In this document: positions 1 to 64,000 of the stretch, one piece after another
How positions within the stretch are numbered: the first letter of the stretch is position 1
Layout of the letters: each line of letters starts with the position of its first letter
DNA from: Symmetrospora coprosmae
Lineage: Eukaryota > Basidiomycota > Cystobasidiomycetes > Symmetrosporaceae
Direction: 5' to 3'
DNA: 64,000 nucleotides
NCBI GenBank assembly: GCA_008802785.1
Contig: VUYT01000012.1
Location: 186,001 to 250,000 of the forward strand
Position numbers and translations under genes: made by a program
Notes under the pieces: generated by a model
What the model was told of the DNA's origin: nothing
Seen by the model: only the letters and a program-made list of their open reading frames with translations
Databases searched by the model: none

Positions 1-1509
1 TCAATGGTCGCAGTGACCACCTCTACGTCGTTCAGCGAGAACTGCGAGCCCTGCGCCACTACCCGCCCGTTCACGACAATCATCGCGCAGCCGTCGTAGT
101 ACAGCCGGTCGCCGTCGCATCCCTGCTGGTTTGCGTACAGGTAGATACCGCCGGACTGTCGAGGCGGAGGGAGTTTGCATAAGCTGGCAGCCTGCAACGA
201 CTGAGTGTACTGGGATCTGCTGCACCTTTTGTGTCGCCTCCTTCATTAGCTCGATGCGCTGGTATAGTTTCCGCAGCTCGTGGTGCGACCCGCTCGAATT
301 AGTGAAGATCTCGACGCCGTCAAGACCCATGCGGATGTGGGGGCTGTATTGGGCACAAATATTCAGCCAGTGCTTACTCAGAGAATAGCCGTTGCCTGCG
401 CACCTATTCGGCGTGAACAGCTCCTCGCACAGCTCGATCCCGATGCAGGTGTCATATGTCGAGATGACGGCGTCGCCGAAAGTCACGGTTGTCTGGGGAC
501 GATCACAGGTCAGACCAGATCCCACGTAGCAGGAACGCCCGTCAACCAACCTGCCCCGTCAGTTCCTTGATCATCCGCGGCAGGAAGTGCTCCTCGGTCT
601 CGCGGTACTTTGTCCACGGCGTGAAGAATCGTAGCTCTCTGTAGTTGCCGTCATTTGCCATCCACATCTTTGGGCGGATGAGGAGGATCTGTCCGTTGAA
701 GATGACGAGGCGGCAGTTGTATATGACATTCTTGTGGATGACGGGCCTGTTTCGCAGAATCGAAGGCAAAGTGTCGGCATGCGCACACGGCTCTGCACTG
801 GTCACACAGTCAGGGAACGAAGCTACGGACATGCCAATGTCACAGATGATGCCTTGAGCTTCTTCAGACTGCAGGATCTTGGCGAGCACCTCCCACGAGT
901 GCAGGACGGTGTCGCCTGGGAGAGACGGGCGAGCGATAGCCTCAGCTTGCAACGTCGCGGGAGGGACGCAGGTGAACGCGCACCTTCGAGGAAGTGGTCC
1001 ATGCATCCATAGCCGCTGTCATGGTGCCCACAAATGTACCATCAGTCCATGGTGCTGAGAAGAGAAGAGCTCGAGCAGTCACGGGCGAGTCTCACGTAAT
1101 CTCTAGCTCGGGGCCGACGCGCAGCTTGGCGCCCTTCTCCTTTGCGACCTTGATGGACTCGAGGATGCGCGCAAGGTTGCCTTCGAAGTCGAGGGCCCAT
1201 TGATTCAGGCTGTCTCGGTTGAAGGGCAACGTGGTCGGTCGATCCCATTCGCATCATCAGGTTGGAAGCCGCACGGACAGGGAAGAGGTAATGGGAGCCG
1301 GGCCGTGAGGGGGAGGAAATAGAAGTAGAAGTCAGCGTGTCTTTCCCGGGCGTGCCTGCCGTTGTTGCTGCTGTGTGTCGCCAGAATGCCGAACGGGATG
1401 GCTACTTCCGTGCGGAGATCCCGGCCGGAAACTGACTGCGCAATTCAGCAGATCTTACTGCATCAGAGGCGACGCACCTGCATGTTGCGACTGTAATGAG
1501 GTGTCCCAT
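1..1509 (-). CDS. QNS1: Glutamine-dependent NAD+ synthetase, N-terminal part (runs off the left edge)
   Basis: Converts nicotinic acid adenine dinucleotide to NAD+ using ammonia from glutamine; last step of NAD biosynthesis, cytosolic. Only the nitrilase-type glutaminase domain is in the window; the synthetase domain lies beyond base 1. The protein begins [10 protein letters not shown] (ATG at 1509). Exons I can place: 1478-1509, 1096-1209, 984-1015, 831-915, 551-746, one from 492 downwards (ending at FTPN), one carrying [20 protein letters not shown], and a last one from about 163 to the edge ([20 protein letters not shown]). The glutaminase triad is visible: Glu in PELEITGYGC, Lys in [15 protein letters not shown], Cys in [13 protein letters not shown]. 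The donor of the fourth intron is the non-standard but legal GTCCGT. Transcribed divergently from the metal transporter to its right, with about 155 bp between starts. Confidence 0.95.
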
Positions 1510-1665
1510 GGCTGCTTCTGCCTCACCCAGGGCTGATGGTGTGTGGCTCAGGACAAGCGGCGGCGCCACCGACGCGTGCAGAGGAGGACGAGGAGGACCA
1601 CAGCAACGCTCTCCTTGGTCTATTCCTGCTCGACTGACTGGACAGAGCATGTCGGCGGCGTCTCA

Positions 1666-3458
1666 ATGAACCACTGCAGAGTGCTGCGAGTTCATCCACA
1701 GGCACTGCATAGTACAGCACCGAGCAGGTCGTTCATCCGTGCTGCGAGCTGCATATCCCGCAGCACCTTCAAGTTCCAAGAGCTCCAGCAGCAGCAGCAC
1801 CCGTCTCGCCCGCGCAGACCAGGCCCCTTGTGCTTGCTCTTCCCACAATCAACGCCTTCGAGCTTGGAGCGCACCCTGCGACGCTGTTTCTCAACGACAC
1901 TCTCAATAGCAACACCTTTGCCTTCTTCGCCGTCCAATCCAATGGCTGCAGCCTCCTCCTCGTCGTCGTCGTCGTCCATAGCCGCTCCAGGGGCAGACAC
2001 GTCCCAGCTACGCGCTCGAGGCACAGGCGCAGCCTCAGCAGCAGGGACAGTACCGCCGACAGCAGCAGGAGGCGCACGGCCGCATTCAACCGACTCGCAC
2101 TCGCACTCTCATTCGCACTCGCACTCACATTCGCCCTTCTCTGCGCACACGCACTCCCACTCGGGCGACAGCGAAGAGGCCGCTGCTTTGGCAGCCGCAT
2201 TCAGCGGGGCCTCGGACAGGGGCTCCAGGATCATCCTGTGGGGCCTGGCGAGCAACGTCGGACTCACCATTGCAAAAGGCCTCGGAGGGTACTTCCTCCA
2301 CAGTGCCAGCTTGCTCGCGGATGCTGGGCACAGCTTGAGCGACCTCCTCGGCGACCTCGTCGTCCTCTTCAGCTGGCGACTCAGCCGCAGACCAGCGAGC
2401 AAGGCCTTTCAATTTGGCTATGGTGTGTACTGCATATTTCGTTCGCTGCTGAGCTGCCTTGCTGACCTTGATACGACTCTGTGCCGGAACAGGCAAGTTT
2501 GAGGCGCTGGGATCACTACTCGTCGCGAGTCTGCTAGTAGGCGGGGCCCTGGGCATAGGTACGTATCTCAACCAGAGCAGATAGGCCACGCTCCAGCATG
2601 AAAGCTGATTGCAATCGTTGTCGCTGCCCAGGCGTACACTCGTACTTCCTGTTCCTGCAAGCGCTCTCGCACGCCGCGTCTGGAGCCGCACCAGAACTAG
2701 CGCACGCAGCCGACACGATGCTCTCAAACTCGACCTCGCTCTTTGGCTCACTCGGCGAGCACGGCCACTCTCATTCCCACTCGCACATGCTTGACCCGAA
2801 CGCGGCGTGGGTGGCCTTCCTGAGCGTGGCCATCAAGGAGTGGATGTACCGCGCGACGCTCAAGGTTGCCAAGGAGGAAGGGAGCAATGTGCTCGAGGCC
2901 AATGCGCTGCACCACCGCAGCGACGTCTTCTCCGGCGCCCTCGCCGGCGTCGCCATTGTCGGGTCCAGCCTCGGCTTTCCCATGCTCGACCCCGTAGGCG
3001 GCCTCCTCGTCGCGGGCATGATCATCAAGTCCGGCAGCGAGATCGGCCTCAACGCGCTCAAGGAGCTCGTGGACTATGTCGTCGACCCGGAGCTCAACGA
3101 AAAAGTACGCAAGTACGTCCTCTCGCTGCGGGATGGAGAGTTCCAGTCGGAAGAGCACGACCACGCGCACGAGCATGCACACGATCATGGTCATGACGAC
3201 CATGTGCATGGTCACGAGCATGCTGCGGCAGCACCCATCAAGCTGCCCATCGTCTCAATCTCGTCGGTCAGGACATTCAAGTCGGGGACGTACCTGCTCC
3301 TCGACCTAGCGGTTGGCTTCCCGCCAACACTCACGATACAGGAAGCATCACAGGCAGCGGATAGGCTGAGCGATGCAGTCAAGGCCAAGTTCCCGTCCGT
3401 CAAAGAGGTCGTTGTGCGCTTTGACGCAGATAGCGAAGGTTCTTCAGAGAAGATCTGA
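1666..3458 (+). CDS. Mitochondrial cation diffusion facilitator (Mmt1/Mmt2-like metal transporter)
   Basis: Three exons (1666-2422, 2493-2558, 2632-3458) give 549 residues. I chose the ATG at 1666 because it opens a basic, hydroxylated presequence (MNHCRVLRVHPQ...) typical of mitochondrial import; an upstream in-frame ATG at 1543 is possible. The CDF core is clear: SLLADAGHSLSDLLGD carries the first HxxxD metal site, KFEALGSLLVAS follows, and NALHHRSDVFSG holds the second HxxxD. The C-terminal cytoplasmic-type domain ends in VKEVVVRFDADS. Yeast Mmt1/Mmt2 move iron across the inner mitochondrial membrane; fungal relatives may also carry Zn or Mn. Three His-rich stretches are present: Ser-His repeats near residues 145-165, a shorter one before LDPNAAW, and a His/Asp/Glu-rich loop near residue 445. 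The metal carried is inference. Confidence 0.9.
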
Positions 3459-3766
3459 GTTGTGCAACATGGTCCTACTTTGGTCTTTTCACCGTTGCGC
3501 CCTGAAGACCCGGACGGTGGTTGCCCGTTCGCTCTCTAGCGTTGTCAGAGGATGGCAGAGGTAATGGTCTTATCCAGCGATATGATGATGGCAGTGAGCA
3601 GCGTCTCTCGCGACGGTGTCCGGCTTCCTCCTGCCGAGCCGCGACCCGGACCAGGCACGTGAACCCCGAGCACCGTGTCTCTTCATTCCCCGTCGTCCCT
3701 CCTCTGCCCCTTCTCGTCTTGTCCCACCTCACGTTGCTGCACACAACCCCACGCAAACTCTCAATC
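3459..3766 (+). promoter_or_regulatory. Intergenic: 3' end of transporter and promoter of acyl-CoA dehydrogenase
   Basis: About 300 bases without a recognisable gene. The last 60 bases before the dehydrogenase ATG are C- and T-rich, as is common upstream of highly expressed fungal genes. No other motif recognised. Confidence 0.4.
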
Positions 3767-5396
3767 ATGGCCTCCACCTCGGTAACCCGCTTGCGCAATG
3801 GCGCTTCCGTCCTCGCTCGTGCCGGCGGTCCATCGAGCAGCTCCATCATCGTTGCGCCTCGGGCCCCTTGGCATCGACGCCCGTACGCCACTGAAGCAGC
3901 CGCATCCACAGGCACTCCGATCTCGTTCACGCTCTCCGAGGACCAGCTGGCGTATCAGACGCTCGCGCGCGACTTCACCCGCCGAGAGGTCGTGCCCCAC
4001 GCAGCGGCGTACGACCGGAGCATGGAGTACCCCACCGAGATCATTGAAAAGGCCTGGCACGCGGGCTTGGTCAACACGCACATCCCGGAGCAGTTCGGAG
4101 GCGCAGGGCTGGGCCTGCTCGAGGCGAGCCTGATCAGCGAGGAGCTCGCGTTTGGGTGCACAGGCGTGCAGACGGTGGGTCCGGCCAAGCTCCTTCGCGG
4201 CAGTGTCTGCTTTGACGGGCCAGCGCGACGTGCGTGGTGGGTGTGCGCACCCTGATCCTTCCTCTGATGCGATATGCCGCCCTTGCAGGCCATCGAAGCA
4301 AATGGACTGGCAGAGGCGCCCGTCATTGTCGCCGGATCAGACGCGCTCAAGACGAAGTATCTCGGGCGGATGACCGAGGAGCCGCTCATGGCTGCCTACT
4401 GTGTGACGGAGCCTGGTGCGTGTGAAGCCTTCTCTGGCTGAGCATGCCATTTAAGTGGAGAAGGATTGACTCTCGTCTCCACCACCCGCAGGAGCGGGAA
4501 GCGATGTGGCAAACATCAAGACGCGCGCGCGCAAAGAAGGCGACAAGTACGTAATCAACGGCAGCAAGTGCTGGATCACGAACGGGAGCAAGGCGAACTG
4601 GTACTTCGTGTTGGCGAAGACGGACGACTCTGCTAAACCGCACAAGAGCATGTCCGGATTTGTCGTCGACGCCAACACGCCCGGAATCAGCGTCGGCAAG
4701 AAGGAGGTCAACATGGGCCAGCGATGCAGCGATACGCGCATGATCACATTTGAGGAGGTTGTCGTGCCGGAGGAAAACGTCCTTGGCTCGTTGGGGGATG
4801 GGTGGGTGTCGATTGCACCGGCCACTTTTCTCTCGCTTTGACTGACAACCTGCCTACCCACCTGACAGTTTTAAAATAGCCATGTCAGCGTTTGATATCA
4901 CCCGTCCACTCGTCGCATCAGGCGCTGTCGGACTCGCCCAGCGCGCACTGTATGAAGCGGCGCGATACGCGCAGGAGCGGCAGACAATGGGCAAGGCCAT
5001 CATCAACCACCAGGCCGTGGCCTTCATGCTGGCCGACATGGCCATCGCCGTCGAGTCGTCCCGCGCGATGGTGTGGAAGGCGTGCGCGCTGAAAGACGCC
5101 GGGCAACGCAATACTTACTATGCGTCAATCGCAAAGTGCATCGCGAGCAAGGCCGCCGTCGACAACGCCAACAGCTGCGTGCAAATCCACGGAGGCGCGG
5201 GTTACAACACAGAGTACCCGGCAGAGAAACTGTTCCGCGACGCCAAGATCTTCGAACTGTATGAGGGGACCTCACAGATGTGAGTGCGCTGGAGCCTGCT
5301 TCGTCTAATGAGAAAGCGACTGACGAGACGCCATTATGCTCACGCAGCCAACGCCTGATCATCTCTCGCTTCATTGAGCAGCAGTATGCGCTCTAG
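3767..5396 (+). CDS. Mitochondrial acyl-CoA dehydrogenase, medium-chain (ACADM-like) type
   Basis: Five exons (3767-4174, 4289-4415, 4492-4801, 4869-5279, 5348-5396) give 434 residues, the normal family length. FAD-dependent first step of fatty-acid beta-oxidation, passing electrons to ETF. The N-terminus ([20 protein letters not shown], then [13 protein letters not shown]) is a mitochondrial presequence with an Arg-type cleavage region. Landmarks in order: [84 protein letters not shown] and [21 protein letters not shown]. The Glu in LYEGTSQIQRL is the catalytic base of MCAD. The closest match by motif is MCAD rather than short-chain or isovaleryl enzymes. It converges with a thioesterase gene; the stop codons are about 130 bp apart. 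Confidence 0.93.
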
Positions 5397-5529
5397 ATTC
5401 TCTTCGTTCTCACTTACTGGCACCTATTATCGCATCTTATCTGTTCGTTGTCTACGTACTTCCTCCGCGCAGCCTGCCCAATCTCGGAACCTCTTTAGTG
5501 AGTGGGAAACAGCGGATGCCCACCGCTTG

Positions 5530-7417
5530 CTACTGGCGAACCTCCGTTGGACTCGCTGAAATGCCGTACAACTTCCTCAGTGACCTGCCTACTTCCTTCT
5601 TGCGCATGCTCTCCAGCCAGCGGACACCATCGCTGTAATCCTCCGGCAGCACGTATCGCTTCATTGGCTCAGACGAAGCGAAGGTATAGTGGAACGTGTT
5701 CGTAATTGTCTTCTCGCCGGTATGCAAGTCGATCGTCGCCGCCTCGACACTGACTTGGAAGGATTTGTCTGCCAAAGCAATGCAGCAGGTGTCAGCACTG
5801 GGCTAATTAGCGAATCGATTGAGCGGAATGACCCTACGCTGCTGGTAATTCTGTATTGGCGAGAACGTGACTGCAGACGTGAGCTGCAACAATGAGCCGA
5901 CAACGACCGGCGCTTTGAAAGCCAGCTCATCAAGCGACAGGAAGGTGATTGGGCTCCGGGCAAACAGACATCCGGTCGAGTAGGCTGCTTCGTATGCGCT
6001 AGTGCAGAGCAGGAATGTCAGTTGAGGCTCTCAAGAGGACGACGGCCTTGCGGGCTTACAGTCGCATCAAATACCCGCCCTGGGTGTAGCGAGCGTCACT
6101 CCGATCAGCTTGCAGGAACAACGAGCATCGACAGCTGGCCTGGCTCACAAAAACGTTGCCGTGCACGTTCCTTTCCTGCGGGTGGCACATCAGGACGCTC
6201 GAGAGCTGTGTGCCCTTCTTCATCCAGACGACCTCCTCTGGGACGTGCGCGCCAGGCTTGTACCGGTCCGCAAACTTGGTGAAGACGTTGTGGATCATGC
6301 GTGACTCCTCCTCATTAGGGGGGTTGGTCTGCAGCGACTGCTTCAGGGCAAGCATCTTCTTCTGCTTCTGTTCCTTGCCGAGACTCTCGAGGCGCTGCTC
6401 GTCTGGGCTTTGAGTGATGAGCTTTGGTACAGGGTGGGCACGGCCAGTCTCCTTGCTGCGACACGCCATCGTGAAGCGGCCCATGAGGATGGTTTCGGGC
6501 GTGTCTGCGAGTCCGCGCGAGCGCGAGACGGACTGCAGCCGCACGGTGATCTCGAGTGTGGAGTTGCCCGTGCTGTACACATGACCGGAGAGACGCAAGT
6601 CTTCCGGATCTGTGAGAGAGTGCGAGAGCGGGCGCAGCATGTCCAACCGGTCCACTGCGGCAGTGACGATGTAGAGTCCGCTCGAGGCCGCGTCAGACGC
6701 GCTGGACCCGTCAGGAAGGACGTGCTTCCAGGCGATGGAGCCTGCCAGGCTGTCTAAATCTAGTACGATATCATGCAAGCGCTATCAGCAACCTTGTGCC
6801 GGCTCAGCTTGGGCTTCAGGGCTGCTTGCCCCACCCTCCATGATCCGCCCGACGCGCACGGACGTGAATGCGCCAATGTAGCTCTCCAGCAGGCCCGGGT
6901 CGCTCTCGAAGGGCAGCTCGACCTCGATGTAGGAATCTGCCATCCGGCGTTCTTTTGGCAGGTCGACAGCAGGTCCAGCCGCGGACCGATTCGGCAGTGC
7001 AGCTAGATCCGGCGCGTGCAGGTGCCTGTCCGCCCAGAAGCCTGCGGGGTATATGCTCAGCATTAACAGATGTACGAGTGTTTCAGGTGCAGACGACGCA
7101 CCTCCGCCTCGTAAACGCGACAGTTTCGTCTTTGCATCTCCCGCTCGCTTCGCCCTCAGTGCGCTCGCGAGGCGGTCCATCGTGCGAACAGCATTCGTCT
7201 CGGTCTTGCCAGTCAACGTTGCTTCCGCGAGCGGCGAGAGCGGAGAGTCGGTAGCGGACAACGCTTCAGAAGGAGCGCTCGATGCGACACTGCTGGAAGG
7301 GCTGCTGCTCAGGCTTCGGGAAGCGGCGCAGGCGGATGAGCGCGGCGCATGATGAGAGCGGCTCGGAGGTCGACAGATACAAGCGGCGAGTCCGCGGGCA
7401 GACTTGTATGCGCTCAT
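5530..7417 (-). CDS. Mitochondrial acyl-CoA thioesterase, double hot-dog (ACOT9-like)
   Basis: Hydrolyses acyl-CoA to free acid and CoA, probably in the mitochondrial matrix. ATG at 7417 opens a Ser/Arg-rich presequence (MSAYKSARGLAACICRPPSR). Exons I can place: 7102-7417, 6835-7041, 6149-6759, one starting at 6079, then two or three more to the stop at 5530. The two hot-dog halves are visible: SYIEVELPFESDPGLLESYI with VGRIMEDLDSLAGSIAWKH in the first, and CHPQERNVHGNVFGGYLMRL with AYEAAYSTGC in the second, closely following vertebrate ACOT9. The splice restoring IMEDLDSLAG uses donor GTGGGG at 6834; a 33-nt alternative would insert residues that homologues lack. Paired convergently with an acyl-CoA dehydrogenase, suggesting shared acyl-CoA metabolism (inference). 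Confidence 0.9.
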
Positions 7418-7745
7418 GTTGTGTCAGAAATGACAGCGGGAAGAGGAGAGAGGCACTGCATTGCACGTCTATGGTGTGGGGCACGACCGGAGTGGCGGCT
7501 CGGACAAACGCCGAAGCAGGATGGTTCGCTGCGCTGACACGAGTACAACATGGCGCTTGCGCCGGTGGGCAAAGAAGCACGAAGAGTCGCTGACAGAAGG
7601 TCATCGAGGCATGCGCCCGACTCAGACGGGACGCGCGGCAGAAAGTGGCGTTTTCGCCCCGTCGGACGCACAGGTGAATCCTGGGCGCCTTGACCGACAC
7701 GGGAGACGCCCGCTTGAAGGCACTGCGATCTTGAAGAGGCGATTT

Positions 7746-10700
7746 CTAGAGGCCGGGGGGAAGCGATGTCTTTCGTCCGAGAAGGTTGAACAGGTAGTCC
7801 GGAATGTGGTGCGGATCCTCGAGGTGCTGCGGGGTCTGCGGGCTGTTCGTGCCGTTGCCCAACTCGCTTGAGCGCCTGCTCGACAGAATCGATGGACTCG
7901 CCAGGTACTGGTCGACCACATCCTGGCTGGCGTTGCTCAGTCTTCGTATAGCCGCCTCCGGGTCGGGACCGATGGATCCTGCCTCGCTACCATCGCGGAT
8001 GAGGATGCTCTCTCCGCTGAGCGAGGAGAAGCGGATGGTGGGCTGCTGTGCAGCGTGCTGAGTCGAGAAGGGCACGCTCGAGCGGGACTTGACGTTGACG
8101 TTGGCACTTGACCCACAGTTGGCAGGATCCTGTGAAGCAGCGGTGCCCACATCATGCGATTTTCCGAACTTGAATGCTGGGTTGATGGTGGTGAGGCTTG
8201 ACTGGTGGAAGCTCTCGATTGCGGGATTGTCCGGGGTGAGCGTACTTGTCGCTCTTACGGCGTTCGTATTAATGTCTCCGTGCCCCTCGCCAAGCTCCTC
8301 AGCCTCTTCAGCCATCGCTTCGTTCTTGAGCGATATCGCGCTAAACGATTCTCGCAGGCGTCGAGCTGACAACGACGTCAGGCTTGATCTCTGTCCGAGA
8401 GAGGGGCGCTGGTGAGGGGCTCGATAGATACCGTCCTCGCCGAGAAGCGCTACGGAGAGCGACGCAGAGCGAGACGACTTCACAGCCGGGTGCTCGGCGA
8501 CGGCGCCGGCGGGCTGAGGAGGGCTTCTGGGGAACGCCGTGTCCCCGCTGCCAGCGTGCAGGACCGCCGATTCGGGCGTAGGAGGAGGTGGTCGGATGGG
8601 CAAGGCGCTTGGTCCTGATCCCGGCAGGAGGGTGCCAGGTTGCTGAGCAGGTGTGCGGCTGAGCTTCTGGAGGCTGAAGCTCTCCTTGCGCTGATAAACG
8701 CGTGCCTCGATAGCGGAAGATCGCCGTGCGAGCACAGAAGCCGGGACAAGCTGAGCGGTAACCGGGTTGTGTGGCTTGATGATGGTGGTAGCGCGGGCAC
8801 GGCCGCTTGCAGAGGTGGCTGCAGACGCGGAGCCCGGAGCCTCCTTCTGCTCGAGCTCTTCCACGAGAGCTTGGAAGGGACACGTCTCCTCTCCATTCTG
8901 ATGAGCATCCCCTGCTCCAGACGCAGCGGGCACATCATTCGTGTAGTGATCTACGCTGTCAGTGGCGCGAGTGAGGAGTGTGTCCTGGCCCTGAGCAGCC
9001 GTAGTGTACATTGCTGCGTGCTGGAACAGCTCCTTGGCCTGCGCAGCGAGCTGTCGCTGCTGCTGAGAAATCTGACCTAGCATCTGGTGGACTTGAGCAT
9101 CGGTCTGTCCCTGCTGGTAGGCCTGCTGGACCATGTGGGCGATCTCTGCGGGGTATGGCGCATTTCGATACTGCGGATAGGCGTGACTTGCTGTAAGAGG
9201 CACTGGAGGCGGTCTCGGAAGCTGGTAGGGAAGATGCGAGCTGAGAGGTGTGGCTCCAATATCAGGGTAGACGGGATAGTAGCCCTGGTGGATAGCTGTC
9301 TTTGCCAGCGTCGGGGAGTAGTTGGCCTGTCGCTGTTCGGGAGACGAAGCGTGGCCGGGTGGGGGATAATGGTATGATAGAGGGGTCTCGGGCGACTGGT
9401 AAGGCGCATCGTAGAATCGGCCCTGCCTAAGCATCTGCGAAGGGGAGGAGCGGGTCAGGGGTGCGGCAGGAGTCCACAGCATGAGAGAGGACGAGGAAGA
9501 CGGGGTGTCCGTGTCCGGGTCGCCTGGGAAGCGGTTCGATGTGGTACCTCGTCGGGGAGGGGTGGAAGGAGGGCCGTAGGCGGGGACTCTGTCGGGAGCG
9601 GGGAGGACTGCCTGGTACGCCGTGTTGTAGCGCGAGTGCCCAGCGTGGCTGTACATGCTGATCTGCCTGCTGTGCGGAAGAGTGCTCCTGGTGCGGCTCC
9701 TCGAGTGATCCCGGATTTTGCCCTGCACCTTGAGAACACGCTGGGCAGGCGTGTCGGCAAAGCGGACCTGGAGCGTCTCAAAGTACCCCTCAGGAAGCAG
9801 CTGGTGAGCGGGAAGACGCTTGCCGTTAAGCTCGGAGATCGCCGCTTCTGCCTCGGCACGGCTGGAGAGTCGCACGAATCCGGCTCCGCGGAAAGGACTG
9901 CCTACGGGCGCGCGCTTGCCGGCTTGGTCGCTGTGAAGGAGGAGCCGCATTGACTCGATCGTGTACCGGTCCTGAGGGAAGAGGAGCGAGACATCGTCCT
10001 CGTCGAAGCTGAGAGGGATCTGTGGGACGCGGGATGCGTACCATGAGCGTGTTGGAGCGCAGACGTTTGCTGCAGGGGAAAGCACAGCTCACATGCGAGA
10101 TGTACAGATTCGAGGACCGCGGATCGGCAGCCCAGGCCATCTTGCCAGTGTACGTTTCCTGTGCGGCATCGGCGGGCGTATTAGCATCATGCTGGACAGT
10201 GGAGCGGAAGAAGCGAAAAGAAGCGCACCTTTGCGAAGCATGCTTCGTAGCCGTCTGTGGCGTTGACCGTGCTCACGAAAGCCGCGGCCTGTTCAGGGCT
10301 GACAAACTTGACGAAGCCTGTCGAGGGGCAGGTGGACGCGTCCGATGAGTTCGGCGTCTAATGGCAGCTGCAGCCAAATGACGACGAACGCACCGATGCC
10401 GGAGCACATCGACTCGTTCCTGAGCTCCCGTATGGTCTTGATCGACAAAGGCTCTGCGATGCCAGACGCCCAGGCTCGTAGCTGATCGTCCGTAGCTGAC
10501 GCGGGCAGGCCCTTGATGTAGACATTGTATGGCGAGCGCAGGTGTTGAAGGGCGTCAGGGTCGAGCGATAGGCCAGTCCTTGAGGATCTTGAGAGGGTGC
10601 CTGCAGTGAAGGGCATGCCGGCGGGCGAAACGACAGCCACGTGCGTGAGGACGGGGATCGACAAGAGGCCTGCACAATGGGACATTCGGCCATCACTCAC

Positions 10701-10863
10701 TTGCTGCTCGCGAACGGCCGACTCCCCTCTGGGGGGAGCGGTGAGCATGAGGAACGAGGGGGCCGGTGGAAGTACTTGGCGGGAGGGACGGGCCCGGCGG
10801 CGGCGGAGGAGGAGGAGTCGACACAGCGGCAGGTGGATAGGTCTGTTGTAGTTGGATCTCCAT
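7746..10863 (-). CDS. RNA-binding protein with two RRMs (RBMS/MSSP-like) and a long disordered tail
   Basis: ATG at 10863 begins MEIQLQQTYPPAAVSTPPPP, a Pro-rich start. RRM1 contains SPYNVYIKGLPASATDDQLRAW (10.50-10.55 kb), with the RNP2 strand NVYIKGLP. RRM2 starts NLYISHVPQIPLSFDEDDVS and includes the RNP1-like strand GAGFVRLSSRAEAEAAISEL. Two closely spaced RRMs, the second opening NLYIS, follow the layout of the RBMS/MSSP family. At least three introns split the 5' half (one between AASK and GTLSRSS, one inside RRM1, one after NLYISHV). From about 9.7 kb to the stop at 7746 the protein is Ser/Pro/Gln-rich with no further domain. The role in mRNA control is inferred from family; the target is unknown. 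Confidence 0.8.
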
Positions 10864-12283
10864 GTTGATTGGGCGTGCTGGAGGGTTGGCTGGCGCTGCT
10901 GCCGCTAACTTGCTTGCTAGGAGGGGTACAGGCCGGCGGGGGACGGCTTGTGTGAGAGGTAGGAAAAGGATGGACAGGGATGGAGACGATAAGGAAGAGA
11001 CGATGGAGCTGAAGAGGATGAAGGAAGGGTAACGCGCATGTACTACTTGCCTGTCACGAGCCAACGACCGCCGGAAGGGATGCACGAACGGGAAAAACAG
11101 AGGAAAGGGGGAGGCCAGACGGAGCTTTCTGCTGGCAGTCTTCGTCGCCGTCGCCGTCGTGGTCGTCCTTCGTCGACTGCGAAACGCGTCTGCACGTGCC
11201 ATTCCGTCCGCAGAAAGGAGGTCGGGTCGGGAGCCGAGCAGGTCCGTGCAGATGCTTTCTCCACCTCGACAATATCCCCGAGAATAGCGCATTGCTTCCA
11301 TCTGCTCCACTTGAATTGGGGAAGATTGATTGCACATCTCACAGGGCGATCTCCGCTTGCTCTGCTTCGTTCCTCTTGACTGCCAGATCTCGGTTTCACC
11401 TGAGCGAACTCGCGCTGACCAGGCCCAGGCCCAGGCCTCCCCCGACTGTGCCTGACGCGCATCATGCAGAAGACGGGCCCATCGTTCGCTCGCTTCATCT
11501 CTTCGTGACATAGACTAGCCGGTCTGCTTTTCTACTGATCCTTCGCGGTGACCAAAGTCGGCGGCGTGCTGCGCTAATAAACTGGCCTGTTCCCGCTGCC
11601 TCCCGATGGTTGAGCTGAGCTGCATGCCGAGTTGATTCGACTGATTGAGACTGATTGATGAATGGGCCTCCACCGACATCCTGATGGCATCAATGACAGG
11701 CTTACAGCGCGTCGACGGGCGGGACGTGCCATTCTGACGGACGCTCTGACGGGGCAGCTTGCAGCCGTTCCCTGCATCTGTTCGCAGCTTGAGACAGGAG
11801 AAGCGCTGGCTCTTCTTCAGCCTCTCCTGACTCTATTGACCGCTGTACACCTGTGACGGTCCTCGAGAACCGTTCTTGCAACACCTCTAACTATCGGGTG
11901 TTGGTCTGCGCGAGAAAGGCTGGCCGTCATGCAGAGGAGCCCCAAGGCCGACAGTCGACCTAAGCCACATGGGGCAGACCTGCTTGCGTTATAGCGATGT
12001 ACCTTGTGTAATGTTGTCGGTGTACTCGTGTGTCTCCTGGCATGGCATCCCGTCGTCCCCTTGCCTCTCTTGCCCCATTTTACGCGCTCCGTCCATGTCC
12101 TCTGACGCTTCGAGCTCGACGCGTCCTGCAGCTGTTTGTCTTTCGCCCTGCCGAACCGATGCCCCACCCCGCCTAGACGACAGAAGACAGCAGCAGCGGG
12201 ACACACAGAGAGGACATAGCACGGATACTAGCCTGCCCTGTGCTTGTACATTCACCCTTCGAGGCTCGTGAAGGTCGTCCACG
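10864..12283. promoter_or_regulatory. 1.4-kb divergent region between the RRM gene and MSH2
   Basis: Contains the 5' region of the RRM gene: on the minus strand 10.86-11.05 kb is strongly pyrimidine-rich, which fits a promoter or long leader. The remainder up to the MSH2 start shows no convincing coding exon, RNA gene or repeat. Short reading frames here lack family resemblance. Confidence 0.5.
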
Positions 12284-15200
12284 ATGGTCATGTACCAGAC
12301 GAGCAAGGCCGCCCTGGCAAAGGACTTCGACCTTGGTGCGGCACACACAGCTTGCGGGACTCGCGTGGCAGGACAGGTGCTGCGATACTGACATTCTAAT
12401 GTCTATCCGCACCTCCCATCGCACAGACAACAGCCAGGAGACGGCCTTTGCGGACTTCTTCAGAAAGCTGCCGGCCGTGCGTGGATGGTGGACGTCAACG
12501 GTGGGGACAGCCGGCAGCAGAGGCGCTGACGTATGGCCGCTTCCGCATTCGTAGAGGATCCCTGGTACTATCCGGCTGTTCGAGCGGAAGGAGTACTATT
12601 CTGCACACGGCGAGGACGCCCTCTACGGTGCGGTCTCCGCCTCCTCCCTGCATCCCTCGACGCGGACATCCTGCTAACGGAAAAGCATGCACACAGTGGC
12701 CGAGCACGTCTACCACACCAAGACTGTCCTACGCTACTTCAAATCGCACCAGAGCAAAGCATCCTCCTCCTCGTCGTCCAGTGCCAACGACGGCCTGCTC
12801 GCGTCATGTACGCTCTCGAAGGCAGTGGCAATCCACTTCCTCCGGGACGCGCTGACGGCAAAGCAGCTGCGCGTCGAGATATGGGCGCAATCGACAAAAT
12901 CATCCTCGAAAGGCAGCTGGGAGATCGAGCGCGCCGCGTCGCCAGGCAACCTCGAGGGCGTCGAGGACCTCCTCTTCGCCAACACCGACATCCTCGAGAC
13001 GCCGACGTGCATGGCCATACTCTTTAAGATCAAAGACGGCATCAAGACTGTCGGCCTCGCGTATGCCGACTCGGTCGAGCGCAAAATCGGGATCAGCGAG
13101 TTTGTCGAGACGGACATCTTCTCGAATACAGAGGTGGGTCCACAATCCGGCAGAGAAGCATGTGCCCTATACAGCTGACACATTTCCCGCGGTACTATCT
13201 CCACCTAAACAGTCACTGCTGATCCAGCTCGGCGTCAAGGAGATCATCTACCCCACCGACGAGAAGGCGATGGAAGCAGAAGGAGCGAAATTGCGCAAGC
13301 TCATCGATAGAAGCAATATTCCCGCTACGGAGAGACGGCGATGTGAGCTTCCAGCCCATTGACAACCGCCGAACAAGCGTCTCGCTCTTGTCCTAACAAC
13401 GCTTCTCCACTGCACAGCCGAATTCAACACAAAGAACATCGAGCAAGACCTAGCTGGCCTGCTGAAAGGCAGCGCTGAGGTCTCTGCACTTCGTGAGCCG
13501 GGTCACCCGGTACCGTAGTTCCACCTGGGCTCACCTTTTTTCTCGGTGTGCCCACAGCCGAGTCTGAAAGGAAGCTGGGCATGGCAGCCTGCGCCGCTCT
13601 GATCTCCTACCTCGACCTCCTCGGCAGCGACGCGCACCGCGGTTCATACACGCTCAAGTCTCACGATCTCTCGCACTTCATGAAGCTCGACGCGTCCGCA
13701 GTGCGCGCACTCACGCTCATGCCCGATGCCAACGCGCCAGGCGCGGCGGGCGCCCTGCCGACCGTGGGAGGGTCCAACATGCTCGTTGGCAGGGCGAGCA
13801 AAGACTCGGCGGCCAGCCTGTTTGGGCTGCTGAACAAGTGCAAGACGGGCCAGGGGACGAGACTGCTCGCTATGTGGCTTAAGCAGCCCCTCATCAACCT
13901 GCATCAGATTGGTTCGTCTTGCGTTGTCTCCTTCTTTCTGCGAGTCTCGCACTGACGCTGGCTTGGAAACCTTGCAGAGAACAGGCAGCAATTGGTGGAG
14001 GCATTCGCGGAGAACACAACGATGCGAAGCACGCTCAGGGTGAGGCAGCCTGCCGCACGGCCGCCAGTCTCAGGGCCCTTTCCTGACGTCTCTACTTGCA
14101 GGACGACGCATTGAAGCTCATGCCCGATCTGCAACGGCTCTCCAAGCGCTTCACGTCCGGACGAGCAACGCTCGAGGACGTTGTCCGTGCCTACCAAGCC
14201 GTCTCCCGGCTACCAATCATTGTCGACATCCTGATGCACATCGGGAGGAAGAAGCGTGGAGACGAGTTCGAGGTCGAGGATGAGCATGTGGCTACATTGC
14301 TAGATGAAGCCTACATCGGACAACTTGGCGTAAGTGCTCCTTCGTCGCGTGTGTCGAAACGCAGGCTGACGTGTGCGTGATTGCGCAGGACGATATCGAG
14401 ACATTGAGCAAGCTCGTCGAACTCGTGGAAACTACCATCGACCTGGACCAGCTAGACTCGCACAGGACCGTCATCAAACCGGATTTCGACGAGGAGCTGC
14501 AGAAGATTGCAAAGAAGCTCAACAAGACTCGCGACAGTATCAATGGCATGAACGATGAGGTGGCGGAGGACCTGGGGATGCAGCCAAAGAAGGGAAAGAG
14601 CCCGCTCAATTTCGAGAACCACCAGGTCTACGGGCACTGCTTCAGGCTTACGCGCAAGGTTAGCTGCCTCGAGCAGTATCCGTTACCCGTGTGCAGTCTT
14701 CAATGCTGACTCATACCTTTTGCTACCCTGGCAGGAAGCAGGCATTCTCAAGAGCAAGAAGGGATACATCGAGCTGGCGAACCGGACCAACGGCTGCTTC
14801 TTCACGACGCGCAAGCTCAAGGAGCTGAACGCCGAGTATGCCTCGCATCAGGAGGCGTACGACAGAAAGCAAAGCATGTTGGCCAAGGAGGTCACCGCCA
14901 TTGCAGCCTCGTACGCCCCAACCCTTGAGACGCTCAATATACTCATTGCGCATCTGGACGTCATTACCAGGTGAGGCTCCGGTCAGACAGCTCCGTTCTT
15001 CCACGCTCGCTTACGTTTTGCTGTCATGCAGCTTCGCCCATGTCGCCTGCAATGCGCCCATCGCGTACGTCAAGCCGAAAGTGGTGGCCAAGGGCGAGGG
15101 GGATCTGATCCTGCGCGAGTCAAGGCACCCCTGCCTCGAGACTTTGCCGGACATCAACTTCATCCCGAACGACGTCGAGATGAAGCGCGGCTCGTCCGAG

Positions 15201-16455
15201 TTCCAGATCATCACCGGTGCCAACACGGGCGGAAAGTCGGTCTACCTGCGACAGGTGAGTCTCGGCAAGCGGGCCGCGTGTAGTGAATGGGCATGTCGCT
15301 GATGCCTGGTGTGCGTGTCAGATCGGCTGCTTGGCACTCATGGCACAGGTCGGCTCATTCGTCCCCGCAGCCGAAGCGCAGCTGCCTATCTTCGACTGCA
15401 TCCTTGCCCGAGTCGGCGCCGGTGACAGCCAGCTAAAGGGGATCTCAACGTTCATGGCGGAGATGCTGGAGACAGCCACAATCCTCAAGGTGCGCAGCCA
15501 CTGCTATTGATTCTAATCTCTGCGGAAGCCGATGCTCGTATATCTTTGCAGTCTGCCACCAAAGACTCGCTCATCATTATCGATGAACTAGGGAGAGGTA
15601 CCTCTACATATGACGGTGCGTGGACGAAGCATCTCCGTAATGCGGTCAACCCCCTCACCTGAAGCATGTCTCGTTACAGGATTCGGGCTAGCATGGGCAA
15701 TCTCGGAACACATCGCTTCCGAGATCCGTTGTTTTGCGCTCTTTGCTACGCAGTGCGTATCGGCTAGCTTCGACCTTCAACGAAGCTTGTAAGCTGACGC
15801 TGACGCACGGTCTAACTGGTTGGCGCGCGCAGCTTCCATGATCTGACGACACTGTCGGAGCAGATCCCAACCGTCCAGAATTTGCATGTTATGGCGCACG
15901 TTGAGGGGAAGTCGGACTCTATCACGGGGAGAGATATCGTCATGCTGTACAAGGTGCAGCCAGGCATCTCGGACCAGAGCTTCGGTATCCACGTTGCAGA
16001 GCTGGCGAAGTTCCCGGAGGAGGTGAGCGGGCTCTGTCTTCTAGCCGACCTCGACAATGCTGACCAGCGCGCTTGCTGACATGCGGCACTATTAGGTCGT
16101 ACGACTGGCCAAGAGAAAGGCAGACGAGTTGGAAGACACGTATGCGGACGCAGAGAGCGCGGCGAATGGCGCACAGAGGACCAAGTGCACGCCCGAGGAG
16201 ACGGCCGAGGGCACGGCACTTGTCGAGGAGATTCTGAAGAGGTGGCAGCTAAGGGCAGACGAGGAGCTGGACTCGGCTCCCCCGTCGGCGACGCAGGACT
16301 CGACTGCAGGCGGTGACGGCGAGGGAGACGTCACACCTGCACAGGCGGAGAGAGCGAAGCAGGAGCTCGAGCTGCTCAAGGAGGTCATGCTGGAGTTCAA
16401 GCCAAGGCTCGAGGCGAGCCCATGGGCCACCACGGTCCTTCTCGAGACGTACTGA
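12284..16455 (+). CDS. MSH2: DNA mismatch repair protein Msh2
   Basis: The common subunit of MutS-alpha and MutS-beta, nuclear, recognising mismatches and loops. Seventeen exons: 12284-12335, 12427-12476, 12555-12627, 12697-13133, 13213-13342, 13418-13492, 13558-13911, 13978-14039, 14102-14329, 14389-14658, 14735-14970, 15032-15254, 15322-15489, 15552-15615, 15680-15752, 15833-16022, 16096-16455. The spliced frame is exactly 1014 residues, slightly longer than usual. The start [17 protein letters not shown] joins [16 protein letters not shown]. Landmarks: [52 protein letters not shown] (signature) and [20 protein letters not shown] (Walker B, D-loop). The Walker A reads [15 protein letters not shown] where MutS proteins almost always have TGPNMGGKST; the GxxxxGKS core is kept. 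The acidic, Glu-rich C-terminus is typical of the family's Msh3/Msh6 interaction end. Confidence 0.97.
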
Positions 16456-16662
16456 AGGAGTGAGGCCGGAGAATAGCACGGAGTCCCGAGAAACGAGCTT
16501 TACCCGAAGTTGTTGTGCCAATAAGCCAAGAGCAGCCAATGACAGTCTGCCCGATTGAACGCAGCTAGACAAGCGCAGCAGTCAATGAATCGCAACAGAG
16601 TGCAGTAAATCGCATTGCAGTATGGCAGGTATTTGTCCTATGCTACAGAAGTGACTCGACGA

Positions 16663-18225
16663 CTACTGCATGACGATCACCAACGCCTGACCGAGTCTTG
16701 GAAGTTCGTCCTTGCTGATCCAGGCCGCAAGCGGAGTCAGCCCGCTCTCGTACTGCGACGTGCGAAAGCGTGTTAGACAGGGTGCGCGGTAACTGCAAAG
16801 TTCGCTGCAGGATCGCTCACACTCGCAGACTTGACCAACAGCAGCAATCCATCGATCTCGTACTCCATGCTGACGGTCTGGGCAACGGTGTTCCTGCTGC
16901 TCATCTGCTGTTTCCGCGATGCCCGCTGCTCGCCTTGAGTTTCCGCAGCGGGTGGCACCAAAGCCAGGAAGGATATTGTTGCTGTTGCGTGCGCGCATGT
17001 GGGCTGCACGACGTCGTTGACGAGGCTATGTGGATTCAGGGGAGCAGGTGAACAAGGTACTGGCAGGACGATGAGCTGAGCGGGCTTGTGTCCGTGGCTG
17101 CCCTTCCTCGATGTGCCCGATGCCGTGGGCGCGGAGTCGCCATTCTCGCGGAGTGCTTCCTGCGCAGGAGGTGCAGGCTGCGACAGGATCTGCGGGCCGA
17201 GCTCGGAGAGCTTGCTGTCTCGCCAGAACATGCGGAACTCGGCTTCGCTCTCGCTGATGCTCTGCGATTTCCACCGCAAGAGGTCGAGCACGAAGAGGGC
17301 GGCATGCGCTTCCGAGTAGATGCAGTCGAGCACGCAGTCCGGTGGGAGGGACGGGACCAGATGTCGAGCGAGGGGGCGGCCAGTCTGTCGAGCGAGAAGG
17401 AGAGTATTTGTCACTGAGGACGGAGGAGGTCAGATTATGAAAGCGGTGCGAGGCAAATGCATAGCTTAGGGCAGGGTAGACCCACTTCTGCCGCGCGAAC
17501 TCATGCGCATGCTGGAAAAGGTGACCGCCAGGCAGCGCTTGCCCTTTGGGACGGGTCCAAGAGCGAGCCAGTCGCTGAAGAGGTCCGCAGGGAGTCCTCC
17601 CGTCTCATCAGACAAGTCCAGGGCCTCGCCTTGCATGAGCTTGTCTGCGTAGGACCGCCACTGAGTACGAGGGGAAAGCCGAAGCGAATGCAATTGGAGG
17701 GGCAGAGCATGTCAGATCTGAACGTGGACGACAGTAGACATCGTGTTGGAAGCTGGAACTCACCTTCTTCTTGATGCGTTTTGGGAGGCTGCCGTGAGCT
17801 TCGGACTGCGGTGCGAAGGCGGCCTGGTTGACGGAAGTAGGCTCGGCCAGCATGCTGCTTTCGTCTGCATGCGAGGCAGGGTTGCCGCCATTCGCCAAAA
17901 CCTCGAGCGTGCTGTCCTTGCCGTGTGTGAGATCCCCTTCATCGTCCTCAGAGTCGCTGAGCGCGTCCGCCACCTGCTCCCAGCCGTCTCTTCCAAAGCT
18001 GAATGCCTGCCGCCGTTGCTGTGGGAGAGCGTGAAGCGTAGCCCAGAGAGCGTGTCAGTGCCAGACTCCTCCAGTCATACGAGGTCCCGCAGGCAGATGT
18101 CGCACCTCGCGCTGCCGCGTCAGGGCATCCTGACGTCGCTTCTCCTGCGACTCGGCGCGCGCGCCCTTGCTGCCCAGAGGAGCGCGGAATTCCCTGAACT
18201 GCGAGATCCTCGAGCTGGCGTCCAT
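16663..18225 (-). CDS. Snurportin-1-like m3G-cap import adaptor
   Basis: Carries trimethylguanosine-capped U snRNPs into the nucleus with importin beta. ATG at 18225. The first exon, MDASSRISQFREF...EKRRQDALTRQRE, is a short basic importin-beta-binding-like segment. The next (QRRQAFSFGRDGWEQVADAL) leads to an acidic stretch SDSEDDEGD and a basic KRIKKK. The cap-binding fold follows: WRSYADKLMQGEAL, LFSDWLALGPVPKGKRCLAVTF, SNTLLLARQTGRPLARHL, PDCVLDCIYSEAHAALFVLDLLRWKSQ (split here for length only), and MEYEIDGLLLLVKSA joined to YESGLTPLAAWI at the end. These match snurportin in order, including the FEVDGLLFYHK / TPLVGWL region. At least five introns. Starts 172 bp from, and divergent to, LSM6. 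Confidence 0.88.
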
Positions 18226-18397
18226 TGCTGCATTGTCTGACCCGTGCTGTTGCTGCTGTCGCTGCCAGTCGTCCTATTGCATGCTCGTCGCGGTGGGACG
18301 GAGCGTGTCGGGCTCGTGACTTGGGGACGGCAGGGCAGCCCGTCTTCTCTTCTGCAGGTCGCCTTCCGGACGAGAACACGACTTCGTCACAGACGAG
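18226..18397. promoter_or_regulatory. Bidirectional promoter, snurportin / LSM6
   Basis: Only 172 bp separate the two start codons, so the promoters must overlap. Both genes act in small nuclear RNP biogenesis. No specific factor site can be named from sequence alone. Confidence 0.6.
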
Positions 18398-18942
18398 ATG
18401 GCAGACGCACAGCCAACAACTACAACGGGATCACCGTCAGACTTCCTCAGGAACGTCGTCGGCCAGAAAGTTTCGGTCAAGCTCAATTCGGGCGTCTCCT
18501 ACCAGGGTCAGTCGGCCTTGTCGCACCCAGCTCCGTACGATGTACGCGCTTGACGCGGGACGCAGAGCGGCAGGCACGCATGGCGTCGTTATATCGCTAG
18601 CTGACCTTGCTCGCGTTTCGATATCCTCCTCTGCCTCGTATCTTTCCCCCTCTATCGCACCACAGGCATCCTCTCGTGCCTGGATGGATACATGAACGCA
18701 GCGCTCGAGAACTGCGTCGAGGTTGTCAACGGCAAGGAGCTGCGGAATTACGGGGATACTTTCCTGCGGGGGAACAACAGTGCGTATTTGCGCTTGACTA
18801 CTGCCCGAGACGCTTAGCCACGACTCGTGGACTTGCGGGCGGCGCGAAAGTGCTTCTAATCCTTCCTATCTGTGGACTGACGCTTCGCTTCTGCACTCCA
18901 ACCCTTTGTTCCTCCGTAGTCCTCTACATCACAAAAGCGTAA
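18398..18942 (+). CDS. LSM6: U6 snRNA-associated Sm-like protein LSm6
   Basis: Three exons (18398-18506, 18666-18779, 18920-18942) give 81 residues, the usual LSm6 size. MADAQPTTTTGSPSDFL leads to Sm1 (VVGQKVSVKLNSGVSYQGIL, SCLDGYMNAALENCVEV) and Sm2 (GDTFLRGNNILYITKA). RGNN followed by LYI is the RNA-contacting Sm2 signature of LSm6. Works in the LSm2-8 ring on the 3' end of U6 in the nucleus and in LSm1-7 in mRNA decay in the cytoplasm. Only the Ile codon at the last junction (A|TC) depends on the precise splice; the acceptor GTAG is preceded by a good pyrimidine run. Confidence 0.95.
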
Positions 18943-20520
18943 TGTGTCTGTACGCGAACTTATCTGAATCTTTGTACGAGGGTCCCGCAACAGCAATGAA
19001 AGAGCCGGCCGCGCCGCTCTAGCAGACAGAAGCCTCCTTGCACAGAGCTACTCACCCCTGTACTTGTGTGCAAGTCTCACGCACTGCGCTCTCGTGCCGC
19101 ACGCCTTCCGTGCAGGCCAAGGGATGTACTGCCGAACGTTGGCTTGCCCTGGCCGTACGACCAGACTCTCCAACAGACTGACGCGATTCATGAACTTCCA
19201 GATGCCCTTGTACACGTACACAATGAAGCATCACGGATTGCCTGACTGAGAACAGTCTGACAGCCTTCACGGATCTCGCGGTCGTCGGGGAGGGTGCTCG
19301 TGGCCAGCGAGCTAATCATGCGGGTCACGACGCCCCCGCAACTGAACTGACATGCAGGTGAAAGGATGCAAAAGGCAGTGGAAGAGGGGGAGAAGGTCCT
19401 AAGCGGTGTAGAACCCCATCTGCGCGCGTCCGGAAATCAACGACGATGGGGTCCAGCCCACTTTGGCGCATGTGGCAGGAGAAGCCAGAAAAAGTCTCGA
19501 CTACAGCTCCATGGCCGTCTTTAAGCAGTCCCGGTCACTGCGTGCCGAAGGGATGACCTACGTCTACGCGGATACCGCGAACGGACTCAGGCGCTTCTTG
19601 CCCGCCCTGGCGGTGGTATCCGACCCATATCAGAAGGCTGAAACGGGCGTCATCCTGGCGGTCCTGCCAGTCTGGCACCAGTCCGACTATCGAAAACAGC
19701 TGGACCTGCGTGCACGTACACGGTACGGTGCATCCCTTCGCAAACCATCTATCTGAGCTCGTACTTAATCTTGAGCGTTCCGGGGCATGCTGCCAGACGC
19801 TCGCGTGGTTTGCGTTTGCCACTGAAGCGATTAGGTGAGCCGTGTAGAGTGGCGGCCGACGTGCTCCGAAGTGGCAAATCGGACTTCAGCCGAGCTCGAG
19901 ATGCACCTTTGGGCCTTCAGCATCGCGGTCGGAATAGAGAGTCTGGACAGATGTCTCTCTGAATATCTAGCGGGGGTTATGGCTCTCGTTCTATGCTTGC
20001 GGTCCTTCTTGCGGTCCCGAATGAATCTGTTCGAGCTGGAACTTGAAGGCCTGTCTCCACTTTACCCGCTGGGCAGCCTTGACAAATGCGAGATCCGCCA
20101 ATATCGCGTACGTAAGAAGACACAACTGCACAGCAAGTTTGTTGTGAACATTGCAGCTCGTGCGCAATCTCAAATCGATATGCGGTCCTCCTTGTCGCGG
20201 TGCCTGTTCATCGCCACAGACGTGTCTGACCGAGCTCCCGACTTTCGTTGGGGTGTCGCCACTCGCCCTCGCCCTCTCTCTGCAACGGGCCGGCGAAAAA
20301 GGCCCAGGCGCGCGCGGTGGTCTCATCGCTTTCCTCACCTCGCCGGCAGACCGTGACGGAGACAAGGAGCATCTCACATTCAGACCTCTCTTCTCTTTGC
20401 ACCACATCAAGAGTTAGACGGCAAAAGCAGAGCAATACCGTACAGCTCACCCACTCCTGTCATCGAGACACCTCCTCCCATCCCACCCTACCCCTTATCG
20501 CATCCGCCCTCAAAATCGCC
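18943..20520. other. 1.6-kb gap without a confident gene
   Basis: Most of this stretch has no recognisable feature; the last 200 bases are C/T-rich and are the OLE1 promoter and leader. On the minus strand around 19190-19345 an acceptor-like CAG is followed by an open stretch reading FSCGGVVTRMISSLATSTLP and onward to a stop at 19188. It could be an exon of a small unrecognised gene, but no start or partner exons can be joined with confidence. Confidence 0.35.
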
Positions 20521-22428
20521 ATGTCGTCGCGGGTGGCAGCATTGGCACGGCCCATGCATGCAGCAAGCGACACAGAGGCAGACTATGGCTACCCGTCACC
20601 TGCAAAGTTCAGCGACTCGGACACCGAGACTGTCCACGACTCGGGCTACGCAACGGGCGCCTCCGCTCAGCAGAAGAAGTCGTCCGGTGACGCACCGTCA
20701 TCATCCTCCGCCGCCTCGACATCTGCAGGACCAGCATCGCGAGAGCCAAAGGGCGGCAGGCACGCAGACGACGACTGGAACTACGTGCGCAGGACAATCG
20801 CAAAGGAAAAGCCGCTCCCGCCCATCACCTTGAAGACGCTGCCTCAGAACATCAACTGGGTCTCGTTCCTCGCCCTCACCGTCGTCCCCGCCCTCGCCTT
20901 CTACGGTGCAGCAACGACAAAACTTCGGTGGCAGACTGCCGTCTGGTGTGTCGTCTACTACTTCTACAGTGGGTCCCTTCCTGCTGGCCTCGCCTGTGCC
21001 TGCCGTTCCGCTGGCTGACGTGATGACGGAATTTTGCTGCTGCCCTCAGCTGGACTCGGTATCACCGCTGGCTACCATCGCTTGTGGGCGCACCGAGCGT
21101 ACAGCGCTGGTCTCCCTCTGCAGTATTTCCTCGCCCTCGGAGGATCCGGAGCCGTTGAGGGATCCATCCGATGGTGGTCCCGAGGCCACCGTGCTCACCA
21201 CCGGTGAGTCAGGGCTCACTGACGCAGTTACTTCGACACGGCTGACCCTGTTCGCGCCATACAGATACACCGACACCGACCTTGACCCTTACTCTGCTCA
21301 CAAAGGCTTCTGGTGGTCGCACATTGGATGGATGATTTTCAAGGGCCGGCGCGCACCGGGAGTCGCCGACGTCTCTGACCTGTCCGCCAACCCGGTCGTC
21401 CGCTGGCAGCACAGGTGGTACCTGCCCCTGATCTTCGGCATGGGCTTCATCTTCCCCACCGCCGTTGCTGGGCTCCTCTGGGGCGACTGGCGCGGAGGCT
21501 TCTTCTTCGCCGGCGCTGCCCGTCTCCTCTTCGTCCACCACTCAACCTTCTGCGTCAACTCGCTCGCGCACTGGCTAGGAGAGACGCCCTTCGATGACAA
21601 GCACACGCCTCGTGACCACTGGATCACCGCACTTGTGACCGTCGGCGAGGGCTACCACAACTTTCACCACCAGTTCCCCATGGACTACCGTGAGTCCCGC
21701 TTTATGCTTTCTCTCTCGCCAGGTCCGGATCGGTCGACTCATATCGGGTCCGTACTTTCTCACCCGCAGGCAACGCCACGCACTGGAATGGGTACGACCC
21801 GACCAAGTGGTTCATCTGGCTGTCGTACAAGATGGGACTCGCCTACAACCTCAAGACCTTCCCGCAGAACGAGATCGCCAAGGGACAGTACGCGATGCAG
21901 CTCAAGAAGGTCGAGGCCAAGGCTGCGACGGTCGTCTGGCCAAAGGACTCGAACGACCTGCCCATTCTCACTTGGGAGGAGTTCCAGGAGCAGCACAAGA
22001 ACAGCGGCAGGAAGCTCATGGTTATTGGCGGCTTCATCCACGATGTCACCGAGTTTGAGGCGGACCACCCTGGTGGTGCCTCGCTTGTCAAGTACAAGCT
22101 CGGAAAGGGTAAGTCCAGCGCGCTTGCTCGACTTTTCGCCATCAATGTCTGACACGTCTCCGCATCACCAGACGCGACGACCTCGTTCAACGGCGGGGTG
22201 TACGAACACTCGAATGCAGCGCACAACCTGCTCAGCATGCTCCGAGTTGGCGCACTGCACGGCGGCTACGAAGTCGAGGCCGAGAAGAACCGCCCCTTCC
22301 CGGGACTCACCATCTTCGACGGCCCGTCTCTCCGCGCCGAAGCGGCACAGAAGCTGCCGCGGTCCGCGAAGGCCAAGAAGCAGGCAGTCGTCTCGTCGCT
22401 GCCATCGCCTCTTACCGTTGCTGCGTAA
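20521..22428 (+). CDS. OLE1: Stearoyl-CoA delta-9 desaturase with C-terminal cytochrome b5 domain
   Basis: Introduces the delta-9 double bond into palmitoyl- and stearoyl-CoA at the ER membrane. Five exons (20521-20968, 21050-21203, 21265-21689, 21770-22108, 22172-22428) give 540 residues. The N-terminal 90 residues are a Ser-rich tail. Membrane segments begin at [19 protein letters not shown]. The three histidine boxes are HRLWAH, HRAHHRYTDTD and [23 protein letters not shown] carries a further conserved His. The fused cytochrome b5 shows [33 protein letters not shown] and the second haem His in EHSNAAHN. This fusion is the normal fungal Ole1 architecture. Both His ligands of the haem are present. 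Essential in yeast unless unsaturated fatty acids are supplied. Confidence 0.96.
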
Positions 22429-22959
22429 GCCATTCTCTAGTATCGAGATTCATTGGGCAGGACAGAATTAGTAGATCATACAGAAAAACCCTACGTAGCA
22501 GCAGCAGACACGAGCTCTCGTACTTAGAGCCTCTCGTTCCCTTCTCAAGCGGCTCTACGCCTTTTCCGACGACAACAATGTAACGTTTAGTGTGCCGTTC
22601 GCTTTAGCTTCTCCCTGCTTTTCCGAAGCAAGACCAGTTGCAAGGTCGTGCAGCTCGTCCATGCGACAGCGGTCCTCCGGCTCACCTCCGCACCAATGCT
22701 TGGAGCGGACGTCAGTATACACTGGACGTCTACTCCTACTCACCGGTCCTCGGCACACATCTCTACGCCATCTCTCGGTGTCGAATCGTCTGGCCTGCGT
22801 CTGATTTCCTTTCGACACGCGACAGCAGGCTGCGGCAAACGAACTCACGCCCCCAGCCACCCAACGACGCCAGCTCCGCGAGGCCGAACAGTGCCGAAAG
22901 TCTCGACATTATAGATATAGGCAACGCAACTCTGCCGTTGAACGTTGAAGACATCCGCA

Positions 22960-24418
22960 ATGGCGTGAGTCTGCGCCCGCAAGCTGTGTCGACGGACGCG
23001 TCTAGCTTATCGATATCAACACCCTGTAACGCAGCGCGTCCCGGGAGAAGACAAGCAAGGAGGCACTCAAACTGGCTGTCGATCGTACCTCGTTGCTATC
23101 CCTTCAGTAGCGCGGTCTGCACTCCCTCCTCACGCGGCTCGAGGCCACACCGTCCGAGATCATCAGCCGCGTCCTCGACAACCTGCCCCTCCCCAGCAGA
23201 TGCGCCCTCAAATACGCCAGAGGGAACATTGCAGAGGAAGCTTCAGCATCCGTGCATCACGGCCTGGCTATACTTCACTACGTCTCCAGAGATTTGAGCG
23301 TGCTGCCAAGTCTGTGCCTGCGGCACGGCCACTGCGTCCGCTCTCTAGACATGTGCCTTGGGCCATACCCACAGTCTATCGATCTCAATGCTATGCTCGA
23401 ACTGCTGCCGACACTGTGCAAGGTGGACCTGCATTGTGGAGGCTCGTACCCCATCCATCAACGCCTGCAGCTGTCAAGCCTGGCCTGCCAGCCCAGGTTG
23501 ACAGACCTGAATATTCAGATGTGGGATTCTGCCACTGGTGACGCTTTGGAGCCCCTCGGCACTGTGACCTGCCTGCCGCCGCTCGCCGCGAAGCGCAGAC
23601 GAAAGTCGAGCCGGGAGGAGGAAGGGCTCGTAGCGGACAGTCAGAATAAGGATACTACGTTTCCAGCGCTCACGCGTCTGTCGCTGGGATCACACGACAA
23701 GCGTCTTCACCAATGGTTCTTTGGCAGGAAAAGGAGGGCAGGAGTGGTGCGCCGAGCGCAGCTGTCACATTTCGAAATGGTGAAAGCTCTCTACAGCATC
23801 CCGACAAAAACCTTCCCGACCGCGCTCTCGAGCCTTCGCCTGATTGGTTGCCGCGGTCTCAGCTGGAATCAGGCACTGCAGATCGTGGCTTTATCGTCCA
23901 GCACTCTTACCGGGCTCTGGCTTAGCATCGGTCAAAATCCAAGCCTGCACCTACGCTTTCTCTCGCCGGTCGTTCCGTGTCCTCGCCTGCGAGTCTTACA
24001 GCTCGACACCTACCCACCAGGAATACGATACGGTGTGGAGCCGGCGTCGGAGAAGGAGTCGCACGAAACCCCTGATTGGACGAGGACAGCTGTCGGCTGT
24101 CATTCGCGCATCATCGCACCTAGCCTCGAGGTTCTCGGATTGGGTCTTATCCTCCTCGACGCAGAAACCACCGAGGAGAGCATCAGGGATCTCATCAGCA
24201 CTCGCAACTGCTCCACGCTTAAGCATGTTGTAGCTGCGAATTACGAGCCGCCCGCATTGGCTCACTTCAACCAGTCCACGGAGCAGGCCCTGATTCAACG
24301 CAATGCGACGGCATGTCAAGAAGCCCTGTTGCGGCACGGCAACCTGCGCTTACTCTGCTTAGGCGAGGACGAATGTAGGGACTTCATGCAGGACCAGATG
24401 AAGACCCTCGCTGGCTGA
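22960..24418 (+). CDS. F-box/LRR-like protein, in-frame TAG near the N-terminus
   Basis: The open frame from 23111 to 24418 reads RGLHSLLTRLEATPSEIISR and continues VLDNLPLPSRCALKYARGN, an F-box-like start, then about 390 residues with Leu-rich repeats of the fungal type (LSSLACQPRLTDLNI, TALSSLRLIGCRGLSW, PRLRVLQLDTYPP, APSLEVLGLGLILL). The best 5' model is a tiny exon ATGGC at 22960-22964, an intron 22965-23034 (GTGAGT...GCAG) and then AASREKTSKEALKLAVDRTS, which runs straight into the F-box frame except for one TAG at 23108-23110. Either this is a nonsense allele, a read error, or the true start lies elsewhere. F-box proteins are substrate adaptors of SCF ubiquitin ligases; the substrate is unknown. 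About 530 bp downstream of OLE1. Confidence 0.6.
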
Positions 24419-24554
24419 GAAGCATGAAGGAGATCAACACGTAGGCATGGAACATGGCTGCAGGTACAGGGCGGCAGGAGCAAGAGTCTCAACACGTCCA
24501 GCGTGTGGAGATTTTGGCGGAGCTCAGCAGATACTCGCTAGTCATACGGCAAGC

Positions 24555-25816
24555 CTACTCTTCGATGTTGCTGTTAATGGGGACGTTGTTGTCGGTCGTA
24601 ACAGTGCCGTCTTGGAAGGTAGTGCGAATTTCGAAAGGTCCCGGACCAAGACCGGCTGCGGATATGGCACATCAGCCCCCTCAACAAGCGCAGCAGACTC
24701 GGTCCATCTCCGCTCACATGAGACGAAGTAATTGTAGTCAGTCCGCTCCGGCTTAACGAAGCCCGAGAGGCCCGGACCCTTTACTTCCAGGTGCGAGATG
24801 CCTGTGTGGCCTGAGAGTGGAAGAACGAGGTAGTTAGCGAGAAGACATTGCGAGCGAGTCGGCTTGCACCCACCGCCGCGGACTTGAATGCCAGCCCACC
24901 ATTGCGTGGAGCCCGATTTCTGTGCAGGCCAAAGTCAGCGGATCCCTCTCGGTACAGGAGAATTGCAAGTACCAGCAGCGCACCCAGTAGTACTCGAGAT
25001 GGCCGGTCTCAAGCCCGGCCTTAACGCAGTCGACAAACTCCCATTCAACCACGCGACGGCCTATGTCAAGGTCTCCCACTATCTTGCGGAAGGCGGGTGT
25101 ACTCAGGTCGAGGTGGCCTTCTAGGCAAGTGCTGTCCGGGCACTATGGAATGAAGGATCAGCTGATGAGGCAAGTGAGAGCGAAGATGTGCTACGATCTA
25201 CCTTGTCTGTAACCTGCACAACCTCGGTACCCGCTGAGCCTGTGACTTTCAGGCATGCCCCGCAATGGTCGGCCGTCCCATACGTGACCTCCGGCCAGGC
25301 GACGAAGCGGAGATCCTTCCTGGGAAGCCCGCAATTGTGACCTTTGTAGTCAATTCCGTAGAATGTGGCGTCTCCTCGAGTCTTTCCGTTGTAATGGGAG
25401 AGCTGGCCGGAAGTGTTTTTGCTTGTCTTGGAGGTGGTTGGGGCTGCCTCTTTGACAGACGAAGCTGTGCTAGAGGCAGACGATGTCGATGAGGTACGAG
25501 GGGCAGCGCTACTGCTGGAGGTGGGCTTATCCACGATCGGTGGCTCGGCGCTAATGATGGATCTGGTAGAGGCGGGGTGCGCGAGCAGTACAGGTTGGGA
25601 GGGCCTGCCAAGATCAACATTGGCGGTCACTGTGACGGTAGCAGTGACTGTGGTGGGCAGTGGACAGCGCATGTTGTCCTCGGGTCGCTCCTGGCGACGC
25701 TCAATGGCGGCTGCGCGACCGCGGTGCACATCCTGCCGTTTTTTGGCGGCGCCGTGTGCCTGCACAGCGGCGCCCGTCAAAAGACAAGCGAGGACGGCCG
25801 AAAGGTTCAAGTGCAT
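24555..25816 (-). CDS. Secreted expansin-like protein (two-domain), copy A
   Basis: ATG at 25816 begins a signal peptide (MHLNLSAVLACLLTGAAVQA). Then come KKRQ-type basic sites and a Thr/Ser/Val-rich linker of about 100 residues. Domain 1 is a six-stranded double-psi barrel: GDATFYGIDYKGHNCGLP, WPEVTYGTADHCGACLKVTG, VVQVTDK, GHLDLSTPAFRKIVGD, VVEWEFVDC; the Asp of HLDLS is the residue essential in expansins. Domain 2 is the carbohydrate-binding sandwich: KSGSTQWWAGIQVRGG, ISHLEVKGPGLSGFVKPE, TDYNYFVS, and AGLGPGPFEIRTTFQDGTVT near the end. At least five introns. Expansins loosen non-covalent contacts in cell walls without hydrolysis; fungal members act on chitin/glucan or plant cellulose. A paralogue follows in the same direction upstream. 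Confidence 0.88.
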
Positions 25817-26666
25817 AGAGAAAATGAGAGTATGAAAGAGTGTAAACCGCAGCGGGGCGGCAGGCGCGTAAAGGAGGGTGGTCGTATACGAAATGCAAAA
25901 GCGGGGAGGAGGCGGGCTGTTAGGGAGACGAAGCGGACAATAATGCAGAAGCAAAGAAGCAGAACGGCTGCGGTGTTGTGTCGTCGACTCTTCGGAAGTG
26001 CGCATCACGTATTCACGCATAGCTTTCCAAGCAGACCTTCTTCTTGGGAGGAGCACAGCTCGCCGGCTTGGCTCTCTCGCTCTCCCGACGCGTCGACCAG
26101 CTCGTTCGCGACGGATGTAGTGAACCTCAGATCAGAGCAGGACAAGCTCTATCAGGCTAGAGGCGCGTTAGGACTAAACGGCTAGACTTGTCTGTTCACT
26201 ACGCCTCTCCTTCCTTGCCAGGTGGGTTGCTGCAGGGCAAGGCCATGTCAAACGGCCCCGCCCGGTGAGCGGACGCGTCGCGATCGACCAAGGACCCGTG
26301 CCTGGAAGGGATCTCCAGGAGAGCATGCCCTTGCACAGACGCACTGCCCAGCCTGAGCCACAAACGCATGACAGAGGACCAGCAGCACCGTCTCATGCCC
26401 CTATACACTCCCACCTTTGAGTGTCGCGCACCGAATCGAGCTTCATTGCGAGAGCACGATGGAAAACCCCCAGAGCCAGTCTGCGATGCGCGATGCAGAC
26501 TCTACACCAGTTTACTGCCCGCGTACGCTGTAGCATGGTGTCTGCCTAGGTCGCAAATACCCCCATCAATCCTAACGCTCGACGGTCGAGGTGAATGGGC
26601 GGAGAAGAAAGGAGAAAGAAACCCGGACGGTATATATCTGACTTATTCTAGCTTGGCGAGGTTCTC
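25817..26666. promoter_or_regulatory. Intergenic between the two expansin-like genes
   Basis: About 850 bases. It should hold the promoter of copy A and the 3' region of copy B. No coding exon or repeat recognised. Confidence 0.4.
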
Positions 26667-28196
26667 TCACGCGTCCTCGACCTTGCCGTTGAGCGGAACG
26701 TTCGTGTCGGTCTTGACGGTTCCGTCCTGGAAGGTGGTTCTGATCGTGAAGGGACCGGCACCGAAGCCAGCTGTGCGGGATGAAAGTGGTCGAGGTCAGC
26801 GTGACGTCGGAGGCACGAGATAGCCACATCATCAAGAGGTCGACTGCAGAAAGGTGACCCACAAGTCGAGACGAAGTAGTTGTAGTCCTGAGGGGCGCCC
26901 TTGATGAAGGCGCCGTTGCCGGACTTGACCTCGACGCTAGCAATCGCGGTGCTTCCGCCCCGGACCTGCACACCGGCCCCTGTGGCACACACGGAAGCGA
27001 TTGTCAGCCGATGCAAGCGAACGACGAGACAAAGATGGCAAACGCACAGTACTGGGACGAGCCGCTCTTCTGTATACCCGAATCAGGAAAGGGATAGACG
27101 TCAGCTTCGGCGGGGCCAGTCTCCAATGCATGATGTAACGACTGACCCAGAAGTACGAGAGCTTGCCGGACTCAAGACCGGCCGAGACACAGTCCACGAA
27201 CTTCCAGCTGACGTTAGCTCGGCCAATGACCTGCGCGCCGACGATCTTCTCAAACATTGCAGTGGAAAGATCCAATGCTCCCTCCGCACACTCAGGGCAC
27301 TGTTGTAACAAGGCAGGGCATTCAGCTTAATAACGGTGGACAGGAAGTCAACCGTTCGCACCTTGTTCGTAATCTGGACGACCTCGGTGCCCTTCGCGCC
27401 AGTGACAGCGATGCAGGCACCGCAGCGCTCTCCTAGTCCATATTTGACACCCGGGAAGGCAACGAAGCGAAGGTCCGCGCGGGCGGGGAGCTTGCAGTTG
27501 CTGTAGCGTGAGTGAAGGCGAAGTCAGCTACGTTTTGGCGCATCGCACGGCCCAGCACGGGATCCCATAACGCACCCTCCCGAGCCGTCGTTGCCGTAAA
27601 ATCTGCGTTGCGCGGACGAGTAGAATCGGATGAGCGTCAAGGGACCCAGGCGGATCAGGTGCAGGAGAGGGCAGGTGTATCTGTCTCAGCAACGCTCGTC
27701 TAACCACCGTCCGCCAGTTACAGTGCACTCACGTCGCGTCTCCGGACTGCTTGCCCGTGTACGAAGTCTTGATTGTGCCAGACGTATTAGGGCTGGTAGG
27801 TGCAGGAGCCGGTGCCGAGCTCGAAGTCGAAGTCGGCTTGGGCGGGATGCTAGTCGAGCTGGGCGAGGTGACGACAGGGTTGGATGGCTTCGTTGCAGCC
27901 GCCGAGGACGATGACGAGGGCTTGGGAGCAGCTGGTGTGGTGTTACCAGCCTGGGTCGTCGTAGGCTTCACGGACGCGGCGCTAGAGCTCGAGGCGGGCT
28001 TGGTCGAGGACGTCTGCTGCTGCTGCCCCGAGGTAACGTAGACTGTCTTGATGATGGTCTTGGCCGGGGCGCACTGCTGCTGCCGACGCTCAAGGGCATC
28101 GAGGTGGTTGGCTCGGCGCTTCTCCATGCCGTGGCCGAGAACGGCGCTGCTCGACAGTAGCGAGACCAGGAACAGGGTGGGGGCGTTGAAAAGCAT
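26667..28196 (-). CDS. Secreted expansin-like protein (two-domain), copy B
   Basis: ATG at 28196 opens a signal peptide (MLFNAPTLFLVSLLSSSAVLG) followed by a basic site (MEKRRANHLDALERRQQQ) and a Ser/Thr/Pro-rich linker longer than in copy A. Domain 1: SYTGKQSGDATFYG, NCKLPARADLRFVAFPGVKY, GERCGACIAVTGAKGTEVVQ, then ALDLSTAMFEKIVGAQVIGR and NVSWKFVDCVSAGLESGKL. Domain 2: AGVQVRGGSTAIASVEVKSG, QDYNYFVST, AGFGAGPFTIRTTFQDGTVK, TDTNVPLNGKVEDA at the end. HLDLS of copy A is ALDLS here; the key Asp is kept. The intron positions match copy A in several places, so the pair looks like a tandem duplication. Probably secreted to the wall or host surface (inference). Confidence 0.88.
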
Positions 28197-29524
28197 GATG
28201 AGAGGGAGCTCGAAGGATGGATGAGGCAGGGGGATGGGGGGATGCCGGAGGGATCGATATCGATGCGGGAGCGAAGATGCAGATGGGCGATCTCTACTGG
28301 TCTACTTAGATGCTGCAAGTGAAAGTGAAAGTGAAAGTGGGCTGAAGAACTGTGAAAGGGTCAGGGAAAATCGGAATGGACGCGGCTGTGTAAAGGAAGT
28401 GAAGAACAGGAGCAGAGGAGAGCAGGCGGATGGGAGGGATGCGGACAGCACTGCGGCGGCTGCGGCTCGCAATAGGGTCGGGTGCTTTGGCGACCGTCCC
28501 GTCACGTAAGATTCGGAAGCCGAGCATCGCGGATGGATGGTTGCTATCCGGTTGTCAAGGTTCAGTGCGGCAGTTTGGCTTCAGGGGTGGGAGCACGGCA
28601 ACGGTTGGAAGCCCGCAGCGTTGGCTCGAGCGAGCTGACGCGCAAAGCCAAAATCCAGCCAGACTCGGGAGCCTCTGTGTTTGCGGATACGTCCTGATGC
28701 CCTGCGTGATTATGCTGTTTCTCCTCCATCGACCTAGGCGTGGAGAAGAGCCAGCAGAGACGCCCAGTCCGGGCACCCAAAGCGACGACACATCTCGGAG
28801 AAGCTCCGTCGCGTCTCTTGCAATTGAGCTCAGCCGCATTACCATCCACCTGCAGGAAGTGTCGAGAGAGCCTGCCTAGCATACAACGCGGTATTCTTGA
28901 GGTGATCTGGGGCCCGAGTATATCTGATGCGGTCATTCAGCCAGCGGGACCCTGACATCTCCTGACATGATGTCCTCCGAGGGTTGACAGAACGCTTTGC
29001 AGCACGACAGACTAGCAGGCTAGTGACCTATGACGATGCTGGCTTGCTCTTCGAGTGCACACTGTGATAGCCGGGAGCTACGTGGCTGCACGCGTCGAGA
29101 GGCAGACTGACCATCTCACCGCAGCAGACTGCGCCTGCCTGGATTTCCCGGGCACGGACAGACCCAGCTGCGGGCTCGCATGCCCGTGCTGGAATCCTCC
29201 GCTTGACGATAACAAACAGATGTACAAGCGGCTCACTTGCGGTAGTCCTCGCCCGCAACCGAACTGGTTCAGTCGCGTCGGCCGGCCGGAGCATGCGAGG
29301 CGCAGTCACATTCTTGGTCTCGCCCAATAATCATTGCGGATCACAACAGACACCCATCGCTACTATCCAGTCAACGAGTACAAGTAGTCAGCCAGCATGT
29401 GTCTCTCCTCTCTCTCTCCCATCAGCTCATCCTCCCCTACCAGACTCACCAGATCTCACAGACCACACTCTTCGGCACTCGATCTCACTTCACACACTTT
29501 CCACTCCTCCTCGCCAATATTAAG
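28197..29524. promoter_or_regulatory. 1.3-kb divergent region between expansin B and hydrophobin
   Basis: Shared upstream region of two secreted-protein genes. A short direct repeat of GTGAAA (about four copies, 28316-28340) lies 120 bp upstream of the expansin start. The 130 bases before the hydrophobin ATG are C/T-rich. No gene recognised in between. Confidence 0.45.
28316..28340. repeat. Short GTGAAA tandem repeat
   Basis: AAGTGAAAGTGAAAGTGAAA, then one further partial unit. Just upstream of the expansin B leader. Too short to call more than a simple repeat. Confidence 0.7.
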
Positions 29525-30005
29525 ATGTTCTCCCGAGCGGCCCTGTCTGTCCTTGCAGTCGCTGTGGTCGTCTCGGCCTCGCCCGTAGCGCTGCGCCCCT
29601 CACACGCATCGTCCGACTTAGTCGCGCGAGACTTCAACTGCAATGTCGAAAATGTCTCGTGCTGCGAGCAGATAATGACGCAGCACGAGGCTGCAAAGGC
29701 GCTCGGCGGCCTCCTTGTGCTGCCTGGCGACCTTATCGGCAATGTCGGCCTCTCCTGCTCGGTTGGTCTGCGCACCTCTGGCCATCATTGTCGAGAGCTC
29801 CAGACTGACTAGTCTTCTTTTCCAGCCCATCGGCGCAGCCCTCGGATCCAAGTGCAAATCCACTCCAGTCTGCTGCTCGCAGGTTTCCCAGAGTGGCCTA
29901 GGTGAGCGCGCACCCTCCGGCACTGAATCACCTCTCAGATTGGCTGACTGCAGTTCGCCATCGCATACAGTCAACGCTGGATGCACGCCTTTGTCCGTGC
30001 TTTGA
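29525..30005 (+). CDS. Class I hydrophobin
   Basis: Three exons (29525-29761, 29826-29901, 29971-30005) give 115 residues. A signal peptide (MFSRAALSVLAVAVVVSASP) is followed by the eight-cysteine pattern C-x6-CC-x(n)-C-x10-C-x5-CC-x12-C: FNCNVENVSCCEQ, VGLSCSPIGAALGSKC, KSTPVCCSQ and GLVNAGCTPLSVL. Spacing between C3 and C4 and the NAGCTPLSVL end fit class I. The last acceptor is CATACAG before 29971; using it restores QSGLVNAGC, whereas the CAG 18 bases upstream would insert extra residues. Hydrophobins self-assemble at air-water interfaces and coat hyphae or spores. Next to the two expansin-like genes. Confidence 0.93.
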
Positions 30006-30210
30006 GCGCAGAGTCGCATCTGTCGGTCACACACGTTCTCGGATGCCTCTACCCCTTCCTGATACCCATGTCGATAAGAAGCAGACCGCCGGCCAGGCAT
30101 AATTGTCCTCTAGAGCTGCCGCTTCTGCCATGCACAGACTCTAGATTTCTCCTTGGAGCTTTACGCCCAGAGCCCCACGATCAGAGATAGGGCACCGGCG
30201 GATCCTCGTT

Positions 30211-31982
30211 TCATTGCATGCCGTTTCGCCCCTCTACAGGTACAACTTCGCCAGCTGCGGGTGCGGCCTGGACTGGACTTTGCGCCGCTTTTGCCTCGTT
30301 CGGGTCGTCTGCCGGCACCGCATCGGCTTCCGTCGGCGGTCTCAACAGTAGTTCGAGCTCCTCCGTCCGCCCATCAATCTCGTCCTGTCCCTGTGCACGC
30401 AGGATATCTGCTTCCACCTCTGGATTGGCGTCCGGCTCTCCGCCAGAGACGCCTTCGAGCAATGCACGCTTTCCGCCGAGCGTGACAAGGACGCCCGCCC
30501 AGAACTCCTGATCGAGGTCCGAGTAGTCGTTCTTTGCTTCACCTTTGCGAGCGCGCCGCTTGCGCAGCATCGAGTAGCCGGACAGTGGAGCGTAGTAGGC
30601 GCCTCTTGACCGCCTTCCCGCCTCTGCTGCACCATTGCTGCCTTTTGAAGTCGACGGACCCGCCGGCTCATCCTCCTCTTGCAGCATGATGATGTACTCT
30701 GACTTGGCTTCGCGCCGCTGAGCATCGTAGTCGCGCATGAAGCGGAAACCGAACCCATGCCCGGCGCGATCCTCCATCCCGTCCGCGTCCTCCTGCGCCG
30801 CTTGCTCCGCTTCGGCATCAGCGAGGTCGTCCAGCTCCTCCGTGCCATTGAGTATATCGGTGTCGACGGTCTTGCCGTCCCGCCTTCGCGCAGAGTAGGC
30901 TGCAGCGACGCTTTCGGACTCGGGTAGGAAGTAGCCCACGCGCGGCTGGCCGCCTTCTTCGGCGTTGGGCTCCATGGGTCTGAAGAGAGCCAAACTCGTG
31001 GACTGGAGCAGGTCCGGCCGGATGTCAGCTTTCTTTCTACCCCGTTATGGTCATCAGCCCAGAGCAACGGAGCCAACGCACTGCAGCGGACCCTCCAGAG
31101 CCAGCAGTGGCGCCCCGGTCTGCGAGCGGGTTATCGGAAAACTTGAAGAGCATGTATTGATTTGCAGCGAGGATCTCGTCTGGAAGCAGGTCAAACGTCT
31201 CCACCGCTTCCAGATACGGCTTCGTTGGGTGCCGGACTTCTGACAGCGGTGTTGTCGCAAGGGCATCAAAGGTGGACGTGATGGCCTCGATCTGCTGTTC
31301 TAATGTCTGCTCGGCCGTCACCTGCTTGTTTGCCCTGCGAGTGCAGAGTGTGCGTACAGCGTCAGCACTTGCTCGCCCGCAGGGAGGGCCCCGGCACAGA
31401 CGTTCGCTCTCAAAGTGCGAAAACCCACTTGACAGCCTCTGCCTCTCTCCTCGCTGCATTGCCCGTCTCCTGTACCTCCTTGATGGGATTCCTGCGCACG
31501 AACGCGACGTGGTGCTTTGACTTTCTGCTGTCGAGCGCCGAGGTGGTCGCGTTGGCCGAGATGGCGCCGCTCCCGACGAGCTCCATGCTCGCGCCCGAGT
31601 TGGCAGGGTTCAGCATACCCGCAGCGAGGCTCTTGCCCTCTCCAGGCGGGTCAACGAGCAGGGCGAGGTCCTCGTCGTCCATCTCGGCCGGGTGCGCCTC
31701 GAGATCCGCCATGCTCGGCGCCATCCGCGCGCTGCGGCCCTGGCTCGCCAGCGCTTCCCAGTAACCCGGCACCAGATTCGGGTCCAGTGGCATCCCACCC
31801 TCTGCGTCCACGATCATTGGCACCGGGCGCTCCATGCTCAGCGGTACGAGGAAGTCGTACGTCGCATACCGCGCTGGATCCGTCCTGATTGTGAGGAGCT
31901 TGGGCGGGAAGGACGGCGCTGGCAGAGGGTTCTGGAACCGCTGGCGGACGAGCAGATCCGTCTTTGTCTTTTTCGACGACAT
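30211..31982 (-). CDS. PAF1: RNA polymerase II-associated factor 1 (PAF1 complex)
   Basis: Core subunit of the PAF1 complex, which travels with elongating RNA polymerase II and supports H2B ubiquitylation and H3K4/K36 methylation. ATG at 31982: MSSKKTKTDLLVRQRFQNPL, then PAPSFPPKLLTIRTDPARYA, MDDEDLALLVDP, SKHHVAFVRRNPIKEVQETG. After introns come VTAEQTLEQQIEAITSTFDA, LLPDEILAANQYMLFKFSDN and the long 3' exon with RAGHGFGFRFMRDYDAQRRE, YYAPLSGYSMLRKRRARKG. The order and motifs match fungal and animal PAF1. The C-terminal 90 residues are acidic and Ala/Pro-rich. At least three introns (for example near 31.05 kb and 31.34-31.43 kb). Confidence 0.9.
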
Positions 31983-32291
31983 CCTGCTTGCTATGGGCTT
32001 GTGCTGTCGCTGTTGCCCGCAAGGAAGGGGAAGAAGGGGACAGAGAGGGCGTCTGGCAGCTGGCAGCTGCTGGCAGCTCTGCTCCGACACGTGAGGCAAG
32101 AGACCAGACGCATCGATGCGGGGTAGACATGGCGGCTGGAACGTATCACAGCCTGTCGCACACTGGTAGGGTATCGCTGCAGCTCGTCTCAGTCGTCTAT
32201 GTTACATCTGCCTGTCGCCTTCTTTCCGTGTATCCTCTAGGCTTCCCTCGTCCCGCTTCGTCCGAGGCCCCGCATTGCCGTCAACATCGTG
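31983..32291. promoter_or_regulatory. Promoter region of PAF1 and 3' region of the EI24-family gene
   Basis: About 310 bases. A direct repeat of CTGGCAGCTG (GGCAGCTGGCAGCTGCTGGCAGC near 32056-32080) is the only pattern seen. No gene. Confidence 0.4.
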
Positions 32292-33585
32292 TTAGAACTG
32301 CTTCTTCTGTGCATCCTTGATGCTGTTCGTGCCCTTCTCCAGGTCCGCGGCGAAAAGCGCCGCGCCCGCAGCGTTGGTAAAGGCGAAGAGAACGTTGAGA
32401 ACCGGCACAAACTGCAACAGAAGTGCCGCTGTGCCGAGCGCGCTAGATTACGCATTGCGCATTGACGGCGAGTCGGCATGTCAGCTTGCGGTGATGACGC
32501 AATCTGAGAGGGATCATCCTTACGTGTATGCGCCGCGTCGCTTCTGGATCGCCTCCTTCTTCTGCTCGGCGCTCAGCTTCTTGAGCTGGAAGTAGCGGGC
32601 TTTAGACCGATGAGGATGAATGCTGTTATGAGCCTACAGCTGTGATTGTCGCGTGTACGTAGACCCTCTGGGCAAGCACTCACCATGAAGTCCTGGGCCG
32701 GTCTTGGCTCCATTGAGGAGGAAGCTGCATCCCAGGGACAAAAGAGACGTTAGATTACGCCGCAACGCTGTCCGGACCGGTTCAGATGGGTTGCACGCAC
32801 AAGATGAGCGTCCCCACGACGGGGATGAAGTTAAGGGGCAGCGTGAGGAGGTAATACGCGACGCTAACGGCACGGAAGCGAGGCGCAGTCAGCGAGAGGC
32901 GACTGCGAGTGCATCCCGTACGGCAGTCGGGAAACTCACGCCTTGGGACCAAACTTCTGCAGCGGGTTCATGAGGATCTTGCCGAACTTCTTGCCCTGCG
33001 AGTCCTGCTTCACCTCTCGCCCGTTGGCGACGAGGTCACCGAGACCGCGGTCGAGGAGGACGCGATCAAAGACCTCGGTCGTCTGGGCGTCGAGGATGAA
33101 GGCTTTCGACAATTGTTGGAAGATCTGCAGCGAAAACGCGATGCAGTGCAATTAGGCGGGGCAGCAGGCAAGTGGGGCCGGCTAGCACCCACGATGTACG
33201 ACTCGGACAGGACGAGCGGGACGGCCGTGATGAAGCCTGGTAGCCATCAGGACAGAGGAAACGTCATCAGAAGGCTCGCTCAATGTGTGCAGGTCCGAGA
33301 GCAGTCTCCCGCACCGATGGGTCCGAAGTTGACGACACTGAGGACGGCCGCCTGAGGCAGGTAGGTGAAGGTGAACATGAAGCCGAGGACGCCGACGCTG
33401 AGCGCGAGCGCAGGCGGCAGTGCCTTTGCGAATGGTCCCCAGCAGCTCTTGTTGGATGCGAAATGGGCAATGCCCTTTAGTGCGTAGAGGTACCCCGCGG
33501 AGTGGACTGCATCCTTCGCCGTGTCGAGCGCGTACCGCGACTGCGACTTGACCTCGTTCTGCGTCGACCTGACGTAGTTGGACAT
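32292..33585 (-). CDS. EI24/Rrt8-like multi-pass membrane protein
   Basis: ATG at 33585: MSNYVRSTQNEVKSQSRYAL. The order of hydrophobic segments and motifs is that of the EI24 family (Pfam EI24; fungal outer spore wall protein Rrt8/Lds): LALSVGVLGFMFTFTYLPQA, AVLSVVNFGPIGA, a FITAVPLVLSESYIV segment, IFQQLSKAFILDAQTTEVFD, KFGKILMNPLQKFGPKA, VAYYLLTLPLNFIPVVGTLI, LLNGAKTGPGLH, ARYFQLKKLSAEQKKEAIQ, and a last hydrophobic run FVPVLNVLFAFTNAAGAALF. About six exons. Fungal relatives sit on ER, lipid droplets or spore walls; the exact site here is not shown by the sequence. Ends in a Lys-rich DAQKKQF tail. Confidence 0.78.
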
Positions 33586-34054
33586 GATCGCTTCTTGGGT
33601 GTGGACAGAGGTCGCAGGTAGGTTATTGAAGCAGAGGTGGGCATGTCCGTCTCCGTTTCGTCTCGTCCTGTGCGCACAGGCACAGAACCCGATCGAGGAG
33701 TAGATGCGTCACGCGTCACTAAGGACGTCACGGGAGGGAGATTGCTCTGATCTACCGTAGCAGTTGTCAGGAGCTCTGTCGTGGTCAGGAGCAGCCTCCA
33801 TGGCGTGTACTGGTGGATGAACAATGATGATCTGCTCTGGGCGTTCAGCGTTGGGACCCGCCGGATAGATATGAAGCTTGCTAGTCGTGCGGAAGAGGCG
33901 GAAGCGCGTACAACAAACAGGCACTGCATGAGAAGCTGATGAGCACAGGTAGCATGCGACGCGACGTCCTCTCGCTACAAGCGAGCCACGAGAGGGATCC
34001 TCCTGCGGCGACAAGGGATCGGGGCCGCAGCTGCTGCAGTGCGCTATGACCTTC
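33586..34054. other. Intergenic between EI24-family gene and SGT1
   Basis: About 470 bases holding the promoter of the EI24-family gene and the 3' end of SGT1. No other feature seen. Confidence 0.4.
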
Positions 34055-35403
34055 CTACTGCTCCCACTTCTTGGCGACCATGGACTGCAGCGATGAGAAA
34101 ATGTTAGCTGTGTGCTCGACAAGTCCCTGAGCTGAGGTACGTAGCTCACGTCGGGAGGACGCGTCTCAACCTTGCTGTGAAGCGGAAGAGAGCGTCGCAA
34201 GAGACACAACAGCGTCGGGAAAGCACGCACAAGGGAGACGCGCGTCAGCTTGGCAAGTTGACAGATTCCGAAGATCAGAGGCGACTGACCCCTTCTTGAC
34301 CTCGTCCCAGCTCGTGGAAAGACTGGTCCCATTGGACTCCTGTAAGATCCGGGCAAGCCAAACAACAATCAGCCAGGGTTGCACAATCACATACTCGACC
34401 GGACGTGCCAAGCACAAACCTGGTAGCTTTTGATCATCGCTCGGCGCTCTGCATAGTGTGCTCGCATCAGCTCAGCTCAGAGCCCGATTTCCGTCACGAG
34501 GCTTGCCGAACTCACGGTCGTCAGTGGCACCCGCATAGAGCGACTTGAACAGCTCGTTGAGCTCCTTGTCTCCTCCCGCATTTGCGTCCTTGTCGTCCTT
34601 GCGCTTCGCCAGCTCGTCCGCCTCCTTCTTCTCAAAGTCAGCAGCGAGGGCGTCCCAGTTCTTCTTTGTCTTGCTGCTGCTCGGGTACGCGTGGTTGGCC
34701 GTGGTAGACGAAATAGAGGTTGCAGCAGACGTGCTAGGAGTGGCATCTGCAGGCTCCTCATCGCCCTCGAGCGCGGTCCATCGCGAGCCTGCCTGCTTCT
34801 TGGCGAGCTTGAACTCGAGCTTCATGCTGAGCACACGGTGTGTCGAGCGTGAGACATCGATGCTGCGCGCCAGCGGATCGATGTCGAAAGCAATCTCGGA
34901 GCCATTTGGCAACTTGATGTTGAGGGACAGCTGTACATGCGGAGGTGGGGTCGGGAGGGTCAATGCGTCCGGATAGAACGGGCACGGAGGCGAAGGGGAG
35001 CAGGACATAGAGGCGTAGAGGCGTCGAGAAGCGGTACCGAGTCAGCTCGTGATGCAACGTACGGTGCTTGCGTCGAGGCTGCCCGTTGTCTGCGGAGCAT
35101 GTCCGATGCCTCACCGAGCGTTCTGCGAGGTCGACCGTCAGGTCCTCCTCTTTGACGTTCTTCACAAAAACCGAGAGGACGACCTGCAATTAGGACGATG
35201 ACTCCGTTAGGGACACCAAAGCGATGATGACTGGGGCCCGTACTCGCCTCATTGTCGCTTTGGTACCACTCGTGGCTGCGGACCAGCAAGTAGGCGCGTC
35301 ATGCCAGGCACGAGAGACGACCTGCAGTCAGCGTGGAGCAGCGAGAGCTCCAGCTTGCTGTTAGTACGCACCGGATCTTTGGAGGTGCACTGGAGTCAGA
35401 CAT
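34055..35403 (-). CDS. SGT1: SGT1-like co-chaperone (CS and SGS domains, no TPR)
   Basis: HSP90/SKP1 adaptor needed for kinetochore and SCF assembly. ATG at 35403: MSDSSAPPKIR, joined to HEWYQSDNE. CS domain: VVLSVFVKNVKEEDLTVDLA, LNIKLPNGSEIAFDIDPLAR, SIDVSRSTHRVLSMKLEFKL, then KKQAGSRWTALEG. After a Ser/Thr linker the SGS domain reads NWDALAADFEKKEADELAKR, KELNELFKSLYAGATDDRE, SNGTSLSTSWDEVKKGSV, ETRPPDSMVAKKWEQ. Seven or so introns; the second has a GC donor (GAG|GCGAGT, near 35251). Yeast, plant and animal SGT1 carry an N-terminal TPR region of about 120 residues; here only ten residues precede the CS domain. The protein is therefore a short form or the TPR part has been lost. Confidence 0.9.
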
Positions 35404-35695
35404 GGTCTTCGTGTAGTTGTATAAGCTGATGCGCGAGGAGCGGAGGCAACCCATACCGTCGCGTACTGCACCGGTGCACAAAGTCCGCCACCCAGGCTGG
35501 CAGCGACCATACATCAAGGGCCGAGCCAAGTCGAATGGTCCACAGACCGTACTTACTCGCGGCGGAAGAGCGTCCGACAGTATTGACACTAATTTAGTGC
35601 CGCGGCTTAGTCATCTCATGAATACCATGCATTGGCTTTGCTCGTCTATGGACATGTATTCGTGCTTTTTCTAAGTCTAAGTAAGTAGTCGAGGC

Positions 35696-37817
35696 TCACC
35701 GCCTCCTGCTACCGCCCGTAGCAGGCCTGTTTCCCCATTCTAGCGCATCTCTACCGTCCGCCTTTTCACCAAGCCACTCTTCCAGTCTCTCCCGCAGCGC
35801 CCACTTACCCGTAAGACCGCGCAGGCTCTCCTCTTCCGGAAACTCGGCTGCGAGCATCTCCACGTACTCCTTGGATTTGCCCGGCCGGACGAGCTTGCGC
35901 AGCGTTGCGAGGTCATACACGCCTGCGCGGCGGAGCAGACTGTCGAACGGCTGAAGGAGCGAGACGGGTACACTGTCGCTCGCCGAAGCAGTGGCTTGTG
36001 CGGGTTCGGCCGTCCTTGCGCCGTTGACATGTGCACTCTCGCCAGCTATCCGCGAGAGGAGAGAGCCCTCTGCTGGCGTACTAGCGGGGGCAATGTCCTC
36101 GGGGTGCCGGATGACCCTGACGCTGAGGATGTGGCCGTCTGCATCGATGCCACTGCAAAATGATAGCACAAGAGGCAGTGTGTCAGCGTACGCAGTGGTA
36201 TGGCAGATCTGTACCAGCATCGACTGACTCCATAGCGGCTTCGGCATCTTCTGCATCGGCGATATCTTCATAGACGACTTCGAATGCCAGAACCTGCTGG
36301 CGTCCCTGCTTGAATCCGCGCACGCCAAGGATCTTGCCGTGTCGCTTGAATGTTTCCTGTTAGGCAGCATAGGATGGGTTCCCCAAGTCAGGCTGGACCC
36401 ATCGCAAGCTAGGCGCATCAGATAGCTGCCGACGCACCTCGATATCCTCGACGCTCGTGCCGACTTCGAGATTTTGTATGCGGATGCGTGGCTTCTTGCT
36501 CAGTTCTGCAAAGCTCTTGAAACCTTTTGTGAGGAACGGCTTCTCGATATCCACGACTGGCAGGAATGCATCTCCGGCAATGACGGCAGGGTCGGCGGGT
36601 GCAGGACCGGGTGCGGCGTTAGCGGCAGGAGGCGTATCGTCCCGCCTTTTGCGCTCATCATCAGGCTCGTCCTTCGCTGCAACAGGCTTTGCGGACTGTG
36701 CAGGGGCACCGCGAACGGGCGGAGAGAGCGCGTCAGTCATATCAGCTAACGCCCAGCAGATACGATCTTGCATGCTGCAGAGACGCACCTCAGCTCGCGC
36801 TGTTGGCCGGTCCTCGGGCCGTGCAGACGATGGTCTGTCGTCATCCCTCCGTCTGCTTCTCTTCGAGGTTCTACTCTCTCCATCATCGGCACGGTCGCGG
36901 TCGCGCCTGCGGTCCTGTTCGCCATCCCTATGATCATCACGTCCTCCTCGCCTGCGATCCCGGTCGCGGTCGCGACTGCGACTTCGGCTACGCTCTCGCT
37001 TGCGGTCGCTGCGTCTGCGCTCGTCGCGGTCCCGGGCGCGGTCGCGGTCGCGGTCACGCTCACGGTCGTCGTCCTTGCTGCGACGGTGACTGCTATGTCT
37101 CCCGGCATCGCTTCGCCTGTCTCTGCTGCGGCTGCGGCTGCGGCTACGAGTCCTGCTCCTCTCGCGACCTTTGCCGCTGCGCCTGCTATCACGGTCTTCC
37201 CCGCCGCGCCTCGCCTTGCCGTCTAGGTCGGCACGCTCCGCACTCAGCTTTTTGCGCATGCGCTCCTCCACATCGCGGCCTTCACCAGCGCCAGCGCCAT
37301 CGCCGTGGCGGTCGGAACCACGAGGCCGCTCAGGCTCGCGGCGGGTGTGCGAGTGAGCCACACCGCTGATGTCGGCATTGGGTGGGGCGCGGTCGCTTGC
37401 GACGAGCCCTGGTCGACCGGCCGACGTCGAGCCCGTCTTGCTGCCCCATCCGCGGTCGAGGTGACCCGTTGGTGGGCCTGCACCGGGAGGAGGTGGTCCT
37501 CCTCTCCCTCCGAACGGCCTGCCAGCAGGGGGTCCTCCTGCACCACCTCCTCCTCCCCGGCCAAAGCCGCCTTTTGGCGAAAAAGCAGGCGGGTCCGGCA
37601 GGGGCGCCCTTCCTCCCTCTGGGCTCGCGGCTGCGGGACCGAAGCGGGACGGTCGACCCGATGCACCTACACCTGTGCTCGGTGCAGCGTGTGCGACAGC
37701 TGTTGGCAGCGGCTTTGCGATTGGTGCGCCCGTCCTCGCTGCTTGCACACGGGCTTGGTAGGCTGCCTGTGCCGCTGCGGCGGGGTTGGAAGGCTGCCAG
37801 CTGTCCCAGTCCGACAT
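35696..37817 (-). CDS. RS-rich RNA-binding protein with one RRM
   Basis: ATG at 37817: MSDWDSWQPSNPAAAAQAAY. Residues 60-120 are Gly/Pro-rich (GGFGRGGGGGAGG). Residues about 200-330 are an RS/RD/RE domain (RSRTRSRSRSRSRDRRSDAG and long RD repeats) like splicing factors. An intron (about 36732-36788) and a second (36364-36440 region) separate an RRM whose halves are KPRIRIQNLEVGTSVEDIE and ETFKRHGKILGVRGF...QQVLAFEVVYEDIADAEDA. The C-terminal part contains LLQPFDSLLRRAGVYDLATL and LTGKWALRERLEEWLGEKAD, unassigned. I do not recognise an exact orthologue. A nuclear role in splicing or mRNA handling is likely from composition. Confidence 0.72.
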
Positions 37818-38077
37818 GCTATTCCTCTCCTCTTCTGCTGTATCTAGTTGTCAATCGTCCCTCTGCAAGCTGTTTGCTGCTGCTAATATCGAGATTTGGG
37901 TCGGAGAAGAGCAGAAGAAGACAGGCAGGGACAACGGAGGGAGCCGTCGAGGTCCTGGGGAGAGGAGGGGGATCGCTTGTACTCTTGCGCACGGAGACGG
38001 GAAGAGGTCACAGACATTGCCAGCAGCCAGCTTTTAGCAGGGAGGAGAGAGAGAGACAGAGAGAAGACTGCACCAGG

Positions 38078-38169
38078 ATGCCCCCTCGTATAGGCAAGAA
38101 CGCGCGAGGCAAGACTGCGCCCCCGATAAAGAAGGGACCGGGAGCAGAGGGGACATCGACGTCGACGAC

Positions 38170-38246
<77 letters not shown>

Positions 38247-41200
38247 CAGCCACGACGACCAAGGCCAACAACGACCAGATCGTGACAAAGGCCGCGGACC
38301 AGGCGCTCCTGTCCCAGGTCTTCTCGCAGTACGAGGACAAAAAGTACGCAGCCAGCATCAAGTCGGCCGACCTCCTCCTGAAAAAGTACCCCAACAATGC
38401 CCGTGGGTTGGGCAGGGCACTCTCTGCTGATCTGGAGACGGTGGTGAAACGCTGTGTGCTGATGGGTTGCTCCCTCTTGTGGTGGTGTCTCTTGCGTGCC
38501 TCTTGCTGTACGACCGCGGCTGCTGGCCATCGTCATTCTGCCGCGCACGGACGAGCAGAGACGACGTGCATGAAGGGACTGAGCACCTACAACATGGGCA
38601 AGAGGGAGGAAGGCAGGCATCTGGCCGAAAAGGGACTGGCTCTCGACCCTACGAGCCACGTCTGCTGGCACGTCAATGCCCTCATCTGCCGCGCCGAGCG
38701 CGAGTACGAGCAGGCCCTCGAGTGCTACATCTCTGGATCCAAGATTGAGCCGGTGCGTTTATTAGCGTTACAACCGCACCCTACTCTATGCGCCCTCTGA
38801 CTGACACGGGTCATTCCGCCGACAGAACGACCTCAACATCCTGCGAGACACCATCAACCTCCAGCTCTTCCTCCGCAAGTATGTCGACGCGGCCACGTCC
38901 CGCCTGAATCTTCTCCGCCTCCAGCCGCGCCTGCGCTACAGCTGGACGGCGCTCGCCGTTGCCCGGCACCTGAGCAATGACTATACCGGCGCTATAGAGA
39001 TGCTCTCCACCTACTCGGACATGCTCGAGGACATCCCCGCGCACGACTACGACTTTTCCGAGGTCGTCCTGTACAAGATACAGGTGCAGCTCGAGGCCGG
39101 ACAGCCGCAGAGCGCATACGAGACGCTCGAGAAGGACGGAAAGAGGATTGTCGACCTGCAAAGCAAGAAGGAGGTCAATGCACAGCTCCTCAAGGCGCTC
39201 GGCAAGAGCAAGCAGGCAGAGCTGGCGTATGGAGACCTGCTGCAGGACAACCCAGACAGTAAGGAGTACCTCGTGCAGTACCTTGGCTGCAGGGGAATCG
39301 ATTTGGGTGAGTTTCTGCTCCTCGTATGGTTGCCACTCCTCTCTGAAGCCTGGCTGAATTGTGGCTGGTCCTTCCATACAACAGCCTCGCTGGACGACGC
39401 CAATCGTCAGGACGCCATCGGTGCCCTGAGCGATCTGAGTGACAGGTTCCCGCGTTCGCGTACAATCCGCAGGACCGTCCTCGATGTCGCCGTGGAGGAC
39501 TCCTTCCGCCGGCGCCTTTCCATCTACATCGTCGATGGCCTCACGAAGGGCATTCCGTCCCTGTTTGGCGACCTGAAGCGGCTGCTCGATGACGAGAAGC
39601 GGAGGGCGATTGTGCTGCAGGTCCTGCAGAGCATGAAGGACAACATGGAGAGCGGGCGGACGATCGACGGAGATGACATTGTCAGCGGCAGCAGCAGCAG
39701 CGGGGAGGGGCCAAGCACAGCGCCTCAGGAGGAGGAAGCTCCGACGACGTACATCTGGCTGCTGTACCTCCTCGCCCAGGTCCAGCTGCACCTCCGTTCC
39801 TTCGACGACGCGCTTGCCACGATTCAGCTTGCACTCTCGCACACGCCGGTCCTTCCCGAGCTCTGGATGATCCAGGCGCGCATCCACAAGCGCATGGGCG
39901 ACATCTATGCCGCCGAGGAGAGCATGGCCGCGGCACGCTCTCTGGACGGGCAGGACCGGTTCCTGAACGCCAAGCACGTCAAGTACCTCCTCCGGATCGA
40001 CGAGGTGCAGGAGGCCGAGAAGGTGGCGACACTGTTTATTCGCAAGGACTCGGTCGACGCGCTCACGGACCTCACCGAGATGCAGTGCTTGTGGTTCCTC
40101 CTTGAGGAGGCAGAGAGCTACGCACGGCAGGGCAACCTCGGCATGGCCCTCAAGCGGTACATGACTATCGAGCGGGTCTTCAGCGAGATCTACGAGGACG
40201 AATTCGAATTTCACTCGTACTGCATGCGCAAATTTACCTTGCGGGCCTGCGTCAAGTGCGTATTTCATCTCTAACAGGCTGGAGTGTTCGTCCGCTGACT
40301 TGCCTTCATGCGCTGTCGGTAGCATGGCCCGCTCGAACAACGCTCTGAGGCAGCACCCTGCCTTCATCCGCGCAGCTCGCGGAGCCATCAACATCCTTCT
40401 CCAGCTCGAGGCCAAACCTTACGAGAAACCCTCTGTGAACGGCTCGCACGACGCTTCCGCCAACGGCGACGGCGGCGATGCCCTGAACGAGGAGGAGCGC
40501 CGCAAGGCCGAGAAGAAGGCGAAAAAAGCAGAGGCAAAGGCCAAAGCTGCGGCTGCTGCAGACGACGGCAAGAAGGCTGCCGCGGGCGCAGTGGAGGAGA
40601 TTGCTAAGGAGAAAGAGAACGATGACCCCGCTGGAGAAAAGCTGTGGAGCACAAAGACGCCGCTGAAGGACCTGGAGCCGTTCTTGTCGCATCTGGAGCG
40701 ACTGGGCGAGGACAATGCTCTGGCACAGGAGCTCGTGTTTGAGGTTGCCATGCGGAAGAGTGAGTGTGGGCACTTTCGGTCGATCACCCTGTGATGTTTG
40801 ATGCTGACTGTCTCGCGCGTTGGCAGAGGAATACCTTCGAGCCGTTCGGGCGCTTCAGCGAGCGCACGCCATCTCGCCCGACTCGCCCACCTTGCACCAC
40901 CATATTGTTCGCTTCGCACTTCTCTTCGGTTCACCCTCGTCAGAAAGCACAATCCCTAAGGAGCTCGAAGCGACCCTCAAGGCGGAGCTCGAGCCTCTCA
41001 TCCCTCTATCGGCTGTGTCGCCCCAGGCATTCAGCACAGACTACCTGCAGACGCATCCTGGTTCGGCTGAAGTTATCCTCGGTGCCGCCAGCGCGCAGTG
41101 GGCTATTTCGAAAGACGCGCAAGCGACGGGCGAGCTCCTGTTGCAGATGGCCAAGCCGGAAAATAAGCCGACTCTGCGGGATTTGCGTGCGGCAAAAGCA

Positions 41201-41392
41201 TTCCTGCAGGAAGATGTCGGGGCAGACCAGGCGCAGCTGGAAGCGTTCAGGTCGGCTGCTGCTGGCGTGTTCCCGCGCGCAACGACCTTCAGATCATCGG
41301 AGCAGAACAAGGAGCAGCAGGCAGCCATTGCAGAGAGCAGGCGCAAGGAGAAGGCGGCTGGGAATGAGGATGCCGAGTCTGGCCCAATGTGA
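38078..41392 (+). CDS. NAA15: NatA N-terminal acetyltransferase auxiliary subunit (Naa15/Nat1)
   Basis: TPR scaffold that holds the catalytic subunit Naa10 at the ribosome for co-translational N-terminal acetylation. ATG at 38078: MPPRIGKNARGKTAPPIKKG. After a Thr-Ala repeat come the TPR runs: QVFSQYEDKKYAASIKSADL, MKGLSTYNMGKREEGRHLAE, CWHVNALICRAEREYEQALE, NDLNILRDTINLQLFLRKYV, YSWTALAVARHLSNDYTGAI, VLYKIQVQLEAGQPQSAYET, WLLYLLAQVQLHLRSFDDAL, FHSYCMRKFTLRAC. Then a Lys/Ala coiled segment (NEEERRKAEKKAKKAEAKAK) typical of the family and EKLWSTKTPLKDLEPFLSHL. Five introns. The length, about 930 residues, fits Naa15. The DDP of NDDPAGEKLW is the conserved Naa15 DPxGxxL motif. Confidence 0.95.
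38174..38245 (+). repeat. In-frame hexanucleotide microsatellite (GCGACA)12 in NAA15
   Basis: Twelve perfect GCGACA units (72 bp) within exon 1, translated as about 12 Thr-Ala dipeptides. The unit is a multiple of three, so length changes alter only the linker. Confidence 0.97.
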
Positions 41393-41619
41393 TGCTGAAC
41401 TAGACCCGCATTATGCAAGGTAGAGAGTCATACATGAGACGCAAAAAAAAAGCCGTAACACGTCCAATATTGAGCATACAAGCTACACTGAAGATGTGCA
41501 GAAAGGCAGAGTGGAAATGACAACGGGGCCGCGAAGGGCATCTAACATGCGATTCGAGAGAGGATCTATTGACAATGATAGTCTTGAGCATTGCAGTCCG
41601 ATCGGCAATTGCGTCCGGC

Positions 41620-43067
41620 TCAGAAGAGTATCGCAATGGCACTTGTGGTGAGGATAGCCAACGGGAGGAATACGGTCTCCCCGATCTTCCGCAGGGCATC
41701 GCTGGTGGCTCTGACCTCGCCGGCCTGAGGTGCACTGCTAGCCGGCAGGGAAGCATTCGCTCGGCAGTCGCTCTGTACACAGAGCCACGTCCGGAGCAGC
41801 GCTTTCGATGGGTCATACGGTCCCGTGGCTCCGTCGGACCACTGATACTGCCCAAAGATAATCTGCTGGTTCGGGTCATCGGCACGCAGGGCCTGGTTGC
41901 CCCACTTGCCCGTCTGCTGGAGGTATCCAACGCCAGGCGGCCGCCCATCTGCGCGTGTTGTCGCGTTTGTGCCGTTCGCTGGGATAAAGCCTTCGGCCTG
42001 GCTCGCCCAGTAGCCGTTGTAGTTCTTGATGAGATCCCACCGCGTGCCTGCGCTCGTGTTGTCCTCCAATAGGCCGACTAGGCCTGGCACCTGCTCAAAC
42101 GAGCCCGCAACTGCATAGTGAGCGTGCCCGCCGATGGCGGAGTAGACGATGGGGCGGGCTCCTTCCTTCTGCAGTGCCTGCCACTCGTAGGCGTCTCCGT
42201 CCTCGTGTGCGGACATGAAGAGATACCGAGGCTCGCCGCTGTAGAAGCGGATCATGAGATGTTCGATATCGGAGATCTGAGGTGCTGCGCGGTCAGCTTG
42301 TGTAGCACAGCCGTCGAGATAAGAATACTCACATGGTTGCCGTACGTCTGTCCGCCGACATTCTGCCCGTCATTGAACGAGTAGAACAAGAAGTAGAAGA
42401 CGTCCACCACTCCAGGCTCAATGCTCTCGGTCTTGTTGATGCAGATGATGGTAATGTTGCCTGCCGAGTAGCCCGAAGCGTCCGGCCGGCCGTACTCGGA
42501 ATAGTACCAGTCTGGCCGTGGCTCCACTGCTGGGTCCTCAGTCGACAGATACAGCGATGTGCTCAGTGTAAAGTTGAGGTTCTCCAGCGTCAAAGGCCTG
42601 GGAACGCCGTCCATCGCCTGGTAGTTCTCCCAAGGGAAGACATGGTCTGTGCGCGTTTGCAGGTGGCTCAGCAACGAGCAGCGGCATAGGAGGTGACCAG
42701 CGCACGCACTCAGGTGGACCTCCATGTCGCTCGGCCAGTACGACTCGTTGTCTGCCAGATACACAATGGGCGCATAATCGAGCGCATATGTGGGAAGATC
42801 CGGGATCGTCGGACCGATGGGCGTGGAAGGCAGGTCCGAGGTGTTCTGAGGGTTGGTTGGGTTCTGGTCTGGTATGCTGAAGTTGGGCGAGAGTGACGTC
42901 GTTGGTGCGGGCCCTACGCTGGAAAAGGTGCCCACGAGCCCTGATGTGATGCTGCTGCGGGTTGCGTTGGCTGATGCGCTGCTGGACGACGTCGGGTTGA
43001 TTGCCTGAGGCAAGGCATTTGCCGTTGCCAGAATGGCGTACAGCACGCTCAACTGTGCGATGCTCAT
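41620..43067 (-). CDS. VPS62-family secreted/GPI-type protein
   Basis: ATG at 43067 gives a signal peptide (MSIAQLSVLYAILATANALP), then a Ser/Thr-rich stretch and the VPS62 domain: PTYALDYAPIVYLADNESYW, PSDMEVHL, HVFPWENYQAMDGVPRPLTL, NITIICINKTESIEPGVVDV, FYFLFYSFNDGQNVGGQTYG, NHVSDIEHLMIRFYSGEPRY, IVYSAIGGHAHYAVAGSF, TRWDLIKNYNGYWASQAEGF. One intron lies near 42650-42710 (GTGCGT...GCACAG; removing it joins EVHL to NHVFPW), another near 42265-42330. The last residues (IGETVFLPLAILTTSAIAIL) are a hydrophobic end behind a Ser/Ala region, as in GPI-anchored proteins. Yeast Vps62 was found in vacuolar sorting; most fungal members are uncharacterised. Confidence 0.82.
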
Positions 43068-44135
43068 CGTGTGCTTTGCTTTTTTTACGGTGGTGGAAGG
43101 GAGAAGGACTGACTTGCTGCTCTGGACGTCAGCACACGGACTCAGCCGCCTCGGTGAGCGGATTCTTCGATCGGCACTCAGGGCGACGGATTGCATGGTT
43201 GCGGTTCCAGAGCATGATGACAAATATGGCAGCCAGCTGCCGTGAGCTACTGTATGCGAGCAGACTTGATATGACAGCAACGCTGTTTTGCACTGCCTAT
43301 TTCTCAATTAGCAGCCAGCTGCCAGTTCGCTCGCCAGGCAGCTGTATGCACCTGGAGCTTGGAAAAGCAGCATGTGCTGCATTTGGGATGGGAGGGAGAA
43401 GACTGCGCAGCGCGTGCCCTGCTCAAGCAAGCTGACACTCGGTAGAGCAAAGTGCGGGCGCGGACTTTCTGAGCCCAGCAGACCCTTCAATGTCGTTGCA
43501 GCAAGCTGCAGCAGTTCGCCGGCGGTCGTGCGTAATATTGCCACTTTCTGGAGCTCTGTGCCTGACTCTGCGTTGTACCTGAATTGCGGGTCGCTGGCTT
43601 CCTAGCCCTGGTCATTACAGGTGCGCAGCCGCTCAAAGGGCCAGCGCTTCTGGACGCGTAGTCGCTGCTGCATCTAGCTATATGCAGGCGCGCTGCTGCT
43701 GTGGTGCCGCTGTTGCTACTCGAGTACTGCTGCTGCTGAGGTGTGGGGAGTACTCGCAGGTGCACGTGAAATGAGCGGGTCTCCTTTGCATCCTCGTCGT
43801 CCCTCGAGCTAGGTCGCAGGCTACAGCGCTGCCAGAGAGACAGCAGTACCAGTGTGAGCTACCTGACAGTCTCCCGGGTGTCGCTTGCGCTGTCTCGCTG
43901 CCGAATGTGCTGATCTGAGAGAGCTCTCGCGGTCCCAGGTCTCCTCCGAGCGCGTACAGCCTGCAGACAAGCGCGCCGGCGCACCGAGCTCGCCTGCCTG
44001 CAACGGTAGAGATTAGCATCTGCACTGTGAGTGTGTGTACACCCTGAGATTGCTGTCATGCTGCTCTGCGTACCGGAAAAGCTGTTCTGAGACGATTGAG
44101 CCGCCAAAGAGCTTCAGGCGGAGAGCGCAGGGGCA
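43068..44135. promoter_or_regulatory. 1.1-kb divergent region between VPS62-like gene and the orphan gene
   Basis: No gene recognised. Contains short CTG/CAG-rich runs (43690-43740) but no perfect tandem array. Presumed promoters for both flanking genes. Confidence 0.4.
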
Positions 44136-47100
44136 ATGTCGTCAAGCGAGTACGAAAGCGATTCGAGCGGCGGAGATGGCAATCACACGTTCAATACCGC
44201 AGAGACCAGCTACGCCTCTGCCAGCACCTCTACCAATGCGCTTCACGAAGCGTCTGCCTCGTCTCATGAGCACGCCCACGACCCTCCCGTAGACCGCCGC
44301 AAGGCAGAGCGAAAGAAGAACGCCAGCACTGAGGAGGGCAAAGCTCAGCGACGCGCAAAGCGCAGCGCCATCATCGAGGAGAAGAAGCGTCTGCTTGCAC
44401 CTCAGATTGCGACCGCCGTCAGAGAAGCCCGCACCATCCGAGTCCTCGGCTCCAGTCTTCCTTCTTCGGTGCCTCCCGACGACGCCACCGACGCGTTCGT
44501 CAAGTACCTGAATCTCGTCCGCGGTGTCAGCTCATCGAAGCGCTACCCTCTCGCGCCCACATCTCCCCATCTCAAATCCATCTTTGATCACCCTGCCTCT
44601 TTTCGCGTCCTCACCATCCTCGCGAAAGAGGGCTACCTCTTCAATCCCTCTGATTCAGAGTACAGCGGCGTACTCGTCCGCCAGGCTGTTCCCAAGGGGA
44701 AGACAAGGTCCAAGAAGGACAAGGAGGCTGAAGAGGAGGATTCAGCCGTTACATTCAAGTTCTACACGCGAGCGACTCCCTCCCTCCCCATCTCGCAGCT
44801 CGTCAACCTTCTCAAAGAGCTGGACACTTTGCGACCGAACCACACCATCTGGACGCAAGTCAATGTAGACCAACTTGCAGAGCTTGCCAAGAGTGGAGAG
44901 ACGACGGCTCGATTGTTCTACCATGGCTATACGGCGTATTCGATCATCGGCCGAGAGTTGGACACGCAGGAAGGAGAAGCAACGCTCGTGGCGCATTGGA
45001 AGGAGTTGACTGGCGAAGACATGGAGGTGTACCACTGGGCGGAGCTCGACAGGGAAGGCGAATCCCGCTACGTCTTCCGAACCGACGAGTCCATCTCGGG
45101 CATTGAGGAAGTCATCGTCGACGCTGCCGGCGGGATCCTGCTCAATCTCAACCAGATCCCGGGCGGTTTCCTGCACCGCATCCTTTATCATCCTGACCTC
45201 GTCTCGGTGCAACGCAAGATAGCCGAACTGCGTACCGGACCCAAGCCTATCGTTCCGGGGCTTCAGACCTCATCACCTGCCGCCTCTTCGGAACCGCTCG
45301 AGTCGCGTCAGCAACGCGTTCGCAATCTCTTCGGAGCGCTTTCCAAGTACTGTCAGCTGCACAGCGATGACTTCTCGAACGTCGTTGCCGAGGGAGAGCT
45401 GCTCCAACGCATCGCGAGCATGGCAGCTGCCCTGGAGCTTGAAGGTGTCAATGTTGTCCGAGCCATTCTCCGCAAGGATATCCCTCGAGAAGCTCTTATC
45501 GCTCTCGCGAAGCTGTATATCGATGCGGAAGTCGGGCGCGGAGCGAGGAACGACAAGTTGGTCGACGAGGAAGCTCAGGGCCTCATCGACCTCTTGACGG
45601 GCTTGATGGAGCACGGCGTCGAGTATGAGGACAGGAGATTCCCCTTCATGGATCTCTGGTGCATCGTCTACCGGCACCCCGACTGGTGGATCGTCGTCTT
45701 CGTCATTGTCTTGGTCTTCTACATTCATATCCTCAAGCCGAAGTACGTCGTCATCGGTGCGGCGAAACTGGCCGGTCTTATCCAGCGGGACATCTTCTCC
45801 AGCATCTTCAAGGAGAACGCGCTTACGAGCCTGCAGCATCAGCTCGACACGTACTTTAGCGGTCAGTCGGAAGGCTTCACCTCATCATTCCTTGCGAACA
45901 TCCTTGAGGAACCCCTGTCCTGTCCGGCAACAACCGCGAGCGAATCAGTTATCAAGGGCAACAGTAAGAAGGCAGTTAAAGCGCGAGAGTTAGCGGAGGC
46001 GGAGGCGGAGGCTCGAGAGCTCCTCTTGACCGTTGTGGTCGAATGGGACGAACTCCCAGTTCCTCGCTACATCACCTGGGTTGGGATCCCGATGGCATCC
46101 CGCCTCGGCCCGCTCCTGACTTCCTTCTATCCTACTGTCGGCGTGCTGGATGGCGGCTTTCATGCCTATCACGCTTGGACCCGACATCTGTCAATGCAGC
46201 TGAGCCAGGCAACGCAGCTCATGGTCGACTTGGTGGAACTCGTCACCAGCGGAATCGAGATGGACGGCACTGAGGATCAGGCTCAGCAAGTCGTTCGCGA
46301 AGTAGAGAGGCTGTCGGTGGAGATTGGCTTGAAGGAAGCCCTCGAATCAATCCGCAAAGAGCTCCTTGACGCGTGCACGCCACTCTGGTCTCTTGCTCGG
46401 CTAGCGGTCGAGCAGCGTAAGGAATTGGACGACTTCGACGAGGACAAATGGGACAATATGTCAGCCCGCATCTCGGCAGCTCACCAGAACGCAACGGCAA
46501 ATGCCATCGTAGCCATCGGAAAGCCGGGATCCCCGGACCGCATCGCTCAAGCGAACCAGCTCGTCCAGGATAATCGCGACGCCATCAATGCGCGCAAGTT
46601 GTCGTCTGTCCATCCGTGCCCGGGCACCGTTGCAGCTGGACCCGGATCCGCTGCCGCCTGGCTGTGGTACGCTCTGCATGTCCGTGCAGGCGCCACGTAC
46701 TTGCGGGCAGCAAACGGCACGACGTTGGCAGGCAAGACTGGACTCGCAGCAGTCCTCACCTTCAAGCAGAAGCAGCTCATCAAGCTCAAGGAGTTCAGGG
46801 AGAAGCAGGCCGACCAGGATGCGGCTCTCCTGACCAAGGCGGAGGCCATCCAGTGGCTCCAGGCGCCGGCGAAGGGTACTGGAGTCAAGAACAACTCTGT
46901 CTTCATCGTCAAGTGCGTTCATTGTCACGCAGTCGCCTTCTGCAAGAACTACGGTGGTTGGCGCGATCGTCTGCGCCATGCATGCCCAGTCGCCGAGGGA
47001 GACAGTGTCGACCTAGATGGAATGGAGAAGGGCGTCAAGGAGCTCGAGGAGGAGGTCTCTCGCGAGGCAAAGGCCCTTGCTCAAGTCAGTGGCAGGCCGG

Positions 47101-47357
47101 TGTCAGACAGGACCAGCTTTGCCGGCAAGCTCGAGAGATTCAGTCCCGACGGCAAGAGCACCTCACGATGGACGACTGTCAAAGACGATGATGCCATCCA
47201 AAGGCACATCTCTGACATCAAGGAGGGTCTGCTCGCGATGCCTGGAAAGTGGAATCCGGCCGAGAACAAGGAGAAGCACGGTCGGCTGGACTACAGGCAC
47301 CTGGACATCTCGGAGAAGGTGACGAACGTCAGCACGATCGCCAGCACGGATGTCTAG
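44136..47357 (+). CDS. Intronless 1073-residue protein of unknown family
   Basis: A single open frame from ATG 44136 to TAG 47357, striking where most genes of this length have several introns. I recognise no family. The N-terminus is Ser/Asp/His-rich and then basic (DRRKAERKKNAST). Residues about 515-530 are strongly hydrophobic (WWIVVFVIVLVFYIHILKPK), one likely membrane segment or buried core. Around residue 925 there is a possible zinc site, KCVHCHAVAFCKNYGGWRDR followed by LRHACP (C-x2-C ... H-A-C), with Trp and Arg spacing somewhat like BED/C2HC fingers. The rest is helical and charged (KELEEEVSREAKALAQVSG). It looks whole. Intronless, orphan and 47 bp from a tRNA gene, it could come from a mobile or virus-derived gene, but no hallmark motif supports that. 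It may equally be a lineage-specific host gene. Confidence 0.75.
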   Translation: MSSSEYESDSSGGDGNHTFNTAETSYASASTSTNALHEASASSHEHAHDPPVDRRKAERKKNASTEEGKAQRRAKRSAIIEEKKRLLAPQIATAVREARTIRVLGSSLPSSVPPDDATDAFVKYLNLVRGVSSSKRYPLAPTSPHLKSIFDHPASFRVLTILAKEGYLFNPSDSEYSGVLVRQAVPKGKTRSKKDKEAEEEDSAVTFKFYTRATPSLPISQLVNLLKELDTLRPNHTIWTQVNVDQLAELAKSGETTARLFYHGYTAYSIIGRELDTQEGEATLVAHWKELTGEDMEVYHWAELDREGESRYVFRTDESISGIEEVIVDAAGGILLNLNQIPGGFLHRILYHPDLVSVQRKIAELRTGPKPIVPGLQTSSPAASSEPLESRQQRVRNLFGALSKYCQLHSDDFSNVVAEGELLQRIASMAAALELEGVNVVRAILRKDIPREALIALAKLYIDAEVGRGARNDKLVDEEAQGLIDLLTGLMEHGVEYEDRRFPFMDLWCIVYRHPDWWIVVFVIVLVFYIHILKPKYVVIGAAKLAGLIQRDIFSSIFKENALTSLQHQLDTYFSGQSEGFTSSFLANILEEPLSCPATTASESVIKGNSKKAVKARELAEAEAEARELLLTVVVEWDELPVPRYITWVGIPMASRLGPLLTSFYPTVGVLDGGFHAYHAWTRHLSMQLSQATQLMVDLVELVTSGIEMDGTEDQAQQVVREVERLSVEIGLKEALESIRKELLDACTPLWSLARLAVEQRKELDDFDEDKWDNMSARISAAHQNATANAIVAIGKPGSPDRIAQANQLVQDNRDAINARKLSSVHPCPGTVAAGPGSAAAWLWYALHVRAGATYLRAANGTTLAGKTGLAAVLTFKQKQLIKLKEFREKQADQDAALLTKAEAIQWLQAPAKGTGVKNNSVFIVKCVHCHAVAFCKNYGGWRDRLRHACPVAEGDSVDLDGMEKGVKELEEEVSREAKALAQVSGRPVSDRTSFAGKLERFSPDGKSTSRWTTVKDDDAIQRHISDIKEGLLAMPGKWNPAENKEKHGRLDYRHLDISEKVTNVSTIASTDV

Positions 47358-47419
47358 ATGTGACAACATATACGTTACTTTTTCTTCGGCTCCCATCCGA
47401 AAATGCCTGGTTAACTCAG

Positions 47420-47485
47420 GTGAGCAACCACACCCACTCTCGCCAACAGCCAGAACCGGACACTAACAGCACACCTTCTCTACAG
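47420..47485 (+). other. tRNA intron 1 (D-loop, after position 15), mRNA type
   Basis: 66 nt. Donor GTGAGC, branch-site match CACTAAC at 47461-47467 with its A 19 nt from the end, then a pyrimidine tract (CACCTTCTCTACAG). These are the signals of the protein-gene introns in this window. Its removal joins CTCAG to TCGGTAG, rebuilding a standard D-loop. Confidence 0.88.
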
Positions 47486-47507
47486 TCGGTAGAGTATCTG
47501 ACTCTTA

Positions 47508-47528
47508 CTCGTTTCACAAAGCGGCGTG
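47508..47528 (+). other. tRNA intron 2 (canonical, position 37/38)
   Basis: 21 nt between A37 and A38, the standard site of eukaryotic nuclear tRNA introns. It has no GT...AG ends. It contains AAG (47519-47521), which can pair with anticodon CTT, the usual anticodon-intron helix used by the tRNA splicing endonuclease. Confidence 0.9.
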
Positions 47529-47542
47529 ATCAGATTGTCGTG

Positions 47543-47614
47543 GTTAGTCCCCTCCTCCTGCGGCTCCTCCCTATGCGACCTTCATCTGACCAAGCTCCTC
47601 TTCCAACCCATCAG
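47543..47614 (+). other. tRNA intron 3 (T-stem, after position 51), mRNA type
   Basis: 72 nt. Donor GTTAGT, branch-site match CTGAC at 47586-47590 with its A 25 nt from the end, a C/T-rich tract and acceptor CATCAG. Removal rebuilds a five-pair T-stem. The intron ends immediately before position 52, the first base of the B box. Confidence 0.88.
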
Positions 47615-47640
47615 GGTTCGAGCCCCACATCGGGCTTCTC

Positions 47641-47644
47641 TTTT
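47641..47644 (+). terminator. Short T-run, likely RNA polymerase III terminator
   Basis: TTTT starts four bases after the tRNA discriminator (CTTCTCTTTTG). Four Ts is the minimum for Pol III in many eukaryotes. Confidence 0.65.
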
Positions 47645-48452
47645 GCTCTGGACCTATACGAGCTCTCTTTTGCTTCGCTGGGCTGGGCTGTCGTACACGC
47701 TCCCGGTGGCGCTGGCAAGGTCCCCGCATTGTCAGCCTCCCGGAGCCCAACGAGATAGCTTTTTACCCTTACAAAGCTGCAGGTGTACTCTCCTGCACTG
47801 CACGCACCTGAGGGTACCACTTTATCGACAAAGTGACTACTCCTGCCCGAGATCTTCCTCCGTTCATGCAACCCCTCACTTTTGGCTACATCCAGGCACA
47901 GGGCTCGGTTCAGCTAGTTTTTCGCATGTAACAAGACACAGTTGTGTTCTCTAGTGCCCTGTGAACACACTCGAATGCTAATATTCGATTTATGACTCTC
48001 TACGACGGAGATCTTCCTGTACCAAGCCGGGCTTCCTGCGGAACCGTCTCCGCAGTTCGCGCTTAGACGACAGGCTGTCCATATCGCTTTGCCTAAAATT
48101 TATTGGGCATGCTTCAGTCTACATCACTCTCAGATTCCGAATCACGCAATATTCGCAGTTATATCACACCGCAGTCCCACCTGGCCTTCGCCACAAAGAT
48201 GTCAACCGCGTCTCGCTAGGATTGCGAGCAAGCGCACACAGCATCCGATTCCTGGAACGCACAACACCGAATTCCCTATCTGACGGTGTAGTACGCGACA
48301 TTCGTGAGCGTGGGTCCAGCTCAGTCTAGGGCGCGATCTGAGGAGTCTGGCCTTTAAGGCGCCGAGAGGACCTCCCGAGCGAGTCACCTTTCTGCTATTG
48401 CTCGTAAGTTGCATGTACACATGGCAGCGGAACTCCTTCTATTTAACTTCTG
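47645..48452. other. 0.8-kb gap after the tRNA
   Basis: No gene, second tRNA or repeat found. Slightly more A/T-rich than its surroundings. The right end is the 3' region of the VPS9-domain gene. Confidence 0.45.
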
Positions 48453-51400
48453 TCATGCACCGAAAGCCCCCCTTTCCTGCAACATTGCTACCATCCGTTT
48501 GTACTCTGCCAAGAGCAACGGCACCTCGCCTACCTTCAGCTCGTCCGCCTCGCAATCAAGGAAGTGCTGCACAGGCGGCGGATTCTTGAGCTGTTCGTGA
48601 TGCGAAGAATGTGACATGAAGCTCGTCGTGCGCTCCCGCGTCACAAGCGGTGGAGGCGATGGCTCGGCAGCAGGATATACGGAGATGGTTGACCGTCGAG
48701 TACTGGCAGCAGCTCCGTCGTTGGAATGGCCCAAAGGCAGCGAGAAGGCAGAGAACAAGCTGGTCTGCAGTGACAGTCAGCGCGTGCAGAAGTAAGCTGG
48801 CGATCGGACTCACCCGTGGAGCTTGGACATGCCCAGAGACGGTAGCACGCTCCTGCTCGACAGGCGGTGTATTTGCACCGAGACGTCCTAGTCCGGGCAG
48901 CGAAGCGAGCCTTGAGCTGATGGACGGTGCCGCAGTCTCCTCTGAAGGCGCCACATCGGCAAGCTCCGTCTCCTTCTTTGGCGGTGAGGCAGTCATCGAG
49001 TTGACCGTGCCTCGCCGCAGAATCGAGTCTTTGAAGCTGGCAGCTTTGGATGCACCTCCCGCAAGCACGCTCTGCACTTCCTCCAGCGTTTTTGGCTGCT
49101 GCTGCGGCTCCATCGTTGGTGCATTGCGGTTGAGCAGGCCGCCCAGCATGCGGTAGCCTCCAAGACCGAAGTCTGCCGCATGGCCAAGCACCTTTCCTGC
49201 TGACCCAACCATCTGATCGAGTTGCTGCGCTGTTCGATGCCGCATCCGCAGCGGCGCGGTCGGGATGTCAGGGGTCCTGTGGGTCCCACTACATCAGCTC
49301 AACCCCACAATAGACAATACACTAGCACCCACGTCAGGATCTTGTCCGTCCCGAGACCCAGTGTGCCGATATCGCAGCTCATCAAGAACGACTTGACAGC
49401 GTCCAGGTTGCAAAGGCAGTATTCACCCTCCCCTCGCATCAAGCTGTCCGCTCTGAACCTTTGCACAAAGAGCGTGTGAGATACCAGCTTGGACGGGTTG
49501 GCCTGCACCACTGAGTAAATCAGGAGCGGTAAAATCGCGTCGGCACTAGTGGTCGACGCCTTCTTGGGCTTAAGCGCCCCTGTGGGTGCACCGGAAGCCT
49601 CTGAGCGGATCTCAAAGTAGGAGGCACTGGCCGGATCGGACGGATCTTCTATGAAGTCCGACGAAGCCGCCGGCAAGCGATAGTCGTCCTGCAGCGCCGC
49701 ATCGGGAAGCTTGATAGACGGCAACGGCCCCTCCACGATCATCGAAGAGGGCCGCGAAGCAGGCATTCGAGGCGTACGCTCTAGTGGCGTCGGCAAGTCG
49801 CCATCGCCTCTGACCGAAGACTGCCTGTTTGACCGGCCTCCTAGCGACTTGGCGTCATCCGACATCTCGTAGACTTGCACCCCTCGCCGCGAGCCGGGTG
49901 TTGCCGCACCATCCCGCTCGTGAGGTGTGTCCGCCTTCATGGGTATAGCCGGTAGCTGCTCCAACGAATCGGCGATAATCTTGTGCACCTGAACCAGCAC
50001 TTCGAGCTTTGCTAGCGGACTTCGGCAATCAACATTCTGCAGTCTCTGCAGCTCTGTGCAGAAACCTCGATTCAGCTCCTATCAGGCAGCCATGTTGGAG
50101 TGACCCACCTCGACCACACTGCTTCACAACATCGTCGAGGCCCTCCAGCAGTACTCGCTTGTCGTCATCCCAGTCAGGGTCGCTGTTCGGCACTTCGATT
50201 TGAAAGCCGAGATGATCCAGAGTGAGATCGAGCATATGCAAGCCTGCTATCCGCGTCGACAGGTTTTCATCATCGCTTCTGTCCGCAGATGACGTAGGCG
50301 AGAACAGCTTGTCGTAAAGCATATCGCAGACGAAGGCCTCCACCTTTTCAAGGCTAAGGTCGGTGCTATTCTGCTTGGCATTCTCTTTGGCAGCCTTTTC
50401 GCTTAGCTCCTCGTCCTCCAGTGCTTCCGCCAGCGCTGCCCGCTCCTGCTGAGCCTGCTCCAGACGCAAGTGCACATCGTAGAAATATTCCTGCATGGCA
50501 GTCGTGATGTCGTCGATCTTGGCATGTAGCAGAGAGCGCGACGAGCTGTCTTTATCAACCTCCTCTTCGGTAATAGGTGATGTACTGCTGAGCATCTTGT
50601 ACGCGGGATGAAAGCGACGCAAGAACGCTATTGTCATCTCAACGACCTTGGTGTCTTCTCCCGCCAGGGCAGCTTTCGTCCGCGCATCAATAGAATGATA
50701 CACGGCCTTGACCAGCTTCTTGCCGACGAGCACACTCTCGACCGGCCATGCGAGAATCGGCATTGTGGCCGCCGAGGACGCCACGGGCGTGGTTTCACCG
50801 ACTGGCGCTGGAGCTAGCGCAAGCGCAGCATCTGGGCGACTTGGAGACGAGTTGGGTGACGTGGATGCGGGTGCTGCGGCCCTGCTGCCTCCGAACAGGC
50901 TAGCCAATGTGCGCGGCTTAGCGGCAGCTTTCGCTGGCCTAGCTGGGCTTGAGGACGATTGTGGTCGAGGTATGTTGAGCTCAATCTCCTTGCCGACGGC
51001 GAAGGTCAGGGCGGGCTCGCTGCTTTGGGTACCCGTTGGCGAAGCACTTCCCAGAAGTTCCAGCAGAGTCGCTTCCGAAACATTGGTCTGCTTCAGATCG
51101 ATGCCAGGTACGCAGGAAGAGAAATGGAGCACTGAGCTGAGCCAAAGGAAATAGGTCAAATTAGCCGAATACACCGGCACCGACATGCAAAAGAGCGCAC
51201 TCACTCTTGCTTCACACCCCTCACACCACTCAAGGTGACAAGATTCGTGCCGTCCTTGAGCACGACGTGATCACGAAGCAGCTTTGGTGTTACATCTGAG
51301 CTGGATCCTGCCTCCTTCGGCAGCAGTAGAGCGGCCTTCCCGGACTTGAGCGCAGAATAGATGATGTCCCATCCTGCCGTCTCCGAAGCCTTGTCGTGCC

Positions 51401-52094
51401 GCTCTGCCAAAAGCCTCTGCACGATATGCCAGCCTAAAGAGTCGTGAGTCAGACCTCCGGCCTGCAGTGTAGCTTGCAGACTCTGGAGCTGGAGCTTGCT
51501 TGACGCGGTTCCTGCTGACGAGCTGCCGGGCGATGCGGGTACGGAGATGGTGTTGGCCTGTGCGAGAGACGTGGATGTAGTCGATGCATGCAGCTGTCCT
51601 GGCTGCGTGAAGGTCTGTGTAGGGCTCTTGGCGAGGGAGCTGGCGTTTATTGCGTTGGCAGACCCGGTCGATATAGGTCGCTGTCTGGGCTTGTAGACGG
51701 CATACGACGAGCTGCCCTGAGCGACGAGCGGAGGCCTCCCTTGTGCAGTATCGGAGGCACTGGAAGTGAGTGGAGATGTGGAGGAGGACGATGCTAGACG
51801 GGGAGGAAGAGGTGGTGGGACGGCCCGCGAGCTTAACGTAGAGCTCCTGGTCGACGCGGGTCGGCCAAGCCCGAACGACAGCGGGCCGGCAGCGCTGCTG
51901 TCACTGAGCGGCCCAGCAGCTTCGTTGGTCTCGCCGAACAGCAGCGGATGTGCAGCCAGCCTGTCGTGGCTCTTGCCCTTTGAGCTGATGCTGCTGCGGT
52001 CATCTACGGATGGTGAGGCCGATCGAGACGTCGACGTCGAGGTGGACGGCGACCTCGAAGACGGCCTGGGCAGGGGCGAGACGGAGCGGTCCAT
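48453..52094 (-). CDS. VPS9-domain protein, likely Rab5-type GEF
   Basis: ATG at 52094 begins MDRSVSPLPRPSSRSPSTST, a Ser/Pro-rich region of about 200 residues; a TTG 36 bases upstream is not used. Then LGWHIVQRLLAERHDKASET, DIIYSALKSGKAALLLPK and VVLKDGTNLVTLSGVRGV. A helical segment (ILAWPVESVLVGKKLVKAVY, FLRRFHPAYKMLSSTSPITE, VEAFVCDMLYDKLFSPTSSA) and LHMLDLTLDHLGFQIEVPNS precede the VPS9 core: TTSADAILPLLIYSVVQANP, SKLVSHTLFVQRFRADSLMR, GEYCLCNLDAVKSFL. The Asp of ADAILPLLIY is the conserved catalytic-region residue. The C-terminus is disordered, ending AEYKRMVAMLQERGAFGA. About six introns. VPS9 domains activate Rab5/Vps21 on early endosomes; the precise Rab is inference. Confidence 0.82.
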
Positions 52095-52276
52095 GAGTCG
52101 TCCGAACGTCTGACGTGTGGCATGCGCCAAATGCTGGCGAATTGGTCGGAGGCAAGGCCGTCGGCTCCGTCGAAGGCTGATATCGTCAGAAACGTGACCG
52201 ACGACGACGGAACTGCGACTGCGACTGCGACTGCCGGCTGCATCCCACCTCTTGCCAAAGTCACCTTACAGCAAAG
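52095..52276. promoter_or_regulatory. Bidirectional promoter, VPS9 gene / transaldolase-family gene
   Basis: 182 bp separate the two divergent start codons. It contains a short (GACTGC)-like run, ACTGCGACTGCGACTGCGAC (about 52209-52235). Confidence 0.5.
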
Positions 52277-53512
52277 ATGGTCAGCCTGCTGGATGAGCTC
52301 CGGCAGCACTCCACTATCGATCTGGACTGCAACGACGATGCAGGTCCGTGCCAGCTTCTGACGCGCTTCTAACGCGAACGCGTTTCCGCAGGCAGGCAGG
52401 ACGCCCCGCTGATATGCTGCGCCTCGCACAGTCGCATTGCAGTTCAAGCCGTTCCAGGACATGACGTCGAACCAGCTCATCGTTTTGGGTCAGCTGAAGC
52501 AAGCCAGTCACGCGGGGATCCTGCCCAAGGCAGTCGAGCTGGCGAGAGGCGCTGCCGCTGCCTTCCCCAGTGTCGACATTGCTGACCTCACGGTCGACTT
52601 TGCCGTGAGCTGAACGTGCTGCGTCAATTATAGAGGCTCGGACTGACTTCCCGCGCTCCATATATACAGACGGTCCTGCTGGGAAAGGTCGTTGCGAGCC
52701 ATCTCCACCCGGACGGCTACGTGCATGCTCAGACCCTGCCTTCGAAGGCATACGACACAGAAGCCACCATTGCGCATGCCCTGCGACTAGTCAAGGTGTA
52801 CGGACTAGCCGATATCCCGCAGAACCGGGTCTGCATCAAGATCCCAAGCACAAAAGAGGGTATCGACGCCTGCCGGACGCTCGAGAGGGAGCACAATGTC
52901 CGCACCCTAGCCACGACGTGCTTCACCCTAGCGCAGGGTCTGGCAGCTGCCGAGGCAGACTGCACCTATGTCGCGCCGTATGTCAACCCGCTCATCGTGC
53001 ATCTCGATCCGAGCAAGCACACAATATACGAGGATCCGCTCGAGGGTCTCACAGGTATGAGAGTCACTTTCGAGATCCAGAAGGCATACTCAAACCAAGA
53101 TGCAAAGACAAAGGTGCTGGCAGCGAGGTGAGGCAGCTGGGCCTTTGCGGTGGAGGGCTGCCCTCCCGTGCATATCCAGTATCTGACAGCCCTCGCACAT
53201 CGCAGCCTCGTGACAGCCGAGGAAGTCTTTGCACTTTGCGGGATACAGCACATCACGCTGTCGTCGAATGCGCTTGCTCTGATACAGCAGACGCCGCTCG
53301 ACCCCAAGTTTGAAGGTATCAGGGACCGCTCGCTAGCCTACTTGCGAGGTGAGAAGCAAGTAGACAACAACGACGCCTTCTTCTCGGAGGAGAGTCTCGA
53401 GAAAGTACTCGCAGACCCGGCTGTTGATGCACTTCAGCGAGATGCGCTCCTGCATTTCGGACGAGCCGAGGAGGAGTTGAGGGAGATGGCCAGGACAGCG
53501 TCTCGAGCGTAG
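52277..53512 (+). CDS. Transaldolase-family protein
   Basis: Four exons (52277-52343, 52432-52604, 52670-53127, 53206-53512) give 334 residues, the normal transaldolase length. Start MVSLLDELRQHSTIDLDCND, then VALQFKPFQDMTSNQLIVLG, VDIADLTVDFATVLLGKVVA, VHAQTLPSKAYDTEATIAHA, NRVCIKIPSTKEGIDACRTL (the Lys of VCIKIPST is the Schiff-base lysine), HNVRTLATTCFTLAQGLAAA, CTYVAPYVNPLIVHLD and SLVTAEEVFALCGIQHITLS. Classical enzymes have DATTNPSL where this has DMTSNQLI, so it belongs to the divergent fungal transaldolase-like branch. The reaction, transfer of dihydroxyacetone between sugar phosphates in the pentose phosphate pathway, is likely but not certain. Confidence 0.87.
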
Positions 53513-53575
53513 ATACAAAGAGCAGTGTGGTCGGCAGTGTAGCTATCCGTCCCGACCAGACGGTCTGTTCTTACG

Positions 53576-54326
53576 CTAAGAATTGCGACTCTGCCCTGCC
53601 TTCCACGTCGCTGCGAACGGGTCGTGCTCGGGATCCCGGTTCCTGATGTACTCTTGGCGATTGGCGATCTCCTCAGCTAGCTCGTCGCCATAGACTGACT
53701 CGACCCAGTCATACGTCAGGTCGATGCCGGCCGACACGCCGGAAGAAGTCCAGATATTGCCATCCTTCACCCATCGAGCGACGGGAACCCAATTAACCTC
53801 CGGCGCTTGAGACGTAGCCTGAGAATGCAGCGCTCGCTTAGCCTTGCCTCTGCAATTGGCCGCGAGAAGCGTGCAGTTTGACGCAACTCACCCAGTCCCA
53901 TGAGGCCTTGTTCGTGGTTGCTTTCTTGCCATCGAGAAGCCCGCCCATTCCGATGATGGCTGACCCCGTGCACACAGTGAGGAGGTACTGCAGCTTCGGA
54001 TATACACGCGTCGCATAGTCGATGAGCGGCTGGATGCTGGCCCTGTCTCGCGCGCCGTAGCCTCCGGGGACCAGGAGCACCTCTATGTCTTCAGGAGCGC
54101 TGTCGAATGTGTGCGTCGGGACGACAGTCTCGCGGAAGGTAGACCTCTGTCCCGCATGAACGGGCTCGAGAGACGAGGAAAGGATGTAGAGCGAGTGAGG
54201 GTGTGTCTGTGCGAGGATGTTGAGCACGTCAAGCGGGCCCGCAACGTCGAGAAGCTGAAAGCCGGGGAAGAGGGCGACGGCAAACTTGGTGGGCTGAGTT
54301 TCGGAGGATGGTGCAGCGGCACTCAT
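53576..54326 (-). CDS. DJ-1/PfpI-family protein (class I glutamine amidotransferase-like)
   Basis: Two exons (53892-54326, 53576-53797) give 218 residues. MSAAAPSSETQPTKFAVALF, PGFQLLDVAGPLDVLNILAQ, EDIEVLLVPGGYGARDRASI, LQYLLTVCTGSAIIGMGGLL (nucleophile Cys in TVCTGS), KKATTNKASWDWVNWVPVAR, WVKDGNIWTSSGVSAGIDLT. The elbow Cys and the IWTSSGVSAG signature match the isonitrile-hydratase/ThiJ-like fungal group. The substrate cannot be inferred. The 3' end converges on the transaldolase-family gene, 63 bp apart. Confidence 0.9.
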
Positions 54327-54725
54327 GGCCACGGGACTGCCCACGATAGCGACCAAGTACCGGTAATAGAGGGAGATCAGAGGCGTGAGGAGTCGAGCGT
54401 GGTGGAAGCTCGCTCGGCCTCCCCAACAACGTGGCGCCTGCTGCACACGTGACGAGGGATGACTCGACCCCGCTGGCTGTAAGTAGAGAGCCGCTGTTCA
54501 TGCGCGGCAGTGAGAGCAGCGTATTCATGCAGCGCGCTCCAGCCCTGCTACGCTCATGTAGTGCTGTTGAGGTAGAGCTCATCCGCCCGGTGGGCAGGTG
54601 CGCAGCTGCAGGCGCGACCGGCTGCTCTCGGCCCGGCTGCCAGTGGGACTGGACTCGGCAAGCGAACAAGCACTCATCGTCCACTCTGCTCATCGCCAAC
54701 AAGAACAGCAACTAGTCGTATAGCC
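54327..54725. promoter_or_regulatory. Divergent promoter, DJ-1-family gene / enoyl-CoA hydratase 2
   Basis: About 400 bases between start codons. No gene or repeat seen. Confidence 0.45.
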
Positions 54726-56177
54726 ATGGCGCCAGAAATCGAGAAGGCAGTCGGATTCAAGACCGATGATCTGCCCGTAGCATGGAACAGCCGCGACCTC
54801 CTTCTCTACGTTGTGCGTGGAACCTGCCCGGCGGGCTGCAGGCAGCCCAGCAACAGCCAGCTGACACAGGCCACAGACCGGCATCGGCGGACGAGCAGAT
54901 GAGCTCGACATGGTCTACGAGCTCAACAAGAACTGGACGCCGTTCCCCACGTATCCGCTTGTGCTCGGCCTGAGTTAGTGCCAGACCTGCGATTGACGAG
55001 ATCACCGGGCCAGCGCATCGGACTGACACAATCCGCATGTACCAAACGCGTTGCTGTGATGCAGAGGGCGATTCGCCAGATGTCACTGACTTCGCTCAGA
55101 TGGTCAAGGGCCGAGGAGGCAAGTCTCCTCCCGGCATGCCGGCTCTTGACCCGAACAAGTGCGTGCAGCTGCCAGACAACGATCCCGAGCCCGTCAGCTG
55201 ACGATGGTCTACGCTCCCGCCACAGGGTCGTACACGCCGAGCAGACCATCAAGATTCTCAAGCCCTTCCCGAAGGAGGCGAGCTCGAAAGACGGCTGGAA
55301 GCTGGTCAGGAGCATCGGCGGCGTACACGACAAGGGTGAGCCTCGCAATTCCAAGATGAGGCTGGAGATCTTCGTGCTCATTCACAAGCGGCTTGTCCAC
55401 TTCAGGCAAGGGTCTCATCATCGAGAATGTCAGCACCCTTGTGTGAGTCGGGAAAGCGTCTGACGAACTCAGGAACGCAAGCGGCTGAGTCCTTTCCCAC
55501 GTGCAGCGATGGATCCGGCACCGAGTACGTACAGATGATGAGCTCCTCGTACAACTTTGGAAAGTACGACCTGGGAGGCTTTTCGAAGTCAGTCAGCCCA
55601 AAGCTCAGCGTTCAGACGCAGAAGACGGCACCGAAGCACGATCCCAATTTCACCGCCACGGACGTCACTACACCTGAACAGGCGCTCCTGTACAGGCTGT
55701 CTGGGTGAGCTATATGTCATCATGTGCCCTTGGACGGCCCCAGGCTGATTGTCCGCTCCGTATTTCCAGCGACTACAACCCTCTCCACATCGACCCATCT
55801 ATCGGCAGCAAGCTCGGCTTCGGCGGAACCATCCTCCACGGTCTCTGCTCCTATGGCATCGCGGCCCGAGCGATTGTCAAGCATGTCGCTGGCGGAGATG
55901 GCACTCGCTTGCTCGAGATGGGTGAGTCCGGGCCCGCGCCAGGCATCGTGCCTCTGGACCAGCGAACGACGCTGACCCGTAGTAAATGGCAGGCGGTCGC
56001 TTCACGAGTCCCGTCAAGCCTGGACAGACGCTCGTCACCCTCATCTGGACGCAGCCCGCCAAAGACGGCAAGGGTGACACTACGGTCGAGTTTGCGCAGC
56101 AGATCAAGGAGACTGGCAAGTGGAGCATTGCTGGCTGCGCTCTTGTAGCGCCCGCCTCGTCAAAGAGCAAGCTTTAG
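54726..56177 (+). CDS. Peroxisomal enoyl-CoA hydratase 2 (MaoC-like, PTS1)
   Basis: Hydrates trans-2-enoyl-CoA to (3R)-hydroxyacyl-CoA in peroxisomal beta-oxidation; equivalent to the C-terminal domain of Fox2/MFE-2 but free-standing. ATG at 54726: MAPEIEKAVGFKTDDLPVAW. Splicing with acceptor CCACAG before TGIGGRADELDMVYELNKNW restores the family motif; then FPTYPLVLGL, HAEQTIKILKPFPKEASSKD and GLIIENVSTLV follow. The hydratase 2 active site reads DYNPLHIDPSIGSKLGFGGT ILHGLCSYG, with the catalytic Asp and His. The protein ends APASSKSKL, a canonical peroxisomal targeting signal type 1. Seven or eight introns. No dehydrogenase domain precedes it. Confidence 0.92.
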
Positions 56178-56440
56178 GTAAATGGGAAATACAGTGACAG
56201 ATGTAGCAAGCGTGACTGCTCTTGTGTGCGAGGGTGAATGAGATGCGCGGCTTCCGTGTCGAAGCGTCCAGACCTCGGAGCTGGGTCACGTGGTCACCGG
56301 CAAGCAGGGACGGCTGGCAGCGGTTGCTCCGCTGCGGGCCGTTCGCCCGGCTGTTCAGGTTCGCAACGAGGCTGTATCTCTTCTCCGCTTCGCACAGACT
56401 GCTCGCTACGACCAGTATATTCATACTCAAGACCCCAGTC

Positions 56441-57791
56441 ATGCCATCGTCGAAGGGAAAGGTCCTCGTTATGGGCGCGCCCGTCTGGGCGGACAAGGAG
56501 ATGCACGAGCTCTTGAGCCCTTATGCAGAGGTCGTGGTGCGTGTGTGACCTTTCAGAAAGCTACCGTGCTGTTGCTGATGCGCATGCTGCTCTCTATGGC
56601 GCTCTGCAGTACATGGAGTCGCAGTCGCGGGAGGAGCTGTTCAAGGACTTTGCCGAGGGAGGACGATACGCGGACACGACGGCTATCTTTCACTCTGCCT
56701 TCTCGTCCAAGCTTGTCGGACAGCCAGACAAGGAGCTCATTGATGCACTCCCAGCAAGCTGCAAGTGGCTGGCGCATAAAGGCGCAGGCTACGACTCGGT
56801 GGACGTGCATGCGGCGAAGGCTCGAGGTGGGTGGCGGCAAGGCTGTTATACCACAGTACAAAATGCAGGCTGATGTTGCTAACCCCCCTCTGCGATCTGT
56901 CTCATCTTCCTTGCCTTCTCTCCCGTCCGTCCGTCTTGCCCCGCGCCCCCACACACAGGCCTCAGCGTATCGAACACTCCGGGAGCCGTGGACGAGGCAA
57001 CAGCGACGACAGGCGTCTATCTCCTCATTGGCGCGATGCGGAACTTCAGCCAGGGCGAGAAGCATCTCCGGAACGGCGGCTTTGCGCCCATGCCAGAAGT
57101 CGAGGCGCGCTCGTCGGACCTCAGCGGCAAGACAATTGGCATCCTGGGCATGGGCAGCATCGGTGTTACCTTTGCGCGCATGATTCAGCCGTTCGGGATG
57201 CGCATCCTCTACCACAACCGGCGCGAGTCGCCATCTGCGCCCGACTTTGTGACGTACGTCAAGGATCTGGACGAGATGCTCGAGCAAGTCGACGTGCTCA
57301 GCGTCAACATGCCGCTCTCTGCGGCGACCGAAGGATTTGTCGATGAGCGCAAGATCAGGAAGCTCAGGAAAGGGAGCATCATCATCAATACGGCGCGGGG
57401 CAAGATCATTGACGAGGAGGCGCTCATCCGGGCGCTCGAGGACGGCCATGTGGGTCAGGTCGACGACGCGATTGGGATGTGCCCAGACCCGTTACTGACC
57501 GCCCAAGTCATTCTACAGCTCGCCGCTGCTGGTCTTGACGTCTTTGCTACAGAGCCCAAGGTGGATCCAAGGCTTATCGCCATGCCAAACACGACCCTGC
57601 TCCCGCGTGAGTGCTTTGGACGACGAAGCGGGTTCTCAGAATGCATTGATCTGACGCGACGATTACCCTTCGCAGACATTGGAACAGAGAATAAGGACAG
57701 CAGGAAGAAGATGGAGATTGTTGCACTGACGAACATCCGCGATTTCCTGGCAGGCGGGGTTGGACCCAATCTCGTCCCAGAGTGCCAGTAG
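56441..57791 (+). CDS. D-isomer-specific 2-hydroxyacid dehydrogenase
   Basis: NAD(P)-dependent reduction of a 2-keto acid such as glyoxylate or hydroxypyruvate. ATG at 56441: MPSSKGKVLVMGAPVWADKE. Then HKGAGYDSVDVHAAKARGLS, VSNTPGAVDEATATTGVYLL, TIGILGMGSIGVTFARMIQP (GxGxxG nucleotide site), SIIINTARGKIIDEEALIRA (catalytic Arg), AAAGLDVFATEPKVDPRLIA (catalytic Glu) and LLP joined to HIGTENKDSRKKMEI. The catalytic His codon is split by the last intron (C|AC). Four introns (after VVV, KAR, GHV and LLP). It follows the hydratase gene in the same direction, about 260 bp downstream. Confidence 0.93.
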
Positions 57792-58295
57792 GCAGACGCG
57801 CAAGGGTTTGTGATATAGATTTGGACCTGCATGATGTACAGCTAGCAGCAACGTCGGTGCTGTTAAGGCTTCTTGAGGGACCGGATAGGGAAGGTGCTCG
57901 CCACCAAGCGGTGTGTCACCGGGCCTGGCCCGCAGCTTGTGGGCAGCTCACAGGCGGTGCGGGAGCGTAGCGGCGGACGCGGACGTCAGGGGGACAAAGG
58001 CAGCACCTTGGCCTTGGATGAGATCTCCTGACCTGTGTCCCGCCTGCCTTCAATTGTTGCCTTCTTGTCATTGCAAACTCAACCGAAAGGGCGACACCGG
58101 AGCGGCGGCATAAACACGCCCGTCCGTCCCATCCCATCCCGGGTTCCCGTGACTTCTGGCGGACGGCCACCAAGGGACAGGGGCCATCCTCTCACCATCT
58201 GCAGCCGTTTGGGGTAATTACTGCATAGCAGCAAGTTCGCCGTCTCGATAGTCACCACAACCACAGGCGCAACCACCAAGCCCACGCCGCCCAAC
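57792..58295. promoter_or_regulatory. Intergenic, promoter of the next gene
   Basis: About 500 bases. No gene or repeat seen. Confidence 0.4.
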
Positions 58296-60158
58296 ATGTT
58301 CGACTCTGCAGGCGACGCCGAGTCCATGTACAGCAGGAGCAGCCGGTGAGTCGACGGATGAGCGGTGAAATGCGCTGGACAAGGGGACGCAATAGCATGA
58401 GCTGACCTGTGGAGTCTATTCTGCACACTCAGGATGGGCTCGCTCATCATGGAGAATGGCCAATCGATGCAGCAGTACTACCAGCAGCTCCAGGCCGACC
58501 AGATGGAGGCCGCCGCCAAAGCTGCCGCTCGGGCCCAGCAACCGGGAGGCAGCGCACGACCAAGGCGCAACTCTGCATCCTCCGTCATGTGAGCGTCGCT
58601 CTCTCTTCAAGTGTATTCAGCTCGCGCTGTCTACCCTCGATCCGCATTGACTGAGCTCCGTACGCGTTTTCTGGCGACCCACGCGTATTCTGCAAACAGG
58701 TCCGACACGGAGCGGCTCTACGGCTGGTCTGGCAGCAGGGGAGGAGTAGCCAACGAGCACACTGCGCCCAAGTTCAGGATCAACAGTGGAGGGAAGCTCG
58801 TCCTGGCCGAGAACCTTGAGCGAGAGAGGAAGGAGCAGGAGCTGAAGGAACAGGCACAGGCCGCTGCGGCTGCCAAAGCGGCCAAACCTGCGAGTGAGTA
58901 GGCGGATACTACACCCTCAGTGCAAGGCACCGCGCTGAAGCCCTCCTCATCACTTGTTGCTCCTACAGAGCCAGCCTACCGACCGGCCTTCGCCCCCTCT
59001 GCGGATTTGCCCCCATCGGAGGACGAGCGTGAAGAGCCCATCGACGACGATGACAGACCCATCCAGCACGATCTTCCCACTACGCGCCCTCTTCGAGCAC
59101 GCACATCGCTCAAGCAGAAGCTCGGGAGCGTGCTCGCTCGTGTCGGATCAGTCCGCAAGTCCGGCTCGACCCCTCCCGCAGTCGCGTCTGCGACCTCGCC
59201 CGGCGCTGCCGGGACCTCGCCTGGAGCTGCCGCGCCCGCGCAGGACTACCTCTCGGTCAAGCGCAGCAACACTACGGGTGGGACATCGCCCTCGGGGCGC
59301 CCCGAGTTCCGCCGCGCCCGCAGTTCCGTCAAGAAGCAGTCTGCTCTCGGCGACACGGCCGAGGTAGACGAGAACACCATGCCGAGCCTTTCGCCTGGTC
59401 TGGCTCCGCCCACGGACAGCGACAAAGACGACGACATTATCCTCACTGCAGATGGCGGGCACTTCCAGGGTGGCTTCACGGGGCTGGCAAGGAAGCTGTC
59501 CAGGCGCGCGACGACCGCCGGGAGCGGTGCTGGTGCGGCTGCCAGGCGGTCCAGGAGCGTGCCTCGCGAGGGATTGCGCGCAGAGCGGGAGAGGAAGGCA
59601 GAGGGGATCATGGACAAGGCAGCTGCCGAGGAGATGTTGCGGGGTGAGCACAACCCGGTCTATCTCGGAAGGTGGTCCAGCCCTGACTGACTCTGCTTGC
59701 ACACAGACCTCGCCAAGATTCCGCTGTACAAGCCGCCTCGCTCGGCCAACCTGTCGAACCGGAAGCCACTCTCGTCCTTCCCGCCTCGCGCTCCCCTGCA
59801 CACCGCAGCTGAATCGAACTCGCTCGCCAATGCGCCCCGGTACACCCGGCCAGTCAAGGATGCCGACGGTGCCCAACGTGAGCGAGACCCGAACGCGCTT
59901 GACCGTGCCACAACCGTCTCTGCGGGACTGGGGCGGGATTACTCCAGCTACAAGGGCAGCAGGAACCGCAACAGGTCTGGATCCACTCCATCAGTCATGA
60001 GCTCTACGGCGCTCCTGCCCGGAGGAGGCGAGGCTGCCCCGCCCGTCCCGCCTTTGCCGGAGCTTACCAAGGACCAGGAGGTTGCGGCGGAGCAGGGAGC
60101 GGACTGGACAAGCTTCAAGAAGAGCGAGAGCTCAAACACGATCGCAAAGCAGGCTTGA
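58296..60158 (+). CDS. Low-complexity protein of unknown function
   Basis: ATG at 58296: MFDSAGDAESMYSRSSR, then MGSLIMENGQSMQQYYQQLQ and, after a third exon start, SDTERLYGWSGSRGGVANEH. A coiled stretch NLERERKEQELKEQAQAAAA is followed by disordered Ser/Pro/Arg text with an acidic patch (SEDEREEPIDDDD) and a basic amphipathic segment (TSLKQKLGSVLARVGSVRKS). The last exon begins DLAKIPLYKPPRSANLSNRK and ends SSNTIAKQA. At least five exons. I do not recognise a family. The ERLYGWSGSR and KFRINSGGKLVLAENLERE pieces look like the most conserved part. Confidence 0.72.
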
Positions 60159-60518
60159 CTCTCCATTCCGACCAGTCCGTACATTCCGCGCCATGCAGAC
60201 CATTAATGCCCGTGTCTAGTCCATCGCTCCCATTCCGCCATCTTGTTCACTCTGTACCATGTTCCTGTTGTAGTAGTACTCGGGCGATGCGACTGCGCTC
60301 TTGTCGTAGTGTCGTCTCCTCTTCTGTTGCGCTCTTTGCGTCTGATCTGCTCTGCGAATCTCAGATGCGCCGTCTTCACTTAGGTGTTAGTCTAGGATAT
60401 TGCCAGCCGCTGGGATGGGTAAGCCCGCTCACAAAGTGATTATCCCTGCCCTCGCGAGCTTCAGAAGCGCTCATGCATGAAGATCAGGTATCCTGCATCG
60501 CCGGCACACCTCGATATG
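60159..60518. other. Convergent 3' region
   Basis: About 360 bases between two stop codons, T-rich on the plus strand. Probably untranslated tails. No gene. Confidence 0.45.
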
Positions 60519-61739
60519 CTAAAGCGGGTCTCCGTCGAGTAGCGCCACAGGAAAGAGTTCCAGCAGGTCCGGCCAGTAAGCTGCTTTGGGCTCTCCCTCT
60601 TTCCAGCCCTTCCGCTTCTTCAATCCCGCCATGGCATCTCGGATGAGGCGCTGCACTTCGGCACGCAATGGCCAAAGTCCCTCTTCCCATCCCTCTCGGA
60701 CGTATTCCCTCATCATCTCGGTGACATGCAGAACTGGCGTTTCGGTGAGATTTGGAAGCCAGCCGGGGGATGCAAGGCGTAGCAAGATCTCTAGGTATCC
60801 ACTTGGATCTAGGTCGGTGAGCTCGAGAGTGGATAGCGTGGAGGGAAGCAGCTCGACGGGCAGATGCATGTCCTCGAGGTCGATGGAAAACGTGAGGTGC
60901 TCGAGCTTGGTGAACCCGCCGAAGAAGGCATGAAGACCTTCCCCGCTGACCAAGTCGTACTGATTGTCTGCACTCATAGTGATTGTCGTGACCGTATCGT
61001 GTAGAGTGAGCGGTCTAGACTGCATGTGCTGGAAGGAAACGATATCTTGGAGGCTGAAGGTCTTGAGACACTTCAGAGGCTCGAGAAGCTCCTTCCAATG
61101 CTTGGCCTTGAACTTCCACCAGTACAGGAGCCGAAGCTCCTGTAAGGTAGCTCCGACGCTCCCAAGCAAATCGAGGCCTGCTTTCCAGAAGATGCCCTGT
61201 CCTTCGCAGCCATTCAAGTCCAGGTGTAATCTGGTGAGAGCGCGACATCCGCTCAGAAGGCATTGGAGTTCGAATACGTTGAAGGCGTTCACGGTCAGTT
61301 CCCGTACGAGGGTACACGTGGCGGCGTCCCGGCAGAGGAGGCTGTAGAGGACGGCCTGCCTGTGGCCGTATTCCGATTCTGCCGATACCACGCTGATCTC
61401 CCCATCTTCATCGCGAGACTCGTCGCCTATGTCGAGATCCAACTTGCGGTAGAGGATCGGCTGTGTGATGGATCGCCAGAGCTTGCAGACCTGCCCAATC
61501 GCTGCAAGATCTGGGAGTTCTTCGGGGTCGAGATGGCCGATGACCATCTCCGCAATCTCATGGATGGCCAGCACCCGTGCTGCAGTGCTGAGGAAGGGAA
61601 AGGGCTGGGGAGGAGGCCGTCCTTTCTTCCTGTTGGTGCAGACGCGTCGAGCTTTGTGGGGCTTTGTCCCGTGTGAAGTGCTCCGGGTGGATGCAGCCGC
61701 GGAGGAAGATGAGGGAGCGGAGGTACGAAGCTGGGACAT
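60519..61739 (-). CDS. F-box/LRR-type protein, paralogue 1
   Basis: Intronless, 406 residues, ATG at 61739. After a basic Ser/Thr-rich start the F-box-like segment reads LSTAARVLAIHEIAEMVIGH, LDPEELPDLAAIGQVCKLWR, SITQPILYRKLDLDIGDESR. Leu-rich repeats follow (LVRELTVNAFNVFELQCLLS, GCRALTRLHLDLNG, LGSVGATLQELRLLYWWKFK, GFTKLEHLTFSIDLED). It ends with KRKGWKEGEPKAAYWPDLLE. A likely SCF substrate adaptor; substrate unknown. Closely related in order and spacing to the next gene, about 830 bp upstream and in the same direction. Confidence 0.85.
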   Translation of the reverse strand: MSQLRTSAPSSSSAAASTRSTSHGTKPHKARRVCTNRKKGRPPPQPFPFLSTAARVLAIHEIAEMVIGHLDPEELPDLAAIGQVCKLWRSITQPILYRKLDLDIGDESRDEDGEISVVSAESEYGHRQAVLYSLLCRDAATCTLVRELTVNAFNVFELQCLLSGCRALTRLHLDLNGCEGQGIFWKAGLDLLGSVGATLQELRLLYWWKFKAKHWKELLEPLKCLKTFSLQDIVSFQHMQSRPLTLHDTVTTITMSADNQYDLVSGEGLHAFFGGFTKLEHLTFSIDLEDMHLPVELLPSTLSTLELTDLDPSGYLEILLRLASPGWLPNLTETPVLHVTEMMREYVREGWEEGLWPLRAEVQRLIRDAMAGLKKRKGWKEGEPKAAYWPDLLELFPVALLDGDPL

Positions 61740-62570
61740 GATGTGCTACCTCTGAGCAGAGCTTGCGCTTCTCGGATGCTGTGGTGTTCGCCTGCTGTGC
61801 CGGATCGTCCCGCGTGGACGAGCGCTCTGATCGAGACTGAGGGCGAATGGACGGTATGCGACGTGTCCGAGCACTGTGTTCCGTGTCTGTGCCTTGGCAG
61901 CTGTCTGAAGAAGCCGCGATCTGGAGGCTGACGTCTGCCTGCCAGCGGCTGGTGCGCGTTGGTTCCAGGGGCATCAGCTCGCACGGAGCGCAATTGGCAC
62001 GCAGAAAGGGCGGGCTCACACGACAGATGGGTTTCCTCTACCGGATGTCGGCAGTTGCCGAGTCTCTGTCCGCTGCTGCGCTCGCCTCTGCGTGCACCAC
62101 ACGCTCCTTGCAAGCTCAGACGCTCGCTACGGTCGCGTCGCTGCACGACCGCCGGACAGTCAGGGTGAAGGAGCCCGCTGATTCACTGTTCAAGCTCTGG
62201 TTACGACTGTAGATGCGAGTGCAGGGCGTCCTAACTGCCCGACGGATATATGCAATCCGTGCTCAGGCAAAGGGCGTCGACGCCACCCATCGTCCGACCT
62301 GAACGCGTCCAAGTCGGCTAGTAGCGGACAATTCCGGCTGCTATGTACGAAGGTAGCGTGGTTGCGGTAGCATTTCAGATGATCCTCTTTTTAGTTCCCC
62401 AGTCGCATGGCATCGCTGCGAGCCTTGTCCTTCGCTCTTCTAGGCCTTCCTCCGACGAGCTCGGACATCCGGCATCATCTTCTCGCGTGCGCCGTGTCCT
62501 CACCAGCCTTCGTCCTGCCCCTCTAAATCGCCGACTGGTGGTGTATCTCTTCTTTCGGCCTCTCCCCGCC
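61740..62570. promoter_or_regulatory. Intergenic between the two F-box paralogues
   Basis: About 830 bases. Contains the promoter of paralogue 1 and the 3' region of paralogue 2. No gene or repeat recognised. Confidence 0.4.
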
Positions 62571-63821
62571 CTACGCTTCCTCCTCTTCCAAGTCGCCCGC
62601 GTCCGCCTGATCCCCCCAGTCCCCCTGATCCTCCTCGTCCTCCTCCGACTCCCACTCCTCGAAGAGATTCAGCAGATCCGGCCAGAACTCGGCAATATCG
62701 TCTCGCGCTTGCCATCCCTCCCGCTTCCTCAGTCCTTCTGATGCATCCTCAATGAGGCGCCTCACGCCACCGCGCGCTGGCAGATTCGCGTTCCCGTATG
62801 CGTATGATCCATCTATTATATCAGACATGATGCTGTCCGTTCGGAGGATCGGAGTTTCGCTGAGAGCCGCAAGCCATGCGGGGGATGCGAGGCGGCGGAG
62901 AATCTCGAGGTGCCCGAAGATGTCCGAGTGAGAGAGATCTAGAGTCTGTAGAGTCTGAGGCAGAGCTTCGATGGGGAATAGGTCACCATTGAGGGTGATT
63001 GAAAAGGTGAGATGTTCCAGGCTCGTGAAAGCGCTGAGGAATGCGGCGAGACCATCCGCTCGGGACCACTCGCTGTAGCTTCTCTCTTCGCGTAAGATGA
63101 GCGTCGTGACTGTCCTGTGCAGCTGAAGGGCTTCAGACTTCATGTACATGAAGAAGTGCATGCCTTCCAGCGTGAAGCGTTCCAGACGCTCAAGGGGTTT
63201 CAGGAGCTCCTCCCATACAGCCGAATCGACGTCCCACCAGGACGACAGGGTGAGTTCCTGCAATGTTGTCCCGACACCTTCGAGCAGACTGACGCCTGCC
63301 TCGCAGTGCAGACCTTCGCCAAAGGGGCCTTCGCACGAGAGGTGGAGTATGCTGAGGGCGTTGCAGCCGTTCAGGAGGCCCGGTAGTTCAGCACCCTCAA
63401 AGTATTTTACCGTGAGGTGCTGGACGAGTCTGCGCTTGCGCACTTGACGGCAGAGCAGGCGGTAAAGTCGGGCCTGCTTGTATCCATGTGGCAGTTGCCA
63501 ACGCGTGGGACGGACTTCACCTCCCTCGTCGCGTGATTCTAGTCCTATCTCGAGGTCTATATCGCGATAGAGAATCGGCTGGGAGATGGCCTGCCATAGC
63601 CTGCACACCTGCCCAGCCATCGCGATTCTCCGCTTGCGAGCCGGATTAAGGTAGCCGATGACCATCTCTGCGATCTCGGGGATGGCCAGCACGCGTGCGG
63701 CTGTGCTGAGAACGGAGGAGGATTGTGCAGATGAGCGACGTCTCTTGCTCTTTGCACGGATGCGTCGACCCTTCGACTGTGGCTGAGTCTCGGTCGGGTC
63801 CGCATGCTGAGCTGGGTTCAT
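62571..63821 (-). CDS. F-box/LRR-type protein, paralogue 2
   Basis: Intronless, 416 residues, ATG at 63821. Basic start (KGRRIRAKSKRRRSSAQSSS), then VLSTAARVLAIPEIAEMVIG, YLNPARKRRIAMAGQVCRLW, QAISQPILYRDIDLEIGLES. Repeats: LVQHLTVKYFEGAELPGLLN, GCNALSILHLSCEGP, LEGVGTTLQELTLSSWWDVD, AFTSLEHLTFSITLNGD. It ends in a run of Glu, Asp and Gln (EEWESEEDEEDQGDWGDQAD) that paralogue 1 lacks. Same domain order and many identical short motifs as paralogue 1, so a tandem duplication. Confidence 0.85.
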   Translation of the reverse strand: MNPAQHADPTETQPQSKGRRIRAKSKRRRSSAQSSSVLSTAARVLAIPEIAEMVIGYLNPARKRRIAMAGQVCRLWQAISQPILYRDIDLEIGLESRDEGGEVRPTRWQLPHGYKQARLYRLLCRQVRKRRLVQHLTVKYFEGAELPGLLNGCNALSILHLSCEGPFGEGLHCEAGVSLLEGVGTTLQELTLSSWWDVDSAVWEELLKPLERLERFTLEGMHFFMYMKSEALQLHRTVTTLILREERSYSEWSRADGLAAFLSAFTSLEHLTFSITLNGDLFPIEALPQTLQTLDLSHSDIFGHLEILRRLASPAWLAALSETPILRTDSIMSDIIDGSYAYGNANLPARGGVRRLIEDASEGLRKREGWQARDDIAEFWPDLLNLFEEWESEEDEEDQGDWGDQADAGDLEEEEA

Positions 63822-64000
63822 CGAGACGGAGTTGCAAAAGCAGAGGGAAGGGATGGACAGACGTCGCAGCTAAAGCGAGGATCGCTGACCGGAACCCAAT
63901 GAGATGATTGTATGTGCGTGGTGCGGGCTGGCCGGGGAACCAGTCCGGACGGTCCCAGGACCGCTCGATGGCGGGACTGCTCCGCTTGGGCGCCTCGAAG
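63822..64000. other. Right edge, no feature seen
   Basis: The final 180 bases hold the upstream region of the F-box paralogue. Nothing else recognised. Confidence 0.4.

Follow-up and report, generated by a model that had tools for sequence, protein, structure and literature searches.

A predicted nuclear tRNA-Lys(CUU) gene in four exons, with introns of two classes, in the basidiomycete Symmetrospora coprosmae

The DNA analysed here is a stretch of 64,000 nucleotides of Symmetrospora coprosmae (assembly GCA_008802785.1, contig VUYT01000012.1, positions 186,001 to 250,000 of the forward strand), hereafter the window. At 47405-47636 of the window lie four tRNA exons of 15, 22, 14 and 22 nt (73 nt in all), separated by gaps of 66, 21 and 72 nt. 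The boundaries of the locus given in the original prediction are exact to the base, and the three sites at which it placed introns, 15/16, 37/38 and 51/52 in tRNA numbering, are borne out. The features of the locus are as follows.

47369..47372, + strand: TATA motif 36 nt 5' of the tRNA, a possible upstream Pol III element, although a 4-base motif is weak evidence
47405..47419, + strand: exon 1, 15 nt, tRNA positions 1-15
47412..47419, + strand: first 8 nt of the A box, which is split by intron 1, the remainder lying in exon 2
47420..47485, + strand: intron 1, 66 nt, site 15/16, cag/GTGAGC at the donor, CTAAC at -23, CTACAG/tc at the acceptor
47486..47507, + strand: exon 2, 22 nt, tRNA positions 16-37, including the anticodon CTT
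47508..47528, + strand: intron 2, 21 nt, site 37/38, with 3/4 central-helix pairs in its best register
47529..47542, + strand: exon 3, 14 nt, tRNA positions 38-51
47543..47614, + strand: intron 3, 72 nt, site 51/52, gtg/GTTAGT at the donor, CTGAC at -29, CATCAG/gg at the acceptor
47615..47636, + strand: exon 4, 22 nt, tRNA positions 52-73
47615..47625, + strand: B box GGTTCGAGCCC, an exact match, with intron 3 ending immediately 5' of it
47641..47644, + strand: TTTT, a Pol III-type terminator 4 nt past the tRNA 3' end

Elsewhere in the window, two adjacent F-box-like genes (60519-61739 and 62571-63821, both on the - strand) share 49% identity over 376 aligned positions and represent a local duplication. 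A perfect 6-bp repeat of 12.7 copies (38172-38247), whose frame reads alternating Ala-Thr, lies near the start of the gene for a NatA auxiliary subunit (Naa15-like), and a further repeat (2093-2163) encodes a His-Ser-rich stretch of a cation-efflux (zinc transporter-like) gene. The GC content of the window, the size of its introns and their motifs suggest a GC-rich fungus, probably a basidiomycete; matches to Naa15 in the PDB do not narrow the lineage. Viral contigs scanned for the tRNA-Lys exon patterns, and likewise for relatives of the gene encoding the NatA subunit, gave nothing usable, and a scan for bacterial-type promoters and terminators was uninformative for a eukaryote.

When the segments 47420-47485, 47508-47528 and 47543-47614 are cut out, the joined 73-nt product is called as tRNA-Lys(CTT) by ARAGORN, with standard pairs at 21 of 21 stem positions (two of them G-U) and all 17 tested conserved positions retained; the claim that three excisions leave a complete tRNA is thereby upheld. 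One detail of that claim has to be corrected: the pair G15-C48 was said to span introns 1 and 3, whereas C48 (47539) precedes intron 3, so that the introns enclosed between it and G15 (47419) are 1 and 2. Counting against the gene, the structure of lowest energy predicted for the bare 73-mer lies 1.2 kcal/mol below the cloverleaf (-23.7 versus -22.5 kcal/mol). Compared with human tRNA-Lys-CTT, the spliced product differs at 13 of 73 positions; six stem pairs are altered and all six remain paired, four of them through changes on both sides, as in A10-U25 here and G10-C25 there. Identity to S. cerevisiae tK(CUU) amounts to 54/73 positions. AAG, the codon read by CUU, makes up 164 of the 197 lysine codons counted in four of the window's nine gene models; since it is the main lysine codon there, a CUU tRNA matters in this genomic setting. 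From its sequence, the structure is read as that of a nuclear tRNA-Lys(CUU) gene made up of four exons, with introns of two classes, which supports the four-exon arrangement originally put forward, with two introns at sites unusual for nuclear tRNA introns.

The searches applied here pass over this gene, as had been anticipated. No tRNA gene was reported by ARAGORN in the unspliced window (intron setting unstated), nor in the 401 nt around the locus, likewise unspliced, when introns were permitted. Rfam likewise found no tRNA in the unspliced window at the gathering level, and at E<=10 its two matches within 47300-47750 were not tRNAs. Removal of introns 1 and 3 alone is enough for ARAGORN to call a tRNA-Lys with a 21-nt insert.

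Because a free choice of cuts could build a tRNA from anything, the intron rules were fixed first for a set of blind screens (donor GT[AGT]NG, branch CTNAY, acceptor YAG, length 40-110 nt), after which all single introns and all nearby pairs were excised on both strands and a tRNA was sought in each product. Judged by ARAGORN, 532 single and 195 paired excisions of the window yielded two matches, both variants of this locus, one of them a nested form with its acceptor at 47492; relaxed rules additionally gave a variant with a donor at 47540. The corresponding controls produced a match in 0/4 shuffled windows and in 4/200 dinucleotide-shuffled ones, and in 3/20 under relaxed intron rules. The 4/200 figure marks ARAGORN as a loose judge, and a stricter score was therefore written in which some conserved positions are required and stem pairs are then counted out of 21. 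Under this score only the full form is listed for 47405-47636, at 21/21, with the 21-nt insert and the anticodon CTT recovered unprompted, and the next best candidate in the window reaches 11. In a fresh set of 200 shuffled windows the best score was 17 (1/200), and 165/200 fell within 9-17, so that only scores well above 17 are meaningful.

The exons leave intron 1 free to lie in any of four registers and intron 3 in any of three, of which one each is GT-AG, and in that sole register both introns also pass the donor, branch, acceptor and length rules. A crude estimate, based on how densely introns of this kind occur in the window, puts the joint chance of both fitting at ~4e-8. That random sequence had merely been parsed as a tRNA is an idea fed by the many parses that three free cuts allow and by the occasional ARAGORN match in shuffled DNA; set against the 21/21 obtained with fixed rules, and a maximum of 17 in separate shuffles, it was already very unlikely after the strict screen, and we regard its probability as negligible.

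The original prediction left the class of introns 1 and 3 unnamed; their sequence points to the spliceosomal class. Both have branch motifs at a distance from the acceptor that falls within the range of 6-36 nt given, together with the fungal consensus RCTRAY, in PMC5832005. The branch site of intron 1 (A before CTAAC) fits this consensus fully, and that of intron 3 has T, not a purine, before CTGAC. For comparison, coding exons were chained in nine gene regions of the window with introns picked by motif, which gave 19 candidate mRNA introns in seven regions and none in the other two. Joining of exons raised the Pfam score relative to the single open reading frame from 352 to 470 bits for the NatA auxiliary subunit, with the whole model covered, from 63 to 160 bits for Paf1, and from 18 to 35 bits for a Vps62-like protein (first 367 of 565 residues). 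Five of the mRNA introns lie inside these Pfam matches, two of them near the edge of the match (the third NatA intron and the first Vps62 intron), and have lengths of 56-94 nt, GTGNGT donors and CTGAC at -20 to -31; the remaining candidates, outside the matches, are based on motif and frame alone.

With their 66 and 72 nt, introns 1 and 3 match the mRNA introns of the window in length and anatomy, with small departures at the donors, where intron 1 ends in C (GTGAGC) and intron 3 has T at +3, although the agreement in motifs is partly built in, because the candidate mRNA introns were themselves chosen by motif. Ends, branch motifs and lengths point to U2-type spliceosomal introns, which would be removed as lariats by the spliceosome. 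Folding of the full precursor speaks on the other side, as it is predicted to leave the donors and branch motifs of both introns largely paired (mean 0.75-0.88). An introner-like origin was considered and rejected, as no significant copy of intron 1 or 3 occurs elsewhere in the window (best E 0.36, for intron 3).

Intron 2 is of another kind. Its ends are not GT-AG, it occupies site 37/38, and G at intron position -3 can pair with C32, as in the A-I pair described for these two positions in PMC10539383. In a test of the central helix over four registers for each intron, intron 2 formed 2-3 of 4 pairs, intron 1 formed 0-1 of 4 and intron 3 formed 0-3 of 4; the best register of intron 2 has 3/4 pairs, one of them G-U, and intron 3 reaches an equal count, so that the test sets intron 1 apart from intron 2 and fails to do so for intron 3. 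By position and ends, intron 2 is classed as an ordinary endonuclease-type tRNA intron. The original prediction had contrasted the introns of this gene with the endonuclease-cleaved introns of red algal and archaeal tRNAs, a contrast that holds for introns 1 and 3 and fails for intron 2.

Multi-intron tRNAs in which every intron is cut by the tRNA splicing endonuclease do exist in the red alga Cyanidioschyzon merolae and in archaea (PMC4090602, PMC3978253, PMC4033280), and the helix count of intron 3 in one of its four registers, as high as that of intron 2, would be in keeping with such processing of all three introns here. Such uniform cleavage would leave unaccounted for the GT-AG ends, branch motifs and mRNA-intron lengths that introns 1 and 3 show at the sole fitting register, as well as the central helix of intron 1 with at most 1/4 pairs, and cleavage by the endonuclease of yeast is described as confined to 37/38 (PMC4033280). 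We consider it highly improbable.

The signals around the gene bear on which polymerase transcribes it. Among the elements of a Pol III type 2 promoter, a B box and a T-run terminator are present and a contiguous A box is absent. The B box is distinctive within the window, as GGTTCGANNCC has its sole exact match on both strands at 47615..47625 and 11 matches at <=1 mismatch. Scored against the consensus, the A box matches at 11/12 positions in its spliced form; in the DNA, the GTGA of intron 1 extends the first part to 10/12 matches, a level also reached by 2.2% of + strand sites in the window. As the A box is split by intron 1 and the distance from A to B box is ~200 bp, transcription by Pol III may be weakened. 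A run of five T (47379-47383) lies between the TATA motif and the tRNA, and would be harmless if transcription started downstream of it and a barrier to Pol III if it started upstream. No four-T run was found within 47405-47640; as a sign of Pol III selection this absence was discarded as weak, TTTT occurring in just 2 of the 19 candidate mRNA introns.

A transcript of Pol II is the main rival explanation. In that case, the tRNA exons would be transcribed along with the upstream gene, at the 3' end of its mRNA, or on a Pol II transcript of their own, and would be spliced co-transcriptionally, after which the tRNA would be excised or would merely persist as a tRNA-like element of the 3'UTR. The arrangement lends itself to this, because an open reading frame on the same strand (44136-47357, 1073 residues, with no Pfam match at E 0.001 and no intron picked by exon chaining) ends 47 nt before the tRNA, Pol II transcripts are the normal home of spliceosomal introns, and the A box is interrupted. 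Yet a UTR element would need neither a tRNA-type intron 2 nor a full tRNA core, and the B box is exact with TTTT directly past the 3' end, which leaves the Pol II route, in our estimation, fairly unlikely. The sequence elements favour the reading that the gene is probably transcribed by RNA polymerase III.

Our preferred reading, to which we assign a probability of about 0.72, is that of a nuclear tRNA-Lys(CUU) gene that has kept the 21-nt intron of its anticodon loop and acquired two introns of the U2 type, at 15/16 within the A box and at 51/52 immediately 5' of the B box, and whose maturation would involve both the spliceosome and the endonuclease. Transcription, probably by RNA polymerase III, would run from the TATA motif, split A box and B box to the TTTT; introns 1 and 3 would be removed by the spliceosome, as in the U6 precursor; the tRNA body would fold after this step; intron 2 would then be removed by the tRNA splicing endonuclease and ligase; and end processing with CCA addition would yield a tRNA-Lys reading AAG. 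At its energy minimum the full precursor does not take the form of a cloverleaf; the 94-nt intermediate without introns 1 and 3 does, with an anticodon arm extended by intron 2, which would make it a suitable substrate of the tRNA endonuclease. Since the predicted cloverleaf appears only once introns 1 and 3 are gone, folding suggests an order in which the spliceosome would act first and the endonuclease second.

Other CUU genes may exist beside this one, or the locus may be silent. Eukaryotic tRNA genes with short insertions in the D or T arm, mostly one among many synonymous genes, are usually deemed pseudogenes according to PMC4090602, and a disused tRNA copy that acquired introns would leave a relic of this general appearance. 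A relic would be expected to fit poorly with what is seen, as all tested pairs and conserved positions are intact, introns 1 and 3 are still spliceable by motif, and the B box and terminator are preserved. Nothing tested in the tRNA, its introns, the B box or the terminator appears decayed, which argues that the gene is used, although the changes relative to the human tRNA may be older than the introns, and makes the relic an unlikely explanation.

Nuclear tRNA introns have been treated as a single class, cut by the endonuclease, located at 37/38 and present once per eukaryotic gene. If the preferred reading of a spliceosome-dependent tRNA-Lys(CUU) gene is true, the spliceosome can also serve in the making of tRNAs, and tRNA supply would be tied to the state of the spliceosome. 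It would also suggest that counts of tRNA genes in intron-rich fungi are too low, because finders are blind to such genes. A wider proposition, which we hold to be possible though doubtful, is that this fungus belongs to a lineage in which some tRNA genes have come to require the spliceosome; two unrelated splicing machines would mature these tRNAs in a fixed order, and the genes would be invisible to the tRNA finders applied here. Under the same proposition, the Pol III start would have adapted to the split A box, with the donor GTGA substituting for part of it, or would have moved to the upstream TATA. Were there no other gene for tRNA-Lys(CUU), AAG codons could then be translated only with the help of the spliceosome.

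Among known tRNA introns, the canonical eukaryotic intron at 37/38 is the counterpart of intron 2, and the locus differs from the canonical arrangement in having two more introns of another class. One intron has been described as the limit for a eukaryotic tRNA gene (PMC8450103); exceptions come from C. merolae and from nucleomorphs, where the introns of the multi-intron tRNAs of Guillardia are excised by a route that these sources call unknown (PMC4090602, PMC3978253, PMC4033280). The multi-intron tRNAs of C. merolae, cryptophyte nucleomorphs and archaea resemble the present gene in that their introns occupy non-canonical sites, including the D and T arms, with up to three per gene. The type of intron differs, as those of the Guillardia nucleomorph are described as 3-24 nt long, in contrast to the GT-AG introns of 66 and 72 nt here, and those of C. 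merolae and archaea as bulge-helix-bulge structures cut by the endonuclease, in contrast to the GT-AG introns 1 and 3. Among the matches listed in our search of the open-access literature, none described a tRNA gene with spliceosomal introns.

Closer likenesses come from other structured RNAs. Fungal U3 snoRNA genes carry introns of the spliceosomal class, to which introns 1 and 3 of the tRNA locus are assigned. The introns of these snoRNA genes lie mostly near the 5' end, and the genes are not known to contain an endonuclease intron; U6 snRNA genes, which likewise do not encode a tRNA, are not known to have an additional intron of the endonuclease type. Fungal rRNA genes differ from the locus in that they encode long rRNAs made by Pol I. 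As of 2017, U3 snoRNA and U6 snRNA were described as the sole small structured RNAs then known to be often interrupted by introns (PMC5832005). In fungal U3 genes, introns were found in 138 of 310, nearly all of them GT-AG, with two introns in four genes and an RCTRAC branch site in 129 of the 138 (PMC5832005). The U6 snRNA genes of S. pombe and other fungi resemble the locus as sources of a short structured Pol III RNA from which an mRNA-type intron is spliced out, and in S. pombe Lsm2-8 is described as binding the intron-containing U6 precursors, whose splicing follows the processing of their 3' end (PMC10484740). Fungal nuclear rRNA genes offer a further parallel, in that an RNA of the translation machinery other than mRNA has spliceosomal introns (PMC11782384). 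Introns of the mRNA type in small structured RNAs are thus a known kind, and what would appear to be new here is their host, a tRNA, and the use of two splicing machines on a single tRNA.
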